Source of the DNA: Desulfurellales bacterium
GTDB lineage: Bacteria > Campylobacterota_A > Desulfurellia > Desulfurellales > Hippeaceae
Length of the DNA: 39,309 nt
Reading direction: 5' to 3'
Assembly: GCA_027045065.1 (NCBI GenBank)
Contig: JALUBE010000026.1
Location: 1-39,309 of the forward strand
Positions 1 to 39,309 of the stretch are shown piece after piece; within the stretch, counting starts at the first letter, position 1; every line of letters begins with the position of its first letter. The translations under genes and the position numbers were made by a program. The notes beneath the pieces are model-generated. The model made no database searches, was not told where the DNA came from, and was given only the letters and a program-made list of their open reading frames with translations.

Positions 1-43
1 GGGCAGTGTGGTAAAGTATGGTAAACTTTTAAAAGGGGGTTAG
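1..43 (+). CDS. Possible C-terminal tail of an upstream gene (partial)
   Basis: The second reading frame is open from the window edge and ends in a TAG at 41-43, one base before the cobT ATG. It reads about 13 codons ([13 protein letters not shown]). The one-base spacing would fit an operon with cobT, where a cobalamin gene would be expected, but the peptide is too short to identify. The first frame also ends early, with a TAA at 22-24, so the choice of frame is uncertain. Confidence 0.3.
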
Positions 44-44
44 G

Positions 45-1103
45 ATGTCTCTACTTGAAGAAACAATAAAAAGGATCAATCCTGTGGATATATCTTTGGA
101 ATACAAAATACAGGATCACTTAGACAGTCTGACAAAACCTCAGGGCAGCTTGGGTGTGCTTGAAGAAATAGCCAAGAAATACTGCCTAATAAAGAACACA
201 ACGTCGCCCAAGTTAAACAAAAAAAGGATTTACACATTTGCGGCAGATCACGGTGTTACAGAAGAGGGCGTATCAGCGTATCCGAAAGAGGTTACGCCAC
301 AGATGGTTTTAAACATGCTAAACGGCGGTGCAGCAATAAATGTCCTATCAAAACATGTAAATGCAGAGGTAAAGGTAGTGGACATTGGCGTTGATTATGA
401 TTTTGAAGACCATGAAAACTTAATTAAGAAAAAGATTTCCTACGGAACAAAGAACATGACAAAGGGCCCTGCCATGAGTAAAGAGGAGGCAATTAAAGCC
501 ATCGAAGTGGGTATAGAGCTTGCAAATGAAGCAAGCAAAGATGGTATTGACATATTAGGTACGGGTGATATGGGCATAGGTAACACAACACCGTCCTCAG
601 CCCTATTTGCAGCTCTGATGCCAGAAAGGGTTGAAAATGTAACGGGCAGGGGTACAGGTATCAACGAAGACAAGCTAAAGAACAAGATAAAGGTAATAAA
701 AACCGCGCTTGAAATTAATAAAAAACTCCTAACAGATCCCATAAGCACGTTATCTGCCGTTGGCGGTTTGGAGATTGCTGGAATATGTGGTCTGATTTTA
801 GGGGCTTCAGCAAACAAAATCCCTGTTGTTGTTGATGGCTTTATATCATCCGCTGGGGCTTTGGTTGCATACAAAATAAACCCAAACGTCAAAGATTACA
901 TGTTCTTCAGCCACAAGTCCCAGGAATTGGGCCACTACAGACTTTTGCAGTGGATTAAAGAGAGACCCATATTGGACTTGGACATGAGACTTGGTGAAGG
1001 GACAGGCTCAGCACTGGCTATGACAATTATTGAGGCAGCTATTAAAGTCTATAACGAAATGGCAACGTTTGATTCTGCGGGCGTGTCAAACAGAGCCGAC
1101 TAG
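45..1103 (+). CDS. cobT: Nicotinate-nucleotide--dimethylbenzimidazole phosphoribosyltransferase
   Basis: CobT transfers phosphoribose from nicotinate mononucleotide to 5,6-dimethylbenzimidazole, making alpha-ribazole phosphate for the lower ligand of cobalamin. The 352-aa length is normal for the family. Visible family motifs are [14 protein letters not shown] near residue 68, the central [25 protein letters not shown] and the C-terminal [12 protein letters not shown], whose Glu matches the known catalytic base. The ATG at 45 follows a strong purine-rich ribosome binding site (AAAAGGGGGTTAGG). The gene ends in a CTAG that also holds the stop codon of the convergent minus-strand gene, so no intergenic terminator separates them. 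Other cobalamin genes probably lie upstream, outside the window. Confidence 0.96.
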
Positions 1104-1677
1104 ACAAGCGAAAACGTAAATGAAAACATAAACATATCAGAAACGCCAAGCTCAACCCTGCTTGAAAGATCAAATTGCAGTGCTTCCCTTTCTTTTCTAA
1201 AAGCCAAATCCATCTCTTCCTTGAAAATAAAACCTATGTACGTGTCGCCTTTCTCATTAACAAGCAAAAGATCCTTTGCCTTAATCTCAAGCTTATCCCC
1301 TTTATCGAATTTATCCTTGACCACCATGAAATAATCGAAATCTTCAAAGAAAAGTGAAATCTTATAGTTGATCTTACAGCTGTTTTTTGAAATTAGTATA
1401 TCGTCGATTACAATGGCCTTTTCCTTTACGGTAAAAACCCTGTTTATCTCTCCAAAACTTGTATCAAATTCAAAAGAGACCACGTTTGACAGTGGATTGA
1501 CATAAGGTTCACCTAAACTCTCTTCAATATCCAAAACAAATGACGGTTTAGATAGAATATCCTTAAAATCCCTAACGTTCCATTTCTCTACAAATCCCAT
1601 TCGATCCAACACTATCTCAAAATCACTATTTTTTAAAACAAAATTACCGTCTCTTTCTTCCACACCCACAAAATCCA

Positions 1678-1678
<1 letters not shown>
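1100..1678 (-). CDS. Uncharacterised protein downstream of holA
   Basis: I do not recognise this 192-aa protein. It looks soluble, with no signal peptide or membrane segment, and is rich in alternating hydrophobic residues ([26 protein letters not shown]), which suggests a mainly beta fold. The ORF track starts at 1690, but I prefer the ATG at 1678. It overlaps the holA stop as TAATG and has GGGTGG just upstream, which fits translational coupling. It is the last gene of the pyrG-holA operon and its stop codon overlaps that of convergent cobT. The coupling suggests it is expressed with holA but gives no function. Confidence 0.75.
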
Positions 1679-4213
<2,535 letters not shown>

Positions 4214-4271
4214 TCAAAAACATATCCAAACACGTGCTTAAGTATAGTTTATAGCCAAAGATTATTGCAAG

Positions 4272-4291
4272 AAAAAAGGGGAGAACCCCCT
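4272..4291 (-). terminator. Rho-independent terminator of the thioferritin gene
   Basis: On the minus strand AGGGG-GTTCT-CCCCT forms a 5-bp stem that starts within the TAG stop codon and is followed at once by six T residues. It separates the thioferritin transcript from pyrG downstream. Confidence 0.65.
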
Positions 4292-4784
4292 ACTTTTTCA
4301 TCATTATTTCGATGTCTTCAAGCAAAGATTGCAGGTCCTCTTCGTGCTCCACTTCATCTTCCAAAATCTGCAGAGCCATGTTGTACGTTACGGGGTCTTT
4401 TCCGTGCGTTATCTCAAGGATGCTCTGATAAACCGTGATGGCACACTGTTCTCCCTTTATGTTCTGTTTTAAAATCTCATAAACGACCGGATCGGTTGGT
4501 GCATCGTATCCACAGTTTGTAAAATCATACCACTCCTTTGGGTTTAGTATGGGTTCTCCACCCAACTGTATGATCCTGTTTGCAACCATATCGGCGTGCC
4601 TTAACTCATCATTGGCATGCTCTGTCAGCTCTGCAATCACAGACTCCTTCATCGGACCCTTAACAACCTTTGCACCAAGCCAATACTGATAGTACGCAAG
4701 CCACTCATCTGCAAAAGCCTTATTTAACAGCTTAATTAACTCACTAACATCCATTCCAACAATTTCGATACCTTTCGTACCCAT
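4290..4784 (-). CDS. DPS-like ferritin (probable thioferritin)
   Basis: This 164-aa protein has a four-helix ferritin-like fold with a full bacterioferritin-type di-iron ligand set. The candidates are E27 (ADEWLAYYQYW), E60 and H63 (DELRHAD), E112 (GEQC), and E144 and H147 (EDEVEH). C91 (NCGYD) and C114 (EQCAI) lie on either side of E112. A paired cysteine near the metal site is the known mark of DPS-like thioferritins such as the Sulfolobus protein, which form 12-mer cages and use peroxide to oxidise iron. That role, oxidative defence and iron storage in an anaerobe, is inferred from the family. The gene stands alone with its own promoter, a strong AGAGGAGG site and a terminator. A plain bacterioferritin-like protein is the alternative. 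Confidence 0.8.
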   Translation of the reverse strand: MGTKGIEIVGMDVSELIKLLNKAFADEWLAYYQYWLGAKVVKGPMKESVIAELTEHANDELRHADMVANRIIQLGGEPILNPKEWYDFTNCGYDAPTDPVVYEILKQNIKGEQCAITVYQSILEITHGKDPVTYNMALQILEDEVEHEEDLQSLLEDIEIMMKK

Positions 4785-4815
4785 TTTTAACCTCCTCTTA
4801 ACACATTTTATTTAA

Positions 4816-4844
4816 AATTTAACTTAAAATACCACCAAAGTCAA
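4816..4844 (-). promoter_or_regulatory. Candidate sigma70 promoter of the thioferritin gene
   Basis: On the minus strand TTGACT (4844-4839) and TAAATT (4821-4816) are 17 bases apart, about 30 bases upstream of the ATG. The -35 matches consensus at five of six bases and the -10 at four of six. Confidence 0.4.
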
Positions 4845-4861
4845 ATGGATTAATAAAATGC

Positions 4862-4888
4862 TTTACAACGATAGGCTTTTTGTATAAT
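4862..4888 (+). promoter_or_regulatory. Candidate sigma70 promoter of the rpsO-pnp operon
   Basis: TTTACA (4862-4867) and a perfect TATAAT (4883-4888) are 15 bases apart, slightly short of optimal. The predicted leader is about 30 bases and includes the AAGGAGAG site of rpsO. Confidence 0.5.
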
Positions 4889-4924
4889 ATAAGCACTGAA
4901 AAATGAAAGGAAGGAGAGTTATGT

Positions 4925-5194
4925 ATGGCGCTTGATAAAGAGCAGAAGAAAGAGATAATAAAAAAGTTTGGTAAGAATGAGAATGACACAGGGTCTCCTG
5001 CAGTCCAAATTGCCCTTTTAACAGCAAGGATAAAGTATTTAACAGAGCATTTTAAAGAACATCCAAAGGATTTTCACTCAAGAAGGGGGCTTCTCAAACT
5101 CGTTGGTAGAAGAAGAAAGCTACTCAAGTACCTGCGCAACTACGACTTTGAACAGTACAAGAAGGTAGTCACAGAACTGGGCCTAAAGGGTTAA
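4925..5194 (+). CDS. rpsO: 30S ribosomal protein S15
   Basis: S15 is a primary 16S rRNA binding protein of the small subunit central domain. The 89-aa protein shows the family pattern: an N-terminal [20 protein letters not shown], then [39 protein letters not shown] and a final helix around [12 protein letters not shown]. The ATG at 4925 lies 6-7 bases after the AAGGAGAG site. An out-of-frame ATG at 4921 would encode only MYGA and is too close to the site. The gene is followed after three bases by pnp, the classic rpsO-pnp order. Confidence 0.98.
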
Positions 5195-5197
5195 ACC

Positions 5198-7312
5198 ATG
5201 ACCTTTGTTGAAAGGACTATAGCGGGTAAGAAGTTAAGAATTGAGACGGGTTGGTATGCTAAGCAGGCTGATGGTGCCTGCGTGGTTAGATTGGGTGATA
5301 CGGTTGTTTTGGCAACAGCCGTTTCCGATAAAAATCCACCAAAGGAATTTTTGGACTTTGTTCCTTTAACCGTAAACTATCAGGAGAGATTTTACGCCGC
5401 AGGCAAAATTCCCGGTGGTTTTGTTAAGCGTGAAGGCAAACCATCTACACATGAGACACTTGTTTCAAGACTCATCGATAGATCTATAAGACCCTTATTC
5501 CCCAAGGATTATAAACAAGAGATACAGGTTATCGTTACAACAATCAGTGCGGATGGCGAAAATGACCCTGCCGTTATAAGTATACTGGCTGCATCGTGTG
5601 CTCTGTGTTTGTCCGATATCCCCTTTGACGGCCCTGTAGCGGGTGTTAGGGTAAGCAAGATAAACGGTAGATTGGATGTATTTGCATCAATGAAAGAATT
5701 GGAGGAATCCAAGCTCAACCTTGTGCTTGCTGGAACAAAAGACGCGATCAACATGATAGAGGCAGGAGCATTGGAATTGAGCGAAGATGAAATGGTAGAA
5801 GCCATAATGTTTGGCAAGGAGCATCTAAAAACCCTAATTGAAGCACAGGAAGAACTCATTAAAAAAGAAGCAAAGCCAAAAAGGGAATACATACCCATCG
5901 ATGTATCTGAAGAGTTGGTCAACAAAATCGAAGAACTTGCCTCAGAAGAACTGACAGAGGCAGTTAACATAAAGGAAAAAAAGAAGAGAAACTCAACAAT
6001 TGAGGCCATATTCAACAGCGTAAAAGAGAAAATCATATCCGAATTTGAAGATGAAGAATATATCGAAGAAAAGACAAAGGCTGCATTTGAGGATGTTGTA
6101 AAAAACATAGTCAGAGCAAAGATTATCAACACAGGCATAAGGATCGATGGCAGGAGTCTGGATGAAATCAGGCCTATCACGTGTGAGGTTGGCGTTCTAC
6201 CTCGTGCTCATGGTTCTGCCGTATTTACGCGTGGCGAAACACAGGCATTGGTTGCAACAACTTTGGGTTCAAGGGAAGATGCCCAAATCGTTGACGATGT
6301 GTCTGAAGAGGGATATGAACGCTTTATGCTCCACTACAACTTCCTGCCGTTTTCTACAGGTGAGGTTAGAAGACTCGGACCACCAGGTAGAAGAGAAATC
6401 GGTCATGGAAATTTGGCAAAAAGGGCTGTAGAACCCATGCTACCACCTGAGGAAGAATTCCCCTACGCTATAAGGGTTGTTTCGGATATACTTGAATCAA
6501 ATGGCTCAAGCTCTATGGCTACGGTTTGCGGCGCAACGTTGTCCTTAATGGATGCCGGTGTACCCATAAAAAAGCCCGTTAGCGGTGTGGCTATGGGCTT
6601 AATAAAATACGAAGGCGGCTACGTGATCTTAACAGATATCTTAGGTGATGAAGATCATTATGGAGATATGGACTTTAAGGTTGCAGGAACAAAAGACGGC
6701 ATCACGGCCCTTCAGATGGACATAAAGATCTCAGGCGTCGACGCAGCCTTACTAAAAGAAGCTTTAGAGAAAGCCAAAAAGGCAAGGTTGTTTATATTGG
6801 ACAAGATGCTCGCTACCCTTCCTGCACCAAGATCTCAACTGTCAAAATACGCTCCAAAGATTAGAAGCCTAACTATCGATCCAGACAAGATCAAGGATCT
6901 AATCGGCCCTGGTGGTAAAACGATCAAATCCATAATAGACAAGACCAATGTAAAGATAGATATAAATCCCGATGGAAGGATCAACGTCTTTGGCGGCGTA
7001 GATTCAGATTTAGACGAAGCTGTTGCCATGATAAAAGAGGTTACAGCGTCCCTAAAAGAGGGCGATATAATTGAGGGTGTTGTCACAAGAATTGAAAAGT
7101 ACGGCGCATTTGTAAAGATACTGCCAAATAAAGAAGGTTTACTGCACATATCCCAAATATCAAACAACAGAATTTCAAATATTGCCGACGTCCTACACAT
7201 AGGCGATAGGATAAAGGTAAAAGTTGCAAATATAGACGAATTCGGCAGGGTAGCGCTCTCAAGAAAAAGTCTCCTCAACGAAAACATAGATGAAAATAAA
7301 AATAAAAAGTAG
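5198..7312 (+). CDS. pnp: Polynucleotide phosphorylase
   Basis: PNPase degrades RNA 3'-5' with phosphate and can also add tails; it is a trimer and in many bacteria part of the degradosome. The 704-aa protein has two RNase PH domains, about residues 5-220 (WYAKQADGACVVRLGDTVVLAT) and 310-540 (GSAVFTRGETQALVATTLGS, GDMDFKVAGTKDGITALQMD). An alpha-helical linker joins them. A KH domain (IKDLIGPGGKTIKSII) and an S1 domain (GVVTRIEKYGAFVKILP) follow. The start is three bases after rpsO, with an AAAGGG near the end of rpsO as binding site. The 3' end overlaps the next gene by 23 bases. Confidence 0.98.
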   Translation: MTFVERTIAGKKLRIETGWYAKQADGACVVRLGDTVVLATAVSDKNPPKEFLDFVPLTVNYQERFYAAGKIPGGFVKREGKPSTHETLVSRLIDRSIRPLFPKDYKQEIQVIVTTISADGENDPAVISILAASCALCLSDIPFDGPVAGVRVSKINGRLDVFASMKELEESKLNLVLAGTKDAINMIEAGALELSEDEMVEAIMFGKEHLKTLIEAQEELIKKEAKPKREYIPIDVSEELVNKIEELASEELTEAVNIKEKKKRNSTIEAIFNSVKEKIISEFEDEEYIEEKTKAAFEDVVKNIVRAKIINTGIRIDGRSLDEIRPITCEVGVLPRAHGSAVFTRGETQALVATTLGSREDAQIVDDVSEEGYERFMLHYNFLPFSTGEVRRLGPPGRREIGHGNLAKRAVEPMLPPEEEFPYAIRVVSDILESNGSSSMATVCGATLSLMDAGVPIKKPVSGVAMGLIKYEGGYVILTDILGDEDHYGDMDFKVAGTKDGITALQMDIKISGVDAALLKEALEKAKKARLFILDKMLATLPAPRSQLSKYAPKIRSLTIDPDKIKDLIGPGGKTIKSIIDKTNVKIDINPDGRINVFGGVDSDLDEAVAMIKEVTASLKEGDIIEGVVTRIEKYGAFVKILPNKEGLLHISQISNNRISNIADVLHIGDRIKVKVANIDEFGRVALSRKSLLNENIDENKNKK

Positions 7313-8483
7313 GGATACAAAGAGCGTTTCCGTGGGCATATTTATGCCTGTGGGAAGCGCCTTTGAGCCCGACAACGAGAGGGGTATTGCCCATTTTATA
7401 GAGCATATGCTCTTTAAAGGAACAAAGAACCGCACGTATAGAGAAATAGCTGCAGATATTGATAGGCTCGGTGGTTCTATTAACGCATTCACATCAACAG
7501 AATACACGGTTTTTTACATAAGGGTCTTGAGTGACTTCTTGGATAAGGGTTACGATGTGCTTTCGGATATAATAAGAAACTCTTTGATAGATGAAAACGA
7601 GCTTGAAAAGGAAAAAAACGTTATTATCGAAGAGATAAACATGACATACGACAACCCAGATGAGGCTGTATATGAGATCTTTATGGAAAATGCCGTAGAC
7701 GGAACTTACGGAAGATCCACGCTCGGCACAAAGGAGCACGTAAGGTCATACACAAGGGAGGACCTATTGAACTTCATGGGCAAGTACTACAGACCCGAGA
7801 ACATGGTCGTGTCTGTTGTTGGAGGCGATATAGATGGATTTGACTTTACGTTAAATGGGTTTTTCTTTGACGAATATAGAAAGGAAGACGGCAAAATAGA
7901 GCCTACATTTTCTTTCAAGCCTGGAATAGATGCTGTAAAAAGGGAAATAGCGCAAACAAATGTGATAGTCGGCTGTGAATTGTTCAATGTTTATGATGAG
8001 AGAAAATACCCGGCATTTCTGCTTAACGACAGCTTCGGCGGAACAATGAGCTCAAGGCTCTTCCAAGCTATAAGAGAGGAAAAATCACTGTGCTACAGCA
8101 TCTACTCAAGTTTAAAGCTCTACATGAAAGGCGGTCTATTCTTGGTTTCAGCATCAACATCAAACGACAAGGCACAGAAGCTATTGGACGCAATAAAGGA
8201 TGAATTCATAAAGCTTAAAAAGTACGGCTTAACGAAAAGGGAATTTGAGGATGCAAAGACGCACTTCTTGGGCTCTTACGCTTTGGGGCTTGAGTCAAAT
8301 TTCTCCGTTATGCTAAAGCAAGGCATAGACACACTTTTATATGGTGACTACATTGACGAAAACACCATCATGGAAAAGACAAAAAATGTTACAATGGACG
8401 ACATTCAAGAAGTAATAGACCTGATTGATCTAGATAAATTCCATATAACATGTTTGGGTAATGTGGATACTTTGAATTGGTAG
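7290..8483 (+). CDS. M16 family zinc peptidase (processing-peptidase-like)
   Basis: This 397-aa protein belongs to the M16B family of zinc proteases related to mitochondrial processing peptidase and Bacillus MlpA/YmxG. The inverted zinc motif HFIEH is present (H35, E38, H39), with E115 of VIIEEINMTYDNPDE as third ligand. The second half carries the family region GGTMSSRLFQAIREEKSLCYSIYS. The protein has no signal peptide. It begins directly on the first strand (VSVGIFMPVGSAFEP), a few residues shorter than usual. The ATG at 7290 lies inside the end of pnp. A pnp-M16 peptidase pair is common in many bacteria; the substrate is not known. Confidence 0.92.
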   Translation: MKIKIKSRDTKSVSVGIFMPVGSAFEPDNERGIAHFIEHMLFKGTKNRTYREIAADIDRLGGSINAFTSTEYTVFYIRVLSDFLDKGYDVLSDIIRNSLIDENELEKEKNVIIEEINMTYDNPDEAVYEIFMENAVDGTYGRSTLGTKEHVRSYTREDLLNFMGKYYRPENMVVSVVGGDIDGFDFTLNGFFFDEYRKEDGKIEPTFSFKPGIDAVKREIAQTNVIVGCELFNVYDERKYPAFLLNDSFGGTMSSRLFQAIREEKSLCYSIYSSLKLYMKGGLFLVSASTSNDKAQKLLDAIKDEFIKLKKYGLTKREFEDAKTHFLGSYALGLESNFSVMLKQGIDTLLYGDYIDENTIMEKTKNVTMDDIQEVIDLIDLDKFHITCLGNVDTLNW

Positions 8484-8492
8484 GTGGTTAAG

Positions 8493-9612
8493 ATGAAGAG
8501 ATATTTAATGACACCTGGCCCAACACCTGTGCCTGAAGAAGTAACCCTTTCAATGTCTAAACCAATTATCCATCACAGAACGGACGAGTTTAAGGGCATT
8601 TTTAAAGAGACAGTGGAACTTGCAAAAATGGTCATGCAAACCGAAAACGACGTAGTTATATTTGCATCAAGCGGATCTGGAGCAATGGAAGCCGCCGTTT
8701 CCAATGTTTTAAACGAAGGCGATAGGGCAATAACGGTCAATGCAGGTAAATTTGGTGAAAGATGGGGAAAAATCGTTAAAGCGTTTGGTGCAGAGGCAAT
8801 TGAGCTAACCTACGAATACGGCGATTTTGCAAGGGTCGAAGACATAGAGAATGCCATAAAGGACAACAAAAATGTCAAGGCTGTATACATACAGGCATCT
8901 GAAACATCCACAGGGACATTTCACCCTGTCGATGAAATAGGTTTGATGTTAAAGGAAAAATACCCGGACGTTGTATTTGTTGTGGATGGTATAACGGCAT
9001 ACGGTGCAATTGATGTCAAAACGGACGATTGGAATATAGATATTGGCATCACCGGTTCGCAGAAGGCACTGATGCTCCCACCCGGCTTGGCTTTGCTTTC
9101 TGTTTCTGAAAAGGCGAAAAACGTTATTAGAAAAAACAAAAACAGGTACTTTTACTTTGATATACTGGGTGAAATAGAAGCAAAGGCAGGTAAATTCACA
9201 CCGGCCGTTTCAATCGTTATAGGCTTAAACAAATCACTGAAAATGATATTAGACGAGGGTCTTGACAACGTATTCAAAAGGCATGAAACATTGGCAAAGG
9301 CTACTCGAGAGGCTGTTGCTGCTTTGGGTTTAGAGCTTTTAAGCAAGAGACCGGTAAACTCCTTAACAGCCGTAAGATCACCTGAAAATATCAGCTCAAC
9401 GGATATCATTACCAAGATGAAAGAACTTGGCGTTGATATATCAAACGGGCAGGGAAGTTTGAAGGGAAAGATTTTTAGAATAGCCCATCTCGGCTATTTC
9501 TACAAACCTGATATTTTGATGTGTATCTCTGTTTTAGAAATGGCACTAAAAAAGTTGGGATACAGCGCCAAATTCGGCGAGGGCATAAAGAGAGCAATGG
9601 AGATATTCTTGG

Positions 9613-9620
<8 letters not shown>
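8493..9620 (+). CDS. Class V aminotransferase (alanine/serine-glyoxylate type)
   Basis: This is a PLP-dependent fold-type I aminotransferase of class V, in the group annotated as alanine--glyoxylate, serine--pyruvate or phosphoserine aminotransferase-like. Family marks are the start LMTPGPTPVPEEV, SSGSGAMEAAVSN, FVVDGITAYGAID and the PLP lysine in GITGSQKALMLPPG. I chose the ATG at 8493 (375 aa) rather than the track's GTG at 8484, because AGGTGG lies just before the ATG. It follows the M16 peptidase gene closely and overlaps hisZ by 8 bases. The exact substrate cannot be read from sequence; a part in serine or glycine metabolism is plausible. Confidence 0.88.
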
Positions 9621-11800
<2,180 letters not shown>

Positions 11801-11804
11801 GAAA

Positions 11805-12140
11805 ATGTGCGTGTTTTGTAAGATTGTCAATAAAGAAATACCGGCAGATATAGTCTATGAAGATGAAAAGTACATGGCCTTCAAAGATATAAATCCTAAA
11901 GCGCCCATTCACATTTTAATCATACCCAAAGAACACATAGAAAAACTTGCGGACATTAATGATACAAACAAGGGCATAATTGGTGATATGACCGTTGTGG
12001 CAAATAAGGTGGCAAAGCAGCTGGGAATTGACAAAACAGGATACAGGATTGTTATAAACAACGGACCGGATGCTGGCCAAGAGGTCTACCATATACACAT
12101 GCACCTATTAGGCGGCAAAAAACTCTTATTTGCAACGTAA
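11805..12140 (+). CDS. HIT family protein (HINT-type nucleotide hydrolase)
   Basis: This 111-aa protein is a small HIT-superfamily member of the HINT branch, which hydrolyses adenosine phosphoramidates and related nucleotides. It shows CVFCKIVNKEIPADIVYED, with the CxxC seen in many HINT proteins, DINPKAPIHILIIPKEH and the histidine triad HIHMHLLGG. The strong AAGGAGGTGAG site sits at the end of purA. The physiological substrate is unknown. The next gene, aroQ, starts one base after its stop. Confidence 0.95.
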   Translation: MCVFCKIVNKEIPADIVYEDEKYMAFKDINPKAPIHILIIPKEHIEKLADINDTNKGIIGDMTVVANKVAKQLGIDKTGYRIVINNGPDAGQEVYHIHMHLLGGKKLLFAT

Positions 12141-12141
12141 A

Positions 12142-12591
12142 ATGAAAATAGCTGTTATTCACGGGCCAAACCTAAACCTGTTGGGCATAAGAGAGCCGTT
12201 GGTTTATGGAAAAAAGACGCTTAAAGAGATAAACAACCAACTATTCAATAAAGCCTTGGTTCTCGGTTGCGATATTGAGTTCTTTCAGTCAAACTCAGAA
12301 GGAGAAATTGTAGACTACATACAACTGCTTAAAGAGAGAGGCTTTGACGGTTTGATCATAAATGCCGCAGCCTATACACACACAAGCGTTGCCATCAGGG
12401 ATGCTCTGCTTTCCATTAACATGCCGTTCATAGAGGTTCACATCTCAAATATCTTTAAAAGGGAAAGCTTCAGACACAAATCATACCTTTCAGATATTGC
12501 AGTTGGCGTGATCTCAGGGCTTGGCTATATGGGCTACGAGTACGCCTTGGACTTTTTAGTTAAGGCTCTAAAACGAGGCGAAATCCGATAA
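12142..12591 (+). CDS. aroQ: 3-dehydroquinate dehydratase, type II
   Basis: AroQ is the type II dehydroquinase that makes 3-dehydroshikimate in the shikimate pathway; it usually forms a dodecamer. The sequence has the family marks GPNLNLLGIREPLVYG with the active-site Arg and Tyr, FFQSNSEGEIVDYIQ, INAAAYTHTSVAIRDAL and IEVHISNIFKRESFRHKSY. I use the ATG at 12142 (149 aa, one base after the HIT stop) and not the TTG at 12130 of the track. Its 3' end overlaps the convergent SUMF1-like gene by 32 bases. It is the last gene of the rpsO operon. Confidence 0.97.
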   Translation: MKIAVIHGPNLNLLGIREPLVYGKKTLKEINNQLFNKALVLGCDIEFFQSNSEGEIVDYIQLLKERGFDGLIINAAAYTHTSVAIRDALLSINMPFIEVHISNIFKRESFRHKSYLSDIAVGVISGLGYMGYEYALDFLVKALKRGEIR

Positions 12592-13663
12592 AGTCGTTTC
12601 TTAAACCGGGCATGTAGTTGCTCCGAGCCGAAAGGCGCGTCCACCTTATATAATTAAACCAACTGCCACCTCGAACAACCTTCGCAAGTGATATGTAGGG
12701 ATTTAAATAGACGGGGTCGTGTGCATTTTTCATCAAACTATATGCCTTTGAATAATACGTGTCCAAACACCACTCAGCGGCATTACCCAACATGTCATAA
12801 AGCCCGAAGTTATTAGGTAAAAACTTACCTACAGGGGCAGTTCCTACATAACCATCTCTACACGGAAAGTGTCCCTTTTCAATTTTGTATTTTTTTAGCT
12901 TTTCATAAGCCGTTATATCGTAGAAATTGCCGTATTTGCATGCATCTTTAGGGTTTTTCCAATACGTATCCCTACTCAAACCGCCACGAGCCGCATACTC
13001 CCATTCGGCTTCTGTTGGCAATCTATACACCTCCCCCGTCTTTTCATTTAACCATTGGATATATTTTTGAATCTCATCCCAAGAAACATTTACAACTGGC
13101 TCATTCGGCTTGTTTAAATCGTAAAGTTTCCCCTTACCGCTGTTGTGTGTTGGATCAAACATCCAGAATTGTTTATTTGTAACTTCATACTTACCAATAA
13201 AGAAACCATGCACACAAACCTTATGTCTCGGCTTTTCATCGCTTTTTGCATACTTATCTTTGGGGTTTGCGCCCATATAAAAACAGCCACCGGGAATATA
13301 AACAAACTGCATGCCGAGGTCATTTGTGTAATTTTGGGGTCTTACAAGCAAAGACCATTTGGAGTTTTTGGGTATTCCATTTGGAAAGTCTTTATACACG
13401 TCCCAATAAATCCTTTTGTTATCACCAACCTTAACCAAGCCAATATCACCTTGAAGGTGAAGCTGTCTTGTAACATACACCTTACCATTGATCTTAACCT
13501 CTATTCCAACCACAGCCTCTTCGTTGGGGTTTCCCACCAAATCGTAGTAAAACACGAGGTAATTACCATCCCACCTAACCTGAACGTTCTTATAGCCCAA
13601 AGCAAAGGCTTTAGAAGACAAAAAAATAAACAGGAATATAAGAAGAATACCCACTCTTTTCAT
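12560..13663 (-). CDS. Exported SUMF1/formylglycine-generating-enzyme-like protein, catalytic Cys missing
   Basis: The 367-aa protein has a signal peptide (MKRVGILLIFLFIFLSSKAFA, likely cut after residue 21). A beta-rich segment of about 90 residues follows, then a SUMF1/FGE-sulfatase domain from about residue 115. Domain marks are MQFVYIPGGCFYMGA, GKYEVTNKQF, VVNVSWDEIQKYIQWLNEKTG, YRLPTEAEWEYAARGG, NNFGLYDMLGNAAEWC and VVRGGSWFNYIRWTRLSARS. Active FGE enzymes have two cysteines after GGS; here the segment reads GGSWFNYIRW, so sulfatase activation is unlikely. A carbohydrate- or protein-binding scaffold role in the periplasm is inferred. The gene sits 26 bases after the diguanylate cyclase gene and has a GGGGTGA site. 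Confidence 0.85.
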   Translation of the reverse strand: MKRVGILLIFLFIFLSSKAFALGYKNVQVRWDGNYLVFYYDLVGNPNEEAVVGIEVKINGKVYVTRQLHLQGDIGLVKVGDNKRIYWDVYKDFPNGIPKNSKWSLLVRPQNYTNDLGMQFVYIPGGCFYMGANPKDKYAKSDEKPRHKVCVHGFFIGKYEVTNKQFWMFDPTHNSGKGKLYDLNKPNEPVVNVSWDEIQKYIQWLNEKTGEVYRLPTEAEWEYAARGGLSRDTYWKNPKDACKYGNFYDITAYEKLKKYKIEKGHFPCRDGYVGTAPVGKFLPNNFGLYDMLGNAAEWCLDTYYSKAYSLMKNAHDPVYLNPYISLAKVVRGGSWFNYIRWTRLSARSNYMPGLRNDFIGFRLVLEP

Positions 13664-13689
13664 ATTTTCACCCCATATAATAATCGGAT

Positions 13690-15021
13690 CTAATTCTGGA
13701 AAGTTAAGGGCTTTGATTGATAAATCTCGTAGTATTTTTCTCTGGCATCCTTCTTGCCCTTTGCTTGATACATGGTCATATCGGCTTTATATAGGACCTC
13801 ATCGGCACCAATGTCTTCACCTGTGTATATGTAAACACCCATGCTCAAGCCCACTTTCGCTTCATTTCCGCCACTTAACACAATGGGTTTTTTAAGCTCC
13901 TTTTCAATCTTATCAAAAATTCTGTATAAATCATCCAAACTCTTTATATTCTCAAGCAAAACAACAAACTCATCTCCACCCCACCTTGCAACAAAATCAG
14001 ATTTTCTCAAATTCTCCTTAAGTCTCTCAGATATTACTTTTAAAACTTCATCGCCTTTGTCATGGCCCAAATTGTCGTTTATCGGTTTAAAATCATCGAG
14101 ATCTATAAAACAAACAACCAATGCACTGTTGTTTCTCTTTGCCCTCTCCATAGCCCTTTCAAGCTCTTCTTCCAATGCATACCTGTTATAAAGGCCCGTT
14201 AAAGCGTCATGGAGAGCCTGTTTTTTAAGGTTCTCTCTAAGTTTATGAACCTCCGTTGTGTCTATAGCGCTCCAAATAACGGCTCTTCTTTTATCTGGCA
14301 ATATTACAATCGATCCCGTAACTTCAGCCCAAACCACAGAACCATCTTTACCTTTAAAACAGTACTCCACAGTCTTCAGTTCATCTTTACTTTGGGTTAC
14401 GATCTCAAAAACCTTCGCAAAGTCTTCATAATACTGCTCATTTATGTGTATTACAGATGCATTTTTTCCAACGACATCTTCCTTTGAATATCCCGAAATC
14501 TTTATGAATGCTGGATTTACATCCAAAATGGTTCTATTTTCATCAACAATCAACATCATTGCGGGGTTCCTTTTGAACAAGGTTTCGAAATAATCAAGTG
14601 AATTTTTTAAGCTTTCTTGCACCGTTCTAAGCTCCCTTTCCGATGACTTCTGCCTTGTTATGTCAATAGAATAATGTAGGCAAAGATTTTCAGATATTGG
14701 TATCCACCAAGATTCATAATGCCTATCTTTCACGCAAACATCAATATTCTTTGGCTCACTGCTATTTAATGCCTCATCAAGCTTACAAAAAGTGCATCTC
14801 ATATCATTTGTTACAATTCCCTTTTCATAAAGCCTTTTGAGTTCCTCAGGCAAGGTTTCTCCATTCCAAAACTCCTTCCAGCACACTCCATTAGTCTTGA
14901 CACCAAACAGCTCTTTAGAAGGCCTGTTTTGATAGAGTATCCTATACTCCCTATCTATGATCATTACCGGAATGTTAACCAAATCCAAGATCTTCTGTGT
15001 AAACTCAAAATCCTCTAACAT
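13690..15021 (-). CDS. PAS-PAS-GGDEF diguanylate cyclase
   Basis: This 443-aa protein is predicted to make c-di-GMP from two GTP. Two PAS domains (about residues 8-125 and 140-260) precede the GGDEF domain (265-435). The active motif RWGGDEFVVLLE is intact (GGDEF at 348-352). An inhibitory RxxD site (R339-D342) lies five residues before it, so product feedback is likely. The first PAS carries C47, C76 and C79 (VCWKEFW, MRCTFC), a cysteine pattern seen in PAS domains that may bind a metal or cofactor, so a redox or ligand input is possible. There is no membrane segment, so it is cytoplasmic. It may be co-transcribed with the SUMF1-like gene. Confidence 0.93.
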   Translation of the reverse strand: MLEDFEFTQKILDLVNIPVMIIDREYRILYQNRPSKELFGVKTNGVCWKEFWNGETLPEELKRLYEKGIVTNDMRCTFCKLDEALNSSEPKNIDVCVKDRHYESWWIPISENLCLHYSIDITRQKSSERELRTVQESLKNSLDYFETLFKRNPAMMLIVDENRTILDVNPAFIKISGYSKEDVVGKNASVIHINEQYYEDFAKVFEIVTQSKDELKTVEYCFKGKDGSVVWAEVTGSIVILPDKRRAVIWSAIDTTEVHKLRENLKKQALHDALTGLYNRYALEEELERAMERAKRNNSALVVCFIDLDDFKPINDNLGHDKGDEVLKVISERLKENLRKSDFVARWGGDEFVVLLENIKSLDDLYRIFDKIEKELKKPIVLSGGNEAKVGLSMGVYIYTGEDIGADEVLYKADMTMYQAKGKKDAREKYYEIYQSKPLTFQN

Positions 15022-15057
15022 TCAACACAACTCTCTCAACCTATTTAAACTTTCTTA

Positions 15058-15085
15058 ATTATATAAAATTTTATTTAAAAATCTA
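15058..15085 (-). promoter_or_regulatory. Candidate promoter of the diguanylate cyclase gene
   Basis: On the minus strand a perfect TATAAT (15063-15058) lies 16 bases after a weak -35, TAGATT (15085-15080), in very AT-rich sequence about 37 bases upstream of the ATG. The -35 is poor, so only the -10 is convincing. Confidence 0.4.
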
Positions 15086-15101
15086 CTTAAATTTAGAAGT
15101 G

Positions 15102-16067
15102 TTACGCATCAGTTATCTTAAAATCGTGTTTATACTCATTCGGATCGCTTAAAACGCCAAAGCCTTTTCTTTCTACGGCCTTTAACAACTCTGAGTTACG
15201 TGAAAAGAACCTAACGCCAACACCTTTCTTTGTAAGTTCGTATGCAAGGTGCACAAAAATCTCAAGGTTTTCCCTATTCTCTACTAAAAAGAGTGCCTTT
15301 TTTGGAACCTCGTCTATCCTTATCTGATGAACGTCACTGTTAATGTCCATCAGCTCAGGCTTTTCAATCAAAAGCTCAACAACGTTTTTGAGGTTAAAAA
15401 CCTTTCCTTTAGACTCAAGCTCATAAAAAACGGCATTCATAAACTCCAAATCCGCAATCGTGTCAACAGAAATTCTGTGACTTACTTTGTAAAAAATGTC
15501 TTCGCATTCAATACAATCTATTTTAAATAGATCACTCCTCAAACCCACAACGGGAAAATGGTGCTCCCTCAAGTTTGGCTTATCAGACAGTTTATCCGCT
15601 AACTCCCAACACTTTCTCCTATAAACACCAACACTTGAATGTATAGGATATCGACCATCTTTTTCACAAAAACCAACATAGTCAAGCTCTTTGTTTACTA
15701 AAATCTTCTCTATACGCTTTGCTACGGCTTCAGGCCAAACCAGCGGACAATCGCCGCTCACCAGAACCGGAATATCAGCTTCAAACTCGATAGCCGCTTT
15801 AGTCAATCTACCCACTACATCGTTAACATCACCCTTATACCAAAAGAGCTTTACACCGTTCTCCTTTGCCACATCAATTAATGGCCTATTATCTTCTTCA
15901 TCTACCGTTGCAATAACAATATCGTCCAAATACCCTACCTGCTTGATAAAATGGATTGTCCAATCGATCATTCGTCTGTCGCCAATTGTCTTTAGGTGTT
16001 TATTAGGTAATCTTGATGAAGATAGTCTTGCTACAATAAATGCTACAACACGCTCATCTTTCACCAT
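15102..16067 (-). CDS. SpsF-like cytidylyltransferase/glycan nucleotidyltransferase with C-terminal extension
   Basis: The first 240 residues match the SpsF/acylneuraminate-type nucleotidyltransferase family: VVAFIVARLSSSRLPNKHL with the nucleotide-binding Arg-rich loop, DDIVIATVDEEDN and VLVSGDCPLVWPE. Such enzymes activate sugars or acidic sugars for surface polysaccharide or flagellin glycosylation. The protein is 321 aa from the ATG at 16067. The track's GTG at 16076 is less likely because the ATG overlaps the SDR stop and has GGTGG upstream. About 80 residues at the C terminus (KALFLVENRENLEIFVHLAYE, ending KHDFKITDA) are extra and I cannot assign them; they look like an alpha/beta fragment. 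It is the last gene of a three-gene cassette. The actual sugar is unknown. Confidence 0.8.
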   Translation of the reverse strand: MVKDERVVAFIVARLSSSRLPNKHLKTIGDRRMIDWTIHFIKQVGYLDDIVIATVDEEDNRPLIDVAKENGVKLFWYKGDVNDVVGRLTKAAIEFEADIPVLVSGDCPLVWPEAVAKRIEKILVNKELDYVGFCEKDGRYPIHSSVGVYRRKCWELADKLSDKPNLREHHFPVVGLRSDLFKIDCIECEDIFYKVSHRISVDTIADLEFMNAVFYELESKGKVFNLKNVVELLIEKPELMDINSDVHQIRIDEVPKKALFLVENRENLEIFVHLAYELTKKGVGVRFFSRNSELLKAVERKGFGVLSDPNEYKHDFKITDA

Positions 16068-16831
16068 ATCGTCCACCCACCATCCACAACCAAGTTATGG
16101 CCCGTTATAAATGAGGATGCATCACTCGCCAAAAGAACCAAAGCACCTTTCAAATCCTCGGGTTTTCCTATCCTCCCCAAGGGAACCTTGTCCTTCAAAT
16201 TCTCAACAAACCCTTCAAACTTTTGAATGGATTGAGAGGGGAAAGGACCTGGCGATATGCAGTTTACCCTGATGCCCCTCTCTGCTAACTTAACGGCATA
16301 GTAGCGTGTCATCTGTATCACACCGGACTTTGCAACGCCATAATGTGGCGGGCTCATAAATTGCTCAAAACCATTGTAAATCCTAAAGTCTGGAGAGACA
16401 ATGCCATACATAGACGAAATATTTACTATGCTCGAGCCCTTTTTCATATAAGGTACAACCTCTCTAATACATCTAAAAACACTATTCAAAACGCCATTGA
16501 TACCCCTATTCCACGTCTCATCGTCCATAAACGCCGATCCAAAATCAAGCGACACGGCATTGTTAACTAAAACGTCAATTTTGCCATTTTCATTGTAAAC
16601 CACTGAAAAAGCCTCTTTAATGGAATTTGTATCTAAAATGTCAAGATAAACAAATTCAACATTTTCTGTATCTTTAAATACATCTAAAAACCTATCCCTG
16701 TTCCTTGCTGCAACATAGACCTTGGCTTGCGCTTCATGTAAAGCCTCAACAAATGCCCTACCCAAGTGACCGTATCCGCCTGTAACTATAGCAACCTTAC
16801 CATCAAGCTTGAAACTATCCAAAACGTTCAA
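16061..16831 (-). CDS. Short-chain dehydrogenase/reductase (PtmA-like), TTG start
   Basis: This 256-aa classical SDR has the NAD(P) motif TGGYGHLG (residues 17-24), LVNNAV, the catalytic Ser region IVNISSMYG and the YxxxK motif in PPHYGVAKSG. It ends in the usual SPGP and GHNLVVDGGW. The order with an SpsF-like transferase resembles PtmA-type genes in flagellin or LPS sugar clusters, a link drawn from context. The start is a TTG at 16831: there is no nearby ATG, and GGAGG lies six bases upstream with the stop of the preceding gene between them. The stop overlaps the SpsF-like ATG. A general sugar or steroid-type dehydrogenase is the fallback call. Confidence 0.85.
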   Translation of the reverse strand: MNVLDSFKLDGKVAIVTGGYGHLGRAFVEALHEAQAKVYVAARNRDRFLDVFKDTENVEFVYLDILDTNSIKEAFSVVYNENGKIDVLVNNAVSLDFGSAFMDDETWNRGINGVLNSVFRCIREVVPYMKKGSSIVNISSMYGIVSPDFRIYNGFEQFMSPPHYGVAKSGVIQMTRYYAVKLAERGIRVNCISPGPFPSQSIQKFEGFVENLKDKVPLGRIGKPEDLKGALVLLASDASSFITGHNLVVDGGWTIW

Positions 16832-17689
16832 TTAAAACCTCCAATTTATCGGCAAAATAATTTTTTCATCATATTCCCTAAAATAGTCCCAATCAACATT
16901 TGTAATTTTCTCAACTATACTATCGTCCAAATCCGTGTTTTTCTTAAACTGATCAAACGAATCCACACCAATAATCACTCTATCAACACATTCATTAGTT
17001 AAAGCCCAAAACAACAACAACTTCTCTAAAGGAACATCCAAATCATGGGAAATTTGGTGTAATCTTTTAATCTTCTCTTTAACTGGATCAAAAAACTTTG
17101 GCAATCTGTCAAGATCCACAAAAAACAACCCCTGTAAAAAAACAGACCTCACGTGCACCTCAACATCTTTCTCTTTCAACATACAAAAGTACTTTTCAAA
17201 TCTTCTATCAAAGATGTTGTAGGGAACTTGGATTAGATCAAACTCTACGGACTTCTCTAAAAGAAAATCGAGATCTTCCAAAAAATAAAGAGAAAAACCT
17301 ACCTTTTTTGTTAACCCTTTTTCCTTCAAGCCCAAAACCTTTTCCCAGGCAGTTAAATTGCTCTTTAAGAATTCAAAATGGTGGCATAAATATCCGTAAA
17401 AACGCTCAATTTTTAACCTCTTCAGGCTGATATCTATGGCAATCCCAGGATCCAAATCCTTGGGAAACTTGGAAACAACCTTGAACTGCCCCAAACCGTT
17501 AAACCTGCCGAGAATGGCTTCGCTTTCGCCATAAGAATAGGCTGTATCAATGAGATCAATCCCTTTGTCCCAGGCATAATTCAGGATCTTTTGAACCTCA
17601 TCTTTTTTAACCCTTCCAAATTTATTGTTTATGCCATAATCCAACCCAAACTGAACTGTTCCTAAACCTATTCTCTCAACAACACCCAT
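16832..17689 (-). CDS. Aldo/keto reductase
   Basis: This 285-aa protein is an NAD(P)H-dependent aldo/keto reductase with a TIM barrel. The catalytic tetrad is visible as D48 and Y53 (DLIDTAYSYGES), K74 (VVSKFPKD) and a His at 103-104 (LCHHFEF). The start MGVVERIGLGTVQFGLDYGI and the C-terminal VDRVIIGVDSFDQFKKN also fit. The first gene of the cassette, it abuts the SDR directly. With the SpsF-like transferase, the set looks like a pathway for making and activating a modified sugar for the cell surface or flagellum. The substrate is unknown. The ATG at 17689 has AAAGG upstream and a promoter about 70 bases further up. Confidence 0.88.
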   Translation of the reverse strand: MGVVERIGLGTVQFGLDYGINNKFGRVKKDEVQKILNYAWDKGIDLIDTAYSYGESEAILGRFNGLGQFKVVSKFPKDLDPGIAIDISLKRLKIERFYGYLCHHFEFLKSNLTAWEKVLGLKEKGLTKKVGFSLYFLEDLDFLLEKSVEFDLIQVPYNIFDRRFEKYFCMLKEKDVEVHVRSVFLQGLFFVDLDRLPKFFDPVKEKIKRLHQISHDLDVPLEKLLLFWALTNECVDRVIIGVDSFDQFKKNTDLDDSIVEKITNVDWDYFREYDEKIILPINWRF

Positions 17690-17754
17690 AATTAAAACCT
17701 TTCCCTTACAATCCTATCCTGATTCGAGAAACATTATCAAATGCCTCTTTTAGA

Positions 17755-17783
17755 CTTATATTTCAACAGAGAACGTAAGTCAA
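17755..17783 (-). promoter_or_regulatory. Candidate sigma70 promoter of the AKR-SDR-SpsF cassette
   Basis: On the minus strand TTGACT (17783-17778) and TATAAG (17760-17755) are exactly 17 bases apart, each five of six to consensus, giving a leader of about 58 bases. The two boxes lie in an inverted repeat, GACTTA(17-nt)TAAGTC, at 17753-17781. Confidence 0.55.
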
Positions 17784-17788
17784 TAGCT

Positions 17789-17816
17789 AAAGGTTTAAAT
17801 TGTCTTTTCAACCTTT
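17789..17816. promoter_or_regulatory. Inverted repeat in the divergent AKR/pruA region
   Basis: AAAGGTT (17789-17795) and AACCTTT (17810-17816) form a 7-bp inverted repeat with a 14-nt spacer. It lies between the AKR promoter and the pruA promoter and could be an operator for either. Whether it is functional is unknown. Confidence 0.3.
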
Positions 17817-17838
17817 CAAGGTGTTTTAAATTTTGAAC

Positions 17839-17865
17839 TTGATTTTTTTTAAAAAACGATATATT
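17839..17865 (+). promoter_or_regulatory. Candidate promoter of pruA
   Basis: TTGATT (17839-17844) and TATATT (17860-17865) are 15 bases apart in AT-rich sequence containing a TTTTTTAAAAAA tract. The short spacer makes this tentative. Confidence 0.35.
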
Positions 17866-17905
17866 GTTCATAATAATGAAAAGATTTTTTAAAAGGAGGT
17901 GTACC

Positions 17906-19540
17906 ATGCGCAATACCATAGCAAAAGTACCGTATCCGGTAAATGAGCCTGTTTACTCTTATGCTCCAGGAACAGAGGAGAGGGAGAAGCTTAAAGAAGC
18001 TATTAAGGAAATCAAATCTAAACAAATAGAAATCCCTCTAATTATTGGCGGCGAGGAAATAAAGACAGGTAAAACTCAAGAGATAATAGAGCCGCACAAT
18101 ACAAAATCAGTACTTGGCGTATTCCACAAACCAACAGAAAAAGAAGTAAAAATGGCTATTGAGGCGGCTATTGCGGCTCAGAAAAAATGGAGAGAATACG
18201 ATTGGATAGATAGAGCTGCTATCTTTATGAAAGCAGCAGAACTTTTGAGCAAAAAGTATAGATTTTTAATCAATGCAGCCACTATGCTCACAATGAGTAA
18301 AAATGTTTTTCAGGCAGAAATTGACTCGGCGTGTGAATTAATTGACTTCTTAAGATTTAACGTCTATTACATGCAAAAAATTTATGAAGATCAGCCACTT
18401 CATTCTCCTTACGGCACATGGAACATCATGCAATACAGACCATTAGAAGGCTTCATCTTTGCCGTACCACCGTTTAACTTCGTTTCTATCTCTGGAAATC
18501 TACCAACGGCTCCTGCAATAATGGGTAACGTTGTAGTATGGAAACCAGCTGCAAACAGTGTTTATGCACCATATATCTTCATGAAAGTATTGCAAGAAGC
18601 AGGTTTACCCGATGGAGTTATTAATTTTATACCCGGGGACGGTCCAGATGTAGGTCCATATGTATTTTCATCTGAACACTTTGCAGGCTTACACTTCACA
18701 GGTAGCGTAAAAACATTCCAGTGGATGTGGAAAACTATAGGAGACAATATAACTAAGTACAAAACATATCCAAGAATCGTAGGTGAAACAGGCGGAAAGG
18801 ACTATATATTTGCCCACAAATCGGCTAATAGAAAAAAACTCATTACCGCAATTGTAAGGGGAGCCTACGAATATCAAGGTCAAAAATGTTCCGCCGTCTC
18901 AAGATTATACCTGCCAAAGAGCATGTGGAACGAGATAAAAGACGAGCTCTTTGCAGAGATCGATAAAATCAAAATGGGTTCTCCTGAAGATTTCACAAAC
19001 TTCATGAACGCCGTAATAGATAGAAAAGCTTTCGACAAAATAGTGAAATACATAGAGTATGCAAAAACCGCATCTGATGCAGAAATAGTTAAAGGCGGTG
19101 GATACGACGACTCCGTAGGTTATTTTATTGAGCCAACGATAATCTTAACGGAGAATCCACACTTTAAGACGATGGAAGAGGAGATCTTCGGTCCTGTGGT
19201 AACCGTATATCCTTACGATGATGATAAATACGTTGAAACACTACATCTATGCGACGAGACAAGTCCATACGGTTTGACAGGCTCTATCTTTAGCGAGGAC
19301 AGGGATGCAACAAGGGTAGCCATCGACATACTCGAGAACAGTGCAGGAAACTTCTATATAAACGATAAACCAACAGGTGCCGTAGTGGGTCAGCAACCAT
19401 TCGGAGGTTCAAGGGCAAGCGGAACAAACGATAAGGCTGGAAGCCATTTGAACCTCTTAAGGTGGGTAACACCAAGGGCAATAAAAGAAAACTTCTTGTC
19501 TCCAGAAAACTTTGAATATCCATTTATGAAAGAGGAGTAA
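17906..19540 (+). CDS. pruA: 1-pyrroline-5-carboxylate dehydrogenase (ALDH4-type)
   Basis: This NAD-dependent aldehyde dehydrogenase oxidises glutamate semialdehyde, in equilibrium with pyrroline-5-carboxylate, to glutamate in proline breakdown. The protein is 544 aa from the ATG at 17906, which follows AAGGAGGTG; this matches the length of ALDH4/PruA proteins. The track's TTG at 17864 adds an implausible MFIIMKRFFKRRCT. Key residues are the general base E294 (GETGGKD) and the nucleophile C328 (GQKCSAVSR). The NAD-binding stretch FTGSVKTF, PFNFVSISGNLPTAPA and the C-terminal PFGGSRASGTNDKAG are also as in PruA. The proline dehydrogenase gene follows after four bases. Confidence 0.95.
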   Translation: MRNTIAKVPYPVNEPVYSYAPGTEEREKLKEAIKEIKSKQIEIPLIIGGEEIKTGKTQEIIEPHNTKSVLGVFHKPTEKEVKMAIEAAIAAQKKWREYDWIDRAAIFMKAAELLSKKYRFLINAATMLTMSKNVFQAEIDSACELIDFLRFNVYYMQKIYEDQPLHSPYGTWNIMQYRPLEGFIFAVPPFNFVSISGNLPTAPAIMGNVVVWKPAANSVYAPYIFMKVLQEAGLPDGVINFIPGDGPDVGPYVFSSEHFAGLHFTGSVKTFQWMWKTIGDNITKYKTYPRIVGETGGKDYIFAHKSANRKKLITAIVRGAYEYQGQKCSAVSRLYLPKSMWNEIKDELFAEIDKIKMGSPEDFTNFMNAVIDRKAFDKIVKYIEYAKTASDAEIVKGGGYDDSVGYFIEPTIILTENPHFKTMEEEIFGPVVTVYPYDDDKYVETLHLCDETSPYGLTGSIFSEDRDATRVAIDILENSAGNFYINDKPTGAVVGQQPFGGSRASGTNDKAGSHLNLLRWVTPRAIKENFLSPENFEYPFMKEE

Positions 19541-19544
19541 AAAT

Positions 19545-20447
19545 ATGTCTATCTTCAACAAAAGTGTAAGCATATTTATAGATAAAGTACCACCGGGCGC
19601 CATTGCGCCCTTTGCTAAACGATACATTGCAGGCCCTGAATTAACCGATGCCATTGAGCTTACAAAGAAGCTAAATTCTCAGGGTGCCATGACCACAATA
19701 GATGTACTTGGCGAATTTGTAAACACAAAAGAAGAAACAATTTACTACAGAAACTTAGCTATTAAGGTGCTCGAAGCAATTGACAAAAACAAATTAGACG
19801 CCAACTTATCTTTAAAACTCACACAAATGGGCTTAAAGCTATCAAAAGCTCTATGTTTAGATAACATAGAAAAGATCTTTGAGAAAGCAAAAGAGCTGGG
19901 TATTTTTGTAAGGATAGATATGGAGGACTCAACCTGCACAGATGACACATTAGAAATTTATAGAAACTATAGAGACAAATACAACATAGGAACCGTATTA
20001 CAAGCTTACATGAGGAGAACAATAGATGACATAAACAAACTATCAGACGGAAGACTCAACTTTAGGTTGTGCAAAGGTATATACGACGAGCCGAGGGAAA
20101 TTGCTTACAAAGACAAGGAAATCATAAGGAGCAATTATATATGGTGTTTAGAGGAACTTCTAATTAAAAAAGCTTACGTGGGAATCGCGACACACGATGA
20201 ATACTTGGTTTTCCACGCTGAAAGATTACTAAAAAAATATGGATACAAACGGGACGAATACGAGTTCCAAATGTTGCTTGGCGTTGATGAACAGCTCCGC
20301 TCAATAATCATAAACAGGGGCCATAGATTAAGGGTTTACGTTCCTTTTGGCAAGGATTGGTTGCCTTACTCAATCAGAAGACTCAAAGAGAATCCCAACA
20401 TTATGAAATCGGCCATAGAGGGATACATAAAGAAATATCAAAGATAG
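19545..20447 (+). CDS. Proline dehydrogenase
   Basis: This is a monofunctional FAD proline dehydrogenase of 300 aa with a TIM barrel like the PutA core. It oxidises proline to pyrroline-5-carboxylate and passes electrons to the quinone pool at the membrane. Family marks are GAMTTIDVLGEFV, VRIDMEDSTCTDDTLEIY, VLQAYMRRTIDDI, LCKGIYDEPREIAY, IATHDEYLVFHAERLL, EFQMLLGVDEQLR and the C-terminal VYVPFGKDWLPYSIRRL. The ATG at 19545 follows pruA by four bases, with GAGGAG at the end of pruA as binding site. The two genes therefore form a complete proline-to-glutamate operon with separate enzymes instead of a fused PutA. Confidence 0.94.
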   Translation: MSIFNKSVSIFIDKVPPGAIAPFAKRYIAGPELTDAIELTKKLNSQGAMTTIDVLGEFVNTKEETIYYRNLAIKVLEAIDKNKLDANLSLKLTQMGLKLSKALCLDNIEKIFEKAKELGIFVRIDMEDSTCTDDTLEIYRNYRDKYNIGTVLQAYMRRTIDDINKLSDGRLNFRLCKGIYDEPREIAYKDKEIIRSNYIWCLEELLIKKAYVGIATHDEYLVFHAERLLKKYGYKRDEYEFQMLLGVDEQLRSIIINRGHRLRVYVPFGKDWLPYSIRRLKENPNIMKSAIEGYIKKYQR

Positions 20448-20465
20448 CCCTGCCTCACGGCGGGG
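20448..20465. terminator. Possible shared hairpin between convergent proline dehydrogenase and GNAT genes
   Basis: CCCTGCC-TCAC-GGCGGGG forms a 7-bp stem with one G-T wobble, directly after the proline dehydrogenase stop and across the stop of the GNAT gene. The following sequence (TTATCCCCTTTT on +) is only weakly T-rich, so termination may be inefficient. Confidence 0.35.
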
Positions 20466-21567
20466 TTATCCCCTTTTCATAGATCCTGTAAGTCTTGTAG
20501 TGTTCAGCACCCATCTTCAGAATGGGCTTATTGATGGCATCGTTGTCTTCCAACGTCCAAGAAAGCTCACCGCCCTTTCCGCCACGTTTTTCAACCACTT
20601 CGAAGCTTTTTATATAAAGTAAAAGATCAACACCCATCTTCCTACATTCTGGCAAAACACCGAGCGTAATCAACCTATAGTTGTCTATCTTTTTTAACCT
20701 GTACAGGGCTTTTAATGCATTAAAAGGTGTTATCTTTCCCCCCAAACCCTTAAGTGCTTGATTGAAATCCGGCACTATTGCTGAAAAACCACAGGGTTTG
20801 CCTTCTCTATAAGCAAAGATCACAAGTTCTTCAGGCACCATTGTTTTAAAATCCTCAACGCCGTATCTAAACTCCTCATATGTCGGTGGCACAAAACCCC
20901 AGTTGTTCTTCCACGCCTCACAGTACAAGTAGTGGATCGTTTTTACATCCTCTTCGAAGCTCTTACGAGAAAAATGCCTCAGCTCAATGCCAAATTTTTT
21001 TTGAACATAACTTGCAAGCTTTAGCAACTTCTCTTTGGGTTTGTTGGCAGTTGTCAGGTAGAAGGCGTATAAATCCTTCACCTTTTTAAAACCATATCCC
21101 TCGATCAAATCTATATAATAAGCCCTGTTGTATGGCATCATAAAAACAGGCTCTTGAAAAAAGCCCTTAACAAGCAATCCACTGATATCGTTCATGGATG
21201 GGCTAATAGGCCCCCTAATCACATTGAGGCCGTTTTCGTACAAAAACCCTTCAGCCTTTTCAAAAAGCAAAGAAGCCACATCTTTATCATTAATGCACTC
21301 AAAGAAACCAAAGAAACCGACCTTGTCATTGTGGAATTCATTGTGGCGCTTATTGACAATTACCGCAATCCTTCCCACAGGTTTTTCGTCTTCGTATGCA
21401 ATGAACAAAGCCCTTTTAGCATACCTATAAAACGGGTTGTGCTTATCATCTATCATTTTCTTTTCTTCTTCAATTAAAGGCTGTACGTATAATCGGTCAT
21501 CTTTGTAAAAAAGAGGAGCAATCCTAACGAAAAGGTCAAGATCTTCTGTTTGCTCAACACGTATCAT
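20455..21567 (-). CDS. Double-GNAT N-acyltransferase, candidate bacterial ceramide synthase (YghO-like)
   Basis: This 370-aa protein has two GNAT-like halves, about residues 1-175 and 190-365. The first contains [19 protein letters not shown] and [20 protein letters not shown]. The second has the acyl-CoA-binding loop type [16 protein letters not shown] and the end [15 protein letters not shown]. This pattern is that of a group typified by E. coli YghO. The ceramide synthase described in Caulobacter is also a GNAT-fold N-acyltransferase. The start overlaps the stop of the SPT-like gene as ATGA, so the two are translationally coupled. The idea that it N-acylates the product of that enzyme is inference from fold and context; another lipid or amine acylation is possible. 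Confidence 0.7.
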
Positions 21568-22745
21568 ATTACGCCTAATTCTTTTCCTACTTTGTAGAGC
21601 TTATCCAAAGCAAAGTCTATCTGATCAAACGTATGTGTAGCCATTAAGCTCAATCTAATTAAAGCCTTATTCGGCGGGACAGCAGGAGACACAACGGGGT
21701 TTACAAACAAACCCTCGTCAAAGAGCATACGCCTCATCCTCAAAACCTTTTCGTCATCGCCTATAACCAAAGGAATAATGGGTGTGCAGCTTGTTCCAGT
21801 GTCATAGCCCATCTCTTGAACACCCTTTCTCATCCTGTCAGTGTTTGCCCACAGTTTATCTATTAATTCAGGTTCATTCTCCATAATATCAAGGGCAGCC
21901 AAAACCGCTGCTGTGGAGGCTGGGGTTATACTTGCTGAAAAAATGAGACTTCTCGCAAAGTGTCTCAAGTAATCGATAACCTCCTTATCCGCCGCTAAAA
22001 ATCCTCCCAAAGAGGCAAATGATTTACTGAACGTTCCCATTATTATGTCAACGTCATCTTCCAAACCAAAGTGGTTTGCTGTACCCCTGCCGTTTTTACC
22101 CAAAACGCCAAAGGAATGGGCGTCATCCACCATTAAACGCGCATTGTATTTCTTTTTCAGTTTGACCATTTCGGGTAGATTTGCTATGTCTCCATCCATG
22201 CTGTAAACACCATCGACCACGATGAGCTTTCCCGCGTCAAACTCTAAGGATGAAAGAACCTTCTCCAATGATTCCATGTCATTATGTAAAAACCTCTTAA
22301 CCGTTCCGTAGGACAGTCTCGAACCATCAACGATGCTTGCATGATCAGACTTATCCAAGATCACATATTCGCCCTTACCCACAAGACCCGCTATAGCACC
22401 TAAATTGGCTTGGAATCCTGTGCTAAACAGAATTGCGTCCTCTTTGTTGACAAAAGCCGCAAGTCTTTCCTCTAACTCCTCATGTATATCCAACGTACCG
22501 TTTAAGAACCTCGAACCTGCGCATGCCGTGCCGTATTTATCAATTGCCTTTTTTGCAGCCTCTTTTACCTTTGGATGAACGGTCAAACCAAGGTAGCTGT
22601 TTGAACCAAGCATCAAAACCCTTCTGCCGTTAATTATGACCTCTGTGTCCTGTTCTGAAGATATGGGCTGAAAGTAAGGATATAATCCTGCCTTTCTTGT
22701 TTCTTCTGCCGTCTTAAAGTTATAACATTTATCAAAAAGATCCAT
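21564..22745 (-). CDS. Alpha-oxoamine synthase, probable serine palmitoyltransferase
   Basis: This 393-aa PLP enzyme belongs to the alpha-oxoamine synthase family (SPT, KBL, BioF, HemA), which condenses an amino acid with an acyl thioester. The PLP lysine is K241 in [14 protein letters not shown]135 ([10 protein letters not shown]) and D207/H210 (MVDDAH) are the cofactor residues. The N-terminal [19 protein letters not shown], the [18 protein letters not shown] stretch and [13 protein letters not shown] are close to bacterial serine palmitoyltransferases such as that of Bacteroides, as I recall that sequence. They are less like KBL or BioF. SPT makes 3-ketosphinganine, the first sphingolipid step. 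It has its own promoter and is coupled to the GNAT gene. KBL or BioF-like activity remains possible. Confidence 0.8.
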
Positions 22746-22774
22746 ACTGCCTTCTCCCCTTTAAATGATTTTTA

Positions 22775-22803
22775 CTTCTATAAAAAAAATGCCTTCTTGT
22801 CAA
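22775..22803 (-). promoter_or_regulatory. Candidate sigma70 promoter of the SPT-GNAT operon
   Basis: On the minus strand a perfect TTGACA (22803-22798) is 17 bases from TAGAAG (22780-22775), with TATAGA two bases closer as an alternative -10. The leader would be about 22 bases, with a GGGAGAAGG site before the ATG. Confidence 0.5.
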
Positions 22804-22806
22804 GAA
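22794..22806. promoter_or_regulatory. 13-bp dyad over the -35 box of the SPT-GNAT promoter
   Basis: TTCTTGTCAAGAA is a perfect palindrome around its central base and contains the whole -35 hexamer. Such placement is typical of a repressor operator. As an RNA hairpin it would be weak (loop of 1-3 bases), though eight T residues follow a few bases later on the minus strand. Confidence 0.4.
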
Positions 22807-22815
22807 CGACAGGAG

Positions 22816-24450
22816 TTAACTTGAAGTTAGTTCCACCTGTCTTGAGTAAATTGCCCTATGCACTTTAGCGTCTTCAGACTCATTCAAGCCAAAATACTCA
22901 AACCTCACGGTGTAAATGCCGCCGTCATCGATAACATCAGATACTACAGCTGGTATTGATATAACCTCATTCTTGGGTTTTGCCTTAATCAAGACCGTAT
23001 CTCCAATTGAGAAAACGGCATCCTTGGATTTTGCAAGTAAGGACTTCGTGCCAAATATACTTGTCCTCATCTTCACAACCTTGTTAACATTCTGAGCCGA
23101 AGTCTTTTGCATGAACTTCAAAGGCACAACCAAAATATCAAACTCCCAATAGACCTCTAAGGGTTTATCCTCTATATCGCTCTTTTCAACTATTGATAAA
23201 TTAACAACATCCTCAGACGCGCTCAGCACCTCTGCCACAATATCCATAATCTTCGACACAACTGGCACCTGCATTCTAACCCTGTCTCTAAAGCCCAGCT
23301 TCTTACCCTCTGGTGTAGCCAAACTTATGCCCAAATTACTGCCCGCAGAGTACTCAACAACACCTTTGACCAAATTTAAATCTCCATTCTTGTAAAAAAT
23401 CAAGATAACTGGTTTTCCACTCATTATTCCCCTAAAATCGGTTTTTCTCTCATATAGCGTCTCAACTATCGGTATAGCTATATCTACAATCTCCTCATCA
23501 AATGCCTCGCCCTTTAATCTCTTCAGGTAATGAACAATCTGATCGACCTTCAAGCCCGGCCTATCGGGTCTGTCCGTATGCAAACCGTCAACTAACTCGC
23601 AAATTGCCAAAACCTTTGATTCAACGGGGATTTCATCGCCCTTCAAACCGTAATATCCCTTACCATCAATCCTCTCGTGGTGATAGAGAGCTATATTGAC
23701 GATATCTTCTAAAAAAGGGTTGTGCAAAAATATATGTTTTAAGTTCAAGGGATGACTTTTTACAAGTTCAAGCTCTTCATCTGTAAGCTTATCCCTTTTA
23801 TCCAATATATCGTTGGGTATCCAAATTTCGCCTACATCGTGAATCAAGGCTGCAAAGTAAATGTTTTTGATCTTTTGCTCATCAAACCCCATACTCTCGG
23901 ATATCTTAACAGCCAAATCTGCAACCCTGAACGAATGGTAGAACGTTCTTGGCCTAATGGTTTTAATCAAGTTCAAGGCGTTTAAACAAATAAATCTCCT
24001 TGAAACCTCATTTAAAATGGATAGATGCACCTTGGGTAATTCATGGCTCATCTTGAACATTAATCTATCGGCTAATTCCTTTGTCTCATCCGTAATAAAG
24101 GGTAAATCTGTGAGTAATTCTAAAAAGCCAATCAATTGGCTGCCCACATAGATCTTTTTTACAAACAAGGAACTTTCCGTTCCAAAGCCCTCATACAAAA
24201 ACGGATAACTACTCTCAATCCCACCTGTTATCTCGAATTCATCCTTTTTCTTAAGTAAATCCCCGAAATGCTCCGTAACAAAGAGCTTTAAGCCCTCAAA
24301 CTCCTTTAAAAAACCCTTCTCTGAGTCATAGCAGAAATATAGGAAGTGCTGATTGTCGTTCAAAATAAAAAACAAGCTCACCCTACACTTAACGTTAAAA
24401 TCCTTCAGTTCGTCTAATAAAATTTTTCTTATCCCTTCTAAATTTTCCAT
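22816..24450 (-). CDS. GAF-like/HD-GYP phosphodiesterase with PilZ-like C terminus
   Basis: This 544-aa protein is predicted to degrade c-di-GMP. Residues 1-140 look like a divergent GAF-type sensor. The HD-GYP domain (about 160-345) has the HD pair in ALIHDVGEIWIP (H204, D205) and HHERIDGKGYYGLKGDEIP (257-275), where the usual GYP is GYY. The C-terminal 355-540 resembles a YcgR/PilZ module (NLGISLATPEGKKLGFRDRVRMQV, then VRFEYFGLNESEDAKVHRAIYSRQVEL), but I see no clean RxxxR and DxSxxG pair, so c-di-GMP binding by this part is doubtful. No membrane segment is seen. The ATG lacks a ribosome binding site and lies just after a predicted promoter, so the mRNA may be leaderless. Confidence 0.88.
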   Translation of the reverse strand: MENLEGIRKILLDELKDFNVKCRVSLFFILNDNQHFLYFCYDSEKGFLKEFEGLKLFVTEHFGDLLKKKDEFEITGGIESSYPFLYEGFGTESSLFVKKIYVGSQLIGFLELLTDLPFITDETKELADRLMFKMSHELPKVHLSILNEVSRRFICLNALNLIKTIRPRTFYHSFRVADLAVKISESMGFDEQKIKNIYFAALIHDVGEIWIPNDILDKRDKLTDEELELVKSHPLNLKHIFLHNPFLEDIVNIALYHHERIDGKGYYGLKGDEIPVESKVLAICELVDGLHTDRPDRPGLKVDQIVHYLKRLKGEAFDEEIVDIAIPIVETLYERKTDFRGIMSGKPVILIFYKNGDLNLVKGVVEYSAGSNLGISLATPEGKKLGFRDRVRMQVPVVSKIMDIVAEVLSASEDVVNLSIVEKSDIEDKPLEVYWEFDILVVPLKFMQKTSAQNVNKVVKMRTSIFGTKSLLAKSKDAVFSIGDTVLIKAKPKNEVISIPAVVSDVIDDGGIYTVRFEYFGLNESEDAKVHRAIYSRQVELTSS

Positions 24451-24459
24451 GTCAAATTA

Positions 24460-24487
24460 ATTATAACTAAAAAGGCGTAATACACAA
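24460..24487 (-). promoter_or_regulatory. Candidate promoter of the HD-GYP gene, very close to its ATG
   Basis: On the minus strand a perfect TATAAT (24465-24460) follows TTGTGT (24487-24482) by 16 bases. Transcription would begin about 2-4 bases before the ATG at 24450, which has no Shine-Dalgarno sequence. Confidence 0.35.
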
Positions 24488-24542
24488 GGATATCCTACTT
24501 TTTGCTTATTTAAAACGCACTTTCGATATATAAAAATTTTAT

Positions 24543-24570
24543 TTGATTTTGTAAAAAAAATGTTTATAAT
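24543..24570 (+). promoter_or_regulatory. Sigma70 promoter of the liv operon
   Basis: TTGATT (24543-24548) and a perfect TATAAT (24565-24570) are 16 bases apart. Transcription would begin near 24577, leaving a leader of about 45 bases that ends in the very strong AAGGAGGT (24609-24616) of livJ. Confidence 0.6.
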
Positions 24571-24621
24571 GAGCAAAGGGAAAGATTTTAAATAAAATTT
24601 AAATCCTTAAGGAGGTGTTGT

Positions 24622-25758
24622 ATGAAGCGCAAGGGTTTGGTTGGATTATTGGCCCTTGTAGTAACACTGTTGTTCACCGTATCGGCATTTGCATCTGGTT
24701 ACATCAAGATTGGTGTTCAAGCTCCCATCACAGGAAAGTTCGCAAGCGAGGGTCAATCCATTGACAAGGCTGTTAGGTTGGTCGCAAAACAGGTCAACGA
24801 AAAAGGCGGCATCCTGGGAAGGAAAATCAAGGTTATCACCTGCGACGATGAGGGTAAGGCTGTTAAAGCTGCAATCTGCGCAAGGAAGCTTGTAGATGCA
24901 GGTGTTATTGCAGTTATCGGTTCCTACACATCCACATGTGCAGAGGCTGCAGAGCCAATCTACTACAGGGCTGGTGTTCTTCAGACATCCGATGGTACAA
25001 GTGACACACTTGTAAAACACGGTTACTGGACATTCTTTAGAAACTCCTCTCCAAATTCTGCTGAAGCCCAGTTCACAGCAGAATTTTTCCTAAAAAAACA
25101 ACACTACAAAAGAATAGCAGTTATCTCTGATTATTCCACATTCTCAACAAATCTAGCACAGGCTGTAATAAGAGACCTAAAGAAAATGGGAGGAAATGTA
25201 GTATACTACGGTAAAATAGTATCTGGTTCTCAAAACTTCACACCTATCTTAACAAAGATCAAAACCTATCATCCTGATGTCATATATTTTAGTGGTTACT
25301 ATACAGATGGTGGTTTAATCAGGGCTCAGATGGTTCAGTTAGGAATGAAAGCAGACTTTGTAGGTGGCGATTCAAACGATAACCCAGAGTTTATAAAACT
25401 TGCAGGTAAAGCCGCTGTGGGAGCATATTTAATAGACGTACCACTTCCAAACATGCTTCCATATCCAGCAGCAAAGAAATTCTTAAAAGCATTTAGGGAA
25501 ACATATCATGAAAATCCAGCAAGCATCTGGACACTCTTCAACGTCGATGGTTTGAGGGTAATCCTCTATGCAATCCAGCAGACAAAGTCTCTGAATACAA
25601 GGAAAATCGCTCATTACTTACACTATGAACTCAAGGACTTCCCAGGTATTACAGGACCTATAAGCTTTGCACCAAATGGCGAGAGAGTTGGCAGTGCTTA
25701 CATGGCTTACAGAATTGGTCCTGATCTAAAATACCACATTGTTTACAAAGAAAAGTAA
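24622..25758 (+). CDS. livJ: Branched-chain amino acid ABC transporter substrate-binding protein
   Basis: This 378-aa periplasmic binding protein has a signal peptide (MKRKGLVGLLALVVTLLFTVSAFA, cleavage likely before SGYIKIG) with no lipobox cysteine. The mature protein is a type I two-lobed binding fold: IKIGVQAPITGKFASEGQSIDKAVRL, VIGSYTSTCAEAAEPIYYRAG, RIAVISDYSTFSTNLAQAV and PDVIYFSGYYTDGGLIRAQM. It captures leucine, isoleucine, valine or a related amino acid and delivers it to LivHMGF. The first gene of a five-gene operon, it has a strong promoter and ribosome binding site, as expected for the most abundant component. Substrate specificity is not certain; proline or other amino acids are possible given the nearby proline genes. 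Confidence 0.93.
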   Translation: MKRKGLVGLLALVVTLLFTVSAFASGYIKIGVQAPITGKFASEGQSIDKAVRLVAKQVNEKGGILGRKIKVITCDDEGKAVKAAICARKLVDAGVIAVIGSYTSTCAEAAEPIYYRAGVLQTSDGTSDTLVKHGYWTFFRNSSPNSAEAQFTAEFFLKKQHYKRIAVISDYSTFSTNLAQAVIRDLKKMGGNVVYYGKIVSGSQNFTPILTKIKTYHPDVIYFSGYYTDGGLIRAQMVQLGMKADFVGGDSNDNPEFIKLAGKAAVGAYLIDVPLPNMLPYPAAKKFLKAFRETYHENPASIWTLFNVDGLRVILYAIQQTKSLNTRKIAHYLHYELKDFPGITGPISFAPNGERVGSAYMAYRIGPDLKYHIVYKEK

Positions 25759-25770
25759 AAGAGGAAGGCC

Positions 25771-26670
25771 ATGGAGATCTTCTTTCAGCAGCTTGTTAAC
25801 GGTCTTACAATCGGTAGCATTTACGCCTTAGTTGCTCTTGGCTACACCATGGTCTACGGCGTTTTAAAACTCATAAACTTCGCTCATGGTGACTTGGTCG
25901 CCTTGAGCGCCTACATTGGACTTGTAATAATCATGCAATTGATGGGGGCTCTGTCCCCCACTGTTCTCATTATCATTACATTCATCGCAACTATGATTAT
26001 TACCGCCATTGGCGGTGTTATTTTGGAAAGGGCTGCTTATAGACCCTTGAGAAAAGCTCCAAGACTCAGCGCCGTAGTCTCAGCTCTGGGTGCTTCGCTT
26101 ATCATAGAAAACGGCATCATGCTGATATGGGGTCCAATGCCAAAAATATTCCCAGCAAGTGTAATACCAAATGCCAATTATAGCTTGCACGGTGTTTATA
26201 TAAGCTTAATGCAAGTTTTGGTGTTGATCATATCTCTCATTCTCATGGTAGCACTGTATCTGTTTGTCAATAGAACAAAATTGGGCACGGCCATGAGGGC
26301 ATGTGCCATTGATCAGGATGCAGCAAGGCTTATGGGTATCAATGTTGATAAAGTTATCGTAACTACATTCGTTATCGGTTCTGCTTTGGGTGCAGTTGGC
26401 GGTCTGTTTATCGGCATGTATTACAGGGGCATATACTTCAACATGGGTTGGATCTACGGTTTGAATGCATTCGTTGCTGCAATCATCGGTGGAATTGGAA
26501 ACATACCTGGAGCTATGCTCGGCGGTATGCTACTTGGCATATTCAACGCATTCATAGCGGGTTATGTATCGAGCAGCTGGTCCTTAGCGTTAACGTACGT
26601 CTTATTGATTGTTATCATGATCTTTAGACCTACAGGAATCTTAGGTGAAAGGGTTGCGGAGAAGGTATGA
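25771..26670 (+). CDS. livH: Branched-chain amino acid ABC transporter permease
   Basis: LivH is one of the two inner-membrane permeases of the LIV system. The 299-aa protein has about eight hydrophobic segments. Its N-terminal FFQQLVNGLTIGSIYALVALGYTMVYGVLKLINFAHGD is the family signature. RACAIDQDAARLMGINVDKVI is the conserved cytoplasmic loop that contacts the ATPases, and GGIGNIPGAMLGGMLLGI is near the end. The ATG at 25771 follows GAGGAAGG 12 bases after livJ. The stop overlaps livM as ATGA. Confidence 0.95.
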   Translation: MEIFFQQLVNGLTIGSIYALVALGYTMVYGVLKLINFAHGDLVALSAYIGLVIIMQLMGALSPTVLIIITFIATMIITAIGGVILERAAYRPLRKAPRLSAVVSALGASLIIENGIMLIWGPMPKIFPASVIPNANYSLHGVYISLMQVLVLIISLILMVALYLFVNRTKLGTAMRACAIDQDAARLMGINVDKVIVTTFVIGSALGAVGGLFIGMYYRGIYFNMGWIYGLNAFVAAIIGGIGNIPGAMLGGMLLGIFNAFIAGYVSSSWSLALTYVLLIVIMIFRPTGILGERVAEKV

Positions 26671-27614
26671 TGAATACAAAAAATATCTTATCCTATGGCG
26701 TTTTCTTTGCAATTTTGATCATTTTGCCTTTCTTTTTGAATTCCGACTGGGTGTCGGTAATGACAACGTTTCTCATATATTCTGTTGTTTCCTTAAGTCA
26801 GGACATAGTATTGGGCAGGGCAGGTATGTTTGACATGGGCCATGCCATATTCTTCGGTCTTGGGGCGTATTCAACGGCAATCTTAAATATGGTCTACGGC
26901 TGGCCCATACTCGCAACTGTACCCATAGCCATAATATTGCCCATTATTGCAAGCATACTTCTTGCAGCACCGATTATTCACTTAAGGGGCGATTATCTAC
27001 TTGTTACAACTATCGGATTTAACATCGTATTTACACAGGCTTTAAAAAACAACGTGTTTGGCATCACTGGTGGCCCTAACGGTATTTTCGGTGTTGAGCC
27101 ACTCAAGATATTGGGCTTCACGTTTTCTTCGCAGCTTTCAATCTACTATTTGGCATTCTTTATTTTGCTTTTGACACTTGTAGTTATCCACAACTTGGAA
27201 ACAAGCAAACCGGGACGAGCTTTGCACTACCTAAACTTAGACTCACTTGCAAGTGAGTGTATCGGTATAAACACGAGGTTCTATAGGCTTTACGCTTTCG
27301 GCTTATCAGCGGCTTTGGCTGGGCTTGCAGGAGTTGTGTTTACGCTTCAGTTCTCAGCAGTCAGTCCAGATGCGTTTAACTTCATCCAATCTGTCCTGTT
27401 CTTCACGATCGTTTTAGTTGGCGGGCCATCATCAATACCGGGCGTACTTTTGGGTACATTTTTCATGTTCGTTGTACCTGAGATGTTCAGGCAGTTTGCT
27501 GAGGCAAGGTATCTTGTATTCGGCGTTGCAATGATACTCATCATGATTTGGAGGCCAAAGGGTATATGGCCTGTCAAATTCGGCAGAATACCAAACTACT
27601 TAACCAAGGAATAG
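26667..27614 (+). CDS. livM: Branched-chain amino acid ABC transporter permease
   Basis: LivM is the second permease of the LIV system, 315 aa with about eight to ten hydrophobic segments. Family marks are VSLSQDIVLGRAGMFDMGHAIFFGLGAY, THLRGDYLLV-like IIHLRGDYLLVTTIGFNIVF, the GITGGPNG loop, SECIGINTRFYRLYAFGLSA as the coupling helix region, and VGGPSSIPGVLLGT. It overlaps livH by four bases and precedes livG by four bases. Confidence 0.95.
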   Translation: MMNTKNILSYGVFFAILIILPFFLNSDWVSVMTTFLIYSVVSLSQDIVLGRAGMFDMGHAIFFGLGAYSTAILNMVYGWPILATVPIAIILPIIASILLAAPIIHLRGDYLLVTTIGFNIVFTQALKNNVFGITGGPNGIFGVEPLKILGFTFSSQLSIYYLAFFILLLTLVVIHNLETSKPGRALHYLNLDSLASECIGINTRFYRLYAFGLSAALAGLAGVVFTLQFSAVSPDAFNFIQSVLFFTIVLVGGPSSIPGVLLGTFFMFVVPEMFRQFAEARYLVFGVAMILIMIWRPKGIWPVKFGRIPNYLTKE

Positions 27615-27618
27615 GAAA

Positions 27619-28389
27619 ATGGCGCTGTTAGAGTTGGATAACGTAACAAAGATCTTTGGCGGCTTAGTGGCTGTAGATTCGCTATCCATATCCATTGAAA
27701 AGGGTATGATATACGGCATCATAGGTCCAAACGGTGCTGGAAAAACAACGGTGTTCAACTGCATAACGGGTGTCTACAAGCCAGAAAAGGGCAAAATCAT
27801 CTTTAAGGGCAAGGACATAACGGGTCTTTCGCCCCACAGAATAGCCAACATGGGAATCACAAGAACATTCCAGACGATCAGGCTGTTTAACGAGATGAGT
27901 GTAGCAGAAAACATCATGTCTGGCAGGCACTTTAAAAGCAGGCAAAAGTGGTGGCATGGCATCATGCACACACCATTTTACTACAAAGACGAAAAGGAAA
28001 ACTGGCTCAAGGTTAAAGAGTATATGGATCTGTTTGGCCTAACACACCTTGCAAAGATGACAGCGGGCAGTCAGCCCTACGGTATTCAAAGAAAAATAGA
28101 GATGGCACGAGCATTGGCCACGGAGCCAGAGCTTTTAATCTTGGATGAGCCTGCCGCAGGGTTAAACGACAAGGAAAGACTTGAGCTTGTGGACACTATA
28201 AAAAAGATCAGGGATATGGGTGTAACAATTTTGCTAATTGAGCACAATATGGATCTTGTGATGAACATAACGGAGTACATAAGCGTATTAAACTTCGGCA
28301 AAAAGATAGCAGAAGGCAAACCAGAAGAGATACAGAACAATCCAGTAGTTATAGAAGCCTACTTGGGTAAAGAGGAAGAAGATGAATAA
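27619..28389 (+). CDS. livG: Branched-chain amino acid ABC transporter ATP-binding protein
   Basis: LivG is one of the two ATPases that power uptake. The 256-aa protein has the Walker A GPNGAGKTTVFN, a Q-loop region GITRTFQTIRLF, the signature helix QPYGIQRKIEMARALA (the LivG variant in place of LSGGQ), Walker B LLILDEPAAGL and the H-loop LLIEHNMDLVM. The C-terminal IQNNPVVIEAYLG is the usual LivG/LivF tail. It overlaps livF by 8 bases. Confidence 0.96.
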   Translation: MALLELDNVTKIFGGLVAVDSLSISIEKGMIYGIIGPNGAGKTTVFNCITGVYKPEKGKIIFKGKDITGLSPHRIANMGITRTFQTIRLFNEMSVAENIMSGRHFKSRQKWWHGIMHTPFYYKDEKENWLKVKEYMDLFGLTHLAKMTAGSQPYGIQRKIEMARALATEPELLILDEPAAGLNDKERLELVDTIKKIRDMGVTILLIEHNMDLVMNITEYISVLNFGKKIAEGKPEEIQNNPVVIEAYLGKEEEDE

Positions 28390-29107
28390 AGAAAAACTAT
28401 TGGTGGTCGAGAATTTAGTTGTTGCATACGGCAGCATAGAGGCCGTTAAGGGCATATCGTTTGTTGTGCACAAGGGTGAGTTGGTAACGATTTTGGGTGC
28501 AAATGGTGCTGGAAAAACAACAACAATGCGAACCATAAGCGGCCTTATAAAGCCCAAATCGGGCAGCATAAGATACAAAAACATAGAACTAACAAGCCTA
28601 CCTGCGCACAAGATCGTTGGATTGGGTATAAGTCAAGCCCCTGAAGGCAGAAGGGTCTTTGGCACACTGACGGTAGAAGAAAATTTAATGCTCGGCGCTT
28701 ACACAAAACCAAAGGTAAACACAGAGATCTTGGACTGGATCTACCAGCTCTTTCCACGATTGAAAGAGAGAAGAACGCAGCTTGCAGGAACGCTGTCCGG
28801 AGGCGAGCAACAGATGTTGGCGATCGGCAGGGCTTTGATGAGCGATCCTGAAATGCTTTTGTTAGATGAGCCGAGCTTGGGTTTGGCACCAGTCCTTGTT
28901 AAAATGATCTTTGAAACCATAAAACAGATAAAAGAAAACGGTGTTACTGTACTACTTGTTGAGCAAAATGCAAAAGCAGCACTAAAGCTTGCTGACAGAG
29001 GCTACGTCTTAGAGGTCGGCAAGATAGTCATGGAAGGCACATCTCAAGAGCTAATGTCTTCACCAAAAATCCAAGAGGCATATCTTGGAAAGAAAAAGAG
29101 CAACTGA
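28382..29107 (+). CDS. livF: Branched-chain amino acid ABC transporter ATP-binding protein
   Basis: LivF is the second ATPase of the LIV transporter, 241 aa. It has Walker A GANGAGKTTTMR, the Q-loop region GISQAPEGRRVF typical of LivF, the signature LSGGEQQMLAIGRAL, Walker B LLLDEPSLGLAP and H-loop LLVEQNAKAAL. The final KIQEAYLGKK is the family tail. It is the last gene of the operon, and its stop lies at the base of a hairpin. Confidence 0.96.
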   Translation: MNKEKLLVVENLVVAYGSIEAVKGISFVVHKGELVTILGANGAGKTTTMRTISGLIKPKSGSIRYKNIELTSLPAHKIVGLGISQAPEGRRVFGTLTVEENLMLGAYTKPKVNTEILDWIYQLFPRLKERRTQLAGTLSGGEQQMLAIGRALMSDPEMLLLDEPSLGLAPVLVKMIFETIKQIKENGVTVLLVEQNAKAALKLADRGYVLEVGKIVMEGTSQELMSSPKIQEAYLGKKKSN

Positions 29108-29124
29108 GGGGCTTAAAGCCCCTC
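29106..29124. terminator. Hairpin between convergent livF and the metG operon
   Basis: GAGGGGCT-TAA-AGCCCCTC is a perfect 8-bp stem starting in the livF stop codon. The + side lacks a T-tract. The minus side has TCTTTTTC only some bases later, so it may act on both strands or rely on the stem alone. Confidence 0.45.
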
Positions 29125-29126
29125 CC

Positions 29127-29669
29127 TCATGCCATTAAATCCACGTTTAGCATATCGGGGTTCACGTTGAGATTCTGTGCAAGCAAGAGGGTAATTTCTG
29201 TGTAAAGCCTCAATTTCTTCTGTTGCAATTCCAACTTTCTATCTTCAATGCTCTTTAATTTTTGCTCGATCAGTGTTTTATCCGCCTTACCTCTTAGGGT
29301 CTTAAGTAGCGTATTCAACTCAAGCTGCTTTCTGTCGTATTGGTGAATCTTTCTGTTTATCTCACTGCCCAAATTACCCTTAATAACCTGCTCTTTGTCT
29401 TTTTTAGGACAATACGTTAAAACAGACGATCTGCCGCTTGTTGCGGCTAAGTACATACCGTCCTGTTGAAGGTTTAGGTACAAATCCTTTGCAACAACAT
29501 AACAACCCTTTCTTGCGGCCTCATTCTCAAATCTCATGATATTGGACGATTCATGGGATGCTACATGGGCAACAGATGTCCCAGCAGAGGCTGGAGCAGA
29601 ACTCCCCCATTCCCCTGGGTCTAACTTATAGTGAAGTATGGGATTTAAGGCAGCATTGTTCACATTCAT
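29127..29669 (-). CDS. Uncharacterised protein downstream of metG
   Basis: I do not recognise this 180-aa protein with certainty. The N-terminal third is low in structure and rich in Ala and Ser (SSAPASAGTSVAHV). A conserved-looking block follows (ASHESSNIMRFENEAARKGCYVVAKDLYL). The C-terminal half is a charged helix likely to be a coiled coil (INRKIHQYDRKQLELNTLL, KLKSIEDRKLELQQKKLRLY). The HE...N...A...G..VV pattern faintly recalls small delta-proteobacterial proteins found near flagellar genes, but I would not assign it. It has no signal peptide. It is the last gene of the metG operon, 15 bases after metG. Confidence 0.65.
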   Translation of the reverse strand: MNVNNAALNPILHYKLDPGEWGSSAPASAGTSVAHVASHESSNIMRFENEAARKGCYVVAKDLYLNLQQDGMYLAATSGRSSVLTYCPKKDKEQVIKGNLGSEINRKIHQYDRKQLELNTLLKTLRGKADKTLIEQKLKSIEDRKLELQQKKLRLYTEITLLLAQNLNVNPDMLNVDLMA

Positions 29670-29684
29670 GCCGCCCTCTAAAAA

Positions 29685-31559
29685 CTAACTTATCTTTGCG
29701 CCAGGTTTAACAGGCTTCTCAACCGTAAGCAGTGCCAAACCATCACCATCTTTGGCAGCAAGGAGCATTCCATTGGATTCAATGCCCATCAATTTTGCCG
29801 GCTTCAAGTTTGCCACTACAACAATGTACTTTCCAACAAGCTCCTCAGGTTTATAATGCTCCTTTAACCCCGCAACAAGTGTTCGAGGTTTCTCTTCACC
29901 TACATCAATCTTTAATTTAATCAATTTTCTTGATTTTTCAATATTTTCAGCTTCCAAAACCTTAGCCACTCTCAAATCCACGTTGAAAAACTCATCAATG
30001 GATATCCTTTTTTGCTTTTTATCGCTCTTCTTTTCTTCCTTTTTCTCCTTCCGCTCGATTCTCTCAAACAACATGCCCGCTCTTTTTACCTTTGCCTGTT
30101 CAATGCTATAGAAGTCCAAGAAAAAGTCGATGGTGTAGCTGCCAATGTCATTCAAGCCCAGCATATACATGATCTTTGCAGATGAATCAGGCAAAAATGG
30201 AGATACAATACCAGCTATAAACTTCAAAGCTGAGTACAGGTTGTAAAGTACCTCATTCAACTGGGCAGTTTTACCCTCTTTATTAAGTGTCCACGGCTCC
30301 TTTTCTGTTATGTACTTATTCACAGCCCTTATGTATTCAAAGATATCGATCAAAGCCTCATCAAATCTAAAAATATCCATGTGCTCCAAGACCTTACTGT
30401 ACGTCTCTTTGGCAAGTTTAGAAAGCGCGTCGTCCTCAATCGATATGGGCATATTTATCAGTCCATCGGCATACTTCTCCATCATTGTTAAGCTTCTGTT
30501 TACAAGGTTACCGAAATCATTGACAAGTTCAGAGTTTATCCTTTCGATTAACTCCCTCTCAGAAAAATCACCATCCAAACCAAACGGAACATTTCTCAAA
30601 AGAAAATACCTGTAAGCATCCCTCGGATATTTCTGTACTATCTCGTTTGGATCTACAACATTACCCAACGACTTGCTCATCTTTTTACCGTCAACCGTCC
30701 ACCAGCCGTGCGCAACAACGTGTTTTGGCAAGGGCAGATCGAGGCTCATGAGAAACGCAGGCCAATAGACGGCATGGAACCTCAGTATATCCTTTCCAAC
30801 AAAGTGCACATCGGCGGGCCAAATCTCATCGAACTCACCCTCTCTACAACCAATGGCGCTGACGTAATTGAGTAGTGCATCAAACCACACGTATATTACA
30901 TGCTTATCGTCAAACGGCACGGGTATACCCCAATCAAAGGATGTTCTTGTTATGCTTAAATCCTTGAGTCCCCCTTTGACGAAGCTTACAATTTCGTTGT
31001 AGCGTGTCTTTGGCAAAACAAAATCGGGGTGTTCTTCGTAGAACTTAAGCAATTTATCTTCATAGGCAGATAGCCTAAAGAAATAAGTCTCCTCCTTGAC
31101 AAGATCCAACTTTCTACCACAAACAGGACAGACCTTATCCTCACCTATCTCAATTTCTGAATAATAACTCTCGCACGGTATGCAGTACCAACCCTCATAC
31201 TCTCCTTTGTAAATATCGCCCTTCTTGTATATGTACTCAAATGCCTCTTGAACGCATTTTACATGATAATCATCCGTTGTTCGCACAAAGAAATCGTTGG
31301 TTATATCTAACTTTTTCCACAGCCTTTTAAAATTCTCAACCACTTTATCCGCTAATTCCTGCGGCGTAAGATTTACACTCTTCGCTGCCTTCTGTATCTT
31401 CTGGCCGTGTTCATCAGTCCCTGTTAAAAAGAACACCTTTTCACCCAAAAGTCTCTTAAACCTTGCAAGTGTGTCGGCTGCAAGCGTTGTGTAAGAGTGT
31501 CCTATGTGCGGGACGTCGTTTACGTAATAAATGGGTGTTGTTATGTAATACCTTTTCAT
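29685..31559 (-). CDS. metG: Methionyl-tRNA synthetase with C-terminal tRNA-binding domain
   Basis: MetRS charges tRNA-Met. The class I signature PHIGHSYTTL and the KMSKS loop DGKKMSKSLGN are intact. The zinc knuckle has two CxxC pairs (CIPC and CPVC). The anticodon-binding helical domain follows to about residue 500, then a charged linker (ERKEKKEEKKSDKKQKR) and an EMAP/Trbp111-like domain (ISIDEFFNVDLRVAKVLEAE). This is the long, dimeric form. Two adjacent ATGs (31562 and 31559) follow GGAGGTGG; I prefer 31559, which makes TGATG with the ricT stop. The gene follows ricT directly. Confidence 0.97.
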   Translation of the reverse strand: MKRYYITTPIYYVNDVPHIGHSYTTLAADTLARFKRLLGEKVFFLTGTDEHGQKIQKAAKSVNLTPQELADKVVENFKRLWKKLDITNDFFVRTTDDYHVKCVQEAFEYIYKKGDIYKGEYEGWYCIPCESYYSEIEIGEDKVCPVCGRKLDLVKEETYFFRLSAYEDKLLKFYEEHPDFVLPKTRYNEIVSFVKGGLKDLSITRTSFDWGIPVPFDDKHVIYVWFDALLNYVSAIGCREGEFDEIWPADVHFVGKDILRFHAVYWPAFLMSLDLPLPKHVVAHGWWTVDGKKMSKSLGNVVDPNEIVQKYPRDAYRYFLLRNVPFGLDGDFSERELIERINSELVNDFGNLVNRSLTMMEKYADGLINMPISIEDDALSKLAKETYSKVLEHMDIFRFDEALIDIFEYIRAVNKYITEKEPWTLNKEGKTAQLNEVLYNLYSALKFIAGIVSPFLPDSSAKIMYMLGLNDIGSYTIDFFLDFYSIEQAKVKRAGMLFERIERKEKKEEKKSDKKQKRISIDEFFNVDLRVAKVLEAENIEKSRKLIKLKIDVGEEKPRTLVAGLKEHYKPEELVGKYIVVVANLKPAKLMGIESNGMLLAAKDGDGLALLTVEKPVKPGAKIS

Positions 31560-32374
31560 CATACCACCTCTTCCTGTTTTTCTTCCTCAGGTAAACTCAA
31601 AACTTGGACATCGGAGACAGGCACCTCTACCATGAGGCCCTCTTCTGTCCTTAAAATAACCGTCTTCTTTATGGGGTTGATATAAACAACCCTGCCTTCA
31701 ACTTCTCCAGATTTTGCCAAAGAATCCATTGGAGGTGCGATTTTTAAGAATTCTTCATATAACTCATGTTCAAACCACAAACAACACATAAGCCTCCCAC
31801 ACGCACCAGATATCTTTTTAACGTTTATGTTTAAATTTTGCTGTTTTGTCATCTTCATGGATACGGGGTTAAAGGTTCTTAAGAAACGCGAGCAACACAG
31901 TTCATCACCACAAAGACCCAATCCACCAATTATACGCGCCTCATCCCTAACGCCGATCTGTCTCATCTCTATTCTAACCTTGAAAATCGATGCAAGCCTC
32001 TTTACCAAAGCCCTAAAATCTACCCTTGTGGGTGAAGTAAAGTAAAAGACGATCTTCTTTCTATCCATCATGTATTCGACTTTAACAAGCTTCATGTTCA
32101 GTTCAAAGGACTTTATCTCTTTTTTGCAGATCTCAAACGCCTTTTTTTCCAACTCCTTGTTTTCATCATATATCTTAAGATCTTCCTCAGTGGCCTTTCT
32201 TATGATCTCTGGCATCTCTTCATAAGTATCGACATCCTCAATCTTCACAACCCTACCCATTCCAACGCCACGTTCATATTCTGCTATAACCCGATCACCA
32301 GCCTTCAAATCCTCTTTGAATCTATATGGGTAGAGTTGTCCAACCCTCATAAATTCCACTATTGCTACCCTCAT
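31559..32374 (-). CDS. ricT: PSP1-domain protein, RicT/YaaT homologue
   Basis: The 271-aa protein has the PSP1 C-terminal domain (about residues 60-150) followed by the cysteine-rich region of YaaT/RicT: GGLGLCGDELCCSRFL and ISGACGRLMCCLWFEHELY (C155, C160, C161, C192, C197, C198). In Bacillus subtilis, RicT with RicA and RicF forms a complex carrying Fe-S clusters that works with RNase Y in RNA maturation. I see no RicA or RicF in the window, and the role in this organism is open. The gene lies between holB and metG as in Bacillus (holB-yaaT). It starts one base after holB. Confidence 0.9.
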   Translation of the reverse strand: MRVAIVEFMRVGQLYPYRFKEDLKAGDRVIAEYERGVGMGRVVKIEDVDTYEEMPEIIRKATEEDLKIYDENKELEKKAFEICKKEIKSFELNMKLVKVEYMMDRKKIVFYFTSPTRVDFRALVKRLASIFKVRIEMRQIGVRDEARIIGGLGLCGDELCCSRFLRTFNPVSMKMTKQQNLNINVKKISGACGRLMCCLWFEHELYEEFLKIAPPMDSLAKSGEVEGRVVYINPIKKTVILRTEEGLMVEVPVSDVQVLSLPEEEKQEEVV

Positions 32375-32375
32375 T

Positions 32376-32984
32376 TCAATCCTCTATTACAGAAAAGATA
32401 TTGGCTAAAAGCAATCTCTCATTTAGATTAAACTCCCTGTAGATTTTGAAAAACTCCATAAATGCACGTACCTTCTCAGGCTTAGCCTTCTTAGAATAAT
32501 AGCTAACCAAAAACCTAAGCACGTTAAGTATATCAGTTTTGTCAGATAAAGAAAACAGAAACCTCAGTATCGCTTCTTTATCCTGTTCTCCCAAAGCCCT
32601 TTTAAAGTCTTCATCGATATATAATTTTCTTTTTAACCTAACAATCTGAGCTCTTGAGTATATTGTATCCAACAGGTTCTCAGTCTTATAAAACGCAAAA
32701 TATACGCCCTCTTTGGGCTCTTCGGTTAACTTAAGAAGGGCATTTTGTGCATCAAAACTCAAATCGCCTATCACAAAACCGACTTTATAATCTTTTTCTA
32801 TTTCCGATTCTTCCTTTATCTTTCTCACATCATCTATCTTTAGTGGATCGAAGTGGAATATGTTCCCCCCATTTACACCCAAAGACATAAGAAAATTAAT
32901 TGCATCCTCTCTATCTCCATTTTCAAGGACAAACGTGGAAAACTTAGAAAACTTTTCATGAATATCGATTAAAGGCTCTCCCAT
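32376..32984 (-). CDS. holB: Short DNA polymerase III delta-prime-like protein
   Basis: The 202-aa protein matches the middle of the delta' subunit of the clamp loader, with DAQNALLKLTEEPKEGVYFAFY and LLDTIYSRAQIVRLKRKL, which correspond to the sensor and SRC-like region (SRA here). It lacks the N-terminal P-loop (no GxxGxGK) and the zinc module, and is much shorter than the usual 300 or more residues. Short HolB proteins are known in Campylobacter relatives. Delta' is a stator that does not need ATP, so function is plausible. It overlaps tmk by 16 bases and precedes ricT, a conserved order. Confidence 0.8.
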   Translation of the reverse strand: MGEPLIDIHEKFSKFSTFVLENGDREDAINFLMSLGVNGGNIFHFDPLKIDDVRKIKEESEIEKDYKVGFVIGDLSFDAQNALLKLTEEPKEGVYFAFYKTENLLDTIYSRAQIVRLKRKLYIDEDFKRALGEQDKEAILRFLFSLSDKTDILNVLRFLVSYYSKKAKPEKVRAFMEFFKIYREFNLNERLLLANIFSVIED

Positions 32985-33574
32985 ATCCTTAGCACTTCCC
33001 CAAAGACTTCCTCTTTTTTCCTCTTGCCATCTATCAAAAAAAACCGGTCGTTTCTCTTTGCAAGCTCACGATAACCCTCTCTTACCCTATAAAAAAAATC
33101 TCTCGGTTTGGACTCAATCACATCCCTTTTGCCTACCCTCTCATTCATCGTTTCCAAATCTACATCAAAACAAAAAACTATGTCGGGCTTTAAACCGTCT
33201 GTGGAAAATAGGTTCAATTTTTCCAGAAAATCTATATCCAAACCTTCGCCAAAACCCTGATAGGCAATTGTTGAGTACATACATCTATCGCTAACCACGA
33301 TGCAACCTTTCTCGAGTTTACTCTTTATTTCTCTCGCATTTTCAGCCCTATCCGCCAAAAAGAGGAACAATTCCGCCCTTTTTGACCAACGGTAATTGAG
33401 CAATAAATCCCTAATTTTGTCCGTTGAACCTCCCGGCTCCTTTGTCAAAAAGACACAAAAACCCTTATTTTCCAAATAATCGGTAAATAACTTGGCCTGA
33501 GTTGATTTGCCGCACCCATCAATTCCCTCAAAGGCTATATACCTAAAGGAGTTCTTTTGATTTCTTGGGGGCAT
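32969..33574 (-). CDS. tmk: Thymidylate kinase
   Basis: Tmk phosphorylates dTMP to dTDP. The 201-aa protein has the P-loop FEGIDGCGKSTQAK, the KEPGGS motif, the DR motif SDRCMYSTIAYQG, and a lid region RDFFYRVREGYREL. The ATG at 33574 lies inside the end of the HD-domain gene (32-base overlap). It is followed by holB with a 16-base overlap. The compact overlap chain suggests one mRNA from the yhaM-like gene through metG. Confidence 0.96.
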   Translation of the reverse strand: MPPRNQKNSFRYIAFEGIDGCGKSTQAKLFTDYLENKGFCVFLTKEPGGSTDKIRDLLLNYRWSKRAELFLFLADRAENAREIKSKLEKGCIVVSDRCMYSTIAYQGFGEGLDIDFLEKLNLFSTDGLKPDIVFCFDVDLETMNERVGKRDVIESKPRDFFYRVREGYRELAKRNDRFFLIDGKRKKEEVFGEVLRIWESL

Positions 33575-34502
33575 AGATGGCTTTTCCTATTATCTTTATC
33601 ATGTCACTCCAACCCGTGTTTTCGTCAATTTTGGCATCAACAACGGGTTGCATCCTCGAATCCAACATATCTATGAGGTGCAAAAGCACCGCCTCTTTTG
33701 TCTTGGGTTTTTTGGGTGAACCGTACTCGTATTCACCGTGATGGCTCAAAATACAGTGCAAAAGATTAATCCTCGTCTCTTCTTTCAACAGGTTCAGCTC
33801 CTTTATCTTGTTCTGTATCACCGTATAACCAATGATTATGTGACCTAAGAGTTTACCCTCTGTTGTGTAGTTGAACGTCACAGGGTCAAGCTCATAGACC
33901 TTGCCAATATCGTGTAAAAGAGCCGCTGTAACCAAAAGATCCCTGTCAATGTCTTCGTAGTTTTCAGCCAACATGCTTGCAATCCTTGCAACAGAAACGG
34001 TATGCTCAAGTAAGCCACCAACGTATGCATGGTGCATGGATTTAGCAGCAGGAGCATGAACAAACTTCTCATAAAACTTCTCATCTGTGAAGATCTCTTC
34101 GAGCAACTTCCTCAAACCGGAGTGTTTCACACTATCAATCAAACCCAAAAGCTCTTCTTCCAACTCTCCAATGTTCTTATTTGTGGACGGCAAAAACGCC
34201 TTCTTGTCAACATCTTCTTCGTCCAACCTCTCCAAATCCTTGATAATCACCTGCCAATTGTCATTATAATAGTTACTCTCACCGGTAATCTTAACAAAAT
34301 CTCCAGCTTCAAACCTATCTTTCAGATGAATCAGATTATTCCAAATCTTGGCATCAATAATACCACTTCTGTCTTTTAGTTTTAACCCAACGTACTCATC
34401 ACCGTTTCTTGCCTTCAATATGTGTTTTTCTGAAACCAAGAACGTCTCATTTTCTATCTTCTTTATCTTTCTCTTTTTAATGGCCTCTATGCAGTCATAC
34501 AT
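33543..34502 (-). CDS. OB-fold/HD-domain 3'-5' exoribonuclease, YhaM-like
   Basis: The 319-aa protein combines an N-terminal OB-fold nucleic-acid-binding domain (about residues 15-95: YVGLKLKDRSGIIDAKIWNN) with an HD domain (155-290). The HD marks are HHAYVGGLLEHT, AALLHDIGK (H197, D198), LSHHGEYEYGSPK and LLHLIDMLDSRM. This arrangement is that of YhaM of Bacillus and CBF1 of Staphylococcus, metal-dependent 3'-5' exonucleases. The RNA or DNA substrate is inferred. It heads the minus-strand operon; the ATG at 34502 follows GGGAGGAG. Confidence 0.9.
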   Translation of the reverse strand: MYDCIEAIKKRKIKKIENETFLVSEKHILKARNGDEYVGLKLKDRSGIIDAKIWNNLIHLKDRFEAGDFVKITGESNYYNDNWQVIIKDLERLDEEDVDKKAFLPSTNKNIGELEEELLGLIDSVKHSGLRKLLEEIFTDEKFYEKFVHAPAAKSMHHAYVGGLLEHTVSVARIASMLAENYEDIDRDLLVTAALLHDIGKVYELDPVTFNYTTEGKLLGHIIIGYTVIQNKIKELNLLKEETRINLLHCILSHHGEYEYGSPKKPKTKEAVLLHLIDMLDSRMQPVVDAKIDENTGWSDMIKIIGKAIYAPKKSKELL

Positions 34503-34555
34503 CTTCTTCTCCTCCCAAACAGCAATCTAAAGATATATAAAACGCTTGAGCTTTT

Positions 34556-34569
34556 CAAGAAACTTCTTG
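34556..34569. promoter_or_regulatory. Dyad CAAGAA-AC-TTCTTG in the yhaM/surA divergent region
   Basis: A perfect 6-bp inverted repeat with a 2-base spacer overlaps a weak minus-strand -35 candidate (TTGAAA). It lies about 55 bases upstream of the yhaM-like ATG and 70 upstream of surA. The half-sites are the same as those at 22794-22806, in the opposite order. Confidence 0.3.
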
Positions 34570-34636
34570 CTAAAAAATATTTTTTTTGTATAGTTATCAT
34601 GATTGTGTAGTATGTGGTAAGGTGTAGGAGTTGATG

Positions 34637-35497
34637 ATGTTAAGGAAAGTATTAGTTTTTACAATAAGCTTCGTGGTTATTTTAAGCTTAAACGCATTCA
34701 GTTCAAAACTGATCGACAAGATTGTAGCAACGGTTAACGGAACACCCATAACGATGTATGAACTGAAAAACATAGCGCCCCTTTACAAGGCAAAATCTGT
34801 CAAGCAACTTCTAAATGAGGTCATTAACGATACCATCATAGAGCAGTACGCCCAAAATGTTGGCATCACTGTAAGCGATGACAAGGTTGAAGAATACTTG
34901 AAAAACATAGCAAGTAAGAACAACCTGACAGTGGATGAGTTTTTAGAAAAATTAAAGGATGCAGGCATAGACTTAGAAGAATACAAAAAGGGTGTAAAGC
35001 TCATGCTCTACAGATTCACCTTCGCACGTAGGGTATTCTTACCCAGTGTGACAGTAACAAAAAAGGATATTGAGCGCTATTACAAACTCCACAAAGACGA
35101 ATTTGTAAATTCTAACAAGGTTGCGATTTTAAGCATCATATCGCTAAAGGATCTAAACACAGCCCAAAAGGTCTACAAAAAACTGTTAAGCGGTGCAAAA
35201 TTTGAGGATATGATGAAAAAGTACTCTCTTAACAAAAACCCAGAAAGGGAGATACCTTTAGCGGCATTGAACCCATACTTGCAAAACAAGATCTTGAGTT
35301 TAAAGAAGGGTCAATTTACGAACATAATAGAGTCAGACGGTAAATACTACATCGTAAGGCTATTGGACATAAAAGAGGGAGGCAACATAGATACACAGAT
35401 AAAAAATATACTAATCGAAAAGCAAATTGATAAAAAACTCACAAGCTGGCTCAAGATGATTAGAGCGAGGTCCGACATAGAGTTGTTTCTTAAATGA
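34637..35497 (+). CDS. SurA-like periplasmic chaperone with degenerate parvulin domain
   Basis: This exported protein of 286 aa has a signal peptide (MLRKVLVFTISFVVILSLNAFS). A SurA N-terminal chaperone domain follows (KLIDKIVATVNGTPITMYELKNIAP, then helices to about residue 150). A single PPIC/parvulin-like domain comes next (ILSIISLKDLNTAQKVYKKLLSGAKFEDMMKKYS, LKKGQFTNIIESDGKYYIVRLLDIKEG). The parvulin part has few of the usual active residues, so chaperone activity without isomerase activity is likely. It would help outer-membrane proteins fold. The track starts on a TTG; of two ATGs (34634, 34637) the second has the better spacing to GTAGGAG. The stop overlaps the S4 gene as ATGA. Confidence 0.85.
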   Translation: MLRKVLVFTISFVVILSLNAFSSKLIDKIVATVNGTPITMYELKNIAPLYKAKSVKQLLNEVINDTIIEQYAQNVGITVSDDKVEEYLKNIASKNNLTVDEFLEKLKDAGIDLEEYKKGVKLMLYRFTFARRVFLPSVTVTKKDIERYYKLHKDEFVNSNKVAILSIISLKDLNTAQKVYKKLLSGAKFEDMMKKYSLNKNPEREIPLAALNPYLQNKILSLKKGQFTNIIESDGKYYIVRLLDIKEGGNIDTQIKNILIEKQIDKKLTSWLKMIRARSDIELFLK

Positions 35498-35754
35498 GAC
35501 TGGATCAATTCCTTAAAGAATCGAGGATAATAAAGCGCAGGACACTGGCAAAGCAGATGTGCGACGAAGGGTTTGTGTTTGTAAACGGAAAGCAGGCAAA
35601 ACCTTCATACGAGGTAAAAATCGGCGACGAGATTGAGATATATTTCAAACAAAAGAAGATGAAATATGCCGTTTTGGGAATACCTAACAAGGGGACGAGA
35701 AAAAACATTGCTTCCAACTACTACACTTTGATAGGTGAGGAGTACTATGAATAG
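35494..35754 (+). CDS. rqcP: S4-domain RNA-binding protein, RqcP (YabO) homologue
   Basis: The 86-aa protein is a small S4 domain protein: MRLDQFLKESRIIKRRTLAKQMCDEGFVFVNGKQAKPSYEVKIGDEIEI, ending YYTLIGEEYYE. From memory it aligns over its whole length with Bacillus YabO/RqcP, including the NG.QAK and YT(I/L) ending. RqcP binds the 50S subunit with peptidyl-tRNA and works with RqcH in alanine tailing of stalled chains. The related HslR (Hsp15) of E. coli is the alternative. It overlaps surA by four bases and pdxA by eight. Confidence 0.85.
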   Translation: MRLDQFLKESRIIKRRTLAKQMCDEGFVFVNGKQAKPSYEVKIGDEIEIYFKQKKMKYAVLGIPNKGTRKNIASNYYTLIGEEYYE

Positions 35755-36757
35755 ACCGTTTATTGGAGTTAGCATGGGAGATCCCGCTGGTATTGGCCCA
35801 GAGGTCATTCTTAAGCACCTCATTTACGAGCCATCATCCAAATACAAGTTAGTCGTGTTTGGCTCTCCAGACGTATTTGAGTATTACCTTGATCTTTTCA
35901 ACCTTGCAATGCAGATAAATGTCATAGACAAATCTGAAAATATAGGGAAAAACTACAAAGACGGGGAACTAAACATAGTCAAGGTAGATGATTTTAAAAT
36001 CGAAGACCTTACGATCGGCAAGGTAAACGCAAAATGTGGTGATATAGCTTACAAAAGCTTCGTGGAGACAGTGGAAGCTGCAAAAAAAGATCAAATTTGC
36101 GCCATTGTCACAGCACCGTTTAACAAAGAGGCTGTAAACCTCGCTGGGCATAAATACACCGGTCATACAGAGATATTGGCAGAGCTTACAAATACAAAAG
36201 ACTATGTCATGATGCTTGCCGCGAAACGATTTAGAATAGCACTCGTAACCACACACGTTCCTTTAAAGGATGTGCCAAAGCTCATAACGAAGGAGAGAGT
36301 TTTAAAAACCATAAGGATTACAAGTAGAGACCTCAATAGGTGGTTCGGCATCAACAATCCAAGGATAGCCGTTGCAAGCCTAAACCCCCATAACTCAGAA
36401 GGCGGTCTAATGGGCGATGAGGAAGAGAAGGAAATACTGCCTGCAATAAAACAGGCAAGGAGCGAAGGCATTAACGTCGAGGGAACATTCTCGGCAGATA
36501 CAATATTCGTGAGGGAAAAGCGCAGCAAATACGATTGCTTTGTCACAATGTATCACGATCAAGGTCTGTCTGTTTTGAAAGCATTGTACTTCGATTCAAG
36601 CGTAAACATTACCTTGGGAATACCCATTATTCGAACATCACCGGATCATGGAACGGCCTTCGATATTGCAGGCAAGTTCATAGCAAACCATAAAAGTTTC
36701 ACAGAGGCTATCAGACAGGCTTACAGAATGGCTCGATGGAAGCAAAGAAAAGCTTAG
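35747..36757 (+). CDS. pdxA: 4-hydroxythreonine-4-phosphate dehydrogenase
   Basis: PdxA oxidises 4-phosphohydroxy-threonine in the DXP-dependent pathway to pyridoxal phosphate. The 336-aa protein starts FIGVSMGDPAGIGPEVILKHL and has the metal ligands in GHKYTGHTEILAE and CFVTMYHDQGLSVLKALYF, with the end SPDHGTAFDIAGK. I use the ATG at 35747, preceded by GGTGAGGAG, and not the GTG at 35735 of the track. It overlaps rqcP by 8 and rsmA by 22 bases. Confidence 0.96.
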   Translation: MNRPFIGVSMGDPAGIGPEVILKHLIYEPSSKYKLVVFGSPDVFEYYLDLFNLAMQINVIDKSENIGKNYKDGELNIVKVDDFKIEDLTIGKVNAKCGDIAYKSFVETVEAAKKDQICAIVTAPFNKEAVNLAGHKYTGHTEILAELTNTKDYVMMLAAKRFRIALVTTHVPLKDVPKLITKERVLKTIRITSRDLNRWFGINNPRIAVASLNPHNSEGGLMGDEEEKEILPAIKQARSEGINVEGTFSADTIFVREKRSKYDCFVTMYHDQGLSVLKALYFDSSVNITLGIPIIRTSPDHGTAFDIAGKFIANHKSFTEAIRQAYRMARWKQRKA

Positions 36758-37464
36758 GTCAGCATTTTCTGATTAACGAATCCGTTGCAGAGCGCATTGC
36801 ATCTTTTTTGAGAAACGATGACGTTGTAATTGAGATTGGGGGTGGAAAGGGAGCGTTAACGGAAAAGCTGTTAAACCTAAAGAAACCAAAACTTTTAGTT
36901 GTTGAGATAGATGATTATATGATTGAACTTTTAAAAGCTAAATTTAGAGAAAGCAAGAATTTTCATTTAGTAAAAGGCGATGGTAAGGATATAAAAGTAA
37001 GAACAGAGTGTGCCGTTTGCGGCAATCTCCCATACAACACAGCAAAAGCAATTATAAAGAATTTTGTTTTTCAGTACAACTTCGTTAAAAAGATGGTGTT
37101 TATGGTACAAAAAGAGGTTGCACAAACAATAACGGCAAGGAGTGGAAGTAGGAACTTTGGTAAATTTACGGTGCTGTGTCAATTGTACTACTACACAGCA
37201 AAGCTATTTGACGTATATCCTGGCTCTTTCAAACCAAAACCAAAGGTTGTATCAACCGTTGTGGAATTTAAAAGAAAAGACACGTTTTTAAATGTAAACA
37301 AGGACTTCTTTAAATTTTTAGATATACTCTTTAGCCATCCCAGAAAAACGGTAAAAAATAACCTCAATATGGATTTGGAGAGCAATATATCAAATAAAAG
37401 ACCATCGGATCTTACAATAGAAGAAATTTACACAATTTGGAGAGCAAAATGGCAGATGCAGTAA
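36736..37464 (+). CDS. rsmA: 16S rRNA dimethyladenosine transferase
   Basis: RsmA (KsgA) dimethylates two adjacent adenosines in the 3' hairpin of 16S rRNA with SAM. The 242-aa protein has KSLGQHFLINESVAERI, the SAM loop VVIEIGGGKGALTEKLL, the catalytic GNLPYNTAKAII and the VYPGSFKPKPKVVSTVV region. The C-terminal helical domain is somewhat short. The pdxA-ksgA pair is widely conserved. The gene overlaps pdxA by 22 bases and rnj by 16. Confidence 0.96.
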   Translation: MEAKKSLGQHFLINESVAERIASFLRNDDVVIEIGGGKGALTEKLLNLKKPKLLVVEIDDYMIELLKAKFRESKNFHLVKGDGKDIKVRTECAVCGNLPYNTAKAIIKNFVFQYNFVKKMVFMVQKEVAQTITARSGSRNFGKFTVLCQLYYYTAKLFDVYPGSFKPKPKVVSTVVEFKRKDTFLNVNKDFFKFLDILFSHPRKTVKNNLNMDLESNISNKRPSDLTIEEIYTIWRAKWQMQ

Positions 37465-39104
37465 GGATAGCAGCTTTGGGTGGACTGGACGAGATTGGCA
37501 TAAACTCAACAATTTTTGAAACAGATAAGGATTTGATTTTAATCGATGCGGGTTTGATGTTCCCCGAAGAAGACATGCTGGGCGTGGACATTGTTATACC
37601 CGACTTCAGTTATGTTTATGAAAACAAGGACAAATTTAGAGCGCTGGTTGTAACACACGCCCATGAAGACCACGTTGGCGCCATACCGTATCTTCTGCAA
37701 AACGTGAATGTACCCATATACGGAACAAAACTAACATTGGGTTTGATAAGGGCAAAATTAAAGGAATTTGGCCTGGAAAATACCAAAATGGTGGAGATAG
37801 AACCATCTAAGAAATTCAGAATCGGAGATTTTGAAATAGAACCCATCAGAACCACGCACTCCATCGTGGATGGTGTAGGCTTTGCCATAAACACAGATGT
37901 GGGCACGATCATACATACAGGCGATTTTAAAATAGACCAAACACCTGTAGACGGAAAGCCATTTGACCTTTTGAAATTTTCTGAATACGGATCAAGGGGC
38001 GTAAAATTGCTATTGAGCGACAGCACAAATGCAGGTGTAAGAGGTTTTACAGGCTCAGAAACAGAGATAAAAAAGGGACTCTTTGATATATTTTCAAACG
38101 CCAAAGGAAGAATCCTTCTTGTAACATTCGCTTCAAACATCCATAGATTGCAACAGGTCATAAACACTGCCTTGGAAACGGACAGGAAGGTATGTGTAAC
38201 GGGGAAAAGTATGCTTCAAAATGCATCAATCGCCTTAGAGTTAGGCTACCTAAAGACACCAAACGGTATATTGATAACAGAAGATGAACTTTACAAATAC
38301 CCCGACAACAAAATAGTTATAGTTACCACGGGCTCACAAGGGGAACCAATGAGCGGTCTTTCAAGAATTGCACTGGGAGAACACAAAAGGATACATATAA
38401 AACCCACAGATACAGTTGTCATCTCAGCAAAAGCCATACCGGGCAACGAAAGGGCTATTTTAAAGATAATAAACACACTATCAAGAAAGGGTGCGGACGT
38501 CTTTTATGAGGGCAATTCCAATGTTCATGTCTCGGGTCATGCATCGCAGGAAGAACTGAAATTGATGATTAATATGGTTAGACCAGAGTACTTCATACCA
38601 ATTCACGGCGAATACATGATGAGGAGACAACACGCAAAGATAGCGATGAACTTGGGCATAAAACCGGAAAATATATTCACAATAGACAACGGTGACGTTT
38701 TAGAGCTCAGAAAGGATTCTGCAAAGGTTGTGGACAAAATTAGAACTGGTCGAGTTTTCGTCGATGGAAAGGGTGTAGGAGATGTTGAGGATATAGTGAT
38801 AAGGGATAGAATTAAGTTATCAACGGACGGCTTTCTCGTTATTGTTGTTACTATTAGTAGCACAACTGGTGAATTGCTTAGCAACCCAGAGATAATCACA
38901 AAAGGGTTGTTGTATGAAGAAAAGCACCAAAAATTATTGCACGAAGCCACGATGATGGTTAAAAACCTCATAAATCAATCGAACATAGATTTAAGAACAG
39001 ATTCGTATGAGATAAAAAAGAAGATAAGAAAGGCGATGAACAAGTTTTTGTTTAAAAAACTCATGAGAAGCCCTATGGTTTTACCTATAATCATGGAGAT
39101 ATGA
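37449..39104 (+). CDS. rnj: Ribonuclease J
   Basis: RNase J is a metallo-beta-lactamase/beta-CASP nuclease with 5'-3' exo- and endonuclease activity in mRNA decay and rRNA maturation. The zinc motif HAHEDHVGAIPYLL, EPIRTTHSIVDG and HTGDFKID are intact. The beta-CASP part includes SDSTNAGVRGFTGSE, NIHRLQQVIN and TGSQGEPMSGLSRIA, followed by HVSGHASQEELKLM and IPIHGEYMM. The protein is 551 aa from the ATG at 37449, which follows GGAGAG; the TTG of the track is less likely. With PNPase, RicT and a YhaM-like enzyme, this gives several RNA-decay components in one window. Confidence 0.96.
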   Translation: MADAVRIAALGGLDEIGINSTIFETDKDLILIDAGLMFPEEDMLGVDIVIPDFSYVYENKDKFRALVVTHAHEDHVGAIPYLLQNVNVPIYGTKLTLGLIRAKLKEFGLENTKMVEIEPSKKFRIGDFEIEPIRTTHSIVDGVGFAINTDVGTIIHTGDFKIDQTPVDGKPFDLLKFSEYGSRGVKLLLSDSTNAGVRGFTGSETEIKKGLFDIFSNAKGRILLVTFASNIHRLQQVINTALETDRKVCVTGKSMLQNASIALELGYLKTPNGILITEDELYKYPDNKIVIVTTGSQGEPMSGLSRIALGEHKRIHIKPTDTVVISAKAIPGNERAILKIINTLSRKGADVFYEGNSNVHVSGHASQEELKLMINMVRPEYFIPIHGEYMMRRQHAKIAMNLGIKPENIFTIDNGDVLELRKDSAKVVDKIRTGRVFVDGKGVGDVEDIVIRDRIKLSTDGFLVIVVTISSTTGELLSNPEIITKGLLYEEKHQKLLHEATMMVKNLINQSNIDLRTDSYEIKKKIRKAMNKFLFKKLMRSPMVLPIIMEI

Positions 39105-39309
39105 TGAGAAAAATTGGGTCTTTTGGACTGTTTTTGATATTTATAGCTACAATTATTCTTTTGTCTTTAATATCCTATAACTTCAATGATGTATTCTACC
39201 CTCACAAACACATCTCAAATTTCATTGGCATGTTAGGTGTCTATGTGTCGTTTTTTCTGTTAAATAGGTTTGGTGTACTGGGTTACTCCGTTCCAATATT
39301 CCTGCTTTT
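39104..39309 (+). CDS. ftsK: DNA translocase FtsK, N-terminal part (cut by window end)
   Basis: The frame from the ATG at 39104 (TGATG overlap with rnj; an ATG at 39101 is the alternative) reads MRKIGSFGLFLIFIATIILL, then SLISYNFNDVFYPHKHIS, NFIGMLGVYVSFFLL and NRFGVLGYSVPIFLL. A first membrane segment, the SYN.ND motif, then N.IG..G.Y and further hydrophobic segments match the FtsK 4TM domain that anchors the septal DNA pump. The ATPase domain is outside the window, so the call rests on this start and on the common rnj-ftsK order. Confidence 0.8.
   Translation, partial: MRKIGSFGLFLIFIATIILLSLISYNFNDVFYPHKHISNFIGMLGVYVSFFLLNRFGVLGYSVPIFLL

Follow-up and report, generated by a model that had tools for sequence, protein, structure and literature searches.

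A predicted two-gene ceramide operon in the Desulfurellia, a lineage of thermophilic sulfur reducers

The spt–bcerS locus

The DNA analysed here, which we call the window, is the whole 39,309-nucleotide contig C26 of a 1.53-Mb draft MAG (88.5% complete, 4.6% contaminated) of a thermophilic, sulfur-reducing Desulfurellales vent bacterium. Among named relatives, the closest is a Hippea sp. MAG, whose homologues of the two proteins of interest share 99% (synthase) and 96% (GNAT) identity with those of the window. Both open-reading frames were confirmed on the minus strand as described in an earlier note made from the letters alone, and the overlap which that note had seen between the synthase stop and the GNAT start is an ATGA common to both genes (Table 1), suggesting that they are translationally coupled. 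The terminator-like stem overlaps the bcerS stop, and because our pattern scan did not report the promoter-like TTGACA-17-TAGAAG, we treat the latter as weak evidence.

Table 1. Features of the predicted spt–bcerS operon in the window.
Feature	Position	Strand	Basis
spt, predicted serine palmitoyltransferase (SPT) of Bacteroidota (CFB) type, 393 aa	21564..22745	-	NF047600, PDB identity, tree
bcerS, predicted tandem-GNAT N-acyltransferase of the bacterial ceramide synthase family (YghO/CC_1154), 370 aa	20455..21567	-	homology, fold
ATGA common to spt stop and bcerS start	21564..21567	-	sequence
spt leader with ribosome-binding site AAGGGGAGAAGG 5' of the ATG	22746..22803	-	sequence
Promoter-like TTGACA-17-TAGAAG in the spt leader	starting 22803	-	by-eye reading
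Terminator-like stem (12 pairs) where bcerS and the proline dehydrogenase gene converge	20443..20470	.	+ strand scan

The pair converges with a P5C dehydrogenase and proline dehydrogenase gene pair (window 17864-20447), which most relatives compared at the family level retain at its side. An HD-domain gene (window 22816-24450) lies 70 bases upstream of spt on the same strand and was considered as an operon member; it is absent from that site in H. maritima and other relatives, and since it is kept next to spt in the closest relatives only, it probably stands outside the operon.

The synthase groups with serine palmitoyltransferases

The best match of the synthase among family models was NF047600, the NCBIfam model of Bacteroidota-type SPT, at 633.7 bits, 6 bits short of its curated cut-off of 640, whilst the next SPT model scored 428, the KBL-type model 408 and BioF 404. 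Against the PDB, the Sphingobacterium SPT led with 517 bits, followed by a bifunctional BioF/KBL enzyme at 317 and a cysteate acyltransferase (28eh) at 266. The alignment with the Sphingobacterium enzyme (3a2b/8guh) is gapless over 387 residues at 59% identity, and residues H135, D207, H210, T238, K241 and R364, which we take to be the PLP lysine and residues with substrate-binding or catalytic roles, correspond to H138, D210, H213, T241, K244 and R367 of that SPT. The SPT-like character noted at first reading is thus borne out by model score, alignment and tree.

The earlier note had held that placement inside the KBL or BioF clades would speak against its reading. In a tree of 32 alpha-oxoamine synthases, all SPTs including that of the window formed one clade with 100/100 support, outside KBL, BioF and HemA, and the Desulfurellia synthases adjoined the Bacteroidota SPTs (100/99). 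In approximately unbiased (AU) tests, trees in which the Desulfurellia synthases were forced into KBL (p 2e-42) or into a BioF-type grouping (p 1e-61 and 5e-6) were rejected. On these grounds the 393-aa protein is almost certainly a serine palmitoyltransferase of the Bacteroidota type.

That the enzyme might instead be a KBL or BioF serving threonine or biotin metabolism, with the GNAT a chance neighbour, is suggested by the single fold family that all these enzymes share and by our finding no second alpha-oxoamine synthase in the window's genome (MAG 88.5% complete). Besides the AU tests, three observations argue against it: several relatives carry this SPT together with a separate, further synthase placed with KBL or close to BioF, which implies that the two functions are kept apart in the lineage; the GNAT is coupled to the synthase across the phylum set (see below); and biotin synthase (bioB) was likewise not found in the 88.5% complete MAG, so that with neither bioB nor a second synthase in the genome a biotin role is unlikely. 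We give this alternative almost no weight.

A closer competitor is that the enzyme builds a related long-chain base on some amino acid in place of serine, such as alanine or glycine (giving 1-deoxy bases) or cysteate (giving capnine and sulfonolipids), with this base then acylated by the GNAT. Sulfur sustains the organism, the amino acid is not fixed by sequence alone, and in anoxic sulfidic water where SPT-bearing anaerobes occur, both 1-deoxyceramides and sulfur-containing ceramides abound (PMC11334938). However, the match to the serine-using Sphingobacterium SPT far exceeds that to the cysteate fatty acyltransferase (517 vs. 266 bits), and the compared catalytic residues match SPT, and we consider a non-serine substrate unlikely and L-serine the more probable one.

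The GNAT protein resembles bacterial ceramide synthases

The 370-aa protein aligned with E. coli YghO over its full length (residues 1-367; 32.9% identity, 200 bits), with the corresponding protein of the Rubrobacter spt-bcerS-cerR operon (37.6% identity) and with alphaproteobacterial cluster proteins over the whole length; these references are YghO and the alphaproteobacterial cluster members, the link to Caulobacter CC_1154 itself being through YghO. YghO is listed as an orthologue of CC_1154, which is needed for dihydroceramide synthesis (PMC9386255). In alphaproteobacteria and E. coli, the homologues are clustered with genes for SPT, ACP and transporters of the Lpt type. NCBIfam holds no curated model for this GNAT family, Pfam gives a generic GNAT only, and no sequence relatives were found in the PDB; the predicted structure (mean pLDDT 86.1, pTM 0.84) found its best PDB matches among tandem-GNAT enzymes at TM 0.6-0.7, in agreement with the first description of the protein as a double GNAT. 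The suggestion that it is of a type fitting bacterial ceramide synthase likewise gains from the homology to YghO, and we conclude that the protein is, by homology, almost certainly a bacterial ceramide synthase (bCerS).

The pair is conserved across the lineage

We compared a phylum set of 25 genomes, including a finished genome matching Hippea maritima. SPT was present in 23 and the GNAT in 22, with two genomes lacking both; every GNAT-positive genome had SPT (22/22), and in all 22 genomes with both genes, the one matching H. maritima among them, the two were adjacent. The 4-base overlap recurred in 18 of the 25 junctions measured. The genes flanking the pair change from lineage to lineage. 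As adjacency holds in 22/25 genomes and overlap in 18/25 junctions whilst the flanks differ, the arrangement is not due to chance. Identity to the window proteins drops with kinship, from 99 to 67% for SPT and from 96 to 48% for the GNAT, a trend that fits vertical descent from an ancestor of the group; the pair therefore appears to be vertically inherited in the Desulfurellia, an assessment based on this identity trend.

Beyond the phylum set, the same pair occurs in Zixibacteria and in a vent MAG. As an independent test, a search with the GNAT by itself returned seven distant genomes, all of which (7/7) carry an SPT (49-59% identity); the five without SPT near the GNAT all have one elsewhere (49-54% identity). 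These genomes include a Chlorobium MAG and several Bdellovibrionales-type MAGs.

A candidate reductase and other pathway parts

Ceramide synthesis in this organism would also need a ketone reductase. The earlier note had observed that no third enzyme is adjacent and that the only SDR of the window lies in a sugar cassette, and this holds: the SDR at 16061-16831, tried as CerR, is a classical SDR with no similarity to CerR (E about 8), and outside the window it accompanies the pair in the closest relative alone. We reject it as CerR and regard a KDSR role of the BT_0972 kind as a slight possibility.

The proposed search of the genome for a CerR homologue and a dedicated acyl carrier protein succeeded in its first part and failed in its second. 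Using the SPT-adjacent reductase of a Zixibacteria genome as query, we found one full-length CerR-like extended SDR in the window's own genome (G000, contig C54:5209-6123; E 3e-31), the next match being heptose-epimerase-like (E 7e-9). The C54 protein shares 26-29% identity with the SPT-adjacent CerRs of Rubrobacter, Sphingomonas, E. coli and Aureispira, and its neighbourhood is housekeeping (shikimate kinase, an HDOD protein and others). Each of the 25 genomes of the phylum set has exactly one such match, including G017 and G024, the two without an SPT match. In the reductase tree the protein was split from GalE and HldD (97/93), not from YbjS/YbjT-like SDRs. Because of this missing split and its presence in the two SPT-less genomes, we regard the C54 SDR as no more than a candidate for the ketone reductase.

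A dedicated acyl carrier protein (AcpR) was not found in the MAG (88.5% complete), in which a single PP-binding ORF was detected; a dedicated ACP is a trait of the Rhodobacteria-type systems, whereas the window SPT is of the Bacteroidota type. In an AasR search several AMP-binding proteins matched in part (best E 5e-22), with no clear orthologue among them. The genome also contains four CDP-alcohol phosphatidyltransferases by count. One contig (C146, L123:1444-2760) encodes an apparent nucleotidyltransferase-CDP-alcohol phosphatidyltransferase fusion of 438 aa, which resembles enzymes of inositol-phosphate solutes or of phosphoinositides and is possibly a headgroup gene or one of compatible-solute synthesis.

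Proposed pathway and comparison with known systems

Taken from the genes, the pair very probably constitutes a two-gene ceramide operon in which SPT and bCerS lead to 3-ketoceramide, with an unlinked SDR reducing it later. SPT would condense L-serine with a long-chain acyl thioester, either acyl-CoA or acyl carried on the housekeeping ACP, and so give 3-ketodihydrosphingosine. From this base and another acyl thioester, the coupled GNAT would form 3-ketoceramide by N-acylation on the cytoplasmic side, and the C54 extended SDR would then reduce the ketone to dihydroceramide. The substrates, the order of steps, the identity of the reductase and the presence of ceramide in the membrane are what we infer here. 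Acylation would directly follow condensation, an order that the coupling of spt to bcerS and the unlinked reductase would fit; the simplest model is that of Caulobacter, where SPT and then bCerS act in the cytoplasm to give 3-ketoceramide, which is reduced afterwards (PMC11087976). With one PP-binding ORF found, the donor would be acyl-CoA or a housekeeping acyl-ACP, and as palmitate and stearate both support growth of H. maritima (2011 genome paper), long-chain acyl thioesters should be available.

The window enzyme resembles the Bacteroidota/deltaproteobacterial SPT subgroup (3a2b/8guh; NF047600) in gapless identity, catalytic residues and common clade, but its gene is overlapped by bcerS, whereas of the Bacteroidota records compared the Parabacteroides SPT has no GNAT neighbour and the Aureispira GNAT lies 227 bases away. 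With the cluster of Caulobacter and E. coli BL21 (aasR, cerR, acpR, spt, cerS/yghO) the window's genome shares the SPT and N-acyltransferase families and the presence of a CerR-like SDR; it differs in that its SPT belongs to another subgroup, AcpR was not found, the cerR candidate is unlinked and bcerS stands in one transcription unit with spt. This last arrangement contrasts with the report that bacterial cerS never shares an operon with the de novo genes (PMC11324152).

A similar layout is seen in operons of Rubrobacter radiotolerans and Streptomyces sp. NBC_01001, where spt is likewise followed by a directly overlapping bcerS, although there the reductase is the third gene and in the Desulfurellia the candidate is elsewhere. 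The former lies on a plasmid (L022:4689-10281) and provides an actinomycete with a ceramide operon of three genes, spt-bcerS-cerR, after which comes a gene of the LTA-synthase family; the latter, also on a plasmid (L073:3944-8470), has overlapping genes for an SPT-like synthase, a GNAT, an NAD-epimerase and a condensation-domain protein. As the Streptomyces operon joins the same three genes to a condensation-domain gene, the module can serve specialised metabolism, and the window pair might by analogy make a long-chain alpha-aminoketone or N-acyl natural product and not a membrane lipid. Against this, no biosynthetic cluster surrounds the pair, which is near-universal and single-copy and seems to have been inherited vertically in a lineage whose genomes span 1-2 Mb, as is typical of core membrane metabolism; we judge a natural product very improbable and retain the ceramide operon as the preferred reading.

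Probable sphingolipids in the Desulfurellia

Bacterial sphingolipids were long thought rare. Genome surveys have since indicated sphingolipid potential in about 40 phyla (PMC11334938). In the literature that we searched, no relevant paper connected sphingolipids with Hippea or Desulfurella; according to the 2011 genome paper of H. maritima, chemotaxonomic data had not been published by then, and the membrane lipids of the lineage seem never to have been examined before. As far as this literature goes, the enzymes and the pathway are already known and it is the lineage that is new. Because the pair is kept across the whole lineage, bacteria of the Desulfurellia probably make sphingolipids, the ceramide genes being a lineage-wide, apparently vertically kept trait of an anaerobic thermophilic class with a cultured and sequenced type strain, and the prediction is directly testable in cultured H. 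maritima.

Sphingolipids have been proposed to tighten membranes under heat, and the hot shallow-vent sediments of Milos hold abundant phosphosphingolipids without a known producer, reaching up to 40% of bacterial lipids in shallow-vent sediments at 40-80 °C (PMC5572230). Tentatively, and as a possibility that we rate below even chances, sphingolipids may be an ancestral and near-universal membrane component of the Desulfurellia, made via the coupled spt-bcerS pair, and the group may be one source of these 40-80 °C phosphosphingolipids; the link to Milos is speculation.

Related genes in other genomes

Several distant genomes carried related genes in other arrangements. In the Chlorobium MAG, a small contig (L112:254-2704) bears SPT and a CerR-like gene in divergent orientation and a bcerS homologue lies elsewhere (L010), genes which suggest that green sulfur bacteria have a potential for ceramides. 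Besides one bcerS-type GNAT at L011, a MAG labelled Lysobacteraceae has a second directly after SPT (L113:269-2676). Plasmids of Priestia megaterium (L072:4001-5215) encode a synthase that shares 53% identity with the window SPT and falls inside the SPT clade; it has no adjoining GNAT, and acyltransferase and methyltransferase genes lie divergent from it.

Follow-up and report, generated by a model that had tools for sequence, protein, structure and literature searches.

The perfect palindrome over the -35 hexamer upstream of the paired SPT (serine palmitoyltransferase-like) and GNAT genes is, with a probability that we put at roughly 85%, a fortuitous symmetry within what would be a sigma-70-type promoter of the SPT-GNAT operon. 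The palindrome was correctly observed and is ordinary; the evidence speaks for a separate promoter of the lipid gene pair but does not support an operator. The window, which is the whole stretch of 39,309 nucleotides analysed, contains the following features relevant to this reading, listed in the direction of transcription of the SPT gene.

22816..24450, minus strand: HD-GYP-type protein, 544 aa (PF13487, E 2.9e-28)
22783..22813, minus strand: segment of the HD-GYP transcript that could fold into a weak hairpin (TGTC.TTCTT-GAC-AAGAAGGCA) ahead of T8, a possible leaky terminator judged by folding
22794..22806, minus strand: 13-bp dyad TTCTTGACAAGAA around the -35 hexamer, read from the sequence; its symmetry is judged fortuitous and is not kept as a dyad in relatives
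22798..22804, minus strand: extended -35 CTTGACA, invariant in 15/15 family genomes
22775..22782, minus strand: putative -10 region TATAGAAG, from conserved columns, read as TAGAAG (spacer 17) or TATAGA (spacer 15), position 6 lacking T both ways
22763..22771, minus strand: conserved box AAATCATTT at the expected transcription start or 5' leader, from the alignment of relatives
21564..22745, minus strand: SPT-like AOS-family enzyme (serine palmitoyltransferase), 393 aa, best solved match 3a2b (E 2.3e-154)
20455..21567, minus strand: GNAT-like acyltransferase, 370 aa, from a marginal PF00583 match (22.4 bits vs 20.7) and synteny

The three minus-strand genes thus run in the order HD-GYP-type, SPT-like and GNAT-like, and the GNAT start overlaps the SPT stop. 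The SPT-like protein scores 633.7 bits against NF047600, for which the cut-off is 640. The GNAT-like protein matches neither a solved structure nor an NCBIfam model; it could be the pathway's N-acyltransferase. SPT and GNAT are adjacent in nearly all relatives examined, distant ones included. On the plus strand, two genes at 17864-20447 end just before the GNAT gene and, by their translations only, resemble an aldehyde (pyrroline-5-carboxylate) dehydrogenase and a proline dehydrogenase. A literature search returned no paper joining Hippea and sphingolipid.

The preliminary description had reported a perfect 13-bp dyad that encloses the entire -35 hexamer of the SPT-GNAT promoter, and both points were confirmed. 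The plus-strand sequence TTCTTGTCAAGAA occupies exactly 22794-22806 and, read in the direction of SPT, consists of 6-bp arms (TTCTTG/CAAGAA) around one central base (A), with TTGACA (22803-22798) inside it, upstream of the gene pair. The T-A and G-C pairs that flank the central A fall wholly within TTGACA, so two of the six come free. The 1.53-Mb assembly holds a single exact copy of the dyad, at the SPT promoter. Perfect dyads of the 6+1+6 form occur 13 times in the window, and a second one, TAACTTGAAGTTA at 22817-22829, lies 23 bp off over the HD-GYP stop codon.

The genome under study falls in Hippea, going by a relative of 99% identity that is filed as Hippea sp. The SPT upstream regions of 15 genomes of the family (Hippeaceae), with 8 genus sequences among the subsets, were aligned on TTGACA. 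CTTGACA is invariant in all of them, and the symmetry is perfect in only three (G000, G004 and G006, representing two lineages) and lost in the other 12. The same three genomes are the only ones with an intact C(-1):G(+7) pair, position +7 being G in these and another base, mostly A, in 12/15. Positions -2 and -3 vary to A or G in five genomes, and the opposite base is unmatched apart from one case in the divergent sequence G009, where a single pair has changed on both sides from T-A to A-T; this sole two-sided change compares with 0.4-0.5 expected by shuffling, and no compensated half-site change was found within the genus. Pairing across the dyad amounts to 70.2% vs 69.1% when shuffled, with 246 of 500 shuffles as high, and a recount of Watson-Crick pairs only was again no better than shuffles. 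Because G006 is not sister to G000/G004 on the SPT tree, and because G005/G002, the sister pair of G000/G004, have A at +7, the G that completes the palindrome would most simply have been gained twice.

Conservation in the 15 upstream regions instead begins with a sharp left edge at the C before TTGACA, and the conserved columns follow in the order C, TTGACA, A-rich stretch, T-rich spacer, TATAGAAG/TATAAAAA and the AAATCATTT box, with C(-1), A(+6), A(+8) and A(+9) invariant in the 8 genus sequences. Flanking half-sites that vary freely in relatives while only TTGACA is kept had been named in the preliminary description as the pattern that would speak against its reading, and the alignment comes close to this, though conservation also covers C(-1) and the A-rich stretch that follows the hexamer. 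Such conservation beyond the hexamer could also be explained by a flanking protein contact, which counts against the promoter-only reading that we favour.

The expected frequency of such a palindrome was estimated from 147 intergenic TTGACA hexamers in 1.74 Mb of the congener G003, which covers almost all of its genome. The base before these hexamers is C in 37% of cases vs a background of 19.6%, and the base after them (+6) is A in 54% vs 30%, so that CTTGACAA is the ordinary -35 context in G003 and is already half symmetric. For this reason, when left and right flanks are shuffled among the 147 sites, a mean of about 1.9 perfect dyads is expected over intergenic TTGACA per genome, and the single dyad in the genome under study therefore needs no special cause. 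The dyad occurs as often as chance predicts. With half of the symmetry already built into the -35 context of the genus, a short palindrome over TTGACA is no ground for inferring regulation.

These results bear directly on the proposal that the dyad is a repressor operator, at which a homodimeric regulator would bind TTCTTG-A-CAAGAA and block RNA polymerase at the -35. Perfect symmetry positioned over the -35, and its presence in two lineages, are what such a proposal would lead one to expect, but the 12 relatives that have lost the symmetry have kept the promoter, compensated changes are absent within the genus, and the frequency of the dyad matches the chance expectation. A search for other copies near lipid genes, across the genus and among five near-copies in the own genome, revealed none upstream of a lipid gene and hence no second operator there. 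With up to one mismatch allowed, the dyad turns up within the genus about as often as a reversed control pattern, and each of the five 1-mismatch sites inspected in the own genome falls within a long reading frame of another gene. A dyad-based regulon was rejected, as the copies are at chance level only. The operator interpretation was thus not borne out, and we consider it highly improbable.

The sequence around the dyad could alternatively act in the RNA of the preceding gene, where the 3' end of the HD-GYP mRNA would fold (TGTC...GACA or TGTC.TTCTT/AAGAAGGCA) and, in the genome under study, continue directly into T8, forming a weak intrinsic terminator overlapping the next promoter, an arrangement compatible with the favoured reading. 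Predicted folding is -5.1 to -6.5 kcal/mol in three HD-GYP-linked lineages vs 0 to -3.6 kcal/mol in loci without HD-GYP upstream; the hairpin energies in HD-GYP-linked genomes are -5.2, -6.5 and -5.5 kcal/mol, and in the own genome an alternative stem of about -5 kcal/mol, with a bulge, leads directly into T8. However, the T tract is also found where HD-GYP is absent and so counts as part of the promoter spacer; the T run of G005 and G002 is well separated from the stem. Furthermore, the stem is weak, compensating changes could not be seen by eye, a terminator scan makes no call here, and the HD-GYP gene of G006, located elsewhere, ends without comparable hairpin-like sequence. The role of T8 as an HD-GYP terminator tail is weakened by the same T tract in genomes that have no HD-GYP upstream. 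A terminator at this position is, in our judgement, improbable.

The favoured reading, a promoter of the SPT-GNAT operon itself, is based on what the relatives retain. HD-GYP lies upstream of SPT only in G000, G004, G005 and G002, SPT-GNAT is kept across the family, and the whole block from CTTGACA to the leader persists in genomes without HD-GYP upstream. As the block is kept where HD-GYP is not upstream, the alignment supports a promoter of SPT-GNAT's own, independent of HD-GYP, in Hippea and its family. The earlier suggestion that the lipid operon is regulated separately from the HD-GYP gene consequently stands as far as separate transcription is concerned and falls with regard to the repressor operator. 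The intergenic sequence from HD-GYP to SPT reads, in the minus-strand sense, TTCTTGACAAGAAGGCATTTTTTTTATAGAAGTAAAAATCATTTAAAGGGGAGAAGGCAGT-ATG. The -10 element proposed previously, TAGAAG, corresponds to 22780-22775 at spacer 17, and the pattern across the family is TAnAA(A/G) at spacer 17 or TRTAnA at spacer 15, with position 6 never T. The missing final T of the -10 is the weak point of the promoter reading and the reason why a simple sigma-70 consensus scan did not call the promoter, and both count against this reading. A TAAAAT further downstream was rejected as the -10, for which the spacer would be 24 bp.

Based on these elements, RNA polymerase would read CTTGACA and the adjoining A-rich DNA as an extended -35, followed by the T-rich spacer and the TATAGAAG -10 region, and would probably do so without the involvement of a repressor. 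TTGACA followed by A already spells TTG-A-CAA; the C before and the A after the hexamer would reflect a general preference in the genus, and the G at +7 of this lineage would complete the palindrome by chance.

As a candidate regulatory site, the AAATCATTT box is preferable to the dyad. It lies 32-40 nt past the start of TTGACA, near where transcription would be expected to start; its letters 1-6 (AAATCA) do not vary among the 8 genus sequences, and most of the family has a recognisable version of the box. Treated as a dyad, the box has 78.7% of cells paired vs at most 46.8% when slid, and five further Watson-Crick pair types vs 2.6 expected, with a shuffle fraction of about 0.03 that ignores relatedness; within the genus alone the fraction is 0.09, again with relatedness ignored, and is not significant. 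The symmetry of the box is thus weakly supported by the alignment. The real regulatory site could be this box, an imperfect dyad (GTAAAATCATTTTAC in G007) bound by a putative regulator, which is compatible with the promoter reading and is suggested by the strong conservation past the -10, by the pairing and by the marginal excess of pair types. Yet most sequences show imperfect symmetry, and the needs of polymerase alone may explain why initiation or discriminator sequences are conserved. A search for the -35-to-box arrangement in nine genus genomes found the SPT promoter in 7/9, plus isolated matches in two; as the arrangement is otherwise specific to this promoter, there is no regulon to support a regulator of the box. 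In G003, the box is also found upstream of a gene read as hrcA from sequence, at a different spacing. We regard a regulated box as unlikely. Slightly less likely still is the specific proposal that, in Hippea and its relatives, a dedicated sphingolipid-synthesis regulator has its operator at the box instead of the dyad and acts on this single operon.

This analysis takes a false operator out of consideration, points to an independent SPT-GNAT promoter in Hippea and its family, and shifts attention to the more conserved neighbouring box.

Among known systems, the locus resembles bacterial sigma-70-dependent promoters with a CTTGACA-type -35: TTGACA is preceded by C and followed by A, an AT-rich -10 comes at 15-17 bp, and the distance from the promoter to the ATG downstream is about 58 bp. 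It differs from them in its -10 without the final T and in the unusually conserved box near the expected start. With the general class of promoter-overlapping operators of dimeric repressors the locus has in common a palindrome over a promoter hexamer, but here the symmetry is not conserved, and neither a second copy near related genes nor a regulator gene was found. With intrinsic (rho-independent) terminators it shares a weak stem followed by T8 in the own genome, whereas the stem is weak, bulged and not kept in relatives, and the T tract is common to promoters without the upstream gene.
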